64,000 nucleotides of DNA from a bacterium. Its GTDB lineage: Bacteria; Oederibacteriota; JAAXVQ01; JAUVAV01. Below are positions 1-64,000 of the stretch, one piece after another. The DNA is taken from the NCBI GenBank assembly GCA_021108215.1, contig JAIORK010000028.1, forward strand, positions 62,001 through 126,000, given 5' to 3'. Position numbers and translations under genes: made by a program. How positions within the stretch are numbered: the first letter of the stretch is position 1; every line of letters starts with the position of its first letter. A model generated the notes under the pieces. That model was not told where the DNA came from. It made no database searches and saw only the letters and a list, made by a program, of their open reading frames with translations.

Positions 1-3000
1 ACGCCAAAAGCGGCACCGGAAATTTCCGGATCTGCCAGCAGAGAATTTTCCACATCACCGGACGGCTCGGTCAAGGTTACACCACTGTACCAACCGCCTG
101 ATGTAACACCGCCGATACCGCTGGCCATAAGGGAATTGCCGCTGCCTTCCACCAATATCTGTCCGGGTGCCACCGTGACCAAGCCGTACACTGACGCCGG
201 ATTAACATAAATACCCGGTGTGGTACCGGTCGAAATACCGGCCGGATTGGAATAAACCCAATGCGCAGTAAAACCCGCACCACCTGCAGGCGCATCTCTT
301 CCCAGCCACTCGATGGAATCACCATTTTGCTGATAATCCCAGTTTTTCACATAGACAGCACTGCCATCATGCACCTTGATAATATCAATAACATTCGTAG
401 TTCCCAACGCATCCAATGTTGAACCATTGGCACGGGTCAGCGATTGGGTAGTCTCAATGACATCATAAGCAGTAATGGAGAACGGCGTATCTCCTATGTC
501 CGGATCAGCCGCCTGATGGAAAGCAAATGCCTGTGAACCGCTAAACTCAGCATAACCGCTAATTAAGTTAATTTGAACCGGCGTGGGGATGGATGCAAAT
601 CGATCAGTCGTTTTCACATAAACCCAGTCCACTGGTCCTTCAGCCACATTGCCGTATGCATCGCAGGCATAGACCCTAAACGAGCTAATCGAAGAACCTG
701 AGTTTTGTGTTCCCGGTGATCCTGAATACCCGACAAATCCGGCACCCGGACTCGGTGTGCTATAAACACCGCCGCCATTGATATCCATGGAAGGAACGAT
801 GGGTATCAATCGCGTGAAACTATTGGCATTAACATTGGATGCAGATGAAGTTCCGCCATGGGTCCCCTCGACATCACTGAATGTCGCCGCAACACTGTTG
901 CCGATATATTCCTTGTACAATGTCAAATCGGGATAACCAACGCCACCGTACGTCCCGCCAGGTAACTGAATAACAGTTGGATATAATGTATTGGTCCCTG
1001 AGCCCGAACTTAAATTGACATTATTCGACGCTGGAAAGGCCGTCGCTGTATTGCGGTTGTCCATGGTGTTGCCATACCCATCTTGGGCAGTCACGGTTGC
1101 CGAAAAAGCCACACCGGCTGTTTTTGGCGAGGTATCAATATCCACCTGGAACTGTCTAATTTGATCATTGTGCCGTACATTGATCGGGGGATTACCGCCG
1201 CCACCCAATGTAAAGGATGCCACACTGCCATTATCCAGATTGGCCACCGTCAATGTCTGATAGCCATTAATGCCAACAGTATAAAGCACAAAATCAGTTG
1301 TCCGGTATCCACCATAAGGATATCCCGGATCCTGGGGTGAATTAACCCCAAATGCACCCACATTGACGGTCTGCGGTAAATTTTGACCAGCTCCTAACAT
1401 CGTCCCCATTGTTGCCGGATACGGATCTGATGAAGAAATCTGAATTTGATCTGTTCCACCCGAGGCAGTATGCGTCACCACATTATAATATTCATCGCAA
1501 ACATAAATTTTCAGGTCATAAGAAACACCCGCCTCATGAATTTCGGGATTTCCCTCATAACCCGGGAAACCTCCCGGCGGATAGACATTGGGTGCAATAC
1601 CCGGTTTGGGTGTCATCCCGGTTGCCAAAGCCAACATACGATTGGCTGCATTGTGATACACTGTGGGATTTACACTAACAACGGAGGGAACACTTCCTAG
1701 CTGACATTGAATATTAACATTCGTATACGCGCGAAAAACAGTTGCTTGTCCATACCAGATGCCATTCGTGAAAATAATCTGCTGAGGACTAATCACCCGG
1801 TAGGGTTCTGCATAATCCGCCGATGTAACCAAATTTGTCTGTCCATTGAATGTTGACGCAATGGTTGATCCTGCATCAGCATAAGCTGTGATCGAGAGGT
1901 CAAACGGCACACCGGCAGTCAGGCTGTCCGGGAGGACCGCACCACCAAAACCGGTTAGCATAAAACGGTTCAGACTTGTTGTATCGAAATAATAGGGCGT
2001 CGTATAATCATCAATTCCGGTGGTATCATAATCAGCTGTCAAACGATAGGTCTCGCTTCCATTGAGTACTACAGCAACCACGGTATTACCTAAATTGAAC
2101 TCCCAGTCCGTATTGTGAATATTCGAAGTATCCGGAACCGTGGTCATTGTAAAAGACCCGCTCGAAAAAACCGGATTCCACCAGTCATCTGTCGCATAAA
2201 CCGTCACATAAAAAGGTGTCCCGATCTCCTGTGCATTCGGAGTCCCGTAATAACCACCCAAAGAATTGCCATCACCGCCGCCCACGCCGGGTCGATATTC
2301 TAAACCAGGCACAATCATGAACACTTTTTGGTGTGTGTTTGCATTGACATCAAAGGATGCGCTAGTTCCGATGACTCCCGTACCATTAACATTTTGTGAT
2401 ACTGAAATTTCAACATCCGTACCGGCACGATAAACCAGCATATTATGCGACCAGACACCACTTGAAAACCCCGAACTGACTGTCCAGGTCACACCTGTCG
2501 CGGTCCCGTAGGTCGGTACGGATAATACCGATTGTTCAGGATTATGATAATCCAAATCAGGACAGGTCACATACACCGGACCGGTAAAGGATGTAACAAT
2601 ATTTTCATATTCATCACGAGCTGAGATATTGACATTGAAAGCCGAGCCTGCCGTCTGCGTCCCGCCAATATTCCCAACTGTGAAGTGATCCAACGAGGTC
2701 GCCAAAACATTAAAATAATTCGATTGTCCCGGGATCGGGGCCGCACCTGTGCACTGTAATTGTTGTTGGTTTGATCCGCTGTAGGCAGTGGTTAATACGA
2801 TGCTAAATACCGTTCTGCCGTTCGACAAAGCTGCTGTAGACGGTACGGTGGCACCGGCATCAATTCTTTCCAGACTATTATTAATATCACCGGTCGAATA
2901 AACGCCGCTTGTCAGCTGATTTCCATAAAGATCGGTTGCATACACTATTACGGATACCATATCTCCCACTGTCATATCAGTGGGTGCAGCAGAACGGCCA

Positions 3001-4532
3001 AAACCATCACCTTGGTTTTCTCCGGGATGATACGTCTGACCCGGCATAATAACGATATAACGGTAAAGCGAAGTCGTCTGGCTCGCTTCAACATTGAATG
3101 TCCCTGAATCATCATCAGTTGCACCATTGTCCGCTCTGATTCCAATGGTAAATCCGGTACGGTAGATGGTATAGGTCCCCGTCCAATTACCATCCCCATC
3201 AAATTGAGAGCCACTGATTGAACCGGGAGCATAAGCGCTGGCATCAAAATCACTGCTTGAATTGGCAACCAAATTCACCGTTCCTGCAACACTACCGGTC
3301 GATGTACAGGTATTACCATAGACATCATAGGCTGTTACAACCAAGGAAAAACCCGTACCCGCATACTGCGGTGATGCAATTGTGTTAAATCCAAAGGATG
3401 CATGTGTCGCATTATCGAGAGGGACTGTTTCCTCATCCGTGGTCAGACCACCAGCCACAGTAAGCGTCTGACTGCCTGCGAGTACACGCCGTAAATCAAC
3501 ATCAAAATAAGCAACACCGCTCGTTAAAAACCCGAGTGTTCCATTCACCTGCATAATCGAGCCGCCAAAGCCCAAATCAGTTGCACCCAAAGCAATCGTG
3601 GTCGAAGGCGTGATAAGATTCCAGTACTGGTCGCAGGCATAGATGGTCACCCGAAAGGGGACTCCGGCGGTCTGAATATCCATACTGCCATCAACGCCAT
3701 CTCCCCCAGTTTCACCCTGCTGAATAGATTGCCCGGGGCCAACAATGAGAAACTGCCCAGCCGGGCCGGTATTTACAGTAATCGATCCCGATGTGGATGT
3801 TACAATCGTTCCGGGATCAGGCGAAATCGTGCTTGCCTCCAGTTGAATGCCGCTTCCGGCATAAAATAATTGAATGCGCGGATAAGCCACACCATTGGTA
3901 AAGGAAACCGTGTCCAAAACCCCGGAATCGGACCCATTAATACCTCCATTCAATGCGCGAAATGACACCGTCCCGTCAAACGGCAATACAGGATCATTAT
4001 TATTGTCTCTGGCGGTAACTGTCACATAATTCACTTCCCCTACATCCCATGATACCGGCAGATCATAAAAAAACTTGTCCATATAATAAATATGAATTAT
4101 TTTTTGTCCCGTTTGAATACCGCTCGGATTATTGGTGCCTGTGGAAATGGTCACATCAGACGTCGCTGCGGGTAAAAGTGTTGTCACAAAAGGCGTATAC
4201 CGGCAATTGGAAACCGGCGTATCCTGCTCCAAATTTTGCGCGCCTGATGCCGGATTGAAGGTGGCCGAACTGGTTGCTGTCATTGTCACCAAGGCATACG
4301 TTGTGATATAATTCCAACTCGAATCATCAATCGAGCCTATTTCCACATCAAAAGCAACCCCCGCAACTTGGGAATTTGGCACAGCATCTACCCATCCTGT
4401 ACCATGTAAAAAAGATTCACCCGGTGCAACGAGAATAAGTCGATTCGCCGCCATCGCAATCGATGCAGATAGCAATAAAACAACAACACTAAAAACGATT
4501 ACCATCATTTTTCTTACAGTTCCTTTTATCAT
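1..4532 (-). CDS. Giant secreted protein with alternating Ig/filamin-like repeats (3' end outside window)
   Basis: Reading frame stays open from an ATG at 4532 to the left edge (at least 1510 residues), so the C-terminus lies outside. Start is supported by an AAAGGA element 7 nt upstream. Residues 1-29 form a signal peptide (basic start, hydrophobic core, AMA-A cleavage site). The rest is built from a two-part repeat: a strand block of the form hydrophobic-PG-x4-PG-x-GDG, followed by AGxxFxVxIxAxDxxxN blocks like those of bacterial Ig-like/invasin or filamin-type beta-sandwiches. The PG block recurs near residues 37, 265, 496, 740, 975, 1247 and 1454, a period of about 200-270 residues. No catalytic motif is visible. 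Likely a surface or extracellular structural/adhesive protein (inference); a sorting domain or anchor may lie beyond the window. Existence of the gene is near certain, the function is not. Confidence 0.85.
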   Translation of the reverse strand, partial: MIKGTVRKMMVIVFSVVVLLLSASIAMAANRLILVAPGESFLHGTGWVDAVPNSQVAGVAFDVEIGSIDDSSWNYITTYALVTMTATSSATFNPASGAQNLEQDTPVSNCRYTPFVTTLLPAATSDVTISTGTNNPSGIQTGQKIIHIYYMDKFFYDLPVSWDVGEVNYVTVTARDNNNDPVLPFDGTVSFRALNGGINGSDSGVLDTVSFTNGVAYPRIQLFYAGSGIQLEASTISPDPGTIVTSTSGSITVNTGPAGQFLIVGPGQSIQQGETGGDGVDGSMDIQTAGVPFRVTIYACDQYWNLITPSTTIALGATDLGFGGSIMQVNGTLGFLTSGVAYFDVDLRRVLAGSQTLTVAGGLTTDEETVPLDNATHASFGFNTIASPQYAGTGFSLVVTAYDVYGNTCTSTGSVAGTVNLVANSSSDFDASAYAPGSISGSQFDGDGNWTGTYTIYRTGFTIGIRADNGATDDDSGTFNVEASQTTSLYRYIVIMPGQTYHPGENQGDGFGRSAAPTDMTVGDMVSVIVYATDLYGNQLTSGVYSTGDINNSLERIDAGATVPSTAALSNGRTVFSIVLTTAYSGSNQQQLQCTGAAPIPGQSNYFNVLATSLDHFTVGNIGGTQTAGSAFNVNISARDEYENIVTSFTGPVYVTCPDLDYHNPEQSVLSVPTYGTATGVTWTVSSGFSSGVWSHNMLVYRAGTDVEISVSQNVNGTGVIGTSASFDVNANTHQKVFMIVPGLEYRPGVGGGDGNSLGGYYGTPNAQEIGTPFYVTVYATDDWWNPVFSSGSFTMTTVPDTSNIHNTDWEFNLGNTVVAVVLNGSETYRLTADYDTTGIDDYTTPYYFDTTSLNRFMLTGFGGAVLPDSLTAGVPFDLSITAYADAGSTIASTFNGQTNLVTSADYAEPYRVISPQQIIFTNGIWYGQATVFRAYTNVNIQCQLGSVPSVVSVNPTVYHNAANRMLALATGMTPKPGIAPNVYPPGGFPGYEGNPEIHEAGVSYDLKIYVCDEYYNVVTHTASGGTDQIQISSSDPYPATMGTMLGAGQNLPQTVNVGAFGVNSPQDPGYPYGGYRTTDFVLYTVGINGYQTLTVANLDNGSVASFTLGGGGNPPINVRHNDQIRQFQVDIDTSPKTAGVAFSATVTAQDGYGNTMDNRNTATAFPASNNVNLSSGSGTNTLYPTVIQLPGGTYGGVGYPDLTLYKEYIGNSVAATFSDVEGTHGGTSSASNVNANSFTRLIPIVPSMDINGGGVYSTPSPGAGFVGYSGSPGTQNSGSSISSFRVYACDAYGNVAEGPVDWVYVKTTDRFASIPTPVQINLISGYAEFSGSQAFAFHQAADPDIGDTPFSITAYDVIETTQSLTRANGSTLDALGTTNVIDIIKVHDGSAVYVKNWDYQQNGDSIEWLGRDAPAGGAGFTAHWVYSNPAGISTGTTPGIYVNPASVYGLVTVAPGQILVEGSGNSLMASGIGGVTSGGWYSGVTLTEPSGDVENSLLADPEISGAAFG

Positions 4533-4682
4533 ATGTTTGTCCTTTTCCCAGAATTTAACAAACCTGCCGAGTGCCCGGATCACTGTCATCCTACTTCTTT
4601 ATTAGACAAATTATCCATTCATTTTATTGCATTTATTTTATATTTTTATAAATCATTTCACAAATGCATTATTTTCGCCTCA
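4533..4682. other. AT-rich upstream region of the giant protein gene
   Basis: AT-rich spacer between the giant protein gene and the transposase relic. It must hold the promoter of the giant gene, but I could not single out a convincing -35/-10 pair. Confidence 0.3.
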
Positions 4683-5045
4683 TCAAATCCGGGGATGGGA
4701 CGCACTCCTGATAACTTGTTTAACCTCATCACCAAATATCAAGCTTTCACCCTTTTGAATCAAAATGCTTGCACTGCTTCTTGTCACACATATAAATAAT
4801 TTTTGCGCCGGAGACAGCAAAAAACGGGCATGAGTGGTCATCAATACCCGGGCATAACAATTGACCTTGGTTTTTTCCAGACACATACTGAAACATCTTG
4901 AAAATCGAATCCGGTCTTTCTTATCGTGAAACAAAAACCTGCGTTCGATGCCGCGGATGATGATGTGATAGATGCCACCTGGTATATGGAGTCTCCCTTT
5001 TCTGGCCATATATCTTTTGACCAACACTTTGGGAAATCCTTGCAC
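4683..5045 (-). pseudogene. Decayed REP-associated tyrosine transposase (RAYT, Y1/IS200-like), truncated
   Basis: From the internal Met at 5012 the product begins MARKGRLHIPGGIYHIII, the standard start of REP-associated tyrosine transposases (TnpA-REP, Y1 HUH superfamily), and continues with the expected R-G, F-H-D-K-x-D-R-x-R-F and Y-A-x-V-L-M-T segments. The HUH metal-binding motif, normally N-H-x-H-x-L-L, reads T-H-A-R-F-L-L, so the second histidine is lost. After about 75 recognisable residues the family pattern stops, consistent with a frameshift or truncation, and the region that should hold the catalytic Tyr is absent. Intact relatives are roughly 150-300 residues. This copy is therefore inactive. 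It matters because REP-like palindromes and end sequences probably mobilised by such enzymes occur through the window. Confidence 0.75.
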
Positions 5046-5077
5046 TTTTTTTTAATAAAGTTAAACAGTTATCAGGT

Positions 5078-5111
5078 TTACGTCCCGTTCCACAGTTACG
5101 TCCCGTTCCAC
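5078..5111. repeat. Two 16-bp direct repeats (ttacgtcccgttccac) beside the RAYT relic
   Basis: Copies at 5078-5093 and 5096-5111 are identical. A short palindrome (gttccatgggaac, 5112-5124) follows. On the minus strand the unit reads GTGGAACGGGACGTAA, similar in core to the MITE end GAACCCGGGACGTTGATTA found at 6.4, 9.7 and 10.7 kb. Lying just upstream of the transposase relic, it may be a leftover recognition array (inference). Confidence 0.6.
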
Positions 5112-5157
5112 GTTCCATGGGAACCAATAAAGAGTCTAGAAGCCAGGCCTGGCACCC

Positions 5158-5535
5158 TTACCTGCGGTGCCGCCGTAATGGCAGCCACCAAAAAGAGGTC
5201 AGGCACACGATGAAATAGAGGCCGGCCGAAAGACGGAAAATCCATAAAGGCGCCCCCCAGTTCTCAACATAAATAATCCGTTCCACCCATGTAGCCAGAA
5301 AAGATTCCTGGTAAGAAAAGCCCGGTGTCGCAGCTTGCCGGAAGTATTCCTCGCCATAGGTCAATGGGCAATAAAACCCCAACACTGCCAACACCAAGTA
5401 AGAGAATAGCCCCACAGCATGCACCACGCGCAATACCGGACTGCGCAGCACCACTGCCAGGAGAAAACCCGTCACCATAAACACAACCCATAGAAAATGC
5501 ATTATCAGAAGCGCATCTGCCAGCAGCTTTGCCAT
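5158..5535 (-). CDS. DUF2784 family membrane protein
   Basis: A 125-residue protein with about four hydrophobic helices (roughly 5-27, 33-54, 92-115 and a weaker central one). It carries the DUF2784 layout: an N-terminal A-D-x-L-L-x-x-H-F segment, a central Y-x-C-P-L-T-Y-G-E loop, and a G-F-S-Y-Q-E-S-F segment before the last helices. The family's biochemical role is unknown; members are small inner-membrane proteins. Length matches the family. It stands alone between a transposase relic and a toxin-antitoxin pair, so local context gives no functional clue. Confidence 0.75.
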   Translation of the reverse strand: MAKLLADALLIMHFLWVVFMVTGFLLAVVLRSPVLRVVHAVGLFSYLVLAVLGFYCPLTYGEEYFRQAATPGFSYQESFLATWVERIIYVENWGAPLWIFRLSAGLYFIVCLTSFWWLPLRRHRR

Positions 5536-5593
5536 AGTCGTTCCTCAAATAGTATGACGGTATTTACCAGAAATACGGTCGCCAATCAGCAAT

Positions 5594-5878
5594 CTAAACA
5601 ATCCTCACCTGTAATTTCTTTCCCAGTGCCAAAGCAACTTTTTCCAGAGTCGAGAGCTTGATGTCTTCCGCGTGATTCTCAATTCTGGATATTGCTGTCT
5701 TTTGCGTGTGCAATTTCTTGGCAAGCTCATCCTGGGACAACCCGGCTTGTTCCCGCGCCATTTTCAGAATGACCCCGATTTTGAATTCCTGATAGCCGCT
5801 TTCATAATTCAAAGCAAAACTTTTATCCCTTTTTTTGCGTTTGGAGGTATATTTTTGTAAATCACTCATGGCCATCAT
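5594..5878 (-). CDS. HigA-like antitoxin, XRE helix-turn-helix
   Basis: A 94-residue protein whose C-terminal half is a Cro/C1-type helix-turn-helix (residues about 32-86: LKMAREQAGLSQDELAKKLH then T-A-I-S-R-I-E-N). It is the second gene of a toxin-antitoxin pair: its ATG overlaps the stop of the upstream toxin by 4 nt (ATGA), so translation is probably coupled. The toxin-first order and RelE/Gp49-type partner are those of HigBA-like modules. The antitoxin should bind and neutralise the toxin and repress the shared promoter through its HTH (family knowledge). No operator could be assigned. Confidence 0.85.
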   Translation of the reverse strand: MMAMSDLQKYTSKRKKRDKSFALNYESGYQEFKIGVILKMAREQAGLSQDELAKKLHTQKTAISRIENHAEDIKLSTLEKVALALGKKLQVRIV

Positions 5879-6273
5879 CTCTTTTCCTTAAAATATTCCT
5901 GCTTCATTTTCTCTGCCCTGTGAATCTCTTGTTTTGATAATTTTTGTGTCTTCTTCATAATGCCATGCGTGAGAATAACATTATTACGGTCCCAAAAAGC
6001 AAACACCCTGTAGATGTTATTCCCGACTTTTATCCTGCACTCCCAAATACCCTTCGTTGCAGTGAGCTTCTTGAAATACTGCCTGGGAATAACCGGTAAA
6101 TCTTCAATAAGATTCAATACCCAGACGACTTTCTTTGCTGTTTTTGCCGGAAGAGTCTCCAGAAAATCCTCAACCGGACAATGATTCTTGAATCGGTAAA
6201 AACCCACAGACCGAACCGGCTTATTTTCTATGTTAACTTGCATGTTAACCTTTGTCAAGGTGTGTTTTGCCAT
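5875..6273 (-). CDS. HigB-like toxin, RelE/ParE superfamily (Gp49 type)
   Basis: A 132-residue protein of the phage-derived Gp49-like/RelE fold. Visible features are an N-terminal helical segment (F-L-E-T-L-P-A-K-T-A-K-K), a central K-K-L-T-A-T-K-G-I-W-E-C-R-I-K strand region, the Y-R-V-F-A-F-W strand pair, and the C-terminal H-G-I-M-K-K-T-Q-K-L helix typical of the family. Such toxins are usually ribosome-dependent mRNA endonucleases (family knowledge). AAAGGGG lies 6 nt before the ATG at 6273, favouring this start over an internal Met at residue 11. The module looks intact, in contrast to the damaged HigBA locus near 40.8 kb. Confidence 0.85.
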   Translation of the reverse strand: MAKHTLTKVNMQVNIENKPVRSVGFYRFKNHCPVEDFLETLPAKTAKKVVWVLNLIEDLPVIPRQYFKKLTATKGIWECRIKVGNNIYRVFAFWDRNNVILTHGIMKKTQKLSKQEIHRAEKMKQEYFKEKR

Positions 6274-6445
6274 ATGAATTCCCCTTTGGATTGCGGTATC
6301 ATCATATTGGACTGATTATTTCAGAAATCCATGCAGAAAAAATAAAAAAAGAATCAATCACTGAATTAACGAAGACTACGAAGGAAAAATTATTTTGAGA
6401 TTTTAATGATGTAAACTACAGGAGCATTACGAATCTTCATCAATG
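6274..6445. other. Non-coding spacer upstream of the HigBA pair
   Basis: AT-rich sequence with no supported gene; it should contain the toxin-antitoxin promoter. A possible -10 (TATGAT on the minus strand near 6302) has no convincing -35 partner. Confidence 0.3.
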
Positions 6446-6738
6446 GAACCCGGGACGTTGATTAGAACCCGGGACGTTGATTAGTAGAACCCGGGACGTT
6501 GATTAGTATATTAATATAGCACGTCTGGCACCATCTTCTCAGGTATCCAGCAAATCAAAAACAGCTTTTTCCGGCTCCTCTCCCTTTGGCACTGACGTAA
6601 TAGAAGGCTCCTGGGATTCCAGTTCAAAATTGTCTTGGCATATTGTATTTAACTGATAGTAGCGGGTTTTCATTTATTTTTTTTGATTTTCTATACTGAT
6701 ATACTAATCAACGTCCCGGATCCAAACGTCCCGGATCC
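6446..6738. mobile_element. MITE copy 1 with nested, tandemly repeated ends
   Basis: Core element 6490-6720 (231 bp). Left end cccgggacgttgattagtat and the reverse complement of the right end (tccgggacgttgattagtat) match at 19 of 20 positions, and the inverted repeat extends to about 30 bp. No coding sequence lies inside. Two extra copies of the left end abut it (6447-6465, 6466-6487) and an extra right-end fragment follows (6724-6738). Interior sequence is shared with 10671-10905 along the full length and with 9683-9808 along the left half. It fits a non-autonomous miniature inverted-repeat element. No clear target-site duplication is visible. Confidence 0.8.
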
Positions 6739-6834
6739 ACGGATCCCCTCACTATTACGCTATTAACGGCGTGCCTGAATTATATTTCAGTGAAATTTAA
6801 AGGGGACGTAGGGCAAGGGCGTGAATCCCGGTGC

Positions 6835-9549
6835 CTAATGCACCACCGCGATTCTCCGGGTTTCCAGCAACTTCCCGTCTTTGAGCACCCGCAACAGGTA
6901 CACGCCGGCAGCAATATCCGAACAGTCCCAGACCAGCGTCTGTCCCCGGCCGGCTGAAAGCGCGGATCCCACCGAAGCGATGCGCTCTCCGGAGAAATTG
7001 TATATTTCCAATGTGATCTCAGCCGCCGCGTCCAAATGGACGACAAACTTCATTTCCGCATTGGCGGGGTTCGGATACGGCAGCACAAAGCCGCCCTGCA
7101 AATCCACCTGGGCCAGGACATTGGTGGGCGTACAACTTGACGTAGGGGTGGAAGTATACGTGGGTGTGACTGTACTAGTGGGAGTAATGGTTCCGGTCAC
7201 TGTATAGGTGGTTGAAATCGTCGAAGTTGCCGAAATAGTCGGGGTCGCGGTTATGGTCGGCGAATGGGTAAAGGTTGGTATAGTAGTTGGTGTAATCGTA
7301 GGTGTATGCGTGGGAGTGCCGGGCGGAGAAGTGGCTTGTAGGTTCAAGGAAAATTCAGAGGTATTATTAAGCACATCGGTTGCCGTCGCGCAAATATACT
7401 CGCCCACGATATAGCCTCCGGCAGCCAGACTCCACAAACCGGATCCGTTGGCAGTAGCATTCCCCAGGTAGCGGGTACTGCCCCCGTATCCGCCGGGTGT
7501 ATTTTCCGCCGCAAATATTTCCACATAATCTCCAGCTTGAGCTGTACCGGTAATCCCGGCAACTGTGTCGGCCAATCCGACCACAGGTATGTCATAATTT
7601 CCGTTTCCACTGCTGACCAGATAAATGCCTTTATTTACAAAAGCAACAATCGTGTTCCCAAAAATCCCATTGTCAATAGTTGCGGCGCCACTCACCACAA
7701 TCCCGTCATTGGCATTGGCAATCAAGTTACCCACGCCGGTTGCTTTGTTGCCAATCATATTCCCGTGCGCACCGGTGAATAGGTTGATCCCGGCTACCAA
7801 ACCCACGACCGGAGATTGATCCGGAAACACGCCGATCACATTGCCCACCAGGGTATTGCCAAACGTACCCGTATTTTGCAAATTAATTTCTTGTATATTG
7901 TAATTACCTTGGATCATATTCTGAAAACTGTTGAAAAGAACAATGCTTCCGGACCCATTGAGCAAAGGCGCGGTCCCCCCCGCATTACACCCAATATAAT
8001 TTCCGGCAATAACGTGCCCCACACCGCCGCTCATGAATATGCCATCACCATTATTCCCGGAAATGATATTCCTATAATTCGAATTATACCCGCCAAACAA
8101 ACACGGCCCTGCGCCGAAATTAATAAATATTCCGCCATTCTGATTGGCTATGGGAGCGTCTCCATTGGCATTGAGTCCGATTGTGTTTCCCGCAATGGTA
8201 TTGCCCGCGCCCGAGCTCAGGAATATTCCATTGAATTGATTCCCGGAAATTACATTCCCATAGGTGCCCGCATCATTGCGGCCGCCAATCAGGTTGCCGG
8301 AACCGCTAATTACAATACCCGTGTTATTCTGCAAAGCGGAAGTGCCGGTCACATTCGTGCCAATATAATTACCGCAAATGGAATTGCCATTCCCGATCAA
8401 GTAGATTCCACCGTTTGCGCCATTGCCGGATATGATATTGCCTTCCAAATTATCGCGATTGCCTCCAATAAGTGTGTGGTCGGAATCGTTTAGATAAATA
8501 CCATCTCCATTGGTGAAAGAGGCACTGGAGGGATTGGTGCCAATATAATTATTCTGAATGATATTATTTTGCGGTCTGGTGCCGGCAGCCTCCCAGAAAT
8601 TAATGTTGTATGAGGTATTGCCTGCCACAATGTTTTCGTAATTTGCCAGGGACAGTCCGATAGCGTTCCCCTCCAAGGATACGCCCGCAATACCCCGGTT
8701 GTTTGGCACGGCGGTATCCATCGCAAGATTCAGCCCTACAATGTTCCCGGCCACCGTATTGCCGGAGGCTTCAGCATCTTCAAAAACAATACCGTATTGG
8801 GAATGGCCTGATACAATATTACCCAATCCCGCGCTCCGATCACCGCCAATCAAGTTTTCCCGGCCGGCATATATACAAATACCAAAACTTTGCGCTCCCA
8901 ACCCCGCGCTGCCCGCATTATTGAGTCCAATATAATTTCCGGTAATAACATTATGCGAACTGCCGGTGTTGAGCCAAACACCGCCATTGGTATTGTCGGA
9001 AATGATATTACGCGTACTCGCATTATTTCCACCCAGGCTGTTGTAATTACCCATGATATATATCCCATAGTAATTTCCCAAGCCCGTGGTGTCCGCCCAA
9101 TCCGTGCCAATCCGGTTCCCATAAATCATATGGCAATTTGAGTTGCTTTGAATACGAATACCGTAACTACTGTCCACAATAGCCAGGCCGGTAATCGTGC
9201 TTCCCGTCGCCCCGGCATTCAGTTGAAAACAGATTTGCGGACCAAGATTTTCAGCGCCCACCTTTATCTGGTTGCCATGGATATATGCTGGATAAACAAT
9301 GAGTAACGTACTATGAACAGTAATTGAATTGGCGGCCGGATCCAGGGATTGCGCATGCACGAATTGGATGATATCCGGAGCGGTCGTCAGATTGGCCTGC
9401 GCAATACACCACGGCAAAGAACCAGGCACTGAAACACTGGCCACTGGCGTGACGACATTGTAGGTGGCTGCCAGAGCGTTTTGGCATTGCATGAGAAGCA
9501 CAAGACTGAATAAAACCGCTGTTTTCAAAAACAGTTTCCTGGCTCGCAT
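6835..9549 (-). CDS. Secreted right-handed beta-helix protein with Thr/Pro linker and C-terminal sorting-like domain
   Basis: Start taken at the ATG at 9549 (904 aa), preceded by a G-rich ribosome-binding stretch and giving a clean signal peptide (MRARKLFLKTAVLFSLVLLM, then A-L-A); a longer frame to 9609 lacks these. Residues about 110-690 are dense PbH1/NosD-type coils with repeating N-x-I-x-G-N, G-I-x-I/L and N-x-I-G-G-x-N patterns, the signature of a parallel beta-helix. An Ig/carbohydrate-like segment follows. Residues about 755-815 form a Thr/Pro-rich linker, then an 80-residue end (Y-P-N-P-A-N, G-E-R-I-A, W-D-C-S, G-V-Y-L-L-R) matching the type IX sorting-domain/FlgD-Ig fold. No polysaccharide lyase active site was recognised. 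Likely exported and displayed or released at the surface. The gene sits between MITE copies. Confidence 0.85.
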   Translation of the reverse strand: MRARKLFLKTAVLFSLVLLMQCQNALAATYNVVTPVASVSVPGSLPWCIAQANLTTAPDIIQFVHAQSLDPAANSITVHSTLLIVYPAYIHGNQIKVGAENLGPQICFQLNAGATGSTITGLAIVDSSYGIRIQSNSNCHMIYGNRIGTDWADTTGLGNYYGIYIMGNYNSLGGNNASTRNIISDNTNGGVWLNTGSSHNVITGNYIGLNNAGSAGLGAQSFGICIYAGRENLIGGDRSAGLGNIVSGHSQYGIVFEDAEASGNTVAGNIVGLNLAMDTAVPNNRGIAGVSLEGNAIGLSLANYENIVAGNTSYNINFWEAAGTRPQNNIIQNNYIGTNPSSASFTNGDGIYLNDSDHTLIGGNRDNLEGNIISGNGANGGIYLIGNGNSICGNYIGTNVTGTSALQNNTGIVISGSGNLIGGRNDAGTYGNVISGNQFNGIFLSSGAGNTIAGNTIGLNANGDAPIANQNGGIFINFGAGPCLFGGYNSNYRNIISGNNGDGIFMSGGVGHVIAGNYIGCNAGGTAPLLNGSGSIVLFNSFQNMIQGNYNIQEINLQNTGTFGNTLVGNVIGVFPDQSPVVGLVAGINLFTGAHGNMIGNKATGVGNLIANANDGIVVSGAATIDNGIFGNTIVAFVNKGIYLVSSGNGNYDIPVVGLADTVAGITGTAQAGDYVEIFAAENTPGGYGGSTRYLGNATANGSGLWSLAAGGYIVGEYICATATDVLNNTSEFSLNLQATSPPGTPTHTPTITPTTIPTFTHSPTITATPTISATSTISTTYTVTGTITPTSTVTPTYTSTPTSSCTPTNVLAQVDLQGGFVLPYPNPANAEMKFVVHLDAAAEITLEIYNFSGERIASVGSALSAGRGQTLVWDCSDIAAGVYLLRVLKDGKLLETRRIAVVH

Positions 9550-9664
9550 AGTGCCCCCCCCATTAATGAAATCCTGCATTATTGTGACAAACATATTTTC
9601 GGATGGCAAGTTAAAAGCAAGAAGAACAATCAGCGAATAATTTATTATTTGGTTTTTCCGTAAA

Positions 9665-9808
9665 GAACCCGGGACGTTAGAACCCGGGACGTTGATTAGT
9701 ATATTAATATAGCACGTCTGGCACCATCTTCTCAGACATTTGGCAAATCACGAAAAACTTTTTTCCGGATCCTCTCCCTTTGGCACTGACATAATAGAAA
9801 GCTCCGGG
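9665..9808. mobile_element. MITE copy 2, truncated (left half only)
   Basis: Left end intact at 9683 with an extra partial end copy at 9665-9679 (gaacccgggacgtta). It follows the interior of copies 1 and 3 until about 9808, where similarity stops at a G/C-rich hairpin (ctccgggggcaaagtccccc). The right end is missing, so this copy cannot be a complete element. Confidence 0.75.
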
Positions 9809-9937
9809 GGCAAAGTCCCCCTGCTCCCTATGTGCAAGGTGCCGGGGTAATTTCCCTAATAGCATAAAATTCTGTTAGAGTATTAAAATATACATTAGCA
9901 ACTCTATTCACTTAAACCCCGCACCGACAACTCGATT
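9809..9937. other. Non-coding spacer after truncated MITE
   Basis: A short GC hairpin (gggggcaaagtccccc, about 9806-9821), then AT-rich sequence up to the stop of the next gene. No gene supported. Confidence 0.3.
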
Positions 9938-10381
9938 TTAAAATTTCAGCTTAAATTCCAAACCATAATAATTTGCATCAATCTGTGGTTCAAAAGATAG
10001 TACTAGTTCCTGTTTTTCTTTCTCTAAGATCTTAATTTTGTTACTATCACTAGCGCCTAAGACTAAAAAAAGAACGCCATTCCCCGTTATTCCAATGGAT
10101 GCCAATAATAACATCAGGCCAAAATAGCCTTTTTCTCCACCAACCAAACTAACAACCGTCAATATACCGCCAGCACTAAGTGTAGTAAGCCCCACAATAT
10201 TTTTCCATAATCGCCCTTTTTTATAGTCCTCGATTTCTTCTTGTATTTCTTGAATAGTTAATTGATTTGTTTTTTCGCTATATTTAATATATTGTTCGTC
10301 TTTGAGAACCAATGCTTCTCCTGCAAAACTCATATTTGCTGAAAATAGCAAAACTAAAATACTACTTAATATTTTTTTCAT
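9938..10381 (-). CDS. Small exported or membrane protein, unknown
   Basis: Start set at the ATG at 10381 (147 aa), which has AAAGGAGAG 7 nt upstream and begins a signal peptide (MKKILSSILVLLFSANMSFA-G). The mature part has a charged helix likely to coil (about residues 27-56: T-I-Q-E-I-Q-E-E-I-E-D-Y-K-K), two adjacent hydrophobic segments (about 60-80 and 84-108), and a lysine/glutamate-rich tail ending in a possible beta-strand. I do not recognise a family. The layout resembles small lipid-associated or membrane proteins often encoded singly. It lies between a truncated and a complete MITE and has a lower GC content than the surrounding housekeeping genes, which may indicate acquired DNA. 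Confidence 0.6.
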   Translation of the reverse strand: MKKILSSILVLLFSANMSFAGEALVLKDEQYIKYSEKTNQLTIQEIQEEIEDYKKGRLWKNIVGLTTLSAGGILTVVSLVGGEKGYFGLMLLLASIGITGNGVLFLVLGASDSNKIKILEKEKQELVLSFEPQIDANYYGLEFKLKF

Positions 10382-10668
10382 TGCCAACTCTCCTTTATAC
10401 TTGGTTACATCGTCCAAACAACTTGCCAATTTCATCTACTGCCCTTACTTTTAAATTCATATTGAAAATTACTTTTCCTAATCACCTAACACTATTCCTT
10501 TTTCACTCCAAGAACCTAAGTATTTCAGCGAGTTTGACCTCAAGCCGCATGTGCAACTACTTTCGTGATGCATTGCCGGCTCATCTGCCAAAAAGTATAT
10601 CTCAGCTGTCGAGCCCGAGCAAAATTTTGTTTTCTTTGGTTCGGTATCACCTCCTTTTTCCGGCCAAA
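10382..10668. other. Non-coding spacer
   Basis: No gene supported. Short frames here lack ribosome-binding sites and recognisable content. It must contain the promoter of the small exported protein. Confidence 0.3.
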
Positions 10669-10670
10669 AA

Positions 10671-10905
10671 CCCGGGACGTTGATTCGTATATTAATATAG
10701 CACACCTGCCATCATCTTCTCAGGTATCCGGCAATCATGAAGAAATACTTTTTCTCCGGCTCCTCTACCTTTGACACTGACGTGATGGAGGGCTCCGGGG
10801 ATTCCAGTTTAAAATTGTTTTGGTATATTGTATTTAACTGATAGTGGCGGGTTTTCATTTATTTTTTTTGATTTTCTATACTAATATACTAATCAACGTC
10901 CCGGA
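10671..10905. mobile_element. MITE copy 3, complete, inserted at the 3' end of a gene
   Basis: A complete 235-bp copy: left end cccgggacgttgattcgtat, right end ctaatcaacgtcccgga. The interior matches copy 1 over its full length by eye, with scattered substitutions and small indels. Its right end contains the TGA stop (10893-10895) of the adjacent minus-strand gene. Immediately outside lies a 12-bp tandem duplication (gcggcccactag twice, 10911-10934), which encodes a repeated V-G-R-L in that gene. Confidence 0.8.
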
Positions 10906-11354
10906 TTGTGGCGGCCCACTAGGCGGCCCACTAGTTCCTGTACCCGCGCAATGACCATTTGCTGCATTTTGCGCAGGGAGCGAAAAGCCGGCACCATGGC
11001 CAAAAGGGTAACCTCGAAGATAAACACATTTTGCACCAGGCGGGTCCAAAAAGACTGGGAAGCCGGGATGAGCCAGGCCCACACGGCAGAGAGCACGATC
11101 AATGCAACGATACATTGTATCGGAAGGAAATCAACCATACGGGAGAACACTTTGTCCCGCTGGATGAACATGGCGAGTACTTGATTGATGTTCTTGGTGG
11201 GATAAATTTTAGCAAACCGTTCTTTGGCTTGCGCCAAGGTCCATTGCGGCAAGGTCTTGCGGACCACAGCGACCAGTTTGTTGATCAACCAGGTGGCAAC
11301 CGCGGCCACGCCAATGGCAATGGCTGACCAGAGAATGATCTCAGACGCGTTCAT
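10893..11354 (-). CDS. Membrane protein of unknown function whose C-terminus is supplied by a MITE
   Basis: A 153-residue protein with a hydrophobic N-terminal helix (about 6-28), an amphipathic middle (residues 35-75), and two further hydrophobic segments (about 78-100 and 106-125). The C-terminal helix is basic and may be cytoplasmic. The last residues (H-N-P-G-R) and the stop are encoded by the right end of MITE copy 3, so the native C-terminus has probably been replaced. It lies 8 nt downstream of a GT4 glycosyltransferase, suggesting co-transcription and a possible role in envelope glycolipid metabolism (inference). No family recognised. Confidence 0.65.
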   Translation of the reverse strand: MNASEIILWSAIAIGVAAVATWLINKLVAVVRKTLPQWTLAQAKERFAKIYPTKNINQVLAMFIQRDKVFSRMVDFLPIQCIVALIVLSAVWAWLIPASQSFWTRLVQNVFIFEVTLLAMVPAFRSLRKMQQMVIARVQELVGRLVGRHNPGR

Positions 11355-11362
11355 GGATCGAT

Positions 11363-12529
11363 TCAGCCTTGGGCTTTTTTGGCCGCAATGACGGTTTCAT
11401 AATTGGCCAGCATCTGTTCGGCCTTGCTCCTGGCCGACCATTCGGTTGCCTGCTTTTTGGCTTCAACTAGTTTTTCCTGATACAATTTTTCATCCGTCAA
11501 AAGCCGGTTAACCGCATCCGTGAATTCGTCCACATTGAGCGAGACGGCGATCCCACCTCCAGCTGCCATAACATCGCGCACACCCATGGCCGCGACTGCC
11601 ACGCAGGGGGTCCCGGCTGCCATGGCTTCGGTTAGCACCAATCCCTGGGTCTCGGTCACAGATGCCAGCAACTGTAAATCCGCCGCTGCATAAAGATCCG
11701 CCCAATCTTTGCGATTGAGCAGTCCGATAAACATCACCTTTTCGTCTAGCTTGCGCTTTTTACAGTCTGCTTTGACGCTTTCCAAAGCCGGACCCTGACC
11801 GGCAATTACCAATCGCGCGCGGGGTTGACGACTCTCAAGCTTTTGGAGTACGTCAAATAAGAAAGGGATATTTTTTTCACCGGCCACCCGTCCCATGCTC
11901 AAAAGAATTTTCTCATCATCTGCAAAGCCCAATTTCTTGCGCATACGTGCACCATCCACATTGCGAAACGGCTCAATATTAATCCCGGTCGGGATGACTT
12001 TGACCGGCGGTTTGACTTTATAATCTTTCATCACTTCTGCAATGGAGGTGGACGGCACCACCACCGCATCATGTAAATTACAGCATCGCCGGGAAAACCA
12101 ACCCACAAACGGTTTATCAAAAACACGCGGCAAGATCGGAAAATAGTGCGGCATGTAAGCCTCAAACATGGTGTGATAGGTATGTACCAAAGGAATATTA
12201 AGTTTGCCGCAACGGCGTGCCATCATATAGCCCAATGTAAAGGGTGTCTGGGTATGCATAATGTCCAATTTCAAATCAGCAATCGCTTTGAGCTTACGCT
12301 TCGATTCCCCGGCATAAGGGTTGGGCAGCCGGTCCTCAGGATTAAAAAACAGATAAAACGAAGGAAAACGCCAGAGATCTTCTTCATCCACCTTGGCTTC
12401 GGGAAATCGGGGTGCAAAAATCGTGACTTTATGTCCCATGCTCCGGAACTGTTCTGTGAATGTCATGATGGATTTCATCACGCCGTTGACCCGTGGTAAA
12501 AACGTATCTGTCGCAATTCCAATGTGCAT
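11363..12529 (-). CDS. GT4-family glycosyltransferase (paralogue 1)
   Basis: A 388-residue GT-B enzyme of family GT4. It opens with M-H-I-G-I-A-T-D-T-F-x-P-R-x-N-G-V (N-terminal nucleotide-fold domain). The C-terminal donor domain holds S-M-G-R-V-A-G-E-K-N-I-P-F-L and the E-x7-E motif in ETQGLVLTEAMAAGTPCVAV (about residues 294-313). This arrangement is seen in retaining transferases that glycosylate diacylglycerol or phosphatidylinositol (for example MgtA/PimB-like proteins), so the acceptor is plausibly a membrane lipid, but neither substrate can be read from sequence. AGGGG precedes the ATG. It is the downstream partner of a close paralogue, separated by 127 bp containing a hairpin. Confidence 0.85.
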   Translation of the reverse strand: MHIGIATDTFLPRVNGVMKSIMTFTEQFRSMGHKVTIFAPRFPEAKVDEEDLWRFPSFYLFFNPEDRLPNPYAGESKRKLKAIADLKLDIMHTQTPFTLGYMMARRCGKLNIPLVHTYHTMFEAYMPHYFPILPRVFDKPFVGWFSRRCCNLHDAVVVPSTSIAEVMKDYKVKPPVKVIPTGINIEPFRNVDGARMRKKLGFADDEKILLSMGRVAGEKNIPFLFDVLQKLESRQPRARLVIAGQGPALESVKADCKKRKLDEKVMFIGLLNRKDWADLYAAADLQLLASVTETQGLVLTEAMAAGTPCVAVAAMGVRDVMAAGGGIAVSLNVDEFTDAVNRLLTDEKLYQEKLVEAKKQATEWSARSKAEQMLANYETVIAAKKAQG

Positions 12530-12582
12530 AAGTTCGACACCCCTTGTTTTAGATTGGCTGCACCTTGTGCACCCATAATCCT

Positions 12583-12613
12583 GCTGATGTGCTCTCGCGG
12601 AGAGCGCATCAGC
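12583..12613. repeat. Hairpin between the two glycosyltransferase genes
   Basis: Arms gctgatgtgctctc (12583-12596) and gagagcgcatcagc (12600-12613) pair at 13 of 14 positions around a 3-nt loop. No U-tract follows on either strand, so it is not a classic intrinsic terminator; it may stabilise or process the transcript. Confidence 0.6.
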
Positions 12614-12656
12614 TCCGTGATAGATCTTTAAAAGACAAATACAAATCCATAATTTT

Positions 12657-13820
12657 TTATTTCTTCTTTTTCATCCGGATCACTTTTTCATAAACCGCCA
12701 ATGTCTCTTCGGCTTTTTTTTCTATCGACCAGGCCTTGGCCAGCGCCTTGGCTTCAGCTTTTTTCTGCTTATAGAATTTTTCATCTTTCAAGAGCCGATG
12801 CACGGCGTTTGTAAAGTCACTCGCGACCAAAGCTGTCATCAATCCACCGCCGCCGGCCATCACATCACGCACACCCATGGCTGCCACTGCGACGCAGGGG
12901 GTCCCGGCCGCCATGGCCTCGGTCAGGGTTAATCCCTGGGTCTCGGTCACAGATGCCAGCAGATGCAGGTCCGCAGCTGCATACATATCCACCCAGTCCT
13001 GCCCCTGAACATAACCCACAAAAAGCACACGCTTATCCAGCTTACGCAATTTGCACTCAGTCTGCAGGTCGCCCAAACCCGGGCCCGCACCTGCAATTAC
13101 CAACTTGGCGCGGGGTTGTTTTTTCTTAAGCAAGTGCATCACATCAAGTAAAAACGAGAGGTTCTTCTCGCCTGCCACACGCCCCATGGTCAACAGCATG
13201 GGATCTGTTTTAGCAAACCCCAATTTTTTACGCATCCGCTGGCCGTTTTTTTTCTTAAACGGTGTGAGATCAATACCACTGGGTATTACGCTGATGGGTT
13301 TTTTAATTTTATATTTTTTCAGAACTCTGGCCATGGCCCGTGAAGGTGCGATAATATGATCATGCCGGTTGCAAAATGTACGCGAGCCGCGATAGACCAG
13401 ATAACGTCCAAACCCTTCGGGAATATTTTTGGCATAGTGTTGAACATAGGTTTCAAAAAGTGTGTGATAGGTATGCACCACAGGAATCCGTTTTTGCTTG
13501 GCCCGGGTCAACATGGCAATGCCTAAAGCAAACGGTGTATGCGTATGCATAACATCCAATTCGAGTTTAGATGCCCTGCTAATAAGCCGCATGGATGACG
13601 GCCGGAAAGGATTAATGATACGGTCCTCAGGCGTGTTGGCGGAAGAGCGGGACGGAAAGCGCCAAACATCGCTGTCGGTTTCCTCATAGTCCGGAAATTC
13701 GGGCGCAAAAATAACCACCCGATGACCTTTTGCACGATATTCCCGTGTAAAGGTCTGGATGGATTTAACCACCCCGTTGATGCGGGGATAAAAAGTATCT
13801 GTTACGAGCCCGATATTCAT
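12657..13820 (-). CDS. GT4-family glycosyltransferase (paralogue 2)
   Basis: A 387-residue GT4 protein closely similar to its downstream neighbour across its length: same start (M-N-I-G-L-V-T-D-T-F-Y-P-R-I-N-G-V), same M-G-R-V-A-G-E-K-N motif and the same ETQGLTLTEAMAAGTPCVAV block. The C-terminus is lysine-rich (K-K-K-K), as is common in monotopic membrane-associated transferases. The ATG overlaps the proS stop by 4 nt, indicating translational coupling. Tandem paralogues with conserved catalytic residues suggest two successive sugar additions to one acceptor, as in mono- and diglycosyl-lipid synthesis (inference). Confidence 0.85.
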   Translation of the reverse strand: MNIGLVTDTFYPRINGVVKSIQTFTREYRAKGHRVVIFAPEFPDYEETDSDVWRFPSRSSANTPEDRIINPFRPSSMRLISRASKLELDVMHTHTPFALGIAMLTRAKQKRIPVVHTYHTLFETYVQHYAKNIPEGFGRYLVYRGSRTFCNRHDHIIAPSRAMARVLKKYKIKKPISVIPSGIDLTPFKKKNGQRMRKKLGFAKTDPMLLTMGRVAGEKNLSFLLDVMHLLKKKQPRAKLVIAGAGPGLGDLQTECKLRKLDKRVLFVGYVQGQDWVDMYAAADLHLLASVTETQGLTLTEAMAAGTPCVAVAAMGVRDVMAGGGGLMTALVASDFTNAVHRLLKDEKFYKQKKAEAKALAKAWSIEKKAEETLAVYEKVIRMKKKK

Positions 13821-15541
13821 TCCATTATTTCACCCATCATGTCATTGCGCAGCTGCAGAATCCGCTCCACAATGCGGTCACGGTCCACCATCTCAATCGC
13901 CTGATTGTCGCGCCGTTTCAGCTCTATCTTATTATCGGCAACACTTCTCCCAAAAGTTAAGCGAAGGGGAATGCCGATCAAGTCGCAATCCTTGAACTTA
14001 CTGCCTGCCCGCTCATCGCGGTCGTCCAGCAACGCTTCAACGCCGGCCTGCCAGAGTTCCGTATAGACCGCCTCGGCCATTTCCATGGCTTTAGGATCTT
14101 TGGGCGATACCGGCAACAGGGCGACTTGATAGGGTGCAAGCGGCATAGGCCAGATAATACCATTTTCATCATGATTCTGCTCAATCGCAGCTGCCGCAAT
14201 ACGCGTAACGCCGATGCCGTAGCATCCCATCACGCAGAGTTGTTCTTTGCCGGCTTCATCCAGAAAACCAGCCTTCATCGCCTCAGAATATTTTGTACCC
14301 AATTTAAAAACATGCCCCACCTCAATCCCGCGTTCCAGAGTCATGGGGGTCTTACATTTGGGGCAGAGATCCTTGGCCTGAGCCACGCGCAGATCCAGCA
14401 TTCGTGCAAATTGAAAATCTCTTTTCGGATTAACATTCACGGCATGGGTATCAACCCGATTGCCGCCGGTCACCAGGTTGGTTGCATCTTGCAAAGAATC
14501 ATCCATCACGATTTCAGCAACACCCTGTAAATCAAACGGTCCGGCAAATCCAACCGGTGCTCCGGTCACCGCTTTGATCTTTTCCGGCGAGGCAAGTTGC
14601 AATGTTGCAGTATTGAGTGCATTGGCCAATTTGATTTCGTTGACTTCGCGGTCACCGCGGATAAGCACGGCCACCAGTTTGTCATCCGCCTGATAGAGCA
14701 TGGTCTTGGCCAGCTTGGTAACCGGTACTTTAAGAAAAGCCGCCACCTCTTCCACAGTATGTTTACCCGGCGTATCCACCAAAGAACGTTCCCCCTGGGG
14801 TTCCAGAGTGTTGGTATCCGGTATGGCGCCAGTGGCTTTTTCAACATTGGCGGCATAACTGCATTGCGGACAGGTCGCGATCGCCTCTTCGCCTGTCTCA
14901 GCCAACACCATAAATTCAGACGAAAAAGCACCGCCGATCGCACCGGAGTCGGCTTCCACAGCTTTGAAGCGCAGGCCGCAGCGTTTGAAAATGCGCTGAT
15001 AAGTCTCAAACATTTTGGCATAAGCAGCCTCGGCACCGGCTTCATCACGATCAAACGAATAAGCGTCTTTCATGATAAATTCCCGCGAGCGCATCACCCC
15101 AAAACGCGGACGGATCTCATCGCGAAATTTGGTATGCATTTGATAAAGATTAAGCGGCAGCTGACGATAGGAGCTGACGGATTTACGCACCAAATCCGTG
15201 ATCACTTCTTCATGGGTGGGACCCAGCGCAAATTCCCGTTCATGCCGGTCCTGAATGCGGAACAACTCCCCGCCATATTTCCCCCAGCGGCCGGTCTCCT
15301 GCCATAATTCTGCCGGCGAAAGAATCGGCATGAGAACTTCCACCGCACCGGCCCGGTCCATTTCCTCACGCACAATCTGCTCAATTTTACGAACACTCCG
15401 CCATCCCAGGGGCAGATAATTATATAAGCCGGCAGCCAATTTGCGAATCAAACCGGCCCGGACCATGAGCTTGTGGCTCACAACCTCTGCTTCAGCTGGA
15501 ACCTCTTTTTGGGTAACCAGCAGCGTTTTGCTCCAATACAT
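13817..15541 (-). CDS. proS: Prolyl-tRNA synthetase
   Basis: Class II aminoacyl-tRNA synthetase charging tRNA-Pro in the cytoplasm. Start at 15541 (574 aa) gives the typical beginning M-Y-W-S-K-T-L-L-V-T-Q-K-E-V-P-A-E-A-E-V-V-S-H-K with GGTGAG just upstream; a longer frame to 15571 adds an atypical extension. Motif 1 (M-P-I-L-S-P-A-E-L-W-Q), motif 2 (F-R-D-E-I-R-P-R-F-G-V-M-R-S-R-E-F) and motif 3 (C-Y-G-I-G-V-T-R) are all visible. Between motifs 2 and 3 lies the YbaK-like editing insertion (about residues 225-385) that clears Ala-tRNA-Pro, so this is the long bacterial form. The anticodon-binding domain closes the protein. It overlaps the following glycosyltransferase gene by 4 nt. Confidence 0.97.
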   Translation of the reverse strand: MYWSKTLLVTQKEVPAEAEVVSHKLMVRAGLIRKLAAGLYNYLPLGWRSVRKIEQIVREEMDRAGAVEVLMPILSPAELWQETGRWGKYGGELFRIQDRHEREFALGPTHEEVITDLVRKSVSSYRQLPLNLYQMHTKFRDEIRPRFGVMRSREFIMKDAYSFDRDEAGAEAAYAKMFETYQRIFKRCGLRFKAVEADSGAIGGAFSSEFMVLAETGEEAIATCPQCSYAANVEKATGAIPDTNTLEPQGERSLVDTPGKHTVEEVAAFLKVPVTKLAKTMLYQADDKLVAVLIRGDREVNEIKLANALNTATLQLASPEKIKAVTGAPVGFAGPFDLQGVAEIVMDDSLQDATNLVTGGNRVDTHAVNVNPKRDFQFARMLDLRVAQAKDLCPKCKTPMTLERGIEVGHVFKLGTKYSEAMKAGFLDEAGKEQLCVMGCYGIGVTRIAAAAIEQNHDENGIIWPMPLAPYQVALLPVSPKDPKAMEMAEAVYTELWQAGVEALLDDRDERAGSKFKDCDLIGIPLRLTFGRSVADNKIELKRRDNQAIEMVDRDRIVERILQLRNDMMGEIME

Positions 15542-15682
15542 CTTCTCACCACAACCTTTCAAATAAATCATCCAAAACGATTAATTTTCTCATAACCCCG
15601 CCGAAGTCTCAAGCAGCAAAAAATATCAGATTTTCCATTTCAGATTATCCCTGGCAAATTAAAAAATAAGTGCTCAAGCAAG

Positions 15683-15802
15683 TCATTCGGGAGGCCTGTT
15701 TTTCCATGAAAAAACGCACACCAAGGACACATAGGGCCTTGGTCAACAGTATCCGGGTGGAGACAGTACCGATTTTCCTGAAAAAACAGTCCTCCCGAAT
15801 GA
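15683..15802. repeat. 120-bp element with imperfect 21-bp inverted ends
   Basis: Left arm from 15683 (tcattcgggaggcctgtttt) and right arm ending at 15802 (aaaacagtcctcccgaatga) pair with one mismatch across 20 bases. A smaller inverted repeat (ccaagg/ccttgg, 15721-15742) lies inside. No coding capacity. Possibly a second MITE-like family or a large RNA hairpin. Confidence 0.6.
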
Positions 15803-15879
15803 ACGATCAACAGTATTGGACAATAGTGATTTTGGATATCCTTTTGAACAACGATGCAGGACAACAAACTATTTCTATT

Positions 15880-16021
15880 AATGGCCGGGTATTACTTTTT
15901 TCTTTTGCACACCGGCACTGTACCAGCGCAACCAAGCAAGCAGGATTATCAAGTCACCTTATTCAAAAAGTCATTCTTCCGACTACGTTTGTGCAAAAGA
16001 AAAAAGTAATACCCGGCCATT
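15880..16021. repeat. 142-bp element with perfect 32-bp inverted repeats
   Basis: The 32 bases at 15880-15911 are the exact reverse complement of 15990-16021 (core ggccgggtattacttttttc), with a 78-bp interior. A perfect 32-bp match is far beyond chance. It ends 17 bp from the stop of the lipoprotein gene. It may be a recently inserted non-autonomous element. It does not resemble the 235-bp MITE. Confidence 0.8.
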
Positions 16022-16038
16022 GTTCACCATCATACTCA

Positions 16039-17001
16039 TTACTGTTTCACCAATTTTTTCTTCTTGATCGTGTGCATCACCACAGTATGCATCTCCCGAT
16101 CAGACACATAAACACGCATGCCATCCGGTGAGACGACTAAGTTCGCAGGTTTTTTCACAGTCTTGCATTCAAGAATTTGTGTCCCGGTTTTCACTGAGAT
16201 AAGTCGAATTCTCCCGGGTTCCAGGATATAAAGATTCCGCCCCATCGAATCCATCACCATATCCAATGCATCGGGCCCCGCCTGCCAGGTCAAACCCGCT
16301 TTTTTATAAAAAGGGTCGATTAACTGGACCACACTTCGGGGCGGTTCACGCCCGCTTCCCCGGCACAAAACAAACAGACGCTCCCCCATCGGGGTACTCA
16401 GCAGCTTCATGGGATTGGGCCAAACCGGCATTTCTTTGATAACCTGGTTCCTGTCCAGATCAATCACTGATACCGTATGCGCCTTATAGTTGGCAACCCA
16501 GAGCAGACCGGTCTCGATCTGCAACAGCATGTCCTGCGGATCAATACCCGCATTAATTGTTGGCAGCGGATTTTTCTGGACAAAGGGATAAATCTGATTT
16601 GATTTTGCACTGCAAAATATAAACTGCCTGGCATCCCGAGTCACCATGGCACTGGGTTCATCCGGAAGGTCCATTTTTCCCAGGAGTGTCATCTCAGGGA
16701 CTTGGTAGAGATAGAGACGTTTATCTTCTGAGCACAGTATCCTCAAGGTTTGATTGTCCCGGTCCAGATATAACCGGATGGGGCCGATAGCCACGTCCAC
16801 ACTTTTTAAACGCTTCTTTTTTTTCACATCCCAGACACTGACTTTTTCCGCACCTTCACACGCAACATACAAATATCGCCCCCGTGCGTCCAGGGCCATG
16901 GCCGCAGGATCGGCCTCGGTCTCAATAAATTTTTGCGGCCCGCCACAGCCTGCCACAAGTCCTGCCATTCCTAAAATCATCCACAGTCTGATTCGTCTCA
17001 T
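16039..17001 (-). CDS. Lipoprotein with YVTN-type beta-propeller
   Basis: A 320-residue protein with a lipoprotein signal (lipobox L-V-A-G-C at residues 15-19), so it should be lipidated and membrane-anchored. The remainder is a seven-bladed-type propeller: repeated D-x-x-G-R-x-L-Y-V-A, W-V-A-N-Y-x-x-x-T-V-S-V-I-D and S-P-D-G-M-R-V-Y-V-S-D-R-E motifs typical of YVTN/NHL/lactonase-like blades. No catalytic site was recognised, so a binding or scaffold role is likelier than enzymatic. It lies between ispG and proS but is separated from proS by inverted-repeat elements. Confidence 0.8.
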   Translation of the reverse strand: MRRIRLWMILGMAGLVAGCGGPQKFIETEADPAAMALDARGRYLYVACEGAEKVSVWDVKKKKRLKSVDVAIGPIRLYLDRDNQTLRILCSEDKRLYLYQVPEMTLLGKMDLPDEPSAMVTRDARQFIFCSAKSNQIYPFVQKNPLPTINAGIDPQDMLLQIETGLLWVANYKAHTVSVIDLDRNQVIKEMPVWPNPMKLLSTPMGERLFVLCRGSGREPPRSVVQLIDPFYKKAGLTWQAGPDALDMVMDSMGRNLYILEPGRIRLISVKTGTQILECKTVKKPANLVVSPDGMRVYVSDREMHTVVMHTIKKKKLVKQ

Positions 17002-17046
17002 TCACTTTCCTTTAATCCAATTAGTTTTATTGGAGTTTTACACAGT

Positions 17047-17070
17047 AGGGGCGTATGGCCATACACCCCT
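17047..17070. repeat. GTAGGGGCG-type palindrome, copy 1
   Basis: Arms aggggcgtatgg and ccatacacccct pair at 11 of 12 positions with no loop. Same family as copies at 59829-59856 and 60132-60158. Confidence 0.65.
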
Positions 17071-17094
17071 TTCCTCCTGATTGGAGGCTTAACA

Positions 17095-18183
17095 TTATTT
17101 ATACCCTTGCAATTTTTTATCCATTCCCCAAATCACTTGCAACAGCGCTTGCACCGCTTTGTCTGCTGCAACGCGTTTCACCGGCTTGCCTTTGGCAAAA
17201 AGCATAAACGATCCATCCGCCGCACCCGCAATACCCACATCCGCATGCCGCGCCTCACCCGGCCCATTGACCACACATCCCATGACTGCCACGGTCAGTG
17301 TGCGCTTTTCTGTCGCCAGGGCCCGTTCAACCTGTTTAAGTATTTTTTGCAAATCAGAAGTCGTCCGGCCGCATGTCGGGCAGGCAATAATTTCCGGTCC
17401 GCGCTTGCGCACACCTGTGGCGGCTAAAATCATATCCGCCACCCGAATCTCTTTCACCGGATCTTCAGTAAGGGAGACGCGCAGCGTATCACCGATCCCC
17501 TCCAGCAGCAAAGGACTGATACCTGCCGCTGTTTTAATGCCCCCGGCCAGTTCCCCGCCGGCCTCGGTAATGCCAAGATGCAAAGGCCACGGCGACTGTT
17601 TGGCCAACGTTCGGTACGCTGATAAGGTGGACTGTATATCCGAAGCTTTTACTGAGAGGACAATGCAATCCAATCCGGTTTTGGCAAGTACCGCAGCATA
17701 CTGCATGGCCTTGCGGGCCATGAGCCGCCCCAATGCTTCCGGGGTTTTGACTGTTTTTCTTTCCCGGGGTGCAATCGAACCGGCATTGACGCCAATCCGA
17801 ATTGCTGTCTGCGCGCGAACTGCCGCCCGCGCCACTTCCAGGGAGCCGGGCAAACCCATGTTGCCGGGATTGAGGCGGACTTTGGCAACCTTGGCGGCAA
17901 TGGCTGCCAGGGCAAGTTTATAATCAAAATGAATATCCGCCACAATGGGCAGGGGTGATTTTTTTACAATTTGCGGCAAGGCTGCGACCGCAGCTTGATC
18001 CGGGACTGCCACACGGACCAATTCGCAACCCGCCTTGGCAAGACGGCGAATCTGACCGAGTGTCTTCCCCGGCTCGTGAGTCTTAGTATTGGTCATGGAT
18101 TGAACCACAACCGGCGCGCCACGCCCGATATGCAGCGGCCCTATGGCCACTGACCGGGTTTGAAAGCGCGGACCTTTTTTCAA
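17095..18183 (-). CDS. ispG: (E)-4-hydroxy-3-methylbut-2-enyl diphosphate synthase
   Basis: Penultimate enzyme of the MEP isoprenoid pathway, a [4Fe-4S] enzyme converting MEcPP to HMBPP. 362 residues, the short bacterial form without the plant-type insertion. The N-terminal TIM barrel carries P-V-V-V-Q-S-M-T-N-T-K-T and V-R-L-N-P-G-N. The C-terminal domain holds the cluster cysteines in I-I-A-C-P-T-C-G-R-T and V-M-G-C-V-V-N-G-P-G-E-A. The start is an unusual TTG at 18183, supported by GGAGGGACG immediately upstream and by a 4-nt overlap with the rseP stop. Its neighbour dxr belongs to the same pathway. Confidence 0.95.
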   Translation of the reverse strand: MKKGPRFQTRSVAIGPLHIGRGAPVVVQSMTNTKTHEPGKTLGQIRRLAKAGCELVRVAVPDQAAVAALPQIVKKSPLPIVADIHFDYKLALAAIAAKVAKVRLNPGNMGLPGSLEVARAAVRAQTAIRIGVNAGSIAPRERKTVKTPEALGRLMARKAMQYAAVLAKTGLDCIVLSVKASDIQSTLSAYRTLAKQSPWPLHLGITEAGGELAGGIKTAAGISPLLLEGIGDTLRVSLTEDPVKEIRVADMILAATGVRKRGPEIIACPTCGRTTSDLQKILKQVERALATEKRTLTVAVMGCVVNGPGEARHADVGIAGAADGSFMLFAKGKPVKRVAADKAVQALLQVIWGMDKKLQGYK

Positions 18184-19550
18184 GGCGTCCCTCCTCCGGT
18201 AAAAACAGGCGCAATAATCTTATAAATATCATTAAACGTCGCAAAAACCATCACGCCCATGAGAAGAAAAAAACCGATCTGCTGAGAAACTTCCTGAATC
18301 TTAAAAGAGAGCGGCTTACGCATAATACCCTCAATGATAAAAAACATGATATTCCCGCCATCCAAAACCGGAATCGGCAGCAAATTAATAATTGCCAGCA
18401 TCACCGAAATACCTGCCAGAAAAAAGAAAAAATCTTTTGCGCCTGACTTGGCCTCTTGACCGGCCATGCGCATAATGGTGATCGGGCCGCCCAAAGAATC
18501 TTTGGCGGATATCTGACCTGAGATCATCTGTCCAAGTGCATTCAGAATCATTTTTGAAATTGTATAGGTCTGTACCACACCCAATTGTGCGGATTTGAAA
18601 AATCCATACTGCATACGCTGGGTCTTGTCGGAAATTTTAAAACCAACCCCGATTACACCAACTTTGCCTTCTTCCGGTAATTGCTGTGCCATGGGTTTGA
18701 CCTTGAGGTCCACGACCTCACCGGCGCGCTCAACCCGGATACGGGTCTCCTGGTCCGCCCGGGGCCAGACCAATTGCTGGAAATCATATTTGGTCCAAAC
18801 GGTCTCATCTTCCACTGCCAGAACTTTGTCCCCAATTTCAAACCCTGCCAATTCGGCAGGTGTGCCCACAAAAACCCGCTCCAAAATATTTGTTCCGGTC
18901 GGTGCAATGGTAATTCCCAATTGCCAGCGCTTGACCTCTTCGTTATACGCAGGTGTAATCGCTTTGCTCATGCTCTCGCCGTCCCGAATACAGGTAAGGG
19001 TAAGTGCTTTGCCGGCTTGTTCTTTACCCAGTGTGTTGATTCTATCGGAAAAGATCTCCCAGTTTTCCGTGGATTCACCATTAAGGTGCGTGATCACATC
19101 TCCGGGTTGCAATCCAGCCGCAATTGCCGGCGAAGCATCAGCCATTTGAATAATCTGAGGATGCGCCATGGGTACCATAAAACCAATCCAATAGAGCAGT
19201 CCCAAAATAAAGATTGCCGCGAATAGGTTCATAAAAGGCCCGGCCAAAAGCACCAGAACCCGGATATACCAGGGACGTGAAAAATAATCTCCGGGCTCAA
19301 TGCCCTGATTCTCCTCTGATTCTTTGGGGTTTTCACCCGCCATTTTGACATAGCCTCCCAAAGGCAGCGCAGATATCAGATATTCGGTATCGCCGTGTTT
19401 AAATCCGACCAGTTTTTGTCCAAAGCCAAGAGAAAATTTCAAAACACGGATCCCCGCCCATTTGGCCACCAGAAAATGTCCTAATTCATGAACAAAGACA
19501 AGAAGTCCCAGAGCGAAAACCCCGTACAAAATAACAGTTACAACCTGCAT
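18180..19550 (-). CDS. rseP: Site-2 intramembrane metalloprotease RseP
   Basis: A 456-residue inner-membrane zinc protease. The catalytic H-E-L-G-H is at residues 21-25 in the first membrane helix, and the third ligand is in P-V-L-D-G-G-N near the C-terminus. Between them lie PDZ domains (about 125-205 and 215-300; G-L-Q-P-G-D-V-I-T-H-L-N-G and F-E-I-G-D-K-V-L-A-V-E-D-E). In known systems it cleaves anti-sigma factors and remnant signal peptides. The ATG overlaps the dxr stop by 13 nt and its stop overlaps ispG by 4 nt, so all three are translationally coupled. Confidence 0.95.
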   Translation of the reverse strand: MQVVTVILYGVFALGLLVFVHELGHFLVAKWAGIRVLKFSLGFGQKLVGFKHGDTEYLISALPLGGYVKMAGENPKESEENQGIEPGDYFSRPWYIRVLVLLAGPFMNLFAAIFILGLLYWIGFMVPMAHPQIIQMADASPAIAAGLQPGDVITHLNGESTENWEIFSDRINTLGKEQAGKALTLTCIRDGESMSKAITPAYNEEVKRWQLGITIAPTGTNILERVFVGTPAELAGFEIGDKVLAVEDETVWTKYDFQQLVWPRADQETRIRVERAGEVVDLKVKPMAQQLPEEGKVGVIGVGFKISDKTQRMQYGFFKSAQLGVVQTYTISKMILNALGQMISGQISAKDSLGGPITIMRMAGQEAKSGAKDFFFFLAGISVMLAIINLLPIPVLDGGNIMFFIIEGIMRKPLSFKIQEVSQQIGFFLLMGVMVFATFNDIYKIIAPVFTGGGTP

Positions 19551-20710
19551 GCGATTGCCTCCTTGGCTGCCTGACGGGCCCAGGTATCTGCCTGAATGAT
19601 ATCCTCCAAGGATACCCGCTTGGGCGGCCGATATTTTTTGAAAATCATACCAATAATCCGGGCGATCCCCGGAAAATCCAGTTCTTCCTGTAAAAATGCC
19701 TGCACCGCGACTTCATTCACTGCATTGATAACTGCCGGTGCCCCGCGTCCTGTCTTGCCGGCTTGATACGCCAACCCCAGACAGGGAAAACGCCGCATAT
19801 CCGGCGGACCAAACGAGAGATTAAGCCCGGTTTTAAAATCAAGCGGTTTGACGATATGCGGAATCCTTTCCGGCGCTGTCAGAGCAGTCTGAATTGGAAG
19901 ACGCATATCCGGATTGGACATCTGGGCTAAAATAGAGCCATCGACATATTCCACCATGGAATGGACAATACTCTGCCGGTGCACCACAACCTCTATTTGT
20001 TTATACGGCATGCCGAATAAATGGTGGGCCTCAATGATCTCCAGTCCTTTATTCATCAATGTAGAAGAATCAATTGTAATCTTCCGCCCCATGGACCAGG
20101 TCGGATGGCGCAGAGCCTGTTGAACCGTCACCCGGTTTAATTTGGCTTGAGAAAAATCCACAAACGGCCCACCCGAGGCGGTAAGTATCAGACGCCGGAC
20201 CGGGACCGAATCATGTCCCTGTAAACATTGAGCCAAAGCTGCGTGCTCCGAATCAACCGGCAGCAATTTAACCTTGTGATGCCGCACAGTGTCCATGACA
20301 ATCTCCCCTGCCATCACCAGGGTTTCCTTATTGGCCAAGGCAATATCCTTGCCGCTGCGAATCGCGTCCAGCGTCGGCACCAGCCCGGCACTCCCCACCA
20401 TCGCAGAAAGGACTGTATCCGCCCGGGGCGCCACCGCTGCCTGACGAACCCCCGCCAACCCAACGGCAATCCGGGGAGGATTTTTCAACAATTTTATTTT
20501 TTCTTTCAGGTCCCGGGCCGCAGTTTCATCCGCCAAGGCGACCAGACGGGGTTTAAACTTTTTAATTTGATTGTAAAGACGGGTGACATTGCGTCTGGCA
20601 GCCAATGCTTCAACACAAAATCGATCCGGATGCCGTCTGATCACATCCAGCGTGGAACGTCCAATAGAACCGGTCGACCCCAATATAACAATATGCTTTT
20701 TCCCGCTCAT
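19538..20710 (-). CDS. dxr: 1-deoxy-D-xylulose 5-phosphate reductoisomerase
   Basis: First committed step of the MEP pathway (DXP to MEP, NADPH-dependent). The ATG at 20710 gives M-S-G-K-K-H-I-V-I-L-G-S-T-G-S-I-G (NADPH-binding loop) and a 4-nt overlap with cdsA; a longer frame to 20737 would overlap more deeply. Other family blocks seen are A-L-A-N-K-E-T-L-V, the metal-ligand P-V-D-S-E-H, T-A-S-G-G-P-F, and M-G-R-K-I-T-I-D-S-S-T-L-M-N-K-G-L-E. 390 residues, standard length. Neighbours cdsA, uppS, rseP and ispG make a typical envelope/isoprenoid operon. Confidence 0.96.
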   Translation of the reverse strand: MSGKKHIVILGSTGSIGRSTLDVIRRHPDRFCVEALAARRNVTRLYNQIKKFKPRLVALADETAARDLKEKIKLLKNPPRIAVGLAGVRQAAVAPRADTVLSAMVGSAGLVPTLDAIRSGKDIALANKETLVMAGEIVMDTVRHHKVKLLPVDSEHAALAQCLQGHDSVPVRRLILTASGGPFVDFSQAKLNRVTVQQALRHPTWSMGRKITIDSSTLMNKGLEIIEAHHLFGMPYKQIEVVVHRQSIVHSMVEYVDGSILAQMSNPDMRLPIQTALTAPERIPHIVKPLDFKTGLNLSFGPPDMRRFPCLGLAYQAGKTGRGAPAVINAVNEVAVQAFLQEELDFPGIARIIGMIFKKYRPPKRVSLEDIIQADTWARQAAKEAIACRL

Positions 20711-21597
20711 GAATGCGTCAACCACCATGCCAAACAAAATAATACCGGCGCTGTAAAACAGAGATTATCAATCTTGTCCAACACGCCGCCGTGACCGGGA
20801 ATAATACCTGAGGCATCTTTTTTTCCAGACCAGCGTTTTATCATGGATTCCATGAGATCACCGGCCTGGCCGAGGACCCCGAGCACCACACCGAGGATAA
20901 TAAAAAAGGGCAGAGAAATCCCCAATGATTCCGGCAGCCAGACATAAAAAACAATAACCGCAACGACCGCGTTGGTTGCCAGGCCGATTAAAAATCCTTC
21001 CATCGTTTTAGCCGGAGAAATCAAAGGTGCCAAGGGACGCTTGCCAAAATATTTACCGCCGAACAATGCGGCCGCATCATACATCCAGTTGAAACCAAAA
21101 AGAATAATCCACCAGTTGTGCCCGTCCGGCATGTTGCGCAGCATAAACAAAAACGTACCAATGCCTCCCAGCATAAAAACGCTGAGAAAACTTGCCGCAA
21201 TCGTTGCAAAGCTTCCCTGTTCCCGAAAACCGCTTAAAATTTCGCGCATTCCCAGCAGCAACAAGCTGGTGAAAACTACAAACCAAAAACCCGCCGCCAT
21301 ACCAAAAGGCCAGATGGTGCTGCCGCCTTCAGGCCAGGCTGCCAGCAAACTAAGCGCCCAGATCGCCGGCAGGGTAATCTCCCAACGAAATACGATCCCC
21401 CGATGAGAAATCAACTTGCCCAGCTCCACCGCCGCCACACTCATGCTGATAATCGCCAACAGAAACAAGGGCAGTGGATTGGGTAAATAAATCAGCCATA
21501 CCAACAGGGGCAGAAAAATAAGTGCAACTATAATACGTGTTCTAAGCACGGATGGTCTCAACGCCTCCAAATCTCCGTTCCCGTTTTTGGTAGTCAT
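20707..21597 (-). CDS. cdsA: Phosphatidate cytidylyltransferase (CDP-diacylglycerol synthase)
   Basis: Integral membrane enzyme making CDP-diacylglycerol from phosphatidic acid and CTP. Multiple hydrophobic helices fill the 296 residues. The CDS signature is present near the C-terminus: S-M-I-K-R-W-S-G-K-K-D then I-P-G-H-G-G-V-L-D-K-I-D, with Lys where Arg is usual in the final D-R-x-D. P-A-K-T-M-E-G also matches. The ATG at 21597 overlaps uppS by 56 nt; a GTG at 21549, overlapping the uppS stop, would give a 280-residue protein and is a real alternative start. Confidence 0.92.
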   Translation of the reverse strand: MTTKNGNGDLEALRPSVLRTRIIVALIFLPLLVWLIYLPNPLPLFLLAIISMSVAAVELGKLISHRGIVFRWEITLPAIWALSLLAAWPEGGSTIWPFGMAAGFWFVVFTSLLLLGMREILSGFREQGSFATIAASFLSVFMLGGIGTFLFMLRNMPDGHNWWIILFGFNWMYDAAALFGGKYFGKRPLAPLISPAKTMEGFLIGLATNAVVAVIVFYVWLPESLGISLPFFIILGVVLGVLGQAGDLMESMIKRWSGKKDASGIIPGHGGVLDKIDNLCFTAPVLFCLAWWLTHS

Positions 21598-22273
21598 CCA
21601 GGGCCTGTAAAAATTCTTTTTCCCTGAAATCCGGCCATAAAACAGGACTCACAATAATCTCGGCATATGCCAGCTGCCACAATAAAAAATTGGATAGCCG
21701 CAACTCTCCCGAGGTACGGATCAACAAATCCGGATCCGGCATAAAGGCAGTATACATCTTTTGCCCTAATATTTCCTCGGTTAAAACCGGACGCGGTTTC
21801 ATTTTTATATACGCTTGCACTGCGTCAAGTATCTCCCGGCGTCCGCCATAGTTAAACGCCAGATTCAAATTCAATCCCTGATTGTGCGCTGTCATGACAA
21901 CGGCCTGATCAATACTTTGCAATACTTTTTCAGGCACCGGATCACGTTGACCCAGCATCAGAATCCGCACACCTTGCCGGTGCAGTTCTGCCAGTTCCTT
22001 CTTCAAATACTCAATCAACAACTTCATCAAAAAAGAAATTTCCCGGCGGGGACGTTTCCAGTTTTCCGTGGAAAAAGCATACAACGTAAGATAATCGATC
22101 CCCATTTCGCCGCTCTGGCGGATAATGCTGCGCACCGAATTCATCCCTTCCCGATGCCCTTCCACCCGCGGCAGGCCGCGTTGTTGCGCCCAACGCCCAT
22201 TACCATCCATAATCACCGCAACATGCCGGGGCAATAATGACCGCCGGCCGGAAGGTTTTGCTTTTTGCACCAT
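21542..22273 (-). CDS. uppS: Undecaprenyl diphosphate synthase (cis-prenyltransferase)
   Basis: Adds isopentenyl units in cis to farnesyl diphosphate to make the lipid carrier for peptidoglycan and other wall polymers. Visible motifs are H-V-A-V-I-M-D-G-N-G-R-W-A (catalytic Asp), R-x-x-G-H-R-E-G, L-T-L-Y-A-F-S-T-E-N-W, and the C-terminal D-L-L-I-R-T-S-G-E-L-R-L-S-N-F-L-L-W-Q. The ATG at 22273 has GAGGA 5 nt upstream; a GTG at 22285 lies over that site and is less likely. 243 residues, standard. It follows a terminator behind frr, so it may have its own promoter. Confidence 0.95.
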   Translation of the reverse strand: MVQKAKPSGRRSLLPRHVAVIMDGNGRWAQQRGLPRVEGHREGMNSVRSIIRQSGEMGIDYLTLYAFSTENWKRPRREISFLMKLLIEYLKKELAELHRQGVRILMLGQRDPVPEKVLQSIDQAVVMTAHNQGLNLNLAFNYGGRREILDAVQAYIKMKPRPVLTEEILGQKMYTAFMPDPDLLIRTSGELRLSNFLLWQLAYAEIIVSPVLWPDFREKEFLQALDDYQKRERRFGGVETIRA

Positions 22274-22329
22274 ACTGTTCCTCACCTTCCCCGGTATTTA
22301 CCAACAAGGGAGTTCACAATGAACGGATG

Positions 22330-22362
22330 AAAAAAAATCCCCCGGACTTTCCAGGGGATTTT
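22330..22362 (-). terminator. Rho-independent terminator after frr
   Basis: On the minus strand a 9-bp stem (aaaatcccc/ggggatttt) with an 11-nt loop is followed by a run of T. It lies 21 bp past the frr stop. Confidence 0.8.
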
Positions 22363-22382
22363 AAAAATAACCACACCAGAAA

Positions 22383-22952
22383 CTATACTTCCATCAATTC
22401 CTTTTCTTTATGACTGGTCTGCTGATCGATCTTGGAAATATACTCATCGGTCAATTTTTGAATTTTAGTTTCGGCTGTTTTTTCATCATCCTCGCTAAGC
22501 GCTTTATCTTTTTTAAGTATTTTTAAATTTTCCATGGCTTTGCGACGATGATTACGAATTTCGATCTTCATGTCCTCGGCCATTTTGTGCACCTGCTTGG
22601 CCAACTCCTTGCGGCGTTCCTCGGTCAAGGGTGGAAATGCCAGACGAATGGCCTTCCCGTCATTAATAGGGGTAATCCCCAGATTGGCTTTTAAAATCGC
22701 TTTTTCGATCTCAGCCAGTGTTCCGACATCCCAGGGTTTAATCTCCAGCGTACGCGCATCCGGTATCACCACGGATGCCACCTGATTGACCGGCATCTGG
22801 CTGCCATAGTAATCAACCCGTACAGCATCCAGGATCGCTGCTGAAGCCCGGCCGGTCCGGACCGTGACAAATTCGCGTTTCAGTGCCTCGATCCCACGCT
22901 CCATTTTTTCTTTTGCTTCTTGATGAATTACCTCAGGCGTATTGGCGGACAT
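22383..22952 (-). CDS. frr: Ribosome recycling factor
   Basis: Splits post-termination ribosomes together with EF-G. The ATG at 22952 has GGAGG 6 nt upstream and gives 189 residues, the usual length. Conserved segments: M-E-R-G-I-E-A-L-K-R-E-F-x-T-V-R-T-G-R-A-S, V-D-Y-Y-G-S, P-L-T-E-E-R-R-K-E-L-A-K and the helical hairpin K-I-E-I-R-N-H-R-R-K-A. It lies 52 bp after pyrH in the conserved rpsB-tsf-pyrH-frr order. Confidence 0.97.
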   Translation of the reverse strand: MSANTPEVIHQEAKEKMERGIEALKREFVTVRTGRASAAILDAVRVDYYGSQMPVNQVASVVIPDARTLEIKPWDVGTLAEIEKAILKANLGITPINDGKAIRLAFPPLTEERRKELAKQVHKMAEDMKIEIRNHRRKAMENLKILKKDKALSEDDEKTAETKIQKLTDEYISKIDQQTSHKEKELMEV

Positions 22953-23004
22953 AAAAACCTCCGTTACGTTGGATTTAATAAAAATTTTTCGTAGACAGCA
23001 TCTT

Positions 23005-23727
23005 TTAATGCACCAGTGTCCCGATGCGTTTACCCAGTACGGCATTTTTAATATTATCTTTCTTCATCAACTCAAAAACAATCAACAGAAGATTATTTTC
23101 CATACACAAGGTTATGGCCGTGGTATCCATCACCTGCAAACGGCGGCGAATCACTTCCATATATTCAAGTTCTTTGAAAAAGTCAGCATTTTTATTTTTC
23201 CGGGGATCTGCCGAATAAACACCGCCGACATTGGTTGCCTTTAAAATCACATCCGCATTGATCTCGATCGCCCGCAGCGTTGCTGCCGTATCCGTCGAAA
23301 AATAAGGACTCCCGGTTCCTGCCGCAAAGATTACCACCCGGCCTTTTTCCAGATGCCGGATTGCCTTGCGTCGGATATAGGGCTCCGCCACTTTTTGCAT
23401 CCCGATCGCCGACTGCACCCTGGTCGGAACACCCAATTTTTCCAAGCGTTCCTGAACTGCCAGTGAGTTAATCACCGTTGCCAGCATACCCATATGATCT
23501 GCGGTCACCCGATCCATGCCCAGGCCCTCGGCCGCTGCACCCCGCATAATATTGCCGCCGCCTAAAACCAACGCGATCTGGACACCCTGTTTTCGGACGG
23601 CCTTAATCTGCTCGCTGATTTCTTGAATGACAGCGTGATCCAACCCCATCTTCTGCTTTCCGGCCAATGCTTCCCCGGAAAGTTTAAGCAAAACACGTTT
23701 ATATTTCAACTTGCGTGCAGCCGCCAT
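23005..23727 (-). CDS. pyrH: Uridylate kinase
   Basis: Phosphorylates UMP to UDP; hexameric amino-acid-kinase fold. Family motifs: [34 protein letters not shown] and [13 protein letters not shown]. The ATG at 23727 begins 7 bp past the tsf stop and gives 240 residues as expected; a longer frame to 23799 would run back into tsf. An overlapping G-rich purine stretch supplies the ribosome site. Confidence 0.96.
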
Positions 23728-23734
23728 AGCCGCC

Positions 23735-24331
23735 TTATTCCTCGCCGACTTTGAAGCGGGTGAACCTGCGAATCTGGATATTTTCACCAACCTTGGCAAC
23801 CGTCTCAGCCACCAATTGGTGGATTTTTTTATCCGGGTCCTTCACAAACACTTGTTCCATAAGACAGATTTCCTCGTAAAATTTTTCCAGTTTTCCGGAA
23901 ATTATTTTTTCCATAATATCCGCCGGTTTCTTCGATTCAGCCATCTGGGCCTTATAGATCTCACGTTCTTTCTGCAAGGTTTCTTCCGGCACATCCTCGC
24001 GCTTTACATACACCGGTCCGGATGCCGCAATATGCATGGCAATGTCCTTGGCCAGATTCTGAAACTCATCGGTCTTGGCCACAAAATCGGTCTCAACATT
24101 TACTTCCACCAACACACCCAAGCTGCCCCCGGCATGAATATAGGAAGTAACGATGCCCTCACCTGCCACACGGCCGGCTCGCTTGGATGCGGAAGCCAAA
24201 CCTTTTTCACGTAGATAGGTAATGGCCTTTTCCATATCACCTTCAGTTTCTTTTAAGGCGGTTTTGCATTCCATCATGCCCACGCCGGTTTTATCCCGTA
24301 ATTCTTTCACCACTGCTGCTGATATTGTCAT
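23735..24331 (-). CDS. tsf: Elongation factor Ts
   Basis: Nucleotide exchange factor for EF-Tu. The ATG at 24331 follows a strong GAGGAGGAG site and gives [23 protein letters not shown]. The signature [10 protein letters not shown] is present, as is the UBA-like N-terminus. At 198 residues it is the short form (as in Thermus-type EF-Ts) rather than the roughly 280-residue enterobacterial form. Located 83 bp after rpsB. Confidence 0.96.
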
Positions 24332-24414
24332 TCGACGACTCCTCCTCAAACAAGTAACTTTTAATCATCCTTTTTTAAACAAACACGCCGGATCGTTTGT
24401 GCACTTATGTTCTA

Positions 24415-25350
24415 TTACTCCACTGCTTTTGGCGCTTCTGCTTCAGGCGCTGCCGGTGCTACAGGTGTTGCCGGTGCCGGTGCTACAGGCGCTGCCGGTG
24501 CCGGTGCTACAGGCGCTACCGGTACTGCCGGTGCGACTGCTGCAGGCGCTGCCGGTGCGGCTGCTTCAGCCGATGCGGCCGCTTCAGCCGGTGCGGCATC
24601 TGTACCTTCATTCACTGCCTGCGCTTCCGCCTCAGCTTCCTTCTTTTTCCGTTCTTCGTCCAGACGGCGAATTTCCACACCTTCCAGAGATGACTCGGCC
24701 ATCAGACTTGAAATCAAACGAACAGCGCGAATTGCATCATCATTTCCCGGAATAATATAATCTACTTCATCAGGATCACAATTGGTATCCACAATACCCA
24801 CAATTGGAATACCCAATTTACGCCCTTCTGCAATGGCATTGTGTTCCTTTTTGGTATCCACAATGAAGATCGCTCCCGGCAGGTTGTCCATCTCCTTGAT
24901 GCCGCCCAATGAGCGTTCCATTTTTTCCAATTCTTTGGAAGCCAGCACACGTTCCTTCTTTGGCAGTTTCTCCATCGAGCCGTCTTCCAACATGCGCTCG
25001 ATTCCCTTCATACGTACAATGGTTTTCTTGATTGTCTGAAAATTAGTCAGAGTACCGCCCAACCAGCGCTGATTCACATAATACATCCCGCAGCGTTTGG
25101 CCTCTTCGGAAACCGAGTCCTTGGCCTGTTTTTTCGTACCCACAAAAACAATCTTTTTGCCGCTGGCTGTCAATTCCTTGACAAAACGAATGGCTTCCTT
25201 GAGTTTTTTAACGGTTTTTTGGAGATCAATGATATAAATACCATTTCTTTCTCCATAAATGTAACGCGCCATTTTGGGATTCCAACGACGTGTCTGGTGA
25301 CCAAAGTGAACACCGGCCTCCAAAAGTTGTTTCATTGAGATGTTTACCAT
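24415..25350 (-). CDS. rpsB: 30S ribosomal protein S2 with Ala/Pro-rich C-terminal extension
   Basis: Core residues 1-235 are a standard S2: [42 protein letters not shown], and [17 protein letters not shown] precedes the ATG. Beyond residue about 235 the protein adds some 75 residues of Ala, Pro, Val and Glu in a quasi-repeat (V-A-P-A style), absent from most S2 proteins. The extension is probably disordered and exposed on the 30S surface (inference). A good promoter lies 118 nt upstream. Confidence 0.96.
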
Positions 25351-25475
25351 AAAAAGCCTCCTAATATTGAGTTTTTTCCGCCGCTGCCTTCATCCGGATG
25401 CAAATCCTGCAAGGCATCTCCACCTTATCAGGCACCCCTGCAACCGTCCGGCAGCGTGAGAATTTAGAACGTAGG

Positions 25476-25504
25476 ATGTTAGCATATCGGTTTTTTTACC
25501 GCAA
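25476..25504 (-). promoter_or_regulatory. Sigma-70-type promoter of rpsB-tsf cluster
   Basis: Minus strand: TTGCGG (25504-25499), 17-nt spacer, TAACAT (25481-25476). This leaves a leader of roughly 120 nt before rpsB, long enough for S2-type autoregulation, although no specific leader fold was verified. Confidence 0.65.
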
Positions 25505-25560
25505 GTTAAAATTCAAGAAAATATCGTTTCAGGGGGGTAGTAGAAAACCAAACTACCGGT

Positions 25561-26610
25561 TTAGGGAATCAGGCCGCTGTCCGAAAGGCCGCTGATTTCA
25601 GGCAATCCCAGCATCAAATTCATATTTTGAATTGCCTGGCCTGATGCGCCTTTGATAAGATTGTCCGCCGCGCCGCAGACCACCGCGGTCTGTGTCCGGG
25701 AATCAACTGCTGCTTTTATCACACACATATTCGAGCCCACGGCTGATGACAGATCCGGCCAGGGTGCATCCGGTGCCAAGACCCGGACAAAGGGTTCATT
25801 CTTATATTTTTCCTGATACATCTGATGAAGCGCTTCCTCTGTAATGATTTTATTCAACCGGCCGTATCCGATTGAAACAATTCCCCGTTTGGCCGGGACC
25901 AGATGAGGTGAAAAGGTAATCCGTACCGTTTGTCCGCTTGCCTGGCTGAGTGTCTGTTCCATTTCCGGTGTATGCTGATGCAGACCTGCCATTTTGTAGG
26001 GCACAACATTTTCTGATATCCGATTAAACTGGGTTGCAGAATTTAATTTTCTTCCTGCACCGCTGATACCGGACTTGGCATCAACAATCAGGGATTGCGC
26101 ATCTACCAGTTTGCTTTGCACCAAAGGCAACAGCGACAAAACAGTTGCAGTAACATAACATCCCGGATTGGCAACAAATGAAGCCCCTTTAATCTTTTCC
26201 CGGAACAATTCAGGCATCCCGTAGACCGCTTTACCAATCCATTCAGGTGCGCTGTGTTTTTGCGGATACCACTGTTCATACACTGCAACATCATCAAACC
26301 GAAAGTCCCCGGAAAGATCAATAACCTTAATCTTTTTCTTCAAAAGCTCCGGCACCCGCTTCATGGATTCGCCATGCGGCACTGCTAAAAAAACCAGATC
26401 AACATTTTCGGGAGACAGATCGGTTTCCGCACTTTTGGTTAAAATCCGGTCACCGCAAGCACCCATTGCCGGATAAAGCGCATTGAGTTTCTGTCCGGCA
26501 AAGGATTCAGATGTCAGCGCCTGAATCTCAATTTCAGCATGTCCGGCCAACAACCGCACCAATTCCGCACCGGTATATCCGCTGGCCCCAACAATCGCAA
26601 CTTTTGTCAT
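25561..26610 (-). CDS. argC: N-acetyl-gamma-glutamyl-phosphate reductase
   Basis: Third step of arginine biosynthesis: NADPH reduction of N-acetylglutamyl phosphate to the semialdehyde. 349 residues, standard. N-terminal Rossmann motif V-A-I-V-G-A-S-G-Y-T-G-A-E-L-V-R-L-L. The catalytic Cys is in F-V-A-N-P-G-C-Y-V-T-A (about residues 146-156). Further blocks are D-A-K-S-G-I-S-G-A-G-R and H-Q-H-T-P-E-M. It appears monocistronic here, with no other arg gene nearby. A weak inverted repeat (ggtagt/actacc, about 25535-25557) lies just past the stop. Confidence 0.95.
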   Translation of the reverse strand: MTKVAIVGASGYTGAELVRLLAGHAEIEIQALTSESFAGQKLNALYPAMGACGDRILTKSAETDLSPENVDLVFLAVPHGESMKRVPELLKKKIKVIDLSGDFRFDDVAVYEQWYPQKHSAPEWIGKAVYGMPELFREKIKGASFVANPGCYVTATVLSLLPLVQSKLVDAQSLIVDAKSGISGAGRKLNSATQFNRISENVVPYKMAGLHQHTPEMEQTLSQASGQTVRITFSPHLVPAKRGIVSIGYGRLNKIITEEALHQMYQEKYKNEPFVRVLAPDAPWPDLSSAVGSNMCVIKAAVDSRTQTAVVCGAADNLIKGASGQAIQNMNLMLGLPEISGLSDSGLIP

Positions 26611-26862
26611 CCTGTCCCTCTATTATCCGCCGATGGATACTGACCATCCGGCGGTTATTCAAACAAAATAAACCAATTCTTTTCATCCACGAATAACACA
26701 AATAAAAAAAATCAAATATTTTAATTAATTCATTTTTTGCCTTTGGGCGGGGGCACCCCGTTCCGCCATTTTACTTTGATGCCTTCACCCTATCCTGTTT
26801 TTAATCTTCTCAGCGTTCTTTGCGTCTCTGCGGTAAAATGCTTTAACTTTATGCTTTTGACC
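26611..26862. repeat. Spacer containing a CTCTGCGGTGAA-family repeat (26776-26836)
   Basis: The stretch 26776-26836 (tcaccctatcctgtttttaa, then tgcgtctctgcggtaaaa) resembles 62356-62415 and 62452-62507. The rest of the gap shows nothing else. Confidence 0.55.
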
Positions 26863-27969
26863 TTACGATTTTTCCTTGGCTGCATACACCACTTTATATT
26901 TACCCTTCAATGATTCCAGCCAGGCCTTGTACCGCACATCAGAACTTTCCGCCATCATTTTTTTACGAATACTCCCCCGCACTTCCTCAAACGGCATCTG
27001 ACCACCGGTCTGCTTGTCAATCAACTTGACCACAAAATAGCCTTTGGGTGTCTGTAAAATCCCTGAAACCTGATCAATTTTCAGACGCTTAAAAACTGTT
27101 TTCTCAAAAACCGGAAAGCCAATATCCCCCTCTTCAATCCAACCGATATCACCGCCCTTTTCCGCCGTGATTTTATGTTCCGAATACCGTTGAGCGGCAG
27201 ATGCAAATGCATCCCCCTGTTTGAGTGCCGCCAGGACACGCTGGATTTTTCGTTTTGCTACCTGGTCCTGTGCTTGAAAATCTCCTGATGCAAGTCCTTT
27301 GCCGGGACGTTTAATAAATATTTGACTAATTCTGGCTCGATCAGGCCGGGAAAATTCAGAAATATTTTCTTTATAAAACCCCTTCAGTCTTTCATCCGAA
27401 ACCTCGATACCGGTCTTGAATTCCTGGAGCTTGCTCTGCAACAACCGTTGCCGGATAAGATTTTCGCGGGTACTCTGCATCCGCTGCTTGCGCAAGTCAG
27501 CTTCAGTCAGGTGATCTTTTTCCAACTGCATTTTAAATTCACGGTAGCTGGGGAACTGCGCCCGCAGCTGTTCAATTTCTTTGTCCACCCGTTCCTCAAT
27601 CAGGGCATCGTCAATCTCAATTTCCTGAGACCGGGCTTCCAAAAGCAGCAACTTCCCTTCAATCATACGCGCAATATGGAGTTTGCGCGCTTCCGTCATT
27701 TTCGCTTCCAGTTCCCGACCGCGATACTGTGTACTGAAGTGTTCGCGATATTTTGCCAGCGGCTCCTCAATATCCACTGTACTGACAATCTCATTCCCCA
27801 CCCGGATTTGCACCTGATTAAAAACAACCGGCGGACCGGCCGGGACAACCCGGCTGGCGGCAGAAATGGTCTCTTTAGGAGGCGGCGCTTGATCAGCCGC
27901 CATTCCGGACAAAGTCGACAGCTGAACAACTGCCGCAACCGCTAAAATAATTCTAAATTTCTTTTTCAT
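26863..27969 (-). CDS. Periplasmic SurA-like chaperone with parvulin domain
   Basis: 368 residues with a signal peptide (residues 1-24, G-M-A-A). Residues about 50-190 are a SurA_N-type helical chaperone domain (V-G-N-E-I-V-S-T-V-D-I-E-E, then long charged helices). Residues about 215-325 are a PpiC/rotamase domain (R-A-R-I-S-Q-I-F-I-K, Y-S-E-H-K-I-T-A-E-K-G-G-D-I-G-W, Y-F-V-V-K-L-I-D-K). Expected to assist folding and delivery of outer-membrane proteins. The ATG overlaps the stop of the next parvulin gene by 4 nt. Confidence 0.9.
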   Translation of the reverse strand: MKKKFRIILAVAAVVQLSTLSGMAADQAPPPKETISAASRVVPAGPPVVFNQVQIRVGNEIVSTVDIEEPLAKYREHFSTQYRGRELEAKMTEARKLHIARMIEGKLLLLEARSQEIEIDDALIEERVDKEIEQLRAQFPSYREFKMQLEKDHLTEADLRKQRMQSTRENLIRQRLLQSKLQEFKTGIEVSDERLKGFYKENISEFSRPDRARISQIFIKRPGKGLASGDFQAQDQVAKRKIQRVLAALKQGDAFASAAQRYSEHKITAEKGGDIGWIEEGDIGFPVFEKTVFKRLKIDQVSGILQTPKGYFVVKLIDKQTGGQMPFEEVRGSIRKKMMAESSDVRYKAWLESLKGKYKVVYAAKEKS

Positions 27970-28907
27970 TTTCCAACTCCTTGACGATTATGAATACTAA
28001 TTTCCGCCTGTGACCGCAAATCCTCAAGCCAAACCCGAAATGCCTTATCGGTTTTCGCAAGCCGCAAATCCCGGGCAATCATTTTTTTTGCTTCTTCCAG
28101 CGGGATTTTCCCGCCCCGTTCGCGTTTTTCAACTAAAAAAATATGATACCCATACTCCGTGGCAACCGGATCGCTGGGTTTGCCCGGTTTGAGCTGAAAC
28201 AAAACCTTGGTGAATGTCTGCGGCAGATCTTCTTTGCCCACCCATCCCAAATCGCCCCCCTGATCTTTCTCCGGTCCGCGGGAATACTGGGCTGCCAATT
28301 CTTGAAACGGTGTTCCTGCTTCAAGTTTCTGCCTGAGGGTATCCGCCTGTTCCCGGGTCTCGACCACAATCTGCCGGGCATGAACCCTGACTTGCCGGTA
28401 AAACTGAAGCAGATGGGTCCAGTAAAACTCTTCCACCTCATCATCCCCCACATGAATCCGTTCCTCAACCGCCTGGTTAATGGTCTGCTCAATGGTTAAC
28501 CGCTTGGTCACCAGCATCCGCCAGTCTTCCGGGGTTAAATGCTGTTCCTTGAGCATTCGTTCCGAATCCCCTTCAGCAGAACCGTTCCAAAAACCATTCA
28601 TAAATCCGGCAACTTTTTCCTCTGCAACCACGACCTTAAGCCGCTTGGCTTCTTCCAGGATCAGTGCATCATTAATCAACCGGTCGAGAACATCTCCGCG
28701 GGTAATATTCGAAAAAGCCATATTATCACTAACCTTAAGAAATTGCATTTCCCGTTTGAGGTCCACATCCAAAATACCCACACCATTGACCGAGACCAAC
28801 GTTTTGGGCTTATAAAATTTTTGGGTTAGATACTTGGAGAAAAATCCGAGTGAAAACACTCCGAGCCCCAGGACAACCGCACCCAGGATAATATATGTTT
28901 TTTTCAT
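27966..28907 (-). CDS. Membrane-anchored parvulin-type peptidyl-prolyl isomerase
   Basis: 313 residues. Start at 28907 has AAAGG 8 nt upstream. One N-terminal hydrophobic helix (about 5-25) without an evident cleavage site suggests a PrsA/PpiD-like anchor. A SurA_N-like helical domain is followed by a well-formed rotamase domain (about 165-265: V-R-V-H-A-R-Q-I-V-V-E-T, Y-S-R-G-P-E-K-D-Q-G-G-D-L-G-W, G-Y-H-I-F-L-V-E). Sits between two related genes in an apparent operon with mfd. Confidence 0.9.
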   Translation of the reverse strand: MKKTYIILGAVVLGLGVFSLGFFSKYLTQKFYKPKTLVSVNGVGILDVDLKREMQFLKVSDNMAFSNITRGDVLDRLINDALILEEAKRLKVVVAEEKVAGFMNGFWNGSAEGDSERMLKEQHLTPEDWRMLVTKRLTIEQTINQAVEERIHVGDDEVEEFYWTHLLQFYRQVRVHARQIVVETREQADTLRQKLEAGTPFQELAAQYSRGPEKDQGGDLGWVGKEDLPQTFTKVLFQLKPGKPSDPVATEYGYHIFLVEKRERGGKIPLEEAKKMIARDLRLAKTDKAFRVWLEDLRSQAEISIHNRQGVGK

Positions 28908-28958
28908 GTGCATAACCTTTGTCAGGCAGGAATACGTGCAATCGCAGACCGGCTGATA

Positions 28959-29633
28959 TTATTCAATCACAATATCTATATTATCATCACCGTACTGCTC
29001 ACGGAATCGCGACTCTTTCACTTCCACTGAGCTGTCTTTCTCCAACCGGCTGATCAATTTTTCTTCGACCAAAATAGCCTTGATCTGTTTTTGTACGGTT
29101 TTCAGCTTGGGAACTTTGGCAGCCGGATTTAAAATTTTCAATTTCCGGGCGTAGTCCTCAAAATACTCTTTCACCTCAGACTCGGAAATCTCCACACCCT
29201 TGAGCCCTTCTTTTTTCAAATTACTATTCAATTCATTGAGCAGAACATTTTCGTAAACTTGCCGGCTGATATAACCTTGCTGCGACTTGATATCTAAAAT
29301 TTGTTTGTCCAGTTCTTCCTGGGTTTTTCCCTGAATTTCAGTAATTTTCTTTTTAATAACATCCTCTTGGTGATAGCCGCGATTTTCCGCTTCAATGATC
29401 AATAATTCTTTTTTTACCAAATTATCCAGAATTTTACGTTTGCCCTTATAAGACTCCGCTAAAACTTTATAGTTCTTGGGAAGATTTTGAATTGCCCGGT
29501 CAAAATCAAGTGTGGTGATTTCACGATCACCCACAATCGCCAAAACATCGGCATCTTTTTTTCCACAGCCTAAATTCCCCAGTGCAACAACAGCCACACA
29601 AAATATTAGCAAAGAACGCACACAATACTTCAT
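28959..29633 (-). CDS. SurA_N-type chaperone lipoprotein lacking an isomerase domain
   Basis: 224 residues from an ATG at 29633 with AGGGAGG 6 nt before it; a longer frame to 29705 has no such site. The signal ends in a lipobox (L-G-N-L-G-C), so it is a lipoprotein. The mature part is a charged helical domain starting V-L-A-I-V-G-D-R-E-I-T-T-L-D-F-D-R-A, as in the N-terminal region of SurA/PrsA. The expected rotamase motifs are absent and the protein simply ends after a helical C-lobe. It is the first of three consecutive related genes. Confidence 0.8.
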   Translation of the reverse strand: MKYCVRSLLIFCVAVVALGNLGCGKKDADVLAIVGDREITTLDFDRAIQNLPKNYKVLAESYKGKRKILDNLVKKELLIIEAENRGYHQEDVIKKKITEIQGKTQEELDKQILDIKSQQGYISRQVYENVLLNELNSNLKKEGLKGVEISESEVKEYFEDYARKLKILNPAAKVPKLKTVQKQIKAILVEEKLISRLEKDSSVEVKESRFREQYGDDNIDIVIE

Positions 29634-29749
29634 CAGAACCTCCCTAAAAATAAAAATCACCTGACCTTTGATTTCTGTGTCAAGGTACACTTTCCCACCG
29701 GCCAATACATATTTATAGCACTATGTCAAAAAACAGTTACTCGTTTATA

Positions 29750-32700
29750 TCATACAAATTTTAATTCGGACAAGAACTTTTTAACGTGTGTCAAGGGATC
29801 TCCGGCAGGCAGACCCACCTGTAACCCCGCCTGCTCTCCGGGTAAAAAACGAATCCGCTTACTCTGGTCCCCTAAAAGCTGTTGCACCAAGTCGGCATTG
29901 GGCTGGAAATATTTAGGCCAATTAAATTTTACGATCCGCTCAGTAATCTGAATCTCACTGATATGGACCTGACGTGCCATGATCCTTAAAAAAGCAACCT
30001 TCACCAAAGTTTGCACCGCCTGCGGCAAGGGACCAAAGCGGGCTGCAATCTCTTTTTCCAAAGCAGCCAAGTCCACCTCTTTTTGTACTGATGAGAGGCG
30101 CTTGTATAAATTCAGCCGGGTCATGGTATCCGGCACATACTCCGAAGGGATAAAGGCATCCTGCGCAATGGAAATGGTGACCTCCAGAGGGCCTTCCCGG
30201 CGCTGTCCGCGCAGCTCCCGCACCGCTTCTTCCAGCAAGCTGCAATACGTTTCAAACCCTACCGCCGTTACCTGCCCTGACTGTTCAGGTCCCAGCACGT
30301 CCCCGGAACCGCGAATCTCCATATCCCGCATGGCAATTTTAATACCGGAGCCAAGCTCGGTAAATTCCTGCAGCGTCATCATACGCTTCTCCGCATTCCC
30401 GGTCACCGCGCCGCCCACGGGGTAAAACAAATAAGCATAAGCCTGACGGTCCGCGCGTCCGACCCGGCCGCGCAATTGATACAACTGGGATATTCCCAGG
30501 GCATCGGCACGATTGATAATAATGGTATTCACATTGGGCATATCCAGTCCTGATTCTACAATAGTGGTGGAAACCAACACATCCTCGGACCGGGCAATAA
30601 ATCTTTCCATCACCGGTTCAAGCTGCTTTTTGTCCATTTTGCCGTGGGCCACCGCCACCCTGGCTTCCGGCACCAGATTTTTAACCCGCTCGGCCATCTG
30701 CCCGATATTATGCACCCGGTTGTGAATGAAAAAAACCTGGCCGTTTCGCGCCATCTCGCGCAAAATCGCTTCCCGGATAAGCTCCTCGGAATATTCCAGC
30801 ACCTGCGTTTTAATCGGGAGCCGGTTAAGCGGCGGTGTTTCGATAATTGAGATATCCCGAATACCGGAAAGCGAAAGATAGAGCGTCCGTGGAATAGGCG
30901 TCGCGGTTAATGTCAACACATCTAAAACAGTCCTGATTTTTTTTAATTTCTCTTTCTGGGCTACTCCAAAATGCTGTTCCTCATCCAAAATAAACAACCC
31001 CAGTTTGCTGAACCGAATTTCTTTTCCCAGGAGTTTATGCGTCCCGATCACGATATCCACAGCCCCCTGCGCTAAATCACGAATAACCTCATTTTGCTCT
31101 GCTGTGCTGCGGAAGCGCGAGAGCATCTCAATCCGGATGGGATAAGCTGCCATGCGTTCACGAAACGTCGCAAAATGCTGGTCCGCCAAAATGGTGGTTG
31201 GCACCAGGATCGCAACCTGAAATCCATCCTGGACCGCTTTAAAGGCGGCCCGCATCGCGACCTCTGTTTTCCCAAACCCAACATCACCGCAAATAAGCCG
31301 GTCCATGGGTTTGGAAGACTCCATATCCTGTTTGACCTCGGCAATGGCGCGCGCCTGGTCCGGTGTCTCCTCATAGGGAAACGCATCTTCAAATTCCTTG
31401 ACCAGCGAGGTATCCGGTCCAAAGGTATGCGCCTGATGGACTTGACGAGTGGCATAAATATCCAGCAGCTGCCGTGCCAGTTCGGTCACGGATGCTTTTA
31501 CTTTTTGCTTGGTCTTCTCCCAGGTTCCGGTGCCCAGTTTGTTGATCCGCGGCGAGTGATCCCCGCCGATATATTTTTCCACCAGCCGCAATTGATCGGT
31601 CGGAACATAGAGTTTTTCATCATTGGCATACGCCAGATAGACAAATTCTTTTTCTCCGCCATCAATATTCAGTTGAACAACGCCTTTGTAGCGCGCCACC
31701 CCATGGTCGCGATGCACAGCCAGATCTCCTGATTTTAATTCCAAAATATCAGCAATCGGCTGCGAGGGATATGCCGCACCTTTCATCCGCCGCGGCTTGG
31801 GGCGCCCCAATCTGCGATTAAATATTTCCTGGTCCGTAAACAGCACAAACTTCCCAGCCGGATACTGGAACCCCGCTTTGAGATGTCCAAGATGAAATAC
31901 GAAGTGTCCGCTTAAATCCGGTTGTTGCAAATTAGCGGCCTGTTCCGCCAAAATACGGCGCATGCGCTGTTCCTCAGCCTGATTATGCGAGACCAAGTGC
32001 AGTGCCAGCCCCTTGACCTGCAGCGCCTGGGCTTCACGAATTAATAATTCAATATTTCCGCGCAGCGGTTCAGTCCCTTTGACCACCACCGGCCATTCCG
32101 GCAGCGCTTCCGGTTCAGGCCAGATGCTTTGCTTGAGCCGCGCAGTCTGCACCAGTGCCATTTTCCCCAACCGTTCACCCAACACTTCGAAGGGTTCAAA
32201 CAACAGCTCCGGCTTAGGCAGCACCGGCTCTTTTTTCTTATGTTCCCAATGAAGACGCTGCGTCTTCTGGTCATCCAGTGCGGCCTGCTGCCTGGACGCA
32301 CCCGGCGAGAGCATGACCACAATGGTTTGTCCGGCCAGATAATCCAACAAGGTTGCGGGCGGAATGAAAAAAGGCAGATAGTTTTCTGCGCCCGGGAAAC
32401 CGGCATCGGTTCCGATTTTTTCTCTCAAGGCCCTGACCTTCTCCCGGCCAAAGCTGCGGTCACAGTCAGCCAGACCGGCTTTGATTTCCGCGGATGAAGG
32501 CGAGAACATTTTCGCCGGCGTGATCCGGACTTCATGCACAATCACCGGCGCAGCTTTCTCATCGGGCATCAGAAAAAATTGGCGGATACTAAAAACCTCA
32601 GACCCCTCAAATTCAATCCGCCAGGGGGTAAGGTCCGCCGGCGGAAAAATATCCAAAATTCCGCCGCGCACTGCAAACTGCCCCCGTCCCTCTACCGTGT

Positions 32701-33220
32701 GTTCCCGCGCATAGCCGCGCTCCACCAGGTCGTGTATCAATTTGTCCATGTCCAGATACTGACCCTTAGAAATCACAAGATTTTTTTCCAGGAGCCATAC
32801 CGGATCGGGCAAGGCCTCACGGACTTGTTCCAGGGACGCGATCACGACGGGCTGCTCGCCATCCGCCAGTTTGAGCAACACTTCCAGACGCTCGCCTTCC
32901 AGATCCATATCTGTCAAGGCATGTTCATATGGCAGCAATTCCCTGCCCGGAAAAAGAAATAACTCCTCCCGCTCCGGATCCGGGTGTTCCAAAAAAAGTC
33001 TGCAATCATCATACAGGCGACGGGCTTCATCCGGCGTGGGTGTGATCAGGAGCATCGGGCGGCGAAGACGCTCGCGCACACCTGACCAAAAATACGGCGA
33101 AGCACTCCCCCAGAGTCCGGTCACCCAAGCCTTGGCATCCGGTGTCTTATCGAGCAGTTGACACAACTCAGTAAACGCGGTGTCCTGATTTAATTGTGTG
33201 AGTAATGAGCGTAACGGCAT
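29750..33220 (-). CDS. mfd: Transcription-repair coupling factor
   Basis: 1156-residue DNA translocase that removes stalled RNA polymerase and recruits UvrA. Order of domains: UvrB-like N-terminal region (P-D-E-A-R-R-L-Y-D, G-R-E-L-L-P-Y-E), RNA-polymerase-interacting CarD-like domain (about 490-560: G-D-L-A-V-H-R-D-H-G-V-A-R-Y-K-G), SF2 helicase (G-D-V-G-F-G-K-T-E-V-A at about 645, D-E-E-Q-H-F-G, T-A-T-P-I-P-R-T-L, Q-L-R-G-R-V-G-R) and C-terminal TRCF domain. Length fits the family. The three SurA-like genes lie downstream, probably in the same transcript. Confidence 0.97.
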   Translation of the reverse strand: MPLRSLLTQLNQDTAFTELCQLLDKTPDAKAWVTGLWGSASPYFWSGVRERLRRPMLLITPTPDEARRLYDDCRLFLEHPDPEREELFLFPGRELLPYEHALTDMDLEGERLEVLLKLADGEQPVVIASLEQVREALPDPVWLLEKNLVISKGQYLDMDKLIHDLVERGYAREHTVEGRGQFAVRGGILDIFPPADLTPWRIEFEGSEVFSIRQFFLMPDEKAAPVIVHEVRITPAKMFSPSSAEIKAGLADCDRSFGREKVRALREKIGTDAGFPGAENYLPFFIPPATLLDYLAGQTIVVMLSPGASRQQAALDDQKTQRLHWEHKKKEPVLPKPELLFEPFEVLGERLGKMALVQTARLKQSIWPEPEALPEWPVVVKGTEPLRGNIELLIREAQALQVKGLALHLVSHNQAEEQRMRRILAEQAANLQQPDLSGHFVFHLGHLKAGFQYPAGKFVLFTDQEIFNRRLGRPKPRRMKGAAYPSQPIADILELKSGDLAVHRDHGVARYKGVVQLNIDGGEKEFVYLAYANDEKLYVPTDQLRLVEKYIGGDHSPRINKLGTGTWEKTKQKVKASVTELARQLLDIYATRQVHQAHTFGPDTSLVKEFEDAFPYEETPDQARAIAEVKQDMESSKPMDRLICGDVGFGKTEVAMRAAFKAVQDGFQVAILVPTTILADQHFATFRERMAAYPIRIEMLSRFRSTAEQNEVIRDLAQGAVDIVIGTHKLLGKEIRFSKLGLFILDEEQHFGVAQKEKLKKIRTVLDVLTLTATPIPRTLYLSLSGIRDISIIETPPLNRLPIKTQVLEYSEELIREAILREMARNGQVFFIHNRVHNIGQMAERVKNLVPEARVAVAHGKMDKKQLEPVMERFIARSEDVLVSTTIVESGLDMPNVNTIIINRADALGISQLYQLRGRVGRADRQAYAYLFYPVGGAVTGNAEKRMMTLQEFTELGSGIKIAMRDMEIRGSGDVLGPEQSGQVTAVGFETYCSLLEEAVRELRGQRREGPLEVTISIAQDAFIPSEYVPDTMTRLNLYKRLSSVQKEVDLAALEKEIAARFGPLPQAVQTLVKVAFLRIMARQVHISEIQITERIVKFNWPKYFQPNADLVQQLLGDQSKRIRFLPGEQAGLQVGLPAGDPLTHVKKFLSELKFV

Positions 33221-33604
33221 TTGAATTCCCGATTATGTGGTTTATCGTGCTGTTTGATGCTGCGAAAGGCGATATCTTATCCTGTTTCCCCGCAAAACAC
33301 AACACAGGGATGCCTCGATCCGGCCAACATGTGAAAACGAGATGATCGTCCAACTTACGGGACATATCCATTCGAATCACCCCCGCACAACTGGTGAAGC
33401 ATATCCTGCATGACCTCTTTTTTCATCCTGCGAAAGCGAAATGACCCTATATAAATACGGATGCTGCTTGGCGACACACAACTTAATAACTTTTTATGCC
33501 GCCTCGCATGCTGAAAAAAGAGATCAGGCAGGATTTATAACAGTAGTCCTAAAGTACCCTGTTTCAAAAATACCCGGCACAACTGTTGTCAATGGTGAGG
33601 GACA
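33221..33604. other. Intergenic region upstream of mfd
   Basis: About 380 bp with no supported gene. Short frames on the minus strand are interrupted and match nothing recognised. It presumably contains the mfd promoter, and lies downstream of the minus-strand protease gene. Confidence 0.3.
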
Positions 33605-36397
33605 TTAAAATCCCAAATTAATTTCCAGTGTGCCGTGAAAGGATTCATCTTCAGCCACATAGGTCATACGCTGACTGATCCGGGCAGGTAAATACCAGAA
33701 CAATTCCGTATCCAGATGCACATTCAACCCGGCTGACACAACCGCTTTTTCTTCCCAGCGCGTCTGGGTGAGCTTGCCATCCCAGCCCGCGCCTTGCTCC
33801 ACGAAAAGCTCGGCCCACAAATCATGAAAAAACATCGGAAAGAGACCCGGCCCTTTATCCAGGTAAACAATCGGAAACCGGTAGTTCATCGACCATGTCA
33901 GGTTGGTCCCCAAATTAAACTGACCGCCATAATAGCCTTGCGGCGCAACCTCCATAAATGTTTTGGGAAAAAATCCCGCTTTGGTTGCAGCCCGGACGCC
34001 AAGGCCGATGGCATGATGCGCAATGGGACTGGGAATATAAAAATCAGCTTCTGCAAAACCGTACCTGCCGTCATAGGCTTTTTGCGGCATGGCGCTTTTA
34101 ATCATAGCGGTCAAAGAAAAACCCGCCGTAGGAAAAAGGTCCCATGCGCTTTTGCGCGTAGATTGAAAAGTCAGCGTACCGTTCATACCGGTATAGTCGT
34201 CCCCGGGATACGCGGCTGCATCTTCCGCGAATATATACATGGCATCATATCCGACCTGCGTTTGAATCCAGGTCGAGGTGATATCGGTTTGTGCCAGTAA
34301 AAAAGTCATGACAGCCGAGAGCAGCACCCCTTGCTGCACAGACCAATACACCGTCGTGTCTTCTCTGTCATGCGGTAATCCGTAACGCAGTCCGGGCCGA
34401 TGAAAACCATTGATTGCCACGACCGCAGGCCACCCTGAATAAGTATATGAAAAATTGCCATAAATCCGGTTGTTGTCCGGCTGATAAAGTATTTGACCGA
34501 TCCATTGCTGGTTTTCCAAAACATCCTGTTTGCCGGATATAATGCCCCAGATCAAACCCGCCTCATCCGCACTTACCATGGGCAGCCAGAGACTGGGCAG
34601 CAAATGGGGTAATGCTGAATAGGGTTTTCCTTTGGCAGGTGCTACATCAAAAACCGGATCATGCGCAGGACGCTTCTGCGGTTCAGCCAGTGCAACTTCC
34701 TGCCATGCTGCCGGATGAAAAGGCGCCAGCATGATCCGCTGCGTATTGCCGGGCCGGTATTCGGCAAACGCAATCAATTTCATATCCCAGGAAACCGCCG
34801 GATCAAATGCACCCAGATAAGCATCCGTGACTTTGAAAAGTTTTTTATCTTCCAGATGATACGCATAGATCTGATGCGTCCCGCTGCGATCGGAAACAAA
34901 CAGTACATATTGATTATCCGGTGACCAGACCGGGTCCCAGTCTGCTGCTTTGTCCCATCCACAGATGGATTGCCCGATATTTGTCTGTGGATCAATTAGG
35001 CAAATATCCTGCACACCATTGATGCGTATACTGACCGCCAGACGGTTGCCTTGCGGCGACCAGCTCGGCGAGGCGTAATGCGCACCGCGCGGACCGCGTA
35101 TTTTCTGTACAACCCCTGAGGTTTTATCCAAAATCGCAAGCTGATTAAGCTCGTCACCCTTGACGATACAGGCAATGGTGCCGTCGGGTGCCACCGCCGG
35201 TGACCAGCAGCGTTGATTTTTCGTCAAACGTGTTTCCCGGCCCTGCGCATCGACTTCGTACAGGTCCGCCAGATAGGCATCCTGGTAAATCATGTCCGGA
35301 TGCATTCGCGCCATCAAGACATGATCTTTTTGTACATCATATGCATAGCGGCCTTTACGTAAATTGGCAGACAGTCGCTGCTTGATCACCCTGTTGGTTC
35401 GCGGATCAATCTCAACAACTGCATCCGCCTGTTTGAGACTGTCCTGATAAACCAGCAGCGTGGCGCGTCGTGTCCAGCGCGGCTGCTCGTAAAAACCTGA
35501 TTCCGTTCCCATGACTTCAAGTGCATCCGGCATGGGCAAGCGGTGCTTGCCATAGTGCGCAGCATAGTCCTTGCGTTTTTCAGCTTGGACTTGCTTCCAA
35601 ATATTTCCCGGCCCGTATCCGGTTTGCCTGTGCCACACATAACCCAGACCAAAAAAAGGCCATGCACTTTGCTGCGATGCCAGCACATCCATGAGATTAT
35701 CTTTTTGGTATAGGGATTGCAGCTTGGTAATCATATCAAATCCCGGAATATAGACCCGGTCCGGAGGTAAAGAAAATTTCGGATAGACCCCGACCTGCCC
35801 CAGTGACCAGGGATGTTCGGACAAAAGATTGGCTGCCAGCTTCATATGCTGATAATTATTTTCACCACGCCCGCCGCGTGCCAGCGTAGTCTCGGCATAG
35901 ACTGCCACACCCTCCACCCACCAGCGCGGGGCTATATAGTTCATCCCAGCGACCTCGCCGAATAGTGTCGTGAGCATCGCTGAAAAACCATCATGACGCA
36001 TACCCTGACAGAGATGAGCATACTCATGAATAAAAAGCGATTCCAGCCAACTGGGATCATCCGGACCGAATGTTTTGTCATCCGGCGTAGTCAAATAAAA
36101 TTCCATCTTGCGAAAAATCGATTGAGCATAACCATTGGCAAAATCCATACGATTGTTCAAAACAATCGGTGTCTTGCCCGGCGGCGCATAGCCGAATAGT
36201 TTTTTAACTTTAGGATAATAGTTCTCGGAAATGACTGCAACCCGCCCGGCAGCGGCGGCATTTTCCTGCGGATATATAATAATGAAATGCTCAGTCTCGG
36301 TTGTCTGCCAGTCCTGACCCGGACTGCGCCGGGCTTGGACCGGCAATGTGATAAGCAAAACACAGAAAAGGCTGAATAAAATACGGATTGTTTTCAT
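33605..36397 (-). CDS. Secreted protein: HEXXH metallopeptidase domain, TolB-like propeller, C-terminal beta-barrel-like region
   Basis: 930 residues with a signal peptide (1-22, V-Q-A). Residues about 30-200 form a gluzincin-type peptidase domain: H-E-Y-A-H at 124-128 and a probable third ligand in W-W-V-E-G-V-A-V-Y (Glu161), as in the peptidase MA group. Residues about 300-560 carry TolB/WD40-like blades (S-P-S-W-S-P-Q-G-N-R-L-A-V, D-P-V-W-S-P-D-N-Q-Y-V-L-F-V-S-D-R-S-G-T). The remaining 330 residues alternate short amphipathic strands and glycines, ending in N-L-G-F with a terminal aromatic, like an outer-membrane barrel. It may expose or process surface proteins (inference). Confidence 0.75.
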   Translation of the reverse strand: MKTIRILFSLFCVLLITLPVQARRSPGQDWQTTETEHFIIIYPQENAAAAGRVAVISENYYPKVKKLFGYAPPGKTPIVLNNRMDFANGYAQSIFRKMEFYLTTPDDKTFGPDDPSWLESLFIHEYAHLCQGMRHDGFSAMLTTLFGEVAGMNYIAPRWWVEGVAVYAETTLARGGRGENNYQHMKLAANLLSEHPWSLGQVGVYPKFSLPPDRVYIPGFDMITKLQSLYQKDNLMDVLASQQSAWPFFGLGYVWHRQTGYGPGNIWKQVQAEKRKDYAAHYGKHRLPMPDALEVMGTESGFYEQPRWTRRATLLVYQDSLKQADAVVEIDPRTNRVIKQRLSANLRKGRYAYDVQKDHVLMARMHPDMIYQDAYLADLYEVDAQGRETRLTKNQRCWSPAVAPDGTIACIVKGDELNQLAILDKTSGVVQKIRGPRGAHYASPSWSPQGNRLAVSIRINGVQDICLIDPQTNIGQSICGWDKAADWDPVWSPDNQYVLFVSDRSGTHQIYAYHLEDKKLFKVTDAYLGAFDPAVSWDMKLIAFAEYRPGNTQRIMLAPFHPAAWQEVALAEPQKRPAHDPVFDVAPAKGKPYSALPHLLPSLWLPMVSADEAGLIWGIISGKQDVLENQQWIGQILYQPDNNRIYGNFSYTYSGWPAVVAINGFHRPGLRYGLPHDREDTTVYWSVQQGVLLSAVMTFLLAQTDITSTWIQTQVGYDAMYIFAEDAAAYPGDDYTGMNGTLTFQSTRKSAWDLFPTAGFSLTAMIKSAMPQKAYDGRYGFAEADFYIPSPIAHHAIGLGVRAATKAGFFPKTFMEVAPQGYYGGQFNLGTNLTWSMNYRFPIVYLDKGPGLFPMFFHDLWAELFVEQGAGWDGKLTQTRWEEKAVVSAGLNVHLDTELFWYLPARISQRMTYVAEDESFHGTLEINLGF

Positions 36398-36734
36398 GGA
36401 AAAAATATAGCATGAAAGGGTGAAGAAACAAAGGAATTGGAGAAATTTGAACAGTTAATCAGTTATTCGGACTACGTCCTGACCATAAATCTCTAAACGC
36501 TCACTCTGTCAAGCTAATCGCTCATAATAGTGAGCGATTAGTAAAAAGAAACGCTTATTTACAAAGGATATTTACTGTGAGTCTATATGAATATGTTTAA
36601 ATTATACAGGTTTTCCAGTGCCTGGCACCTGACTCCCGAGTACAACTTACAAGATGCACTCCACCCGCTAATTTTGAAATGACTAATTTCTATGATATAC
36701 TTTATCACTATTCGCATTAAACAAGGGGGTTCAA
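36398..36734. other. Divergent promoter region
   Basis: Separates the minus-strand metallopeptidase and the plus-strand C25 protease. Contains a perfect 11-bp inverted repeat (ctaatcgctca/tgagcgattag, 36514-36541, 6-nt loop), a candidate operator or terminator, and the promoter noted separately. Confidence 0.5.
36674..36701 (+). promoter_or_regulatory. Promoter of the C25 protease gene
   Basis: TTGAAA (36674-36679), 16-nt spacer, TATACT (36696-36701), giving a leader of about 27 nt before the GTG start. Confidence 0.65.
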
Positions 36735-39347
36735 GTGAAAACATCTGTGTTTTTCCCCAAACTGATTTTATCCCTTTTCTGGCTGGCTTTTTTACTAATG
36801 ACAAGTGATGTTGCTGCTGAAACCAAACAAGTTTCTTATATATCAAACATCATTAATTTTGAAACACCCACCTTAGATACTGCAAATTCATTTGATATGC
36901 AAACACTACAACCCATCACTTATCAGTTTAGCTCACCCCAAATCACAATTTCACCAAAAAGCGGTAATACGGAAATAAGCATAGCAGGTTTGGAAACCGC
37001 CGGTGAATTTAGCCAGCCCAGACTTCCCTTTAAAACAGCCAAAATACTGTTGCCGCCGCACATTGATTCTTTGGAAAAACTTAAAGTTGAAATAAGCGGT
37101 AATTTGGCACAGATGATTCCAATAGGCCCGCAAATTGAACCCGGTGCCAAAGCAGCCCCCCTGAGCGCAAAACAAAAAGACAGTCCTGTTTATGCTGCGT
37201 CCATTTATTCTTCAAGCGCGTCCTATCCCTCCACTATTTTCACATCAGCCAATTCATCTATTCAAAAAGCTTGTGGAATGAATATTCTTTTTCTGAAAAT
37301 TGTTCCGGTTGTTTATTATCCCCAATCCCATGCGATAAGCTATTATACAACTATTACTGTGACTGTATCCGTAGAAAAACCTGCTCCGGCCACAAGCGCA
37401 TCCCAAGGGAAAATATATTTCAGAAATAATAAAGATGATAATGAACGCATCAAAAAGCTAGTTGATAATCCGGCAGCGATTGATCAGTATCCGGACACGC
37501 CTTCGCAAGTGACCGCGGCAGCTCTTGCAGGACAGGAATATCATTTTGTGATTATTACCAACAATCAATTAAAACCCACTTTTCAGCAGCTAGCGGATCA
37601 AAGGAACGGTCAGAATCTAAAAACAACGATCTATACGGTAGAGGAAATTGCTCAAAATTATATTGATGACGGCCCGGCATTTTATGATGCTTGGGAAAGT
37701 TCCGCCGAAAAGACCCTGAGTGTTAAAATAAGAAATTTTATTAAGGATGCGTACAATACCTGGGGAACAAAATATATATTATTAGGCGGTGATACTCAAA
37801 TTATCCCCGCCTTCCGCGTAATGGGTTCTGTCCCGCCGGGGTTGGGAGCCACCTGGATTCCAACTGATATGTATTACGGAGGACTGGATGGAGACTGGCT
37901 CTATACGTATCCCTACCAGGCCATTGATCCGATTATGGAAGTCTATGTGGGTCGCGCCCCGGTGAATACCATTGCCGAAACAACCAATTTTATCGACAAA
38001 ATTTTTTCCTATAATAATACTTCCGGAGACATGCTCATGGCCGGCGAGTGGCTTAACCCGGGCTTTGCCGATGCAACCTTAAACAATATTGCCGCCAAAG
38101 TAACCGCAAATAATTCCAGCTATAGTACCGCCAGGCTTTATGATTGTGTCATTGGAAGTGCTTATTATTTATGGAATGTCAATGCATTGCTTAATGGTCT
38201 AAATACGATGAATTATGGTTGGGTGGATGGTATCAATTCAAACAAATATCATTTACTCTTTCATTTTGGACACTCCAATCCTTCTTATAACCTTAAAATG
38301 ACACCGGATGACATTAGTTTGCTTACTAACAGCCAGCCACATTTTTTATATTCATTGGGCTGTTTCGGTGCTTCTTTTGATGGATGGAGCCGGTATGGCG
38401 GAACGACTTCTGACGGTGATTGTATGGGCGAAAAATTTGTTTACGGGTCAAAAGGAGCTGTAGCTTATATTGGCAATTCCCGAGACGGACTTGGCAGCGG
38501 GCTCACTGCAGGCTACTCCTATGCTTTTGCAGATGCGGTAAAAGAAGAAGTTCCTTTGGGCGTGATTTTTCATGATTCCAGATCCGGTGTGTTGAGTGCA
38601 CACATGGGCGAATATGATTGGGGTTGGGCGGGATTGATCCTGAATTTATTAGGCGATCCTACGTTGGTTTTCGGTGCAGCGCAAACCATTGATCCAACAT
38701 ACATTCCAACCCCCCTGCCAACCTCCACCTTTACCAGCATACCTACAAATACCGCAACCCCGGTACCAACTGCAACCAGTACAGCCTCCCCGACGAGCAC
38801 GGCAACACCAACAACGGTTAACACGGCAACGCCAACAACGGTCAACACGGCAACGCCAACAACGGTCAACACGGCAACGCCAACAACTACGTTTACTCAA
38901 ATTCCAACGATAGCGTTAACTTCCACTCCTACTGTAACCGCCACAAATAGCGCCACACCATTGATTACCCGTACGGAGACCCCGATACCCATAATATCAC
39001 CCACGGCAACAGCGACAGTAACACAAACGCATGGCAGCACATTTACATTTACACCTACTGCTACAGCCAAAAGAGCAAGAATTAAAAAGAATGAAATCAT
39101 GCCTTATCCCAATCCAGCGAAAAACCGCATGGCTTTTATGCTTGATCTGGAAAACAATGCGGATGTCAAAATTGTAATATTTGATATGGCGGGAAACAAA
39201 ATTTCTGAAATAGCCGAATATAAAGCCCAGGGTAAAAACGTGGTGATTAACTGGAATTGCGCCCACGTTGCACCCGGCATTTATCTCGTAAAAACAGTGG
39301 TAAACGGAAAAGTATTGAAAACCAAAAAAATCGCGTTAATCAAATAA
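36735..39347 (+). CDS. Gingipain-like C25 cysteine protease with Thr/Pro linker and C-terminal sorting-like domain
   Basis: 870 residues; start is GTG at 36735 with GGGGG upstream. Signal peptide 1-28. A propeptide-like region (about 45-220) precedes the caspase-fold catalytic region of peptidase family C25 (about 265-645). The catalytic dyad can be placed at His513 (F-H-F-G-H-S) and Cys543 (S-L-G-C-F-G-A), a spacing close to that in gingipains. Then come a Thr/Pro/Ala linker (about 660-780), including an exact near-repeat of T-A-T-P-T-T-V-N, and a last domain (P-Y-P-N-P-A-K, W-N-C, G-I-Y-L-V-K) homologous to that of the beta-helix protein at 6835-9549. Likely a secreted surface protease that could mature other substrates. 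Confidence 0.88.
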   Translation: MKTSVFFPKLILSLFWLAFLLMTSDVAAETKQVSYISNIINFETPTLDTANSFDMQTLQPITYQFSSPQITISPKSGNTEISIAGLETAGEFSQPRLPFKTAKILLPPHIDSLEKLKVEISGNLAQMIPIGPQIEPGAKAAPLSAKQKDSPVYAASIYSSSASYPSTIFTSANSSIQKACGMNILFLKIVPVVYYPQSHAISYYTTITVTVSVEKPAPATSASQGKIYFRNNKDDNERIKKLVDNPAAIDQYPDTPSQVTAAALAGQEYHFVIITNNQLKPTFQQLADQRNGQNLKTTIYTVEEIAQNYIDDGPAFYDAWESSAEKTLSVKIRNFIKDAYNTWGTKYILLGGDTQIIPAFRVMGSVPPGLGATWIPTDMYYGGLDGDWLYTYPYQAIDPIMEVYVGRAPVNTIAETTNFIDKIFSYNNTSGDMLMAGEWLNPGFADATLNNIAAKVTANNSSYSTARLYDCVIGSAYYLWNVNALLNGLNTMNYGWVDGINSNKYHLLFHFGHSNPSYNLKMTPDDISLLTNSQPHFLYSLGCFGASFDGWSRYGGTTSDGDCMGEKFVYGSKGAVAYIGNSRDGLGSGLTAGYSYAFADAVKEEVPLGVIFHDSRSGVLSAHMGEYDWGWAGLILNLLGDPTLVFGAAQTIDPTYIPTPLPTSTFTSIPTNTATPVPTATSTASPTSTATPTTVNTATPTTVNTATPTTVNTATPTTTFTQIPTIALTSTPTVTATNSATPLITRTETPIPIISPTATATVTQTHGSTFTFTPTATAKRARIKKNEIMPYPNPAKNRMAFMLDLENNADVKIVIFDMAGNKISEIAEYKAQGKNVVINWNCAHVAPGIYLVKTVVNGKVLKTKKIALIK

Positions 39348-39597
39348 ATGGACCGGGAAACAAGGAAAAATTCCATGCGTGTTCTTGACTATAAACTCTG
39401 GGGATGGTTACTTATTTTTTTGTTGGCAATACCCGGCATAGGGACTACCCAAAAATGGGGAGGCAATGGGGGACGGAGTCTCTCAGTACAATATCCTTTC
39501 GGCTGTGGGACCGTTTCCTACCATGTCCCGATTCACGTCGCCAAGTATCGTATAGGTATCGTCTAGTCTATTGTATACTCCTTTCACCGGAAATTGC
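39348..39597. other. Gap after the C25 gene, with a small unassigned frame
   Basis: A plus-strand frame (39348-39566) starts at the base after the C25 stop and has a hydrophobic stretch (L-W-G-W-L-L-I-F-L-L-A-I-P-G), but it has no ribosome site of its own and no recognisable continuation. I regard it as a gene remnant at best. The left copy of a direct repeat around fic (39547-39576) also lies here. Confidence 0.3.
39547..39576 (+). repeat. Direct repeat left of the fic gene
   Basis: 30-bp sequence (core ggtatcgtctagtctattgt) matching 40577-40606 at 26 of 30 positions, in the same orientation, about 1 kb apart and bracketing the fic gene. Confidence 0.7.
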
Positions 39598-40515
39598 CTA
39601 TCCGATCAATGCGTACCCCGCTAATATGCCGTCGCATATGAAGTCTTCCAACCGACTGTAATCCTCTTTCAATTGCGGCTGATTCAAATACATAATGTAA
39701 TAGTGCCGGTCCGCCTGTGCAATGACGGCAGGCGCGATATTTTTCTGCAACAGCATGGCCCACAACAACAAACGCCCCACCCGTCCGTTGCCATCGGAGA
39801 AAGGATGGATCTGTTCAAAGCGGCTGTGGATGCGTACCGTGAAACCAATGCTATCCTTATCCCCTGCGCGGATTGTTTTCAATAATTCCGGCATCAATAC
39901 ATTAAGTTTCAAATAATTCGCTGTCGGCACATGGGAACCAACAATCCGCACCGCATGCCTGCGATATAGCCCGGCATCGTCCTTGATACCATTCATCAAT
40001 TTTGCATGGAGTTTGAGCACAAAATTTTCCGTGATCGGCTTCCCAGCGAAAATATGCTGTATCATCAAAGAGAATGCTGCCTGATGGTTTTTGACTTCCA
40101 TGTGTTCAATCAGGGATTTATCCGCCAGTGCGGCGTTTTGAAATAGAATCGCAGCGGTTTCAGGCTCCGTCAACGTACTCCCCTCAATGCGGTTGGTATT
40201 ATAGGTGAGCGATAAAAGAAATTGGTCGTACAGATCTTTGCGGGTATTGAACAGCGTCACCAGTTTCGGATACTGCTTGCAGGTGTGCAGTATCGCGCGC
40301 TTTTTCCCCTCCAGCTGCGTTTCCGGGATAACATTTTTCCCCGTAAACTGCTGGTATAGTGCTTGTATGCGCTGTTGAGCAGCTTGACGCGGCTCAGACT
40401 TGCCGTTGATCCAGCTATTCAGCGTCGGGAATGAGACCTCCAACTCAGCGGCGAGTTTCTCCTGCGTCTTGCCCGACACCTTTGCAATCAGGGATAATTG
40501 TTCCTTTATAGTCAT
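39598..40515 (-). CDS. Fic domain protein with N-terminal XRE-type helix-turn-helix
   Basis: 305 residues. Residues 1-45 form a helix-turn-helix (T-Q-E-K-L-A-A-E-L-E-V-S-F-P-T-L-N-S-W). The Fic core carries the catalytic loop H-P-F-S-D-G-N-G-R-V-G-R (His237), which in the family transfers AMP from ATP to target hydroxyls. An inhibitory helix motif (T-N-R-I-E-G, residues 107-112, matching [S/T]xxx[E/D][G/N]) lies before the Fic fold, so it belongs to the class self-inhibited from the N-terminal side. The HTH suggests DNA binding or autoregulation. Flanked by 30-bp direct repeats, which hints at a mobile cassette. Confidence 0.92.
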   Translation of the reverse strand: MTIKEQLSLIAKVSGKTQEKLAAELEVSFPTLNSWINGKSEPRQAAQQRIQALYQQFTGKNVIPETQLEGKKRAILHTCKQYPKLVTLFNTRKDLYDQFLLSLTYNTNRIEGSTLTEPETAAILFQNAALADKSLIEHMEVKNHQAAFSLMIQHIFAGKPITENFVLKLHAKLMNGIKDDAGLYRRHAVRIVGSHVPTANYLKLNVLMPELLKTIRAGDKDSIGFTVRIHSRFEQIHPFSDGNGRVGRLLLWAMLLQKNIAPAVIAQADRHYYIMYLNQPQLKEDYSRLEDFICDGILAGYALIG

Positions 40516-40576
40516 AATCCAAATGTAACAAACTTTATAAAGTTTGTCAATATTCCCGTTTATTTATAAAGTTTAG

Positions 40577-40606
40577 ATTGTATCGGTATCGTCGAGTCTG
40601 TTGTAT
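40577..40606 (+). repeat. Direct repeat right of the fic gene
   Basis: Second copy of the 30-bp repeat (core ggtatcgtcgagtctgttgt); see 39547-39576. Confidence 0.7.
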
Positions 40607-40629
40607 CATTTCCCGCGCTTGGTACTTGG

Positions 40630-40672
40630 TTTCCTAACTTGAGGTCACAGACTGTGACTTCAAGTTAGGAAA
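40630..40672. repeat. Strong 20-bp hairpin upstream of the damaged HigBA locus
   Basis: Arms tttcctaacttgaggtcaca (40630-40649) and tgtgacttcaagttaggaaa (40653-40672) pair at 19 of 20 positions around a 3-nt loop. No U-tract follows. Placed between the fic and higBA promoters, so it could be an operator or insulator. Confidence 0.75.
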
Positions 40673-40755
40673 CTTCGTGGTGAGGAATACTCTGAAATGT
40701 AACTATTTTCTATTTATCACTTGCACACTATCCGTTAAACCGATATACTCAATGT

Positions 40756-41049
40756 ATGCTTTTACATATTCGAGACAAAACAACCGAAGATATTTTCAAT
40801 GGTCTCAATACCAAAGCTGCGCGGAAAACTCCTCACTCGGTTTGAAATATCGCACAAAGAAAGCTCGATATGATTCATTCAGCGGCTGAGCTACTGGATT
40901 TAAGATATCCACCCGGAAACCGACTTGAAGCGCTAAAAGGTAAATTATCGGGATTTCACAGCATCAGAATAAATGATCAATATCGTATCATTTTTAAATT
41001 TACAAGTGGCAATGCTTCCGAAGTCGGCATTGCAGACTATCACAAATGA
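40756..41049 (+). pseudogene. higB: HigB toxin gene interrupted by an in-frame TGA
   Basis: Read through one stop, the frame encodes a full-length HigB of about 97 residues: M-L-L-H-I-R-D-K-T-T-E-D-I-F-N-G at the start, P-P-G-N-R-L-E-A-L-K-G in the middle and S-I-R-I-N-D-Q-Y-R-I-I-F then I-A-D-Y-H at the end, the hallmarks of this RelE-family mRNA nuclease. Codon 30 (40843-40845) is TGA. Other genes here use TGA as an ordinary stop, so this is most simply a nonsense mutation. A downstream ATG at 40870 could reinitiate and give a 59-residue fragment missing the first helix. The partner antitoxin is intact. Confidence 0.8.
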
Positions 41050-41059
41050 GGTGACAAAC

Positions 41060-41335
41060 ATGCTTCCTACACATAGACAACCAACACATCCGGGAAAAAT
41101 TCTTTTAGAAGAATTTCTCAAACCCATGGAGATTTCTCAGGTCGCATTTGCTAAAAGCATTGGCGTGCCCATACAGAGGGTCAATACATTAATCAATGGC
41201 AAGCGTGGCATCAGTGCCGAGACTGCGGTACTTCTGGCAGCGCAACTTAAAACAACCGCCGAATTCTGGATGAACCTCCAGACAGCCTATGATCTGTATT
41301 CCGCTATGAAAAAATTGAATAAACTGGCGGCGTGA
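41060..41335 (+). CDS. higA: HigA antitoxin
   Basis: 91 residues from the ATG at 41060 with GAGGTG 6 nt upstream, only 10 bp past the higB stop. Begins P-T-H-R-Q-P-T-H-P-G-K-I-L-L-E-E-F-L-K-P as HigA/VapI proteins do, followed by an XRE helix-turn-helix (Q-V-A-F-A-K-S-I-G-V-P-I-Q-R-V-N-T-L-I-N-G-K-R) and E-F-W-M-N-L-Q-T-A-Y-D-L. It should repress its own operon. Retention of the antitoxin after loss of the toxin is the expected order of decay. Confidence 0.92.
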   Translation: MLPTHRQPTHPGKILLEEFLKPMEISQVAFAKSIGVPIQRVNTLINGKRGISAETAVLLAAQLKTTAEFWMNLQTAYDLYSAMKKLNKLAA

Positions 41336-41372
41336 TGATGAGCTCATCCCCAAAAGCAGACGATCTAAAACC

Positions 41373-42569
41373 CTATCCATCTTCTCGCAGCTCCCATTTA
41401 ATCACAAAATTTTCTATAGGAATAAATTCCACTTTACAGGATTGATAGTAAATCTGATCGGATAAATTATTATTCACAACAAAAGCTTTTTCTGTTTCCG
41501 GATAGCGATCTAAAAACCGCTTCAATCCTTTTGGTAACTCCGGCAGGTGACAATTACTTTTCACTTCAATCGGATAGGGTTTGCGGTTTTTCAGTAAAAT
41601 AAAATCCACCTCATCCCCGGTTTTGGTCCTCCAAAACTTTATTTCCATATTGGGAGAAAGTATACTCTGCAATTTTAAAAAAACCAGACTTTCCATCAAA
41701 ACACCCTTATCCGCCCTTCCCCTCATGCTTGAAAAATCTTTTAAAATAGCATTTCTAATTCCCAGATCATATAAATAGGTTTTACAGGACTTTTTCAACT
41801 CATTTCCAAGATTGCGAGAAAAACTATATATCCTGAAATTAACATATGTCCCTTCCAGAATATCCAAATACCGGTTTATTGCTTTCGAACTCATATTCAC
41901 CTGATTGGCAAGGGAATGAACGGAAATCACCGAACCTTGATTTTCCGCCAATAAATATAACAAATGATTGAAAACCCGGATATTCTCTTCCTTAACCAAA
42001 GATTTAACATCTTTGAGAATATAACTGCTTAACAGCTCAACCAACAACTGCTGTTTCCGCTCCTCCGTCTCTATATGCGTCAACCCTGGCAACCCGCCAT
42101 AAACCAAATAATCATCCAATACCGTTCGAGACCGGCTGGCGTGAATTTCTGAAAATTGTAGCGGGAAAATATGAAAAAGCAATCGTCGCCCGGCAAGGCT
42201 TTCACGAAGATGTTTATGAATTTCAAGCGATGAAGACCCTGAACAAAATATTTTTACATGTTGGTCAGAGTCATAAATGGCTTTGAATAGTTTGGATGCA
42301 TTTTCCAGATAGTGAAATTCATCGATAAATAGTATGGAGCCCGAACGCGTTAATTTTTCAATAATGAGTTGATCGGATGTGTTAAATTCTGCCAGCACTT
42401 GCGGTTGCTCAAGATCATAGAAATGCGTTTGAGAGCCATGACTTTTGGCATATTTTTGAAGTTGCTTGAGAAGGGTTGTTTTGCCTACCTGTCTCGGACC
42501 TAAAAGAATATTAATTTCCGGTCGCTTGATTTCTTCCAGTAATTTATTGAAAATTAAGCGTTTTATCAT
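41373..42569 (-). CDS. P-loop ATPase with C-terminal DUF4143 domain
   Basis: 398 residues from the ATG at 42569; a TTG at 42590 is a weaker alternative. Walker A is L-L-G-P-R-Q-V-G-K-T-T-L-L, Walker B S-I-L-F-I-D-E-F-H-Y, and the sensor region is I-F-C-S-G-S-S-S. A winged-helix-like middle (S-V-H-S-L-A-N-Q-V-N-M-S-S-K-A-I-N-R-Y) leads to a DUF4143 end with a restriction-nuclease-like core (F-W-R-T-K-T-G-D-E-V-D-F-I then I-E-V-K-S). The family (AAA_14/DUF4143) is widespread in accessory regions. Its role is unsettled; a DNA-acting or defence role is plausible from the E-V-K nuclease-like motif. Located beside toxin-antitoxin genes. Confidence 0.85.
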   Translation of the reverse strand: MIKRLIFNKLLEEIKRPEINILLGPRQVGKTTLLKQLQKYAKSHGSQTHFYDLEQPQVLAEFNTSDQLIIEKLTRSGSILFIDEFHYLENASKLFKAIYDSDQHVKIFCSGSSSLEIHKHLRESLAGRRLLFHIFPLQFSEIHASRSRTVLDDYLVYGGLPGLTHIETEERKQQLLVELLSSYILKDVKSLVKEENIRVFNHLLYLLAENQGSVISVHSLANQVNMSSKAINRYLDILEGTYVNFRIYSFSRNLGNELKKSCKTYLYDLGIRNAILKDFSSMRGRADKGVLMESLVFLKLQSILSPNMEIKFWRTKTGDEVDFILLKNRKPYPIEVKSNCHLPELPKGLKRFLDRYPETEKAFVVNNNLSDQIYYQSCKVEFIPIENFVIKWELREDG

Positions 42570-42590
42570 GATATGACTATTTTTACCCAA

Positions 42591-42919
42591 AGGGTCAATA
42601 AAGTCAATTAATAAATTCCACTTATATTATCTGGCACCAATACCCCATCATCGCTCTCCCAACTGATTACCGATACTATTTAGGATAGCTTGCGATTTGT
42701 AAGCAGCATGTGATCTGGGACGAGTTTTGAGGGACGGTGTTTGGTAGTAAGGTTGATTCATCTGGTTCAAATCCCCTTATTTCACGACCGCGATTTTGAC
42801 GGTTTCTTTCACATCTCCGGTGACGGCATACCGCGCCCTTAAAAAAAGGACTGCCCTCCCAATGTATACCGGATGTTCGGAAACAAATTATTCTGTTAGC
42901 CGGGCCATACACGGGCTCA
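42591..42919. other. Intergenic gap
   Basis: No supported gene. A minus-strand frame (42676-42912) is not recognisable. A T-loop-like ggttcaaatcc (about 42764) does not fold into a tRNA. Confidence 0.3.
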
Positions 42920-43246
42920 TCACGTTGATAAAGGATATCCGTGCTGCTTTACATAATTCGCAAAGCTTGCTTTTTCAAGATGGCTTGAATCCTTATTTGA
43001 AAAAAAATGCAATTCCAGATCATCACCGGCTTTTTTCTGAATAATTGCACTTATTTTAGACATTTTAAATAAATCCCATTTTTCAAACTCTTCTATAAAT
43101 ATCCCAAGATCAATATCACTATATTGATCTTCTTTTCCCTCCGCATAAGAACCAAAAATATAGGCTTCACCAATTTCTGTATAATCGCGTAATAATTTTA
43201 CAGCCTGAATGGCCCTGGCTTTAATCAAAGCATCAATTTCAGCCAT
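42920..43246 (-). CDS. MNT-type nucleotidyltransferase (HEPN/MNT module)
   Basis: 108 residues with the minimal nucleotidyltransferase signature G-S-Y-A-E-G-K-E-D-Q-Y-S-D-I-D-L (residues about 32-47), providing the paired catalytic Asp, and a third acidic position in L-E-L-H-F-F. Its start lies within the last 22 nt of the upstream HEPN gene. In studied HEPN/MNT pairs the MNT partner neutralises the HEPN protein, in some cases by adding AMP. Here it is the downstream gene. Confidence 0.9.
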   Translation of the reverse strand: MAEIDALIKARAIQAVKLLRDYTEIGEAYIFGSYAEGKEDQYSDIDLGIFIEEFEKWDLFKMSKISAIIQKKAGDDLELHFFSNKDSSHLEKASFANYVKQHGYPLST

Positions 43247-43608
43247 TGGAAAACCTCCTTCGATTTCACAAGTACCTTTTCTGTTTGTGTTCTATCCAGC
43301 AACTCACCCGCAATTTCGAGAGTATCCGGATAACGCGAATGAATATAATAATTTGATAGCTCTCTAAAAAAATCAGCACTGTCTTCTTCTAAAGTTATTT
43401 CTGCAAATTCAGCCAATCTAATCAATTGATGACTTCTTGGTGGCATTTCGTTTTTCTTTACCACTATCACTGCTTTTAATATCTTCTCAATTGCTTGTTG
43501 GCAGCAAAAAAGAACATAAAGATAACGGGATGATTCCAACATTGAGTTGGCTGTTTCCAAATCATAATTTGCTTGTTCTTGCCATTTTTTCGCAATATTC
43601 CCGGACAT
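43225..43608 (-). CDS. HEPN domain protein (HEPN/MNT module)
   Basis: 127 residues from the ATG at 43608 (GAGGGTG upstream); a GTG at 43614 would add two residues. All-helical HEPN pattern: W-x-x-Q-A-N-Y-D-L-E-T-A near the start, Y-V-L-F-C-C-Q-Q-A-I-E-K-I-L-K-A in the centre, and Y-Y-I-H-S-R-Y-P-D near the end. The canonical toxin motif R-x4-6-H is not evident; only the R-Y-P-D form seen in nucleotidyltransferase-associated HEPN proteins is present. Hence an active RNase is uncertain. Confidence 0.88.
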   Translation of the reverse strand: MSGNIAKKWQEQANYDLETANSMLESSRYLYVLFCCQQAIEKILKAVIVVKKNEMPPRSHQLIRLAEFAEITLEEDSADFFRELSNYYIHSRYPDTLEIAGELLDRTQTEKVLVKSKEVFQWLKLML

Positions 43609-43773
43609 CTTCACCCTCTATTTATTAACAATTTTATCAAATCTACTACTCCATCAAACTTTACAGTATACAATTATGTTAGTAAAGTACAATTCACAGT
43701 TGGGGGTCTGCACGCATTGACTCATATTAATTTTGAGGAACAGTGTTCAGTCGGAAAGGCGAACATTTTAGAA

Positions 43774-43810
43774 TAAAAAAGCCCTGCACCAATAAGGTGC
43801 AGGGCTTTTA
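43774..43810 (-). terminator. Terminator after the PorV-like gene (bidirectional-looking)
   Basis: Perfect 10-bp stem (gccctgcacc/ggtgcagggc) with a 5-nt loop, T-rich on both sides. Lies 14 bp past the stop of the PorV-like gene. Confidence 0.85.
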
Positions 43811-43823
43811 AAAAAGAGATTAT

Positions 43824-44792
43824 TTAGAATCCAACGCCAATCGCGATCTGATGGGTCATGCCCAGATCACCGTAGGAAAGCAGCGCATAGTCAATGCCCA
43901 GGCTGATATTGGCACCCACCGGAAGTTTAACACCGGCACCTGCTGTCAAACCGGTGATGCCGCCCAGATCGCCGGTATCTTTGATCTTGTAGCCGGCACG
44001 AACAGCCACGAGGTTGTTGTAGCAATACTCCGTCCCAATATTACCGGAGGTATAATTGACATCACCAAAAGGAAGATTGACATCCACTAAAATATTCCAG
44101 GTATCATTTTCAGAAATTTTCAAAGGCGTTTCATAGGCCAAGCCTGCTTTGGCATTCATAGGCAAAGATGCATCACCAATGCTGGTACCGAGATTCTGAA
44201 TGGACAATCCGGCCTGGAAACCCTTGGCACCCAATTCGGAGAGTTTAAAGATCGCACCCACATCGACTGCGACTGCTGAATAAGATTCTTCATCAATATT
44301 TTGACTGTAAAATTTAATCGCACCGCCAATTGCCAGAGCGGGCATAACCCACTGCCCATATCCGGCGGTAAAAGCAAATACCATGGGGGTAAACTCACCG
44401 GTAATCTCCGGGAGACCGTTGACTTCCTCAACTTTATCCATGGTGCCGTAATTGAGCATCATCAGATTGACACCCACACCTGCGCCTTCAAAAATATTCT
44501 GTGCATAGGCTAGGTATTCAAGTGCGGTGTCTTCTATATAGATGTTATGCATAAATCCTGCTTGGTGTCCCTGAATCTGCGCCAAACCGGCGGCATTCCA
44601 GGCTGTGGCATTGAGATCGTCGGCTTTGGCTACGAATGCCTCACCCATGGCAACCGGTCGAGGACCTAATCCGATTTTTAATTCCGAACCACCCACTTTG
44701 CCGATATCATAATTTGTTTGATCAGCATTTGCTAATACTGCCAAAAAACCGGCCAAAAAAACCACTCCTACCCACGCTACTGTTTTCTGCAT
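43824..44792 (-). CDS. PorV/PorQ-family outer-membrane protein
   Basis: 322 residues from the ATG at 44792 (GGGGGA upstream). Signal peptide 1-23. The mature part begins K-V-G-G-S-E-L-K-I-G-L-G-P-R-P-V-A-M-G-E-A-F-V-A, the typical entry of PorV/PorQ and UPF0164 proteins, with N-A-T-A-W-N-A-A-G-L-A as the next family block, then alternating beta-strands ending I-G-V-G-F. PorV shuttles type IX substrates to the attachment complex in Bacteroidota. Two potential substrates (6835-9549 and 36735-39347) are in this window. Has its own promoter and terminator, so it is not part of the atp transcript. Confidence 0.85.
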   Translation of the reverse strand: MQKTVAWVGVVFLAGFLAVLANADQTNYDIGKVGGSELKIGLGPRPVAMGEAFVAKADDLNATAWNAAGLAQIQGHQAGFMHNIYIEDTALEYLAYAQNIFEGAGVGVNLMMLNYGTMDKVEEVNGLPEITGEFTPMVFAFTAGYGQWVMPALAIGGAIKFYSQNIDEESYSAVAVDVGAIFKLSELGAKGFQAGLSIQNLGTSIGDASLPMNAKAGLAYETPLKISENDTWNILVDVNLPFGDVNYTSGNIGTEYCYNNLVAVRAGYKIKDTGDLGGITGLTAGAGVKLPVGANISLGIDYALLSYGDLGMTHQIAIGVGF

Positions 44793-44837
44793 TGTGCTTC
44801 CCCCTTTATCCATGCTGAATTCACTTTATACCTTGTT

Positions 44838-44865
44838 ATCATATTTTCCTGAGCCTATCAAGCAA
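44838..44865 (-). promoter_or_regulatory. Promoter of the PorV-like gene
   Basis: Minus strand: TTGCTT (44865-44860), 16-nt spacer, TATGAT (44843-44838), about 40 nt before the start region. Confidence 0.55.
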
Positions 44866-44876
44866 ATTAAATGCCC

Positions 44877-45299
44877 TCAAGAGCCTTTCCTGCGCCGCAC
44901 CACATTGGCGACGCTAAGTCGCGCCAGCGCTTTTTTCAAGGAAACTTCCACACCCTCCATTTCAGCGCCATGCAGCCCTTTTTTCATCTGCGCGAGGGCA
45001 CGTTCTTTCTCCTTGCGCGCCGCTTCAATATCAATATCCTCAGCCAATTCGGCGGTGTCGGCCAGAATCATTGTTTTGTTCGCCGACACCTCTGCATAGC
45101 CCCCGCCAATCGCATAAATAATTTCCTCCGCACCGCGCTGCACCTTGAGCATTCCGGGTTTGAGTGCCGCCACCAACGGCAAGTGGCCGGGCAGCACACC
45201 AAAACTCCCCTCCAGACCCGGACAAACAAGCGCATCCACTTCCTCGGCAGCTACATGGCGTTCCGGTGTTACCAATTCCAACAATATTTTCTTTTCCAT
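44877..45299 (-). CDS. atpC: F-type ATP synthase subunit epsilon
   Basis: 140 residues from the ATG at 45299 with GAGGGTG just upstream. N-terminal beta-sandwich (L-E-L-V-T-P-E-R-H-V, G-S-F-G-V-L-P-G-H-L-P-L-V) followed by the two-helix end (E-A-A-R-K-E-K-E-R-A-L-A-Q). It is part of the rotor stalk and can inhibit ATPase activity. Last gene of the atp operon. Confidence 0.95.
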   Translation of the reverse strand: MEKKILLELVTPERHVAAEEVDALVCPGLEGSFGVLPGHLPLVAALKPGMLKVQRGAEEIIYAIGGGYAEVSANKTMILADTAELAEDIDIEAARKEKERALAQMKKGLHGAEMEGVEVSLKKALARLSVANVVRRRKGS

Positions 45300-45340
45300 T
45301 GTCACCCTCTGTTATCGTGCCGGCGCGAATCCATGGTCCA

Positions 45341-46771
<1,431 letters not shown>

Positions 46772-46811
46772 TCATGCCGTCGGCATGCAACTCCATAATA
46801 CATTTCCAACA

Positions 46812-47681
46812 TTATGCATTAATCGCTTCCGCACTTCCCACCAATTCTGAAATTTCATTAGTGATCATGGCCTGACGCGCCCGGTTCATCTGCAAGGTCA
46901 GATCATCAATCATCTCACTGGCACTTTGGGTCGCACTATCCATGGCCTGCATACGCGCCGCCAACTCAGCGGCTTTTGATTCGAGCATCGCACGCCACAA
47001 TGATATTTTCACATACCGGGGAAGCATATACTTAAAGATCTCCGCTTCCCCGGGTTCAAACATATATTCACGCAACCGTTGTCCCTCGTTTTCCGCAGGT
47101 TCCGGTTTGGGCAACGGCAGAATAATTTTTTCCGTGACTTCCTGGGTCATCATGGATTTGAATCCATTGAAAACAAATGTCAGACTCGACCAACGCCCCG
47201 CGCTGTAAAGGTCTATCAATTCCTGCCCCATGGCATCGGCATGGTGCCAGCTCAATTCCTGCCAAAACCCCGCCCACTCCTTGAAGGGTTTAATCCCTGA
47301 ACGTCTAAAAAAATCCACGGATTTCCTTCCCAGCGCCAACACTTCCGCATCCCCGGGTTTTTCCAATACTGCCAGTTTACGTCCCACTGCCTGTAATGTC
47401 TGCACATTGAACCCGGCACACAATCCCTTGTCTGCGGTCATAACAACCAATCCGGCAGGTGCTTTTGGATTTCCCTGCAATAGCGGATGATTGTCATCGC
47501 CGGAACGACCGGCACTGTTGACCACCATCTCTTTAATCTTGGTGCTGTAAGGACGCGCTTCCATCAACTGGGTCTGCGCTTTGCGCAAACGTGCCGAGGC
47601 GACCATCTTCATCGCGCGGGTGATCTGCTGAATATTTTTAACACTCTTGATCCGGTCACGGACCTGTCGGACATTGGCCAC
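46812..47681 (-). CDS. atpG: F-type ATP synthase subunit gamma
   Basis: 289 residues. The start is GTG at 47681 (V-A-N-V-R-Q-V-R-D-R-I-K-S-V), with GGAGTG about 8 nt upstream; a frame extension to 47744 is unsupported. Central rotor shaft: N-terminal helix with I-T-R-A-M-K-M-V-A-S-A-R-L-R-K and C-terminal helix with A-M-D-S-A-T-Q-S-A-S-E-M-I-D. Separated from atpA by an unusually long 314-bp gap containing REP-like palindromes. Confidence 0.96.
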   Translation of the reverse strand: MANVRQVRDRIKSVKNIQQITRAMKMVASARLRKAQTQLMEARPYSTKIKEMVVNSAGRSGDDNHPLLQGNPKAPAGLVVMTADKGLCAGFNVQTLQAVGRKLAVLEKPGDAEVLALGRKSVDFFRRSGIKPFKEWAGFWQELSWHHADAMGQELIDLYSAGRWSSLTFVFNGFKSMMTQEVTEKIILPLPKPEPAENEGQRLREYMFEPGEAEIFKYMLPRYVKISLWRAMLESKAAELAARMQAMDSATQSASEMIDDLTLQMNRARQAMITNEISELVGSAEAINA

Positions 47682-47995
47682 GGAACAACACTCCTTTGTT
47701 GTGCGACTGCTTTGGCCGTGGACTGTTGCCCGTTGCCAAAGCACAAAAAACCACTAATTTATGCCAGTGGCTTTTATCGTGCTGGTGCGAACACGATGGA
47801 CAGCCTGCCCGGCGAATGCCGGGTAAGTCCATCAATGAAGCAAGTAAAAATATCGCCGATTGAAGGTGGAGCACCGAATTGATATTTCAGCGACTCGGCG
47901 CGACATCCTGCCATGCTTTAAGGCAGGGCGAACATCTCTCGACAAAAATCCCACGGGCAGCCTGCCCGGCGTATGCCGGGTAAACCCGTGGATTT
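47682..47995. repeat. Intra-operon gap with two REP-like palindromes
   Basis: A tgcccggcgaatgccgggt copy lies at 47806-47824 and a second (gtat variant) at 47963-47981. The second is nested in a larger stem (aaaatcccacggg at 47945-47957, cccgtggatttt at 47985-47996) that reaches the atpA stop. No coding sequence recognised. It may attenuate or process the atp transcript between atpA and atpG. Confidence 0.7.
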
Positions 47996-49507
47996 TTATT
48001 CCTTAAAACTTTTTTTAAATTCTTTAATCGCTTCCTGTACCTGTTCTTGCAGGGCATCATCCATAACACCTTTTTCCTTGACAGTCGCCAGCAATGATCC
48101 ATGTGACTCGCGGCAAAAGGCCAGTAGTTCTTTTTCAAAACGAATCACCGCTTTTACCGGCACATCATCCAGACCACCGGTCGTGCCGGCCAGGATAATA
48201 ACAATCTGTTCTTCAATCGGCATGGGAACATATTGCGGCTGCTTGAGTACCTGCATCATACGCTCACCGCGCGCCAATTGCGCTTTGGTGGCTTTGTCCA
48301 AATCAGAGCCAAACTGGGCAAACGCAGCCAATTCGCGGTACTGCGACATGTCCATGCGTAACCGGCCCGCCATTTGTTTCATGGCTTTAATCTGTGCACT
48401 GCCGCCGACGCGCGAGACCGAGAGACCAACATTGATGGCCGGACGCTGTCCGGAGTGAAACAAGTTCCCCTCCAAAAAAATCTGGCCGTCTGTAATGGAA
48501 ATAACATTGGTCGGAATATACGCTGAAATATCTCCGGCCTGTGTCTCAATCAACGGCAGTGCTGTCAATGACCCGCCGCCGAGTTCATTATTCAATTTAG
48601 ACGCACGCTCCAAAAGGCGTGAGTGCAGATAAAAAACATCCCCCGGATAGGCTTCGCGTCCCGGCGGCCGGCGAAGCAGCAAAGACATCTGACGATACGC
48701 AATGGCGTGCTTGGACAGGTCATCATAAATAATCAGGGCATGCTGCCCGTTCATTAAAAATTCTTCCGCCATCGCACATCCGGCATAAGGCGCCAAATAC
48801 AGCATGGGCGCGGGTTCGCTGGCACCGGCTGTGACCACAATGGTTTTATCCATGACCTGATGTTCTTCCAGCGTTTTAACCACCTGCGCGACCGTGGATT
48901 GCTTTTGCCCGATCGCGACATAGACACAAAAAACATCTGTATTTTTTTGATTGATAATGGCATCCACAGCCACGGCGGTCTTCCCGGTCTGGCGGTCGCC
49001 AATAATCAACTCACGTTGCCCGCGTCCAATCGGAACCATGGCATCAATCGCTTTAATACCGGTTTGCAACGGCTCTTTCACCGGCTGGCGTTCCACCACA
49101 CCATGCGCACGCCTTTCCACCGGCCGCCGGTTACAGTCCGCAGGCAGGTCCCCTTTGCCGTCAATCGGCTGTCCCAAGGCATTGACCACCCTGCCCAGCA
49201 GTGCTTTTCCCGTGGGTACTTCCATAATTTTCCGTGTCCGCTTGACCTTGTCGCCTTCTTTAATCAACGTGTAATCACCGAGCAAAACACAACCGACATT
49301 ATCTTTCTCCAGATTGAGGACCATGCCATACACATTGTTGGGAAATTCCAGCAGCTCCATGGACATGGCACCGGTCAGCCCCCAGATCCGGGCAATACCA
49401 TCGCCGACCTGTAAAACCGTCCCGACTTCCTCCAACTCAGACTGGCTGGTAAATCCCTCCAGCTGCTTTTTGATAACATCCGTAACTTCTTCCGGTGAGA
49501 TCTTCAT
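47996..49507 (-). CDS. atpA: F-type ATP synthase subunit alpha
   Basis: 503 residues. Non-catalytic nucleotide-binding subunit with Walker [21 protein letters not shown] near the start and the S-R-V-G-G-S-A-Q arginine-finger region. AAGGGAG precedes the ATG. Confidence 0.98.
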
Positions 49508-49535
49508 GGTGCTACTCCCTTAACAATAATAGTGA

Positions 49536-50078
49536 TTAATTATCCGAGCTTAAAACACGGCGCAACTTAGCCAAACGTCCCGCCAATGTTCCGTCCAGGT
49601 GCAAATCATCCATCTCAATCCGGGCACCGGCTTTCAGGCCGGGTTCCACCTGTTCTTGTACTTCCAATTCACCTTCATAAATCGTCTGTAACTTCATACG
49701 CAATTTGCTGATCTGCTCTCGAGTCAAAGGAATTGCCGTAATGACTTTGGCAATATTTTTATTCTGGCGGACGAGCCATTCTTTTTCATAACTTTCCGCT
49801 ACAGCTTTGACCAATGCGCCCCGTCGTTTCTCGATCAACAACTTGAGCAGCGAGAGCGAGAGCGGATGGACCTTGCCTTCCAGCAGACCGCTCACGATCC
49901 GGACCTTTTTCCCCGCCTCCAGCAGCGGGTTGACCAAGAGTTCCTTCCCTTCCTGGTCCCCAAAATACTGAGTCATCAGTGTCATATCTTCCTTTACCTG
50001 ATCAGCGGATGCTTTTTCCATCGCCAGCTCTAAAAGAGCGCGTGCATACTTGGCGGCAACGACGCGGTCGGAATTCAT
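49536..50078 (-). CDS. atpH: F-type ATP synthase subunit delta
   Basis: 180 residues, OSCP-type peripheral stalk subunit. Starts M-N-S-D-R-V-V-A-A-K-Y-A-R-A-L-L-E-L-A; the C-terminal half holds the conserved V-E-P-G-L-K-A-G-A-R-I-E-M-D-D region and ends L-A-K-L-R-R-V-L. Overlaps atpF by 4 nt. Confidence 0.94.
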   Translation of the reverse strand: MNSDRVVAAKYARALLELAMEKASADQVKEDMTLMTQYFGDQEGKELLVNPLLEAGKKVRIVSGLLEGKVHPLSLSLLKLLIEKRRGALVKAVAESYEKEWLVRQNKNIAKVITAIPLTREQISKLRMKLQTIYEGELEVQEQVEPGLKAGARIEMDDLHLDGTLAGRLAKLRRVLSSDN

Positions 50079-50572
50079 GATAGTTTCTGCACCTTATCCA
50101 CTTCATCAATAAAATCATCCAACAAACGCTGCTGGACTTGTTTGTCAATGCTTTCTCCCAAGATGCGTTCAATTGCGGTCATGGAAATCTCGGTCACCTG
50201 GCTGCGCAACTCGCGAATAACCTGATCCCGTTCTATTGCCAAATCGCGCCGGGTTTTATCCAATACCTTCTGCGCCTCATCCCGCGCCTCTACCAAAATG
50301 TCCTCTTTGGCCTTGTTTCCCTTCTGGATCGCGCTGTTGATCTCTTTGCGTGCGTGCTCCTCAATATCCGAGAGGCGACGGTGATAATCCGCTTCCAATG
50401 ACTCAATCTCACGACGACCGTGATCCGCCTTTTCCAGGTCACCAGATATTTTCCGGGTCCGTTCCTGCATCATCTTGGTCAACGGTCCCCAAAATAGTTT
50501 CCATACAACGACCATGGCCACCAAAAAGGTGACGACTTGAGTAATTAAAAGCGGCCAGCTGATTTCAATCAT
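50075..50572 (-). CDS. atpF: F-type ATP synthase subunit b
   Basis: 165 residues. One N-terminal membrane helix (about 6-27) then a long charged coiled coil with K-A-D-H-G-R-R-E-I-E-S-L-E-A-D and the family's A-I-E-R-I-L-G-E end. AAGGAG lies 10 nt before the ATG. Forms the peripheral stalk with delta. Confidence 0.95.
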   Translation of the reverse strand: MIEISWPLLITQVVTFLVAMVVVWKLFWGPLTKMMQERTRKISGDLEKADHGRREIESLEADYHRRLSDIEEHARKEINSAIQKGNKAKEDILVEARDEAQKVLDKTRRDLAIERDQVIRELRSQVTEISMTAIERILGESIDKQVQQRLLDDFIDEVDKVQKLS

Positions 50573-50641
50573 AATAAACCTGCTCCTTTGTGCTCCCGCA
50601 ATTCCCCTGCACTGAGGCGCGGGGAATTCGCGGCGAATAAA

Positions 50642-51052
<411 letters not shown>

Positions 51053-51090
51053 TTATTTTCAGGACCCCAGGCCCTTGTTTGCCTTCCCTT

Positions 51091-51125
51091 TTTCCGCTTT
51101 CCGCTTTCCGCTTTCCGGTTTCCGG
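51091..51125. repeat. Five tandem 7-bp units between atpE and atpB
   Basis: tttccgc three times followed by tttccgg twice, ending one base before the atpB stop. Prone to slippage; a possible phase-variable spacer in the operon. Confidence 0.8.
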
Positions 51126-51126
51126 T

Positions 51127-51846
51127 TTAATGCCCTTCCGTCTGCATAGCGCCACCGATATACACCATGGCCAAAAGCATAAACACAAAAGCCTGAATAA
51201 TACTCACTAAAATCCCCAATAAAATAATCAAGGGCCGGAGAACAAGCGGTACTAAGGTTAAAATTTCCTGAATCAGATTACCGGACGGCAGAAAAATAAT
51301 CACCAAAAGCGCCAAAACACCGAGCAAAATTTCCTTGGCTAAAATATTTCCGAACAAGCGGAATGAAAGCGAGAGCGGACGGGCCAGTTCGCTGATCAGT
51401 TCGATAATCAACATAAAGGGTTTGAGCCATACCGGCACCGGCCCAAACCAGTGTTTGACATATCCCCAGACCCCCTGTTCCCTGACACCAAAATAATGGG
51501 TGGAAAAAAACACAACCAAGGCCAGCCCCACGGTAGTGGAAAGCCGGCTGGTGCTGGAAAAAAGTCCTGGAATCAATCCCATAAGATTGGAAACCAAAAT
51601 AAAAAAGAAGAGCATTGTAAACAAAGGATAGAATTTTTGTGCTTGCGGCCCGATCATGTCATCGGCAAACTGATAAATAATATTTAAAATCCATTCCATA
51701 AAATTCTGTGCACCCCGCGGCACATGGCTGAGCTTGCGGGTGGCTGCCCAGGAAAGCAAACCAATAATTGCCACACCCAGCAGGCTCATCAGGATACTGG
51801 CGTCAAAGGGAAGATGAAATTCTACTGCTTCCGGAACTGCACTCAT
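51127..51846 (-). CDS. atpB: F-type ATP synthase subunit a
   Basis: 239 residues, about five to six membrane helices. The essential Arg lies in E-L-A-R-P-L-S-L-S-F-R-L-F-G-N-I-L-A (family motif). The N-terminal half holds N-L-M-G-L-I-P-G. Provides the ion half-channels against the c-ring. Confidence 0.96.
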   Translation of the reverse strand: MSAVPEAVEFHLPFDASILMSLLGVAIIGLLSWAATRKLSHVPRGAQNFMEWILNIIYQFADDMIGPQAQKFYPLFTMLFFFILVSNLMGLIPGLFSSTSRLSTTVGLALVVFFSTHYFGVREQGVWGYVKHWFGPVPVWLKPFMLIIELISELARPLSLSFRLFGNILAKEILLGVLALLVIIFLPSGNLIQEILTLVPLVLRPLIILLGILVSIIQAFVFMLLAMVYIGGAMQTEGH

Positions 51847-52073
51847 CGTAACCGCCTTAAGTCATCGATATTGAAAAACTGCTTTTTCGGTCATCACGAG
51901 CAGCTTGCCCGGCGCACTTGCCCGGCGAATGCCGGGTGCCGGGCAGCGATCTCAGCTCTTCCTTAATAAATCAAGAGATCGCGACCAAAGGAAGTCCCAT
52001 ACGATTCCCCAGCCGGTTGGAGCTGCGTCGCTTCCGCTCCTCGCAATGACTATTTCTGCTTTTTCAGAATCGA
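51847..52073. repeat. Gap with nested REP-like palindromes (51906-51947)
   Basis: Contains tgcccggcgaatgccgggt (51919-51937) with further gcccggc/gccgggc arms on both sides, making a compound stem-loop between atpI and atpB. No gene seen. Confidence 0.7.
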
Positions 52074-52415
52074 CTAAGTACTCAGTGCCCGAAAAAATGC
52101 GGCAGGCATCTGTATAATCGTATAACCAATCAATACACCCGCGATATGAATCGCCGGTGCTTTGACGGCAAGGAACATCACACCGCCGATCAAAGCATAC
52201 CGTAATAATGTATGCAAAAATAATTTTCGACGGACTTCAGGCAAACCTTTAGACAAAAATCGTCTTACGCTCAACCCGACCCAAACATAGCTGATAAAAC
52301 CCAGAATTTCCCCCAGCAAGGCCCCCCGGCCCCAGGCTGGAAGCCCGGTGATGAAAAACGTAATTGGAACCGCGATTCCAATCACAGTCAAGATACGCCT
52401 AAAAAATGGCTTCAT
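52074..52415 (-). CDS. atpI: ATP synthase subunit I-like membrane protein
   Basis: 113 residues with four hydrophobic segments and little polar sequence. Position upstream of atpB and size fit AtpI, which helps c-ring assembly or magnesium supply. Overlaps the AtpZ-like gene by 4 nt. Sequence conservation in this family is low, so the call rests mainly on context. Confidence 0.7.
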   Translation of the reverse strand: MKPFFRRILTVIGIAVPITFFITGLPAWGRGALLGEILGFISYVWVGLSVRRFLSKGLPEVRRKLFLHTLLRYALIGGVMFLAVKAPAIHIAGVLIGYTIIQMPAAFFRALST

Positions 52416-52642
52416 TTTTTGGTGTTTGAATCCCCCAAGGAAACAACTGTCCGAAAAACATTATAAAACCCTGCAACAATCCCCATCACCATAAAAAAAA
52501 GCATCATCCAAGGACTGCTGCCCAGCAAGCGGTCCAGCCAAACACCGATGGCTGTTCCAACGAAAATACAGGCTGCAAGCATGATCCCGGCCATACTTGC
52601 CTGGCCTAGTTGGCGATATTTTGGAAAATTTTTTTTTTGCAT
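52412..52642 (-). CDS. atpZ: AtpZ/AtpI-family two-helix protein
   Basis: 76 residues with two membrane helices. Family pattern: G-T-A-I-G-V-W-L-D, P-W-M-M-L-F-F-M-V-M-G-I-V-A-G-F-Y-N-V-F-R. Such proteins precede atp operons and aid assembly. The ATG is 6 bp past the DUF151 gene, with an A-rich leader. Confidence 0.8.
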   Translation of the reverse strand: MQKKNFPKYRQLGQASMAGIMLAACIFVGTAIGVWLDRLLGSSPWMMLFFMVMGIVAGFYNVFRTVVSLGDSNTKK

Positions 52643-52648
52643 CCTGAA

Positions 52649-53122
52649 TCAACGATTAAAATCGGCCGGTTTAAGGTCCTGAAAGAATTTTTTAAATTCA
52701 ATCTTCTCTTTTTCATACTTGGATTTATCGGTGATGCTGGCTTCCACAATAACCTTCTCGGAAACAAAAATCGAACACTCTGCACGCAACCCCAATGCAA
52801 TGGCATCGGAAGGCCGGGCGTCAATTTCCCACTCCTCGTCTCCGCGGATAAGCGATATCCGTGCATAAAACGTGTTGTTTTGGATATTATGAATTAAAAT
52901 ACGGTCAATGGTGACGCCCAATGTCTCCAGAATCGATTTCATGAGGTCATGCGTCATGGGCCTGGGAACATTAATTTTTTCCAAGGCAATCAAAATCGCA
53001 TCCGCTTCATAAATGCCGATCCAAATAGGCAGATATCTTTTCTCTTCAGGGTCAGTCAGAATGACCACCGGTATTTTGGAGTTGGCGTCAACCGCCAAAC
53101 CCTTTACTTTCATCTCAACCAT
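52649..53122 (-). CDS. Bifunctional nuclease-domain protein (DUF151)
   Basis: 157 residues. Begins V-E-M-K-V-K-G-L-A-V-D and carries the DUF151 blocks L-P-I-W-I-G-I-Y-E-A-D-A-I, R-P-M-T-H-D-L-M and D-A-R-P-S-D-A-I-A-L-G. Members have been described as nucleases in plants and are common in bacteria without a firm role. GAGGAGG precedes the ATG. It is the first gene after a strong promoter, so it heads the atp transcript. Confidence 0.9.
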   Translation of the reverse strand: MVEMKVKGLAVDANSKIPVVILTDPEEKRYLPIWIGIYEADAILIALEKINVPRPMTHDLMKSILETLGVTIDRILIHNIQNNTFYARISLIRGDEEWEIDARPSDAIALGLRAECSIFVSEKVIVEASITDKSKYEKEKIEFKKFFQDLKPADFNR

Positions 53123-53147
53123 GGCAATGCCTCCTCAATCGGGAAGG

Positions 53148-53176
53148 ATTATACCTAAACTGTTTGGTCAGAACAA
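53148..53176 (-). promoter_or_regulatory. Strong promoter of the DUF151-atp operon
   Basis: Minus strand: TTGTTC (53176-53171), 17-nt spacer, perfect TATAAT (53153-53148). Leader about 20 nt. Confidence 0.8.
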
Positions 53177-53280
53177 GGGTAAATATGATTTCTGTCCTTC
53201 TTTTTTCTTTCCCAAATGTAGCTTCGGCTTTTTACTTTTTTCATAAAGCCCGAATTCAATATCCGTAACCATATGATATT

Positions 53281-53829
53281 TCAAACACCTTCTGCAAGAA
53301 TTTCTACAGTAAAAGTGCGTAATTCTGTCTCAGGGTCCTGCCATGCATCGGCTGCCAAACCTGCCTTACCGACGCATAATTCACTTAAAAACGTTGCCAA
53401 ATCCCAACCCGTATCCTGCGCCACCTGAGGAAGAAAAACCCCGCTATGCCCGGCTTGCGCTACGAGTACACCATCAATGCCCAAACGAATATCCCGGACC
53501 TGCTCCACCCGACGCATTGGAGAGAGCACTGAGATTTCAATATGCAGATCTCCCAATTCCTCAAAGCGGACTGGCGAAAAACGCGAATCCTCAGTCGCTG
53601 CTGCAACTGCCATGTGGCTGACAGTCTCAGCCAGCGGCAAATCACTCTCCAATAATCCAATACACCCCCGGAGCTGCTTGCGCTTATGAATGGTCACAAA
53701 TGCGCCGCCCGGCTCCTGTAACCGTCCGGTCAGCTTAGCCACTTCAGACAAAGGCCGGTTACCCACTTTAGCTGTAATCGTATCCCGCGCTAATTGTAAT
53801 AACGCACTTTTTTCTTCGCAGCTGATCAT
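53281..53829 (-). CDS. AMMECR1 domain protein
   Basis: 182 residues from the ATG at 53829 with GAAGGAG upstream. Family motifs: F-V-T-I-H-K-R-K-Q-L-R-G-C-I-G (the L-R-G-C-I-G signature), D-S-R-F-S-P-V, G-V-F-L-P-Q-V-A and W. Often encoded with MEMO and a radical-SAM protein (AmmeMemoRadiSam system), but neither partner is in this window. Function unknown. Confidence 0.92.
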   Translation of the reverse strand: MISCEEKSALLQLARDTITAKVGNRPLSEVAKLTGRLQEPGGAFVTIHKRKQLRGCIGLLESDLPLAETVSHMAVAAATEDSRFSPVRFEELGDLHIEISVLSPMRRVEQVRDIRLGIDGVLVAQAGHSGVFLPQVAQDTGWDLATFLSELCVGKAGLAADAWQDPETELRTFTVEILAEGV

Positions 53830-54023
53830 TTTTTCTCCTTCGCCTTTCATATCGGCGACTTCCAGTAGTGGCCCGGTGCCTTTACGTTACCGAGCAAGGA
53901 CGCGCAGTACAAAAATACCGCAGGCAGCGTAGCGTCCCAAAAAAATATTATTCCTCAGGTCGGGCGCCGAGTATGGATACGAGCAAATAAATTACATATC
54001 ATGCATATTGAGCCTGCGGATTT

Positions 54024-54638
54024 TTATTGCAGTTCGTAGTGGGGATAAAAATTCCGGGCCAGAAGTTTTCCCAAAGTTTGTATAACTTCCTGAACAATTT
54101 CGTGGTCGGTTTTATAATTATAAAAAGTCGATCCTTCAACTGATTTAAACGAGCCGTATTCTGCGGTCTCGCGCTTTGCCCAGATAATTTTACCGGTCTG
54201 TGTATCAATAAAACGTATGGTTGCCACCCCGGTGGCGACCCGCTGTGCATTCAGGGGCGAGGAACGAACATCACCGATCGCGATCGTCACACTACCGGTT
54301 ACAATTGCGCGCACACCCAGCAGACGTCCCACCTGAATCGCAGACTCCATACTCATATATCCGCTGCGCACCATGGTCTGTTCCTGAAGCAACGCTTCAA
54401 TCTGCGTGCGTTCCACCATCTGAAGGGCAGGTGTCGTCTCCAAAAGCTGAACCAAAATTTCGTCCGCCAATTGATACCCCACGGTGGAGAGAAAACTATC
54501 GGTCTCAAAAGGCAGTACAGCTACCCGGTTATAATAACCCATATCCGCCTTGGGCTGCACCAACACACGTGTACCGCATCCGCCCAACCCAATCATGATC
54601 GCGAGGATGACCAGACTTTTTCCAAAAAAAGATTTCAC
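54024..54638 (-). CDS. CsgG/LpoB-like lipoprotein
   Basis: 204 residues from a GTG at 54638 with GGGGGA upstream; it gives a lipoprotein signal with lipobox G-L-G-G-C. The mature domain has R-V-A-V-L-P-F-E-T-D, L-A-D-E-I-L-V-Q-L-L-E, M-V-E-R-T-Q-I-E-A-L-L, G-R-L-L-G-V-R-A-I-V-T-G-S-V, as in CsgG, LpoB and related envelope proteins. A longer frame to 54728 lacks a ribosome site. Probably an outer-membrane-anchored periplasmic factor. Confidence 0.8.
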   Translation of the reverse strand: MKSFFGKSLVILAIMIGLGGCGTRVLVQPKADMGYYNRVAVLPFETDSFLSTVGYQLADEILVQLLETTPALQMVERTQIEALLQEQTMVRSGYMSMESAIQVGRLLGVRAIVTGSVTIAIGDVRSSPLNAQRVATGVATIRFIDTQTGKIIWAKRETAEYGSFKSVEGSTFYNYKTDHEIVQEVIQTLGKLLARNFYPHYELQ

Positions 54639-54750
54639 GAAATTTCCCCCTGTCCTACCTAAACAAATTATAGTCGCCCCCGCACAGAGCGTCAAGCCTA
54701 TACCAATCTTTACCGGACTCAGCCTCACGTCACAAATCTCTCCCCGGTTT

Positions 54751-55509
54751 TCAGAAACGCAATTTCAAGCCGTCATAAGCCAGACGGATATTTTTCGGCA
54801 GTTCCTGCTCCGTTGCCTGATGGCCAAGCAGATGACACATGTGGGTAAAATAGGTTTTCTTTGCCTTAATCTTTTTTGCCTCTGCAACAGATTGCCCGAC
54901 ATGAAAATGAGTCGAATGCGGATGAGGACGCAGCGCATCAAGCACCAAAATTGAAAGCCCTGCGAGCAACTTGTATGAGGTTTGCGGAATTGCCGAAACA
55001 TCCGTGCAATAAGCAAACTTTTTGACCCGATAACCAAAAACCCTGACCCGGCCGTGCCACAGAGGAATAGGCTGGATACGAATATCCCCGATGGCAAATG
55101 GTTTTTCCACCGGATGAAGATGCAGGCGGGGTTTCCCGCCGCCCTTCTGGGTATTTTTAAAAACATAGTCAAAACGGCGGCGCAATTGACGCAATGCCGA
55201 TGCCGGACCATAAATGGAAAAAGGCCGGTCTGTCCGCTCGGAAAATATCCGCACATCATCCAATCCTGCGATATGGTCGGCATGGGCATGGGTTAAAAGC
55301 ATGGCATCGACCTGTTTAATACGGGCTGCCAGTAGTTGCAACCGCAATTCAGGTGATGCGTCAACCAAAAGTTTGGTCTTGGCCGTAGCAATCACCACCG
55401 ATGCACGGTGGCGCTTATCCCGGTGGTCCGGCGATTGGCAAACCGGGCAAGTACAACCGATCACCGGAATACCGTGGCTGGTACCCGTACCTAAAAAATG
55501 AATATCCAT
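54751..55509 (-). CDS. Metallo-beta-lactamase-fold hydrolase, PhnP-like
   Basis: 252 residues from the ATG at 55509 (GAGGAT upstream); the much longer open frame upstream crosses repeats and has no family match. Begins M-D-I-H-F-L-G-T-G-T-S-H-G-I-P-V-I-G-C-T-C-P-V-C, with a C-x-C-x2-C structural zinc site, then the H-A-H-A-D-H motif and a later D and H ligands (C-T-D-V, H-M-C-H-L). PhnP is a cyclic phosphodiesterase; substrates of relatives vary. No phn genes are nearby. Confidence 0.88.
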   Translation of the reverse strand: MDIHFLGTGTSHGIPVIGCTCPVCQSPDHRDKRHRASVVIATAKTKLLVDASPELRLQLLAARIKQVDAMLLTHAHADHIAGLDDVRIFSERTDRPFSIYGPASALRQLRRRFDYVFKNTQKGGGKPRLHLHPVEKPFAIGDIRIQPIPLWHGRVRVFGYRVKKFAYCTDVSAIPQTSYKLLAGLSILVLDALRPHPHSTHFHVGQSVAEAKKIKAKKTYFTHMCHLLGHQATEQELPKNIRLAYDGLKLRF

Positions 55510-55654
55510 CGCATCCTCACACTTCAAAATATCCTGCAGACAGGTGTATGACTCCCTAATTTGCAAACTCAAGTTTGACAACACCGCCCATCTCTCGTAA
55601 TCTATAGCATACTTCAATGATTTCAACCATTCAATTTCCCCGCTCTGACCCGGC

Positions 55655-55696
55655 ACCCGGCATTCGCCGGGCAAGTCCGCCCCCGCATTCGCGGGG
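55655..55696. repeat. REP-like palindromes upstream of the MBL gene
   Basis: acccggcattcgccgggca (55655-55673), the inverted form of the family found in the atp operon, and a variant ccccgcattcgcgggg (55681-55696). Confidence 0.7.
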
Positions 55697-55820
55697 CAAG
55701 CTGGGCAAACGAGCGGGAACTTGGATATACTCTGTAAAAAATCATTACTACTAGTCCGTTTAAAAAGCCGTACGCGGCAAGTTAGACTTGGCATGACATC
55801 ATTGCGCAGGGAGCGTTTTT

Positions 55821-56624
55821 GTGAATATAATAACCCGATGGCTAACCAACAGCCTTTTTCTTGCTGCCACACTTTTCCTTGGCACTGTCTGTCCGGCACC
55901 TGCTCACGCGGGAGACACGACCCCCGCCCCTACAATCCTGTCCAATGCGCTCGGAGAATTTACAGATATCATCACCTCGCCTGTTCACGGAACATGGGAA
56001 GGCTATTTCGTAACTGCGGGATTTGCAGCCGCTCTGGCTGCCGGATTCAATAATGATCTCAATTGGTACCACGATGTCCAGGATCACAGCAATGACTGGC
56101 AAGATCAAGTCATACCGCCTGCATCGCTTTTGGGTGATGGTTTTTTTCACGTTGTCGCGTATGCGGCTTTGTATAAATTGGGTAATGATTATGACCAACA
56201 AGTCGCAACCCGTGCCCTGGAAGGACAACTCAATGTCGCGATCATTGCAACGCTGATGAAAGCTGCTTTCACTGCCACCCGACCTGAGACCAACAACCAA
56301 GAACGTCTCTGGTTTACCGGCAATTTTTCTAATAAAAGTTTCGCCTCCGGTCATACCATGACCGCATTTTGTGCTGCCGCCATCCTGGGAGACGCTTACA
56401 ATATTGAATGGATCACTTTTCCGCTGGCTGCACTGGTTGGCTATGCCCGTATCTATAACCAGCATCATTGGCCAAGTGATGTCATTGCAGGGGCGGGTCT
56501 CGGACTCCTTATTGGATATAGTGTGACGGCATTTCATCAGCGGCAAACGACTGAATCGGATGTCAGTTTTTCCCTGATGCCGACACGCGAAGGCGGCCAA
56601 CTAAAGGTGTCATGGCATTTTTAA
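55821..56624 (+). CDS. PAP2-family membrane phosphatase
   Basis: 267 residues, GTG start at 55821 with GGGAG upstream; signal peptide 1-30. All three acid-phosphatase motifs are present: K-A-A-F-T-A-T-R-P, F-A-S-G-H-T-M, and R-I-Y-N-Q-H-H-W-P-S-D (R-x5-H-x3-D). Likely acts on a lipid phosphate or undecaprenyl diphosphate at the periplasmic side (family inference). One of the few plus-strand genes. Confidence 0.9.
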   Translation: MNIITRWLTNSLFLAATLFLGTVCPAPAHAGDTTPAPTILSNALGEFTDIITSPVHGTWEGYFVTAGFAAALAAGFNNDLNWYHDVQDHSNDWQDQVIPPASLLGDGFFHVVAYAALYKLGNDYDQQVATRALEGQLNVAIIATLMKAAFTATRPETNNQERLWFTGNFSNKSFASGHTMTAFCAAAILGDAYNIEWITFPLAALVGYARIYNQHHWPSDVIAGAGLGLLIGYSVTAFHQRQTTESDVSFSLMPTREGGQLKVSWHF

Positions 56625-56931
56625 CTAATTTCTGCTGTGAAAACTTTCCGCAGGACGAATACCAAAATGCCTACGCGGATTGTTGGTCGAGTACGCAGCG
56701 CAGGGTTTGGCTATTCATCTTTCAAACCTACTTAAAATACTTTATACACCGCCTTTTTCACAACCCCGTTATAATCTCTTGCCCATTAGCTGCATACGAG
56801 ACCAATCATACGCGCAGGCTGATACTGGTCAATTAATGAAAAACGAACTTTCCGTAACAAGAACTAACTATTTTCTATCACAAAAACGATTTTTTCTTTT
56901 TGTTAATTGAATAACTTCAGGTTGGTTTTCA
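56625..56931. other. Gap after the PAP2 gene
   Basis: Nothing recognisable; short frames are not supported. Confidence 0.3.
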
Positions 56932-56986
56932 GGGTGAAAAAGCAGCGGCCCAAACCGGCTCCAACTGCTTTTTCACCCTATTTTTT
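56932..56986 (+). terminator. Terminator hairpin between convergent genes
   Basis: Perfect 15-bp arms agggtgaaaaagcag and ctgctttttcaccct (56932-56946, 56966-56980) followed by attttttc on the plus strand. The stem overlaps the last codons of the minus-strand gene, so it may serve both directions. Confidence 0.75.
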
Positions 56987-59704
56987 CAGCGGAAATTTCA
57001 ATGATAGAATTTCACTCTTTTCAGTCTCATTGCCCTCCAGATCAATGGCAGTAACTGCGTAGCGCCAGGTTCCTCTTGAGACTTGCCGAAACAGCAAAAA
57101 GTCTTTGGCCAACGGTTCTTTGTTGACCTGTTTAAACTTGCCTTTTTTACCCTTGGCCCGATACAGATTGTACATCCGGTTGATCGGCGATTTGTCTTCC
57201 CAATAAATAATCGCACCTTTTCCAATTTTGATGTACGTCGCTTGTACGACAGGCAGCTTGGACGCTTCCTGCTGCTGGTTCAAAGCAGCACTAATGTTTT
57301 TGCTTTGTTCCTGCGCAACAGCCAAATTGGTCTTGGCGGCTTCCAGGGATGCTTGTGCCTCGCTCAGCTTGGATTCCATGTCGCTGATTGATTTTCCCTG
57401 ATAAACACCAAAATAATAATAGGCCCCTCCGCCGCCAATCGCCAAACCAAGCAACAGCATGAGAATCGCGGCCAGCGCGCTTCCTTTCTTACGCGGCGGT
57501 TCCGGCGAAACATCCGCTTCAGGCACGGCGTTGTATTCAGAATCCGGTGTTGTCATTGTGTTCACCTCCTCTCTTGTTTCGTTTGCTGCTTCTTGTTCTA
57601 AAACAGGTTCTGCAACTTCATCCCAAGAAGAAGGTGATGATTCCGGCTCCGGTTCAGCTTCCAACGCCTGTGCATAAGATACCGTCTCCTCTGCAGTCTC
57701 CGGTTCCATTGCTCCTGCCTGCGCAACCGGCTGCACCTCAACCTCATCATCCAATCCTGGAATCCCCGATAAAATGGACTCACCGGAATCAACCGCCCCC
57801 GCTCCGGCATGTGTTTCATCAGCACTGTCATCATCTGAACTTCCCTCTTGGACCACGCTCGTTTCCAATTCATCCACCGGTTCATCCACCGGTTCATCCA
57901 CCGGTTCTTTCGTCAAGTCCTCGACTGCGGCAGGATCAGGAACTGTATCTGCCAAACCGGTATCCATGGCCACTTTCGGCGCCGGGACTTCTTCCTGCGG
58001 CTGTTCTAAAAAATCATCTTGCTCTCCGATTTCCTGCTCTTCCGTGGAAAAATCACTGGATAACGTCTCCATAAAATCATCCTGTGTCGCAGCTTCCGGT
58101 ACAGGTTCGGATTCGGGTATTCCGGGTATTTCCCGGGGCGCTTCCGCCTGCTCAGTCATGGATTCTTGACGCTGTATGTCTGCGTCCAACTCCGGCATGG
58201 GAGGTGTATCCATCTGCGGCGGCATTGACATCTCTTGACTGCCTTCATCTCCCTGAATCGGCGCCTCCGGCGTCTCATTGTCCGAAGCTTCATCCGTCAT
58301 ATAGTCATCCGGAACTTGAACAGCTGACAGATTAATTTTCAAAGATTTGGCATCAATGCGTCGTGTGCGTTTTTTCTTGGGTTTGGCCGGAGCGTCTGGA
58401 TCAACCGCTTTTTTTCGGGTCCGCTTTTTGACGGTTTTCTTGACAGCTTTTTTCTTGGTTTTGCGAACCTTGGTTTTTTTCGGTTCCGGGTCCTCCTGTT
58501 GTTTTTCCGGAGAAATCACCTCATACGGCCATGCCTTTTTTTCATCACCCACCTGTTCCAGCGGCACTTCCGGCGCAGGCGGGGCGTCTTCGTGCGTATG
58601 CGGTGCATCGATCGGCGCATCAATTTCCTGTACTAATTCTTCAACCTGTGAATCCGCCGGGATTTCCGGCAAAGGTGCCTGTTCTTCAACTATCCTGGAT
58701 GGGTCAAAATCACTTGAATCACTTTGGGATTCTTCTGTCTTGGCCGTCTCCTCCGGCGCGGTATCCATGGACACCGGCACAGGAATTTCTTCTTCAAATA
58801 CTCTGGACGGATCAAAATCACTTGAATCACTTTGGGATTCTTCTATCTTGGCCGTCTCCTCCGGCGCGGTATCCATGGACACCGGCACAGGTACTTCTTC
58901 TTCAAGTACGCTGGACGGATCAAAGTCACCTGATTCACTTATTGGCTCTTCCGGTTTAATTTGCATGGCAGGCACGGCTTCCTCTGACGTAACACTGGTA
59001 GAGGCGGAAACCGGATCATCTTCTTCCAATACTTTCGAAGGATCAAATGTCTGTGCTGTGCTGTCCCCATCTTGACCGGCTTCCGGTACAGATGCATCTG
59101 CCTGGGCTTCTTCCGGCGCACCCGCACTTTCCTCCGGCATGGGCTGCACAGGCGCATGCGGCGGCAACTCATCATCCCAGGTAGACTGGGTATCCGAAGG
59201 TATTTCCGAGAGAATCGATGCTATTTCATGATCTTGACCATAGACGGGAGGTTGGGGTTCCTCACTTGGTTGGTCTGCTGTTATTTCCGACGCCGGGGTC
59301 TCACCCAAATTGAGAAGCGCTTTGGTTTCAGTGGAAATTTGACCAGCCAACCCTTTGGCATAACCAACAATTGTATCGTAAACATCATTAAGGACATTTT
59401 GCAAATTATCCGGCATCGCATAAATCTGAGTCATACCATCAACCATAATTTTTACTTCTGCAATTTGTTCCAAGGTGGGATTTTCAAAATCAAAACCACG
59501 CTCCCAAAAAATCGCGCCCATAAATCCGCTAATATGAGCATAAAGCGAATCAGCTTCTTGTTTCAGACCCATTTCCGAATTTCCCTGGGTTTGATTCAAA
59601 CGGCTGATGACGACATAAATCGAGAGCATACCATCCTTGACTTCAGAAGGGGTTAATTCCGCTTTCGCAATGAGTTCATGCAGCTTTTGAAAATACTTCT
59701 CCAT
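56978..59704 (-). CDS. Large acidic single-pass membrane protein with basic patch, coiled coil and Fn3-like end
   Basis: 908 residues; ATG at 59704 follows GGAGGATTTG. Residues about 1-140 are a compact helical domain. About 150-700 is a very acidic, Pro/Ser-rich, presumably disordered stretch containing three tandem copies of a 36-residue unit (S-D-F-D-P-S-R-V, about residues 240-345) and a P-V-D-E repeat, interrupted by a strongly basic, nucleic-acid-binding-like cluster (K-K-A-V-K-K-T-V-K-K-R-T-R-K, about 420-450). A membrane helix (about 742-765) leads to a coiled coil (about 770-810) and a last 95-residue domain with fibronectin-like spacing (Y-W-E-D-K-S-P-I-N-R-M-Y-N-L-Y-R). Topology suggests a cytoplasmic acidic region and a periplasmic Fn3-like end. 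No family recognised. Confidence 0.75.
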   Translation of the reverse strand: MEKYFQKLHELIAKAELTPSEVKDGMLSIYVVISRLNQTQGNSEMGLKQEADSLYAHISGFMGAIFWERGFDFENPTLEQIAEVKIMVDGMTQIYAMPDNLQNVLNDVYDTIVGYAKGLAGQISTETKALLNLGETPASEITADQPSEEPQPPVYGQDHEIASILSEIPSDTQSTWDDELPPHAPVQPMPEESAGAPEEAQADASVPEAGQDGDSTAQTFDPSKVLEEDDPVSASTSVTSEEAVPAMQIKPEEPISESGDFDPSSVLEEEVPVPVSMDTAPEETAKIEESQSDSSDFDPSRVFEEEIPVPVSMDTAPEETAKTEESQSDSSDFDPSRIVEEQAPLPEIPADSQVEELVQEIDAPIDAPHTHEDAPPAPEVPLEQVGDEKKAWPYEVISPEKQQEDPEPKKTKVRKTKKKAVKKTVKKRTRKKAVDPDAPAKPKKKRTRRIDAKSLKINLSAVQVPDDYMTDEASDNETPEAPIQGDEGSQEMSMPPQMDTPPMPELDADIQRQESMTEQAEAPREIPGIPESEPVPEAATQDDFMETLSSDFSTEEQEIGEQDDFLEQPQEEVPAPKVAMDTGLADTVPDPAAVEDLTKEPVDEPVDEPVDELETSVVQEGSSDDDSADETHAGAGAVDSGESILSGIPGLDDEVEVQPVAQAGAMEPETAEETVSYAQALEAEPEPESSPSSWDEVAEPVLEQEAANETREEVNTMTTPDSEYNAVPEADVSPEPPRKKGSALAAILMLLLGLAIGGGGAYYYFGVYQGKSISDMESKLSEAQASLEAAKTNLAVAQEQSKNISAALNQQQEASKLPVVQATYIKIGKGAIIYWEDKSPINRMYNLYRAKGKKGKFKQVNKEPLAKDFLLFRQVSRGTWRYAVTAIDLEGNETEKSEILSLKFPLKK

Positions 59705-59733
59705 CAAATCCTCCAGGGAGTTAAACCAACATT

Positions 59734-59762
59734 ATATTATTACATCAATTCTAGGAATGCAA
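59734..59762 (-). promoter_or_regulatory. Promoter of the large acidic membrane protein
   Basis: Minus strand: TTGCAT (59762-59757), 17-nt spacer, TAATAT (59739-59734). Confidence 0.6.
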
Positions 59763-59828
59763 CCTCTGAATACCTACAATTTATTTTTTTCGTTATCCCA
59801 CCTGGAATAACATTTTGAAAATTTCTTG

Positions 59829-59856
59829 GTAGGGAAGGATCGCGACCCTTCCCTAC
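59829..59856. repeat. GTAGGGAAGG palindrome, copy 2
   Basis: Perfect 10-bp arms gtagggaagg and ccttccctac around an 8-nt loop. Same style as 17047-17070 and 60132-60158. Confidence 0.7.
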
Positions 59857-59912
59857 GTTGAATAAAATATATTTTGTGCGCCTTCAATGTTATCTCTTCT
59901 AAACACTTATAA

Positions 59913-60191
59913 TTACCCTTTCTTTTCAAGATCATTCATCAGCATTATATGATCCACCCGCTCAGCAGTAACTGTAAGGCCGCCGTGATCATTTTCAACC
60001 ACACCTTCAACAACATAGGAACCCTTGTTTAACCGCTTGTGCCCATGTGCCTGGCATACCCGGGGAAACAAAACAACCTCAACCATCCCGGTCGGCATAA
60101 CGTACCAGATCGCCGGCCGCCTCTTTGGCTGCAGGGCGAATACAAGATTCGCCCCTACGGTTCCGCCTCCTGCCGGAGCAGGCTGGCCCAC
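59913..60191 (-). pseudogene. OB-fold fragment resembling the C-terminus of a DnaE/ImuC-type polymerase
   Basis: The last 60 residues (G-M-V-E-V-V-L-F-P-R-V, G-S-Y-V-V-E-G-V-V-E-N-D-H-G-G-L-T-V-T-A-E-R-V) match the OB-fold that follows the catalytic part of DnaE-type and ImuC polymerases. The first OB strand and everything before it are absent, and the frame's start lies inside dinB and crosses a palindromic repeat. Most likely a remnant of an error-prone polymerase gene that once formed a cassette with the adjacent Y-family polymerase (inference). A small stand-alone OB protein cannot be excluded. Confidence 0.5.
60132..60158. repeat. GTAGGGGCG palindrome, copy 3, supplying the polymerase stop codon
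   Basis: Arms agggcgaat and attcgcccct around a short loop. The TAG of the Y-family polymerase (60155-60157) is inside it. Confidence 0.7.
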
Positions 60192-61324
60192 TGGACAGTG
60201 TCGTAACCATACCGTTTACGGATAGCATCCGCCGCGATGTTTAAAGTTTCCATTTTTTCATTTTCCACAGTATCCAACAAAACTCCCTGCCCGTGCGCAT
60301 TGACCAGCTTCTGGGCTGCGAAACCGACCAACCGGATACGGACCCGCCGGTCACGTGCCTTGAGCAGCAATGCTTCGGCAGCTTCGAATAATTTTTTATC
60401 AATATCTGTGGGATGCGCCAGCGTGAGTGAGCGGGTATGCAGCGAAAAATCCGCATAGCGCACTTTGACACAGGCGGTCGCCGCCCTGAGACCGTGCTTG
60501 CGCAGTCTGAAACCCACTTCGCAAACCAAGCGGTACAGGGCATGACACAGTACACCGGGATCAATGACATCCGTCGAAAATGTTTCCTCATGACTGATGG
60601 ACTTGGCCTGCTCCCGCCGGGCTACCAGGGAATCATCTCGACCACGGGCAGCATCATGCAACCACATTCCCGTGCTGCCCATCACCTTGCTAACCCTCTC
60701 TTTGGCCAGATGTGCCAAATCTCCGATCGTGCGGATACCCAATGCTTGCAGACGCGGCTCGGTCTTGGGACCCACCCCGAGCAGTCGCCGGATAGGCAAA
60801 GGCGCCAAAAGTGCCGCTTCATGTCCCGGCCTTACATATAGAATACCGGCCGGTTTGGCCAAATCCGAGCTAATCTTGGCCACCACCTTGGAAGTGGCAA
60901 TTCCGATCGAGACATCCAGACCCAGTTTTTCTTTCACCTGCTTTTGAATAATCTCCGCTGCCAACAGGGGTGGACCAAAAAGCCGAACACACCCGGTATA
61001 ATCCATATAGCCCTCGTCCATAGAGGCAGGTTCCAGATCAGGTGAGTATTGCTCTAAAATATCAAAAAAAGCACGCGAGTATTTTTGGTACGCCTGAAAA
61101 TTTCCCGGACAAATCACGGCCTGGGGACACAAGCGCCGAGCTGTCGCCATCGGCATCGCGGAATGTACACCAAATGTACGTACCTCGTAAGAAGCAGCCG
61201 AGACCACGCTTCGGCTGCCGCCGGGCGAGACAATGACAGGTTTACCGTAGAGGGTGGGATCAAGTTGTCGTTCGACTGAAACAAAAAAAGTATCCAGATC
61301 AAGATGGAAAATACAACGAGGCAT
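60155..61324 (-). CDS. dinB: Y-family DNA polymerase IV-like
   Basis: 389 residues from the ATG at 61324. Catalytic carboxylates are in H-L-D-L-D-T-F-F-V (Asp9/Asp11 region) and S-M-D-E-G-Y-M-D. Other blocks are S-Y-E-V-R-T-F-G-V, K-V-V-A-K-I-S-S-D-L-A-K-P (helix-hairpin-helix entry), G-V-G-P-K-T and the little-finger domain. Bypasses lesions at stalled forks. A LexA gene is nearby, so SOS control is plausible, but no operator was identified. Its end lies in a palindromic repeat. Confidence 0.93.
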   Translation of the reverse strand: MPRCIFHLDLDTFFVSVERQLDPTLYGKPVIVSPGGSRSVVSAASYEVRTFGVHSAMPMATARRLCPQAVICPGNFQAYQKYSRAFFDILEQYSPDLEPASMDEGYMDYTGCVRLFGPPLLAAEIIQKQVKEKLGLDVSIGIATSKVVAKISSDLAKPAGILYVRPGHEAALLAPLPIRRLLGVGPKTEPRLQALGIRTIGDLAHLAKERVSKVMGSTGMWLHDAARGRDDSLVARREQAKSISHEETFSTDVIDPGVLCHALYRLVCEVGFRLRKHGLRAATACVKVRYADFSLHTRSLTLAHPTDIDKKLFEAAEALLLKARDRRVRIRLVGFAAQKLVNAHGQGVLLDTVENEKMETLNIAADAIRKRYGYDTVQWASLLRQEAEP

Positions 61325-61458
61325 GAGACAACACCTGACTTTCAAAAAAAACATGACAATATTTGGATAAAGGCGTTGCCCGCAGATCAGCCGCCGCAAC
61401 TCCCGCCAGGTAATTGCATTCGCACCGATCAGTTGGCAACGCCCTTAGACGTTCACGT

Positions 61459-61878
61459 TCACAAAGGTAATAATTTCAGGCTAAGTACAATCACAAAGGT
61501 CCCGAGCGTACCATTGACAGTTTCAATCGCAATCAACTTGGCCGGGTAACTGCTCTGAATCCACATGGCAAAAGAGCGTGGATAAATCCGAATGGCTGCA
61601 AAAATACCGGCCAGCGTAAGGGCTGTCATCCAACCCTCCGGTGCAGGAAAAAATTGACGCAAATACACATAGGCCGCAGCAAAAATATAGATTTCCACCT
61701 GTGTGCCTAGAAACATGCGGCTCAAATAACATCTAATATCCGGCCATTGCTTCATGCCCGGATGGTTCTCCAGGGATTTGTAAATTCCAGCCACCACAGA
61801 ATTTTGGTACAAGCCGCCCACAACAATAAAATGAATCAAACCCGCCACCAATCCCCAAAATAAAATACTAATGATCAT
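61459..61878 (-). CDS. Small integral membrane protein, unknown
   Basis: 139 residues from the ATG at 61878 with GGAGGGGG 3 nt away; the longer frame to 61971 runs through a dispersed repeat. Four hydrophobic helices (about 2-25, 58-75, 82-98, 112-136). No family recognised. Confidence 0.6.
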   Translation of the reverse strand: MIISILFWGLVAGLIHFIVVGGLYQNSVVAGIYKSLENHPGMKQWPDIRCYLSRMFLGTQVEIYIFAAAYVYLRQFFPAPEGWMTALTLAGIFAAIRIYPRSFAMWIQSSYPAKLIAIETVNGTLGTFVIVLSLKLLPL

Positions 61879-61891
61879 TGTCCCCCTCCAT

Positions 61892-62323
61892 TCACCGCAG
61901 AGACGCGGAGCGCGCAGAAAAATTATTGAAATTAACTTCTTTAAAATTATTAACCATTCTTTTAATTCCATTTTTTAAAGTTAAAACATTGAAATTAATT
62001 AGTACTCCTACTTTCAAACCAGTTAGTTTTAAATATGTCAATAATTGTGCTTCATGTATCGGTTCTAATTGTCCAACAGCTTTAAGCTCAACAACCACCA
62101 ACTTCGAAACCACTAAATCAATACGATAACCACAATCCAAGTTGATGGTTTTGTATGAAACCGACAACTCTTTTTGCCGTTCAAAACAACACTTCCGCAA
62201 CATCAATTCATGACACAAACATTCTTCGTATGTTGATTCTAAAAGCCCGGGCCCCAACATCGAATGCACTTCTATCGCTGATCCAATAATTATGTTGGTA
62301 ATATCATTTTCATGACCATTCAT
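61892..62323 (-). CDS. GxxExxY family protein
   Basis: 143 residues with the name-giving motif G-P-G-L-L-E-S-T-Y-E-E-C-L at about 23-36, then I-D-L-V-V-x-K-L-V-V-V-E-L-K-A (a PD-(D/E)xK-like D...E-x-K pattern) and Q-L-L-T-Y-L-K-L. Nuclease-like fold, role unknown; frequent in candidate-phylum genomes. Its C-terminus (S-A-R-S-A-S-L-R) and stop are encoded by a CTCTGCGGTGAA-family repeat. Confidence 0.88.
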   Translation of the reverse strand: MNGHENDITNIIIGSAIEVHSMLGPGLLESTYEECLCHELMLRKCCFERQKELSVSYKTINLDCGYRIDLVVSKLVVVELKAVGQLEPIHEAQLLTYLKLTGLKVGVLINFNVLTLKNGIKRMVNNFKEVNFNNFSARSASLR

Positions 62324-62517
62324 TTCTCACCATAATGCTGAAGATTTTTTTGATTTTCATGCTTTTATCCTAATCATGCCTTTCTCAGCGCCCTCGGCGT
62401 CTCTGCGGTGAATTCCTCGCTCACCGCAGAGTCACAGATATTTTCATGACTTTTATGCCTTTACCCTATTCATGTTTTTCTCTGCGTACTCAGCGCCTCA
62501 GCGGTGAACCCCGTCTT
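62324..62517. repeat. Gap with two CTCTGCGGTGAA-family repeats
   Basis: Copies at about 62356-62415 (cggcgtctctgcggtgaatt) and 62452-62507 (cagcgcctcagcggtgaacc), separated by an inverted short copy (tcaccgcagag). A fourth copy lies at 61886-61921 over the GxxExxY stop. Confidence 0.65.
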
Positions 62518-63126
62518 TCACCGTCGTTGCATGCGGCGGAGCACGCCGATCACAATTCCCTGAATATGCAGGTCACCCTCACTTATATAAATAGGCTGCA
62601 TGGCGGCATTGGCAGGCTGCAACCGTACCCGCCCGGCTTCGCGGTAGAGACGCTTGACCGTGGCTTCGTTCTCGATCAATGCCACAACAATTTCACCGTT
62701 ATCCGCACGGTTACGCTTTTCTACAATAATATGATCGCCGTCCAAAATATGGTCCTCGATCATAGAATCACCTTTGACCGTAAGCACAAAGGTCTCACCC
62801 CGTCCGAGCATGTCCTCCGGCAGCACAACACTTTCCGGCTGTTCCAGCGCCTCTATCGGCGATCCGGCTGCCACCATACCGAGCATGGGGACCTCCCAGG
62901 CACGCGGAACATCTTCGGGCTCCCTGACCTCTACATGCCGGGCCCGCCCCTCTTCGCGCGAGAGCATGCCTTTTTCCTCCAGTGTCTTCAAATGCTTATG
63001 CACCGTGGCCACTGATGAAAGCCCAAAATGTTCTCCAATCTCGCGCAAGGTCGGGGCATAGCCATTGGCGGTGATTGAGTGTTGTACAAAATCCAGAATC
63101 TCTTTCTGCTTTCTTGTAAGCGCCAT
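62518..63126 (-). CDS. lexA: LexA SOS repressor
   Basis: 202 residues. N-terminal winged helix (P-T-L-R-E-I-G-E-H-F-G-L-S-S-V-A-T-V-H-K-H). Autoproteolysis site Ala87-Gly88 (V-A-A-G-S-P-I), catalytic Ser121 (G-D-S-M-I) and Lys158 (A-T-V-K-R-L). RecA-stimulated self-cleavage derepresses the SOS regulon. GAGG precedes the ATG. The upstream region is occupied from 17 bp away by a 100-bp inverted-repeat arm, so the promoter must lie in or beyond that repeat. Confidence 0.96.
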   Translation of the reverse strand: MALTRKQKEILDFVQHSITANGYAPTLREIGEHFGLSSVATVHKHLKTLEEKGMLSREEGRARHVEVREPEDVPRAWEVPMLGMVAAGSPIEALEQPESVVLPEDMLGRGETFVLTVKGDSMIEDHILDGDHIIVEKRNRADNGEIVVALIENEATVKRLYREAGRVRLQPANAAMQPIYISEGDLHIQGIVIGVLRRMQRR

Positions 63127-63144
63127 TTCAAAACCTCATTTCTA

Positions 63145-63242
63145 GCTCTCTATTTTGTAGAGAGCGGGGGTTCGGGGGCGAAGCCCCTGAATCGAATAGG
63201 GGGGGCCAGCAGAACGCATCGGCGTTCGCGTCGGGGGGACCT
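63145..63242. repeat. Long inverted-repeat arm, left
   Basis: About 98 bp, GC-rich, near-complementary to 63717-63816 (for example ggccagcagaacgcatcggc against gccgatgcgttttgctggcc). The two arms enclose the Cdd1-like gene. Confidence 0.8.
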
Positions 63243-63260
63243 ACGACCTAAGGAAGTCCC

Positions 63261-63581
63261 TTACGATCCCCCATCCGGTCGGGGCGGTCCCTCCGAAGGC
63301 TCGCCGTTTTGCTCCTTCCAATTCCACCATTTCAGTAAATGCGGTTGATGGTGTTGGCAAGAGGCAAAGTATACCGCACAGCGAAATACATACAACATAC
63401 AGCGGTCAACCTGTTTGCCTTGGTGAGCACAAAGCTGCATGTAGAGTGCTTCCGCACGTTTATTTTTCAAATCATCAATCCCCCGAATGCCCATGTCCCA
63501 GAGATCCTTGGCAATCGCGTCCCCCACGCCTGGGATCTGTTTGAGTTCTTTCAGGGTTATATTTTTTTCCGAGAGCTTCAT
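63261..63581 (-). CDS. Cdd1-type helix-hairpin-helix protein
   Basis: 106 residues. Residues 10-85 match the 'pathogenicity locus' Cdd1 family: L-K-Q-I-P-G-V-G-D-A-I-A-K-D-L-W-D-M-G-I, Y-M-Q-L-C, D-R-C-M-L-Y-V-F-R-C-A-V-Y-F-A, with a terminal L-L-K-W-W-N-W-K where relatives end. The last 15 or so residues (G-E-P-S-E-G-P-P-R-P) look like read-through into GC-rich repeat sequence. AGGATGAT precedes the ATG. The helix-hairpin-helix suggests DNA binding; function unknown. Confidence 0.85.
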   Translation of the reverse strand: MKLSEKNITLKELKQIPGVGDAIAKDLWDMGIRGIDDLKNKRAEALYMQLCAHQGKQVDRCMLYVFRCAVYFASCQHHQPHLLKWWNWKEQNGEPSEGPPRPDGGS

Positions 63582-63604
63582 ATTATATCATCCTTTGTTT
63601 TAGA

Positions 63605-63689
63605 AGAGAGGGCGGGTGTGGTAGTAGGCAAGGCGCCCTCTCTCCCAGCTTGGCGGAAAGTCAGGGGACTAATGCCGTCTTTCCGCCAA
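63605..63689. repeat. Two short hairpins upstream of the Cdd1-like gene
   Basis: agagagggcg/cgccctctct (63605-63614, 63634-63643) and ttggcggaaag/ctttccgccaa (63650-63660, 63679-63689), both perfect. Confidence 0.65.
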
Positions 63690-64000
63690 CACAAGCGGAG
63701 CTTTCGGGGGAACCGAAGGTTCCCCCGACGCAAACGCCGATGCGTTTTGCTGGCCCCTCCTATCCGAATCGGGGGCTACCGCCCCCGAACCCCCGCTCTC
63801 CATAAAAATAGAGAGCCGATTATCTGTGTATACCTCACCGCGGTCCGGCATCTGCGCAGCAATCAATTCAAAGGGATCTTCCATATTAGGAAATTCGCGA
63901 CTCACCGCCTTTTTTGTAAATGGCTGATTAGGCGTTGTCGCCACCATGGCCAGGGGCAGCGCCATCTGCACACGACTTCCAATGACCGGAACCCGAACCG
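63669..64000 (-). CDS. Partial C-terminal coding region of an unknown protein, extended through a repeat arm
   Basis: An open frame enters from the right edge (V-R-V-P-V-I-G-S-R-V-Q-M-A-L-P-L) and continues to a stop at 63669. Residues up to about the F-M-E-S-G segment look like natural protein; beyond that it reads through the inverted-repeat arm. The start is outside the window. Family unknown; the chance that this frame is not the true one is sizeable. Confidence 0.4.
   Translation of the reverse strand, partial: VRVPVIGSRVQMALPLAMVATTPNQPFTKKAVSREFPNMEDPFELIAAQMPDRGEVYTDNRLSIFMESGGSGAVAPDSDRRGQQNASAFASGEPSVPPKAPLVLAERRH
63717..63816. repeat. Long inverted-repeat arm, right
   Basis: About 100 bp, partner of 63145-63242 with roughly 10-15 percent differences by eye. 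See the left arm. Confidence 0.8.

Follow-up and report, generated by a model that had tools for sequence, protein, structure and literature searches.

The three short elements with inverted ends that lie within 4.5 kb of the window (the whole 64-kb stretch analysed here) are probably internally deleted derivatives of a TIRtron, which would have been moved in trans and whose ends would be nicked outside a conserved anchor, with a short extension and religation leaving truncated copies of the end behind (probability roughly 0.7). Their ends are those of a Y1/HUH (RAYT-type) transposase, of whose gene the interior is a remnant; neither of these points was visible in the earlier note on this DNA.

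Copies of the element in the window

Copy 1 occupies positions 6487–6723 (minus strand, as defined by the remnant of the RAYT gene; TIRs 6488–6519 and 6691–6722) and copy 3 positions 10668–10908 (minus strand; TIRs 10669–10700 and 10876–10907). The half copy (9680–9805, minus strand) comprises the left (RAYT 3'-side) end and the deletion junction and extends partway into the 5' remnant, being cut off before the other end. The full copies are 237 and 241 bp long, have TIRs of 29–32 bp and contain no open frame. They share about 89–92% identity across most of their length (89% over 238 positions), and the first 86 bp of the half copy are 90% identical to copy 1. The ends pair over 29 nt with 93% complementarity in copy 1 (6491–6519 and 6691–6719) and over the whole 32 nt with 91% complementarity in copy 3. 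The alignments and end pairs thus bear out the earlier note, which had described two full copies and one half copy with inverted ends of about 30 bp; the region had however been started at 6446, which takes in two truncated extra left ends (19 and 22 bp), while the element proper starts at about 6487.

Homology continuing into the flanks, which had been named as the result that would speak against transposition, was not found, as the 200-bp flanks of all three copies show no mutual similarity, arguing against a segmental duplication. An origin of the copies by segmental or tandem duplication of some gene region is hardly credible any more and already largely contradicted: all three copies with the shared interior do lie in 4.5 kb, but the similarity ends at the TIRs, the flanks are unalignable, and the same ends recur at about 20 dispersed places as well as on both sides of a transposase gene. 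Inspection by eye revealed no target-site duplications at the copies, and none are expected at these ends since the enzyme is of the Y1/HUH (RAYT) type.

The core CCGGGACGTT occurs 15 times in the window when one mismatch at most is allowed, compared with 3.4 expected matches. In the whole genome the 30-bp end GATCCGGGACGTTGATTAGTATATTAGTATAG alone was found at the dispersed places mentioned above, and the 18-bp core of the end gave 25 matches with up to 3 mismatches as opposed to 2 for the reversed control. Searches of this genome and of 44 others from the phylum gave no further copy of the interior (draft assemblies, one genome per species; results for the own genome come from searches and selected stretches). 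The family is small, with three copies of the interior, all in 4.5 kb, and its spread is local. A search of 84,980 named genomes gave no match to an exact 21-mer of the end and no confirmed match to the RAYT protein described below, and an Rfam search over positions 4400–11500 of the window gave no match either. When a second end was searched for beside solo ends, the best candidates had about 6–9 mismatches of 20. Six of 11 solo ends of the type found on contig C55 are located 103–210 bp upstream of an ORF on the same strand; a promoter role was considered, but this placement is too weak for such a claim.

A related element with a complete transposase gene

On contig C55 of the same genome two such ends in inverted orientation flank an ORF of 336 aa (L063:3837–4983); its TIRs (L063:3837–3868 and 4952–4983) are 32 nt long and 94% complementary. 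The encoded protein matches Pfam Y1_Tnp (E 1.4e-14) and NCBIfam REP_Tyr_transpos (E 2.2e-21; 76.3 bits, slightly short of the cut-off, which is 80), and its tail matches Bac_DnaA_C (E 1.8e-6; 28.3 bits, under the Pfam cut-off of 31.5). It contains the motifs N59-H60-F-H62 (NHxH) and Y119-I-H-R-N-P (Y...NP), and in an alignment the HUH residues H60 and H62 as well as Y119 are invariant in 11 relatives. A sequence comparison of the protein with the PDB gave no match. All 10 full-length RAYTs of the C55 type examined in the same family are bounded by TIRs of 21–32 bp, the elements measuring about 1.06–1.26 kb (a separate measurement of nine of them gave arms of 22–32 bp); four distant RAYT loci were found on viral contigs.

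The autonomous partner with the same ends, for which the earlier note had proposed to look, is therefore present in the same genome and supports the reading of the copies as a MITE, that is a short, non-coding and TIR-bounded derivative. The kind of element has already been described (TIRtron/TIRYT, TnpAREP subclass 2.1) but little studied. The proposed genome-wide search gave about 20 places for the 30-bp end, and the interior stayed confined to the three copies.

Remnants of the transposase gene in the MITE

Read in the sense of the RAYT gene, the MITE is made up of the 5' TIR, a 5' leader, a decayed gene start, immediately followed by a decayed gene end, and the 3' TIR. In copy 1 the decayed start (the first 18–20 codons approximately; 6588–6641, minus strand) reads MPRQF*TGIPGAFYYVSA compared with MPRQPRIEIPGVLYHIIA in the C55 element. 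The decayed end (the last 25 codons or so, with the 3' part of the element; 6520–6591, minus strand) reads AKGRGAGKSCF compared with AKGRVSGGEDCL and is joined to the 5' part at a GCCA..GGG microhomology. At the nucleotide level, copy 1 matches the 5' part of the C55 element over 176 bp (77%, E 4e-32) and its 3' part over 106 bp (69%, E 5e-8). After removal of the TIRs the 5' homology exceeded all 500 shuffles in both copies, whereas the 3' homology did so in copy 1 only and not in copy 3. In a shuffle-controlled comparison the 500-bp middle of the C55 element has no counterpart in the MITE. The GCCA..GGG repeat was seen at both breakpoints where the 5' and 3' parts meet, in an alignment read by eye, which fits a deletion between short repeats.

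As judged from these sequence comparisons, the MITE is an internal-deletion derivative of a RAYT element related to the one on contig C55; as the latter is only about 77% identical to it in the 5' part, it should be seen as a relative and not as the direct parent. The interior, which had been described as non-coding, indeed contains no open frame, but it is not anonymous DNA and consists of what is left of a RAYT gene at its 5' and 3' ends, both of them decayed. It might be argued instead that the interior is no gene remnant at all and that the MITE arose by the pairing of two solo ends around unrelated DNA, given that solo ends are common in this genome, that tight inverted dimers without gene remnants exist and that copy 3 gives a weak 3' match. 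We consider this very improbable, because the collinear 5' homology extends about 140 bp past the TIR and includes the ATG and MPRQ..IPG, and because AKGR..C, close to the stop, has a similar spacing to the TIR.

According to the internal-deletion scheme, the parent would have been a TIRtron of about 1.1 kb with one TIRYT/RAYT gene (Y1-type HUH, TnpAREP subclass 2.1) between TIRs of about 30 bp. About 900 bp of the gene would have been lost between the short GCCA..GGG repeats, with both ends kept along with the start and stop of the gene. A related TIRYT, for example the intact one of contig C55, then probably mobilised the copies in trans.

Structure of the ends

Each TIR starts with an anchor, GGGGACG or a relative of it (GGGGGCCGG, GGTGCCG), which in most TIRs is followed by two tandem 8-mers, e.g. 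TTAGTATA TTAGTATA or GAATTAAG GAATTAAG. In the same family the period is exactly 8, a result reached in 0 of 1000 shuffles, and the other shifts from 5 to 11 show no excess; in the pooled other elements the period is 7. Such an exact tandem period suggests recognition of a tandem site and not of a REP hairpin. A hairpin of 20–40 nt with a GTAG or CGTC tag was not found at the ends, nor was a GTAG tag at the outer end. For a single end no stable fold is predicted; in the structure predicted for copy 3 the TIRs form the stem, and tight inverted dimers give a strong predicted fold. The transposase would thus recognise the GGGGACG-like anchor together with the two 8-mers, to which a role in recognition can be ascribed provisionally, and on single strands the two TIRs of a MITE could come together in a hairpin stem.

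Stacked ends

Truncated copies of the outermost 11–22 bp of an end are stacked directly outside the full end at many of the loci, which we call stuttered ends. At 13 of 59 ends a stretch of 9 nt or more is exactly duplicated in tandem over the junction, whereas shuffled flanks give 0.05 on average and a maximum of 1 in 300 runs. Ten of the 13 duplicated units start 5–8 nt outside the anchor, two at 12 nt and one just inside it, while the inner stop varies from 6 to 16 nt inside. The bases between the start of the unit and the anchor are the same within a locus and differ among loci (GAAAC, GGATAC, TACTAC, GTGGAAC, GGGATCC), suggesting that the units arise locally.

Outside copy 1 the two truncated left ends mentioned above are stacked at 6446–6486 (plus strand), and truncated right ends follow at 6724–6746 (minus strand), where a perfect 15-bp tandem unit (6710–6739) is succeeded by a 7-bp remnant. 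Another truncated end, again with a perfect 15-bp tandem unit, lies outside the half copy (9664–9679, plus strand). Eight perfect tandem duplications with units of 9–25 bp exist in the window. Four of them belong to the stuttered ends of the copies; a fifth adjoins copy 3, namely a perfect 12-bp duplication of flanking DNA, GGCGGCCCACTA (10910–10933, no strand assigned), which ends about 7 nt outside the TIR anchor.

Stuttering is also seen outside this family of ends. A truncated second RAYT gene in the window (4683–5009, minus strand; MARKGRLHIPGG..., NCBIfam REP_Tyr_transpos below the cut-off) has a stuttered 5' end of a different TIR family (5060–5118, minus strand; TGGAACG / GTGGAACGGGACGTAACT / GTGGAACGGGACGTAAACCTGATAACTG). 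At an element on contig C39 the stacked 5' copy is 140 bp long and takes in about 16 codons, and similar stacks were identified by eye beside elements on plasmids of Legionella adelaidensis and Acetoanaerobium noterae. None was seen at the two viral-contig loci, of the four, whose ends were inspected, and none at 18 ends of DDE transposons of the phylum, a sample too small to separate DDE from HUH elements.

The stuttered ends probably represent the footprint of HUH nicking, short extension of the 3'-OH and religation. The nick would be placed on the inward-reading strand about 6–7 nt outside the anchor, so that the flank would end in a 3'-OH and the element would carry a 5'-phosphotyrosine; slight extension of the 3'-OH before religation would then leave a truncated copy of the end outside the real one. 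HUH enzymes offer a basis for this, as the 3'-OH can prime synthesis and attack the 5'-phosphotyrosine link (PMC8266576).

The main competing explanation is replication slippage, in which the paired TIRs form a hairpin that the polymerase enters for a few nucleotides before it stalls, slips and copies the base of the hairpin again. The predicted stem of copy 3 and the presence of stuttering at MITE and dimer ends would be in line with it; however, stuttering also occurs at ends without a visible inverted partner nearby (L148, L152, L153), the outer start is nearly fixed while the inner stop is variable, and a lone end lacks a stable fold, so that we regard slippage as rather unlikely, yet as the alternative to be taken most seriously. 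Successive insertions into the remnants of earlier elements, be it at a preferred target or a re-used excision scar, appear less probable still. Nested replacement would leave truncated ends on either side of an element, which is what copy 1 shows, but the 5–8 nt outside the anchor are identical within a locus and different among loci, pointing to local duplication, and the inner remainder of the interrupted end is absent from the far side.

Nicking with extension could also be a general footprint of TIRYT/RAYT enzymes, each unit recording one nick at the position given above, and a longer extension, of which the long 5' copy on contig C39 would be an example, could on joining to the other end be a route from the full element to the MITE and on to the tight palindromic dimer. 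We put this forward tentatively and would not bet on it at even odds. Should stuttering reflect nicking, genome sequence would reveal the cleavage site of a TIRYT and open it to direct testing in vitro, and both site and strand would become available for a transposase subclass for which the covered part of the TIRYT literature reports no biochemistry.

Comparison with known systems

TIRtron is the name given to RAYT genes with TIRs on either side, whose TIR repeats also occur dispersed as single, dimeric and grouped copies (Di Nocera et al. 2013, PMC3733652). The elements studied here agree with that description in having a Y1 RAYT-like gene, long TIRs unrelated to GTAG REPs, and dispersed repeats that occur singly, in pairs and in groups. 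The TIRs described there are of the type GGGGWSAS, whereas the GGGGACG-like anchor fits GGGGWS but not the last two positions; GGGGACGT of the same family fits 6 of 8 positions, and in other families of the phylum the motif is GGGGTCAG/GGGGTCAC. The tandem 8-mers, the internally deleted derivative with gene remnants and the stuttered ends set our elements apart from TIRtrons as described in the covered parts of that paper. In the portion of the RAYT/TIRtron literature that was covered, no earlier description of stuttered ends or of an internally deleted TIRtron was found.

Most TIRYTs have been equated with TnpAREP subclass 2.1, which has DnaA_C or HTH tails (Quentin et al. 2018, PMC6006769) and corresponds to Bertels group 1. 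The C55 transposase is assigned to this subclass by motifs and domains, and the assignment is to be taken as putative: the HUH motif of the NH[YF]H type, the Y...NP motif, the Bac_DnaA_C-like C-terminus and the lack of a REP hairpin beside the gene agree with the subclass, whereas the protein is longer (336 aa compared with a median of 238 aa) and the TIRs are plain at every full-length element inspected in the same family.

For REPINs, derivation from the ends flanking an ancestral autonomous element has been proposed as one possibility (Bertels and Rainey 2011, PMC3116915). Like REPINs, the MITE is a non-autonomous inverted pair of ends thought to depend on a RAYT in trans; unlike them, its TIRs are not REP hairpins, it keeps both ends of the gene and its copies are far fewer. 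The MITEs of DDE insertion sequences are likewise short, non-coding and TIR-bounded internal deletions, but the partner here is an HUH Y1 enzyme and no target-site duplication is seen. An origin of REP-like repeats and REPINs from RAYT elements has thus been proposed, but in the literature covered its support is inference. The present genome and its relatives contain forms to be expected on such a path, namely the full element, a deleted element with both gene ends, tight inverted dimers and single ends.

Neighbouring genes and related loci

Copy 1 is adjoined by a HigBA-type toxin-antitoxin pair, consisting of HTH_3 and Gp49-like genes side by side (window 5594–6273), and a 924-aa NosD/beta-helix protein with a Por_Secre_tail is encoded between copy 1 and the half copy (6835–9609).

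Contig C6 of the same genome carries three direct repeats of about 490 bp (L058:4440–4929, 6134–6620 and 7278–7783), each of which opens with the final 10 bases of a tRNA-Asn gene and closes at a C55-type TIR. A real tRNA-Asn gene (L058:4375–4449) precedes the first repeat, and small single genes lie between the repeats.

Elsewhere, a tight inverted dimer of another TIR family with a stable predicted hairpin (L059:4313–4371) is nested just inside a solo C55-type end, and in genome G005 of the same family (contig C296) an end similar to GGGACGTTGATTAGTATA forms tight, REP-like palindromes with loops of a few nt (L125 and L137, at about position 1500). Two direct C55-type ends 3.6 kb apart (L065:4898 and 8479) each precede an array of 147-bp repeats, and a short tandem array of TACACATCCT (L153:1416–1475) is found beside a C39-type end with several stacked units.

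Follow-up and report, generated by a model that had tools for sequence, protein, structure and literature searches.

Terminus-spanning tandem duplications at the ends of TIRYT elements and their internal-deletion derivatives in an Oederibacteriota genome and in other bacteria

TIRtrons, elements with terminal inverted repeats (TIRs) and TIRYT transposases, were named by Di Nocera et al. 2013 (PMC3733652), and TIRYT was placed in TnpA_REP subclass 2.1.2 by Quentin et al. 2018 (PMC6006769). According to the accessible portions of these two accounts, the published TIRs occur in solitary, dimeric and grouped forms, and the elements share with those described here a REP-associated Y1 HUH transposase, a DnaA-like C-terminal domain and TIRs with a G-rich motif. 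The published motif is GGGGWSAS, however, whereas ours is (G)GGGAC[GA], which fits that consensus only in part, and the same portions of the two accounts describe neither direct repeats at 8-nucleotide spacing, nor a 4-nucleotide tag, nor terminal duplications that include flanking DNA. The REPIN clusters of Pseudomonas fluorescens SBW25 (Bertels and Rainey 2011, PMC3116915) resemble our arrays in being tandem repeats that include flank and lie beside RAYT-type elements, but the unit there is a whole REPIN with its flanks, whereas here it is a terminus with about 7 nucleotides of flank. Elements of the IS200/IS605 group (IS608, ISDra2) likewise belong to the Y1 superfamily, have an element-specific tetranucleotide beside their ends and make no target duplication; unlike them, with their subterminal hairpins, TIRYT elements have single ends that are unfolded and that together form long inverted repeats. 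We found neither terminus-spanning duplications nor ends composed of tag, GGGAC and two octamers reported in the openly accessible literature. The element class is already known, whereas its terminal duplications and octamer ends appear to be undescribed in that literature.

The stretch of DNA analysed here (the window, 64,000 nucleotides) contains three copies of one short element (Table 1). A full 1.14-kb element is found in the same genome on contig 55 (C55, 79841-81002), where a terminal inverted repeat matching at 27 of 27 positions, GGGACGTTGATTAGTATATCAGTATAG, surrounds an open reading frame of 336 amino acids. The encoded protein matches Y1_Tnp (PF01797, IS200-like HUH; E = 1.4e-14) and the REP-associated tyrosine transposase model NF047646 (E = 2e-21; 76.3 bits versus a cut-off of 80), and carries a C-terminal DnaA-like helix-turn-helix at residues 255-312 (Bac_DnaA_C, PF08299; E = 1.8e-6, just below the Pfam gathering score). 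Over 156 alignment columns, copy 1 shares 78% identity with the first 155 bp, at the 5' end, of the C55 element (blastn, E = 6e-31), and it keeps the start region of the transposase gene, reading MPRQF*TGIPGAFYYVSAKGRG from window position 6641 where the C55 transposase begins MPRQPRIEIPGVLYHIIARGIER; only this start of the gene is present in the window copies. Given the identity to C55 and the retained first codons, we assign copies 1-3, on sequence comparison, to the non-autonomous internal-deletion relatives of a TIRYT (Y1/HUH, TnpA_REP subclass 2.1). The term MITE, used in a preliminary description of the locus, thus holds if taken broadly, although the parent element is of the HUH TIRYT kind and not a classical DDE insertion sequence: a DDE-transposon origin was rejected because the TIRs match a Y1 element and target duplication is absent from the family.

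Table 1. Coordinates of the element copies, their terminal inverted repeats and the additional end units in the window
Feature	Coordinates	Strand	Description
Copy 1	6487..6723	-	Internal-deletion TIRYT derivative; transposase-proximal end on right
Left terminal inverted repeat, copy 1 (gene-distal)	6493..6519	+	GGGACGTTGATTAGTATATTAATATAG; from inverted-repeat search
Right terminal inverted repeat, copy 1 (gene-proximal)	6691..6717	-	GGGACGTTGATTAGTATATCAGTATAG read on - strand; 27/27 identical to the C55 TIR
Outermost extra left-end unit, copy 1	6446..6464	+	GAACCCGGGACGTTGATTA, 19 nt; period 19; outer breakpoint 5-6 nt outside GGG
Second extra left-end unit, copy 1	6465..6486	+	GAACCCGGGACGTTGATTAGTA, 22 nt; period 22
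Extra right-end unit, copy 1	6724..6739	-	TGGATCCGGGACGTT on - strand, in tandem with the true end
Flank-only remnant, third degenerate unit right of copy 1	6740..6746	-	CGGATCC on + strand, GGATCCG on - strand
Copy 2	9679..9810 (end approximate)	-	Lacks gene-proximal end; 89% identical to copy 1 over 132 nt
Extra left-end unit, copy 2	9664..9678	+	AGAACCCGGGACGTT, 15 nt; the end itself starts at 9679
Copy 3	10669..10907	-	Complete derivative with single ends; 89% identical to copy 1 over 238 nt

Several other features of the window were recorded. Directly beside copy 1, at 5594-6273 (- strand), a HigA/HigB-like pair comprising an HTH_3 protein (E = 6e-13) and a Gp49/RelE-like DUF891 protein (E = 1e-18) is a probable toxin-antitoxin module. 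A gene between copies 1 and 2 (6835-9609, - strand) encodes a beta-helix protein of 924 residues, which carries a Por_Secre_tail sorting domain (E = 5e-7) and is probably a type IX-secreted surface protein. A perfect 32-bp inverted repeat with a 78-nucleotide loop (15880-16021) and a second, 30-bp inverted repeat close by (15683-15802) are unrelated to the GGGACG ends. An intergenic repeat of the TTCACCGCAGAGACGC type is present in four copies in both orientations (26807-26842, 61890-61922, 62382-62417 and 62478-62513).

The preliminary description had noted two further end units to the left of copy 1, one partial unit before copy 2 and an extra right-end fragment after copy 1, and all of these are present. 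The true left end of copy 1 consists of GAACCC (6487-6492) followed by GGGACG from 6493. At its right end the 15-mer AACGTCCCGGATCCA is exactly doubled (6710-6724 and 6725-6739) and followed by a piece made of flank only; the GATCC-GT-GATCC form of this remnant is also found at C34 and C6. The core motif CGGGACGTT has 11 occurrences in the window versus 0.3 expected, a count reached in none of 100 shuffles. The extra units are terminus-spanning tandem duplications and not repetitions of the end alone: those in the window start 5-8 nucleotides outside the GGGAC terminus, so that the repeats span the border between host and element, and each unit is a tandem copy of the local flank (about 5-8 nucleotides) together with the first 0-16 nucleotides of the terminus.

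An end consists of an element-specific 4-nucleotide tag, an invariant GGGAC and two direct repeats at 8-nucleotide spacing. Inner positions from about 10 to 16 recur at 18-24, with a frequency of matching at spacing 8 of 0.61 versus 0.33 in shuffled sequence (z = 25). No target-site duplication was detected among 59 elements, where the longest flank match was 5 nucleotides and 41 elements lacked any match of at least 3 nucleotides. Between the left and right flanks of a given element, similarity is restricted to positions -2 to -4 and is borderline at -1, a pattern that fits an element-specific tetranucleotide such as TTAG or TTTG; the tag itself differs among elements (TTAG, ATCC, GTAG, CTAC and others). 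Single ends do not fold (mean z of -0.17 over 121 ends). A 64-nucleotide mini-element on contig 50 (C50), in which both ends lie close together, folds into one long hairpin and has duplications at both of its ends.

Three related classes were considered and rejected. IS200/IS605 elements proper share the tetranucleotide and the absence of target duplication, but their subterminal hairpins have no counterpart in the 121 ends folded here. In the GTAG REP/RAYT system (groups 2-3) a palindromic REP is preceded by GTAG, whereas the present ends lack a hairpin and their tag is variable. The CGTC-tagged REP families, suggested by the CGTC contained in ACGTCCC, are short hairpins without a transposase, and the ends here do not fold.

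GTDB species genomes were scanned for relatives, and the 80 best-scoring ones, which do not form a random sample, were examined; most are from Desulfobacterota, with others from Elusimicrobia, Omnitrophota and further groups. Paired ends starting with GGGAC[GA] were present in 62 of the 80, a count in which the motif itself was used to find the pairs, and the motif was also recovered by an unbiased inverted-repeat search. Taking as the measure of duplication the longest exact direct match spanning the terminus, fixed for all ends, we found duplications of at least 8 nucleotides at 32 of 121 ends (62 TIRYT elements from other species), versus 1.6% of flank positions. DDE-type elements, located through their inverted repeats, had none of at least 7 nucleotides at their ends (0/19, versus 36/121 TIRYT ends; Fisher P = 0.0036), and other hairpin-type inverted repeats on the same contigs had none of at least 10 nucleotides (0/40, versus 23/121; P = 0.0012), both control sets being small. 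Further TIR families starting with GGGACGT exist in the window's own genome and in its relatives; in the own-genome family 2, duplications are found at 6 of 11 ends. Arrays also occur in two other genera of the window's phylum, one of them with 10 units, and on the single-contig chromosome NZ_AP021874 (L181). It is hardly conceivable that the arrays are assembly or sequencing artefacts: many of the source genomes are indeed metagenome assemblies, but the arrays in the window are 15-45 bp long and fit within one read, and arrays recur in many unrelated assemblies, that chromosome included.

Some individual loci deserve description. The ten-unit array (L092; G004 contig 330, 9344-9472) is built of GGGACGT plus ATGATTG in units of 14 and 12 nucleotides, and adjoins the apparent end of another insertion sequence near the contig end. 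On contig 39 (L060, 11401-17432), five family 2 ends lie within 6 kb around a TIRYT gene, and two gene-proximal ends in the same orientation, 140 bp apart and with similar inner sequence, form a possible composite or tandem partial element. At about 26% of the TIRYT ends without a detected duplication (L129-L208), a GGG starts 8-11 nucleotides upstream, which may represent decayed units or a target preference.

The flanking part of the units bears on how they arose. All units within one array share one local flank, and the flank differs from site to site: at five family 2 sites the repeated flanks are GGATAC, GAAAC, GGTAC, TACTAC and GTGATAG. It also differs between the two ends of one element, as at L150, where the left end repeats GAAGAAGCCAAGG and the right end GGAAGAATG, and in the C50 mini-element, with TACTAC and ATAAG. 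The preliminary description had proposed preferred insertion into the element's own ends, and copy 1 does have partial ends in tandem at its left and its right, as nested insertion could leave if an element entered the end of an older one and one of the two bodies was later lost. Each array, however, repeats its own local flank, with left differing from right, and neither a second element body nor an orphan partner end was found beside the arrays inspected; preferred insertion is therefore not borne out, and nested insertion is a very improbable origin.

The breakpoints of the units are unequally constrained. The outer breakpoint lies at a median of 7 nucleotides outside GGG (sd 1.9; 35 complete units, 34 in one tally), whereas the inner breakpoint ranges from 0 to 16 nucleotides (sd 4.3), grouping at 0-2 and 5-7 and falling mostly outside the octamer zone. 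In the 19 units with at least 5 terminal bases, among which short flanks are detectable too, the outer breakpoint is at about 5-8 nucleotides in 16. By eye, the outer breakpoints share no dinucleotide, a point against an enzymatic origin; the cleavage site of the TnpA_REP enzymes characterised so far is C|T or CA. Junction microhomology averages 0.91 nucleotides versus 0.73 by chance (P = 0.16), and 11 of the 35 units have at least 2 nucleotides (2-3, often GG).

The main and serious rival to an enzymatic origin is ordinary, transposase-independent replication slippage, also raised in the preliminary description, in which the polymerase halts at the paired terminal repeats or at the G-run and the growing strand re-anneals further back, in some cases through GG or GGG microhomology. 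Such slippage would explain the 11 units with microhomology of 2 nucleotides or more; several units consist of flank plus one to three G with a GG matching upstream (L140, L158, L174), and large arrays (L174 RE and the ten-unit G004:C330 array) resemble slippage expansion. Against it, the other hairpin inverted repeats on the same contigs lack duplications, mean microhomology is at the chance level, single ends do not fold and the outer breakpoint is almost constant. What stands of the earlier suggestion is duplication in place at the ends; the near-fixed outer breakpoint, the chance-level microhomology and the absence of duplications from other inverted repeats favour a process tied to this family over plain slippage, which we consider a possible but rather unlikely sole source.

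The content of the units raises another alternative, that selection keeps them because added sites of tag plus GGGACG help the transposase to find or hold the end. The whole 4-nucleotide tag is indeed retained in nearly all units, and GGGACG in many. Most units nevertheless have no octamer repeats and so fall short of a complete end, some contain nothing but flank, the number of units ranges from 0 to 10, and duplications that hold local flank would not be inherited on transposition; selection is thus an unlikely explanation.

Known TnpA_REP enzymes act on single-stranded DNA, in which they make a nick on the 5' or the 3' side of the REP structure; the products are a 5'-phosphotyrosine and a 3'-OH able to prime synthesis or to rejoin (PMC8266576). 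We consider it an even chance that the extra units are made in place by nicking, re-synthesis and rejoining by the transposase at the terminus of the inserted element, with slippage expanding them afterwards. The transposase would sit on the two direct octamer repeats and nick the terminal region while it is single-stranded; synthesis from the free 3'-OH would run across the flank, the 4-nucleotide tag and the first element bases, up to the bound octamers; and the new 3' end would resolve the 5'-phosphotyrosine link, so that one unit is added. Nicking close to the border, brief extension and rejoining would yield flank and first bases in tandem, with homology not needed. We propose that the enzyme sets the outer limit of a unit and that the inner limit depends on the distance copied before the occupied octamers are met, while longer arrays would arise as units slip on one another in the ordinary way. 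Both processes probably contribute, the enzyme making the first unit and slippage the later ones. More tentatively, and with rather less than even confidence, we suggest that TIRYT transposases have a side reaction of a distinct kind, which takes place at the hairpin-free termini of their elements (tag, GGGAC and two octamers bound by the DnaA-like domain) and consists of nicking, copying about 7 nucleotides of host flank and the first element bases, and rejoining; its record would be kept at about a quarter of ends.

For TIR-flanked REP-type transposases we found no worked-out mechanism in the openly accessible literature. The duplications would mark the sites of strand breakage and rejoining, and a putative binding site for the DnaA-like domain is indicated by the octamer repeats; with these two leads, the reaction can be tested directly in vitro. 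The arrays also offer a simple way for new short tandem repeats to arise next to mobile elements.
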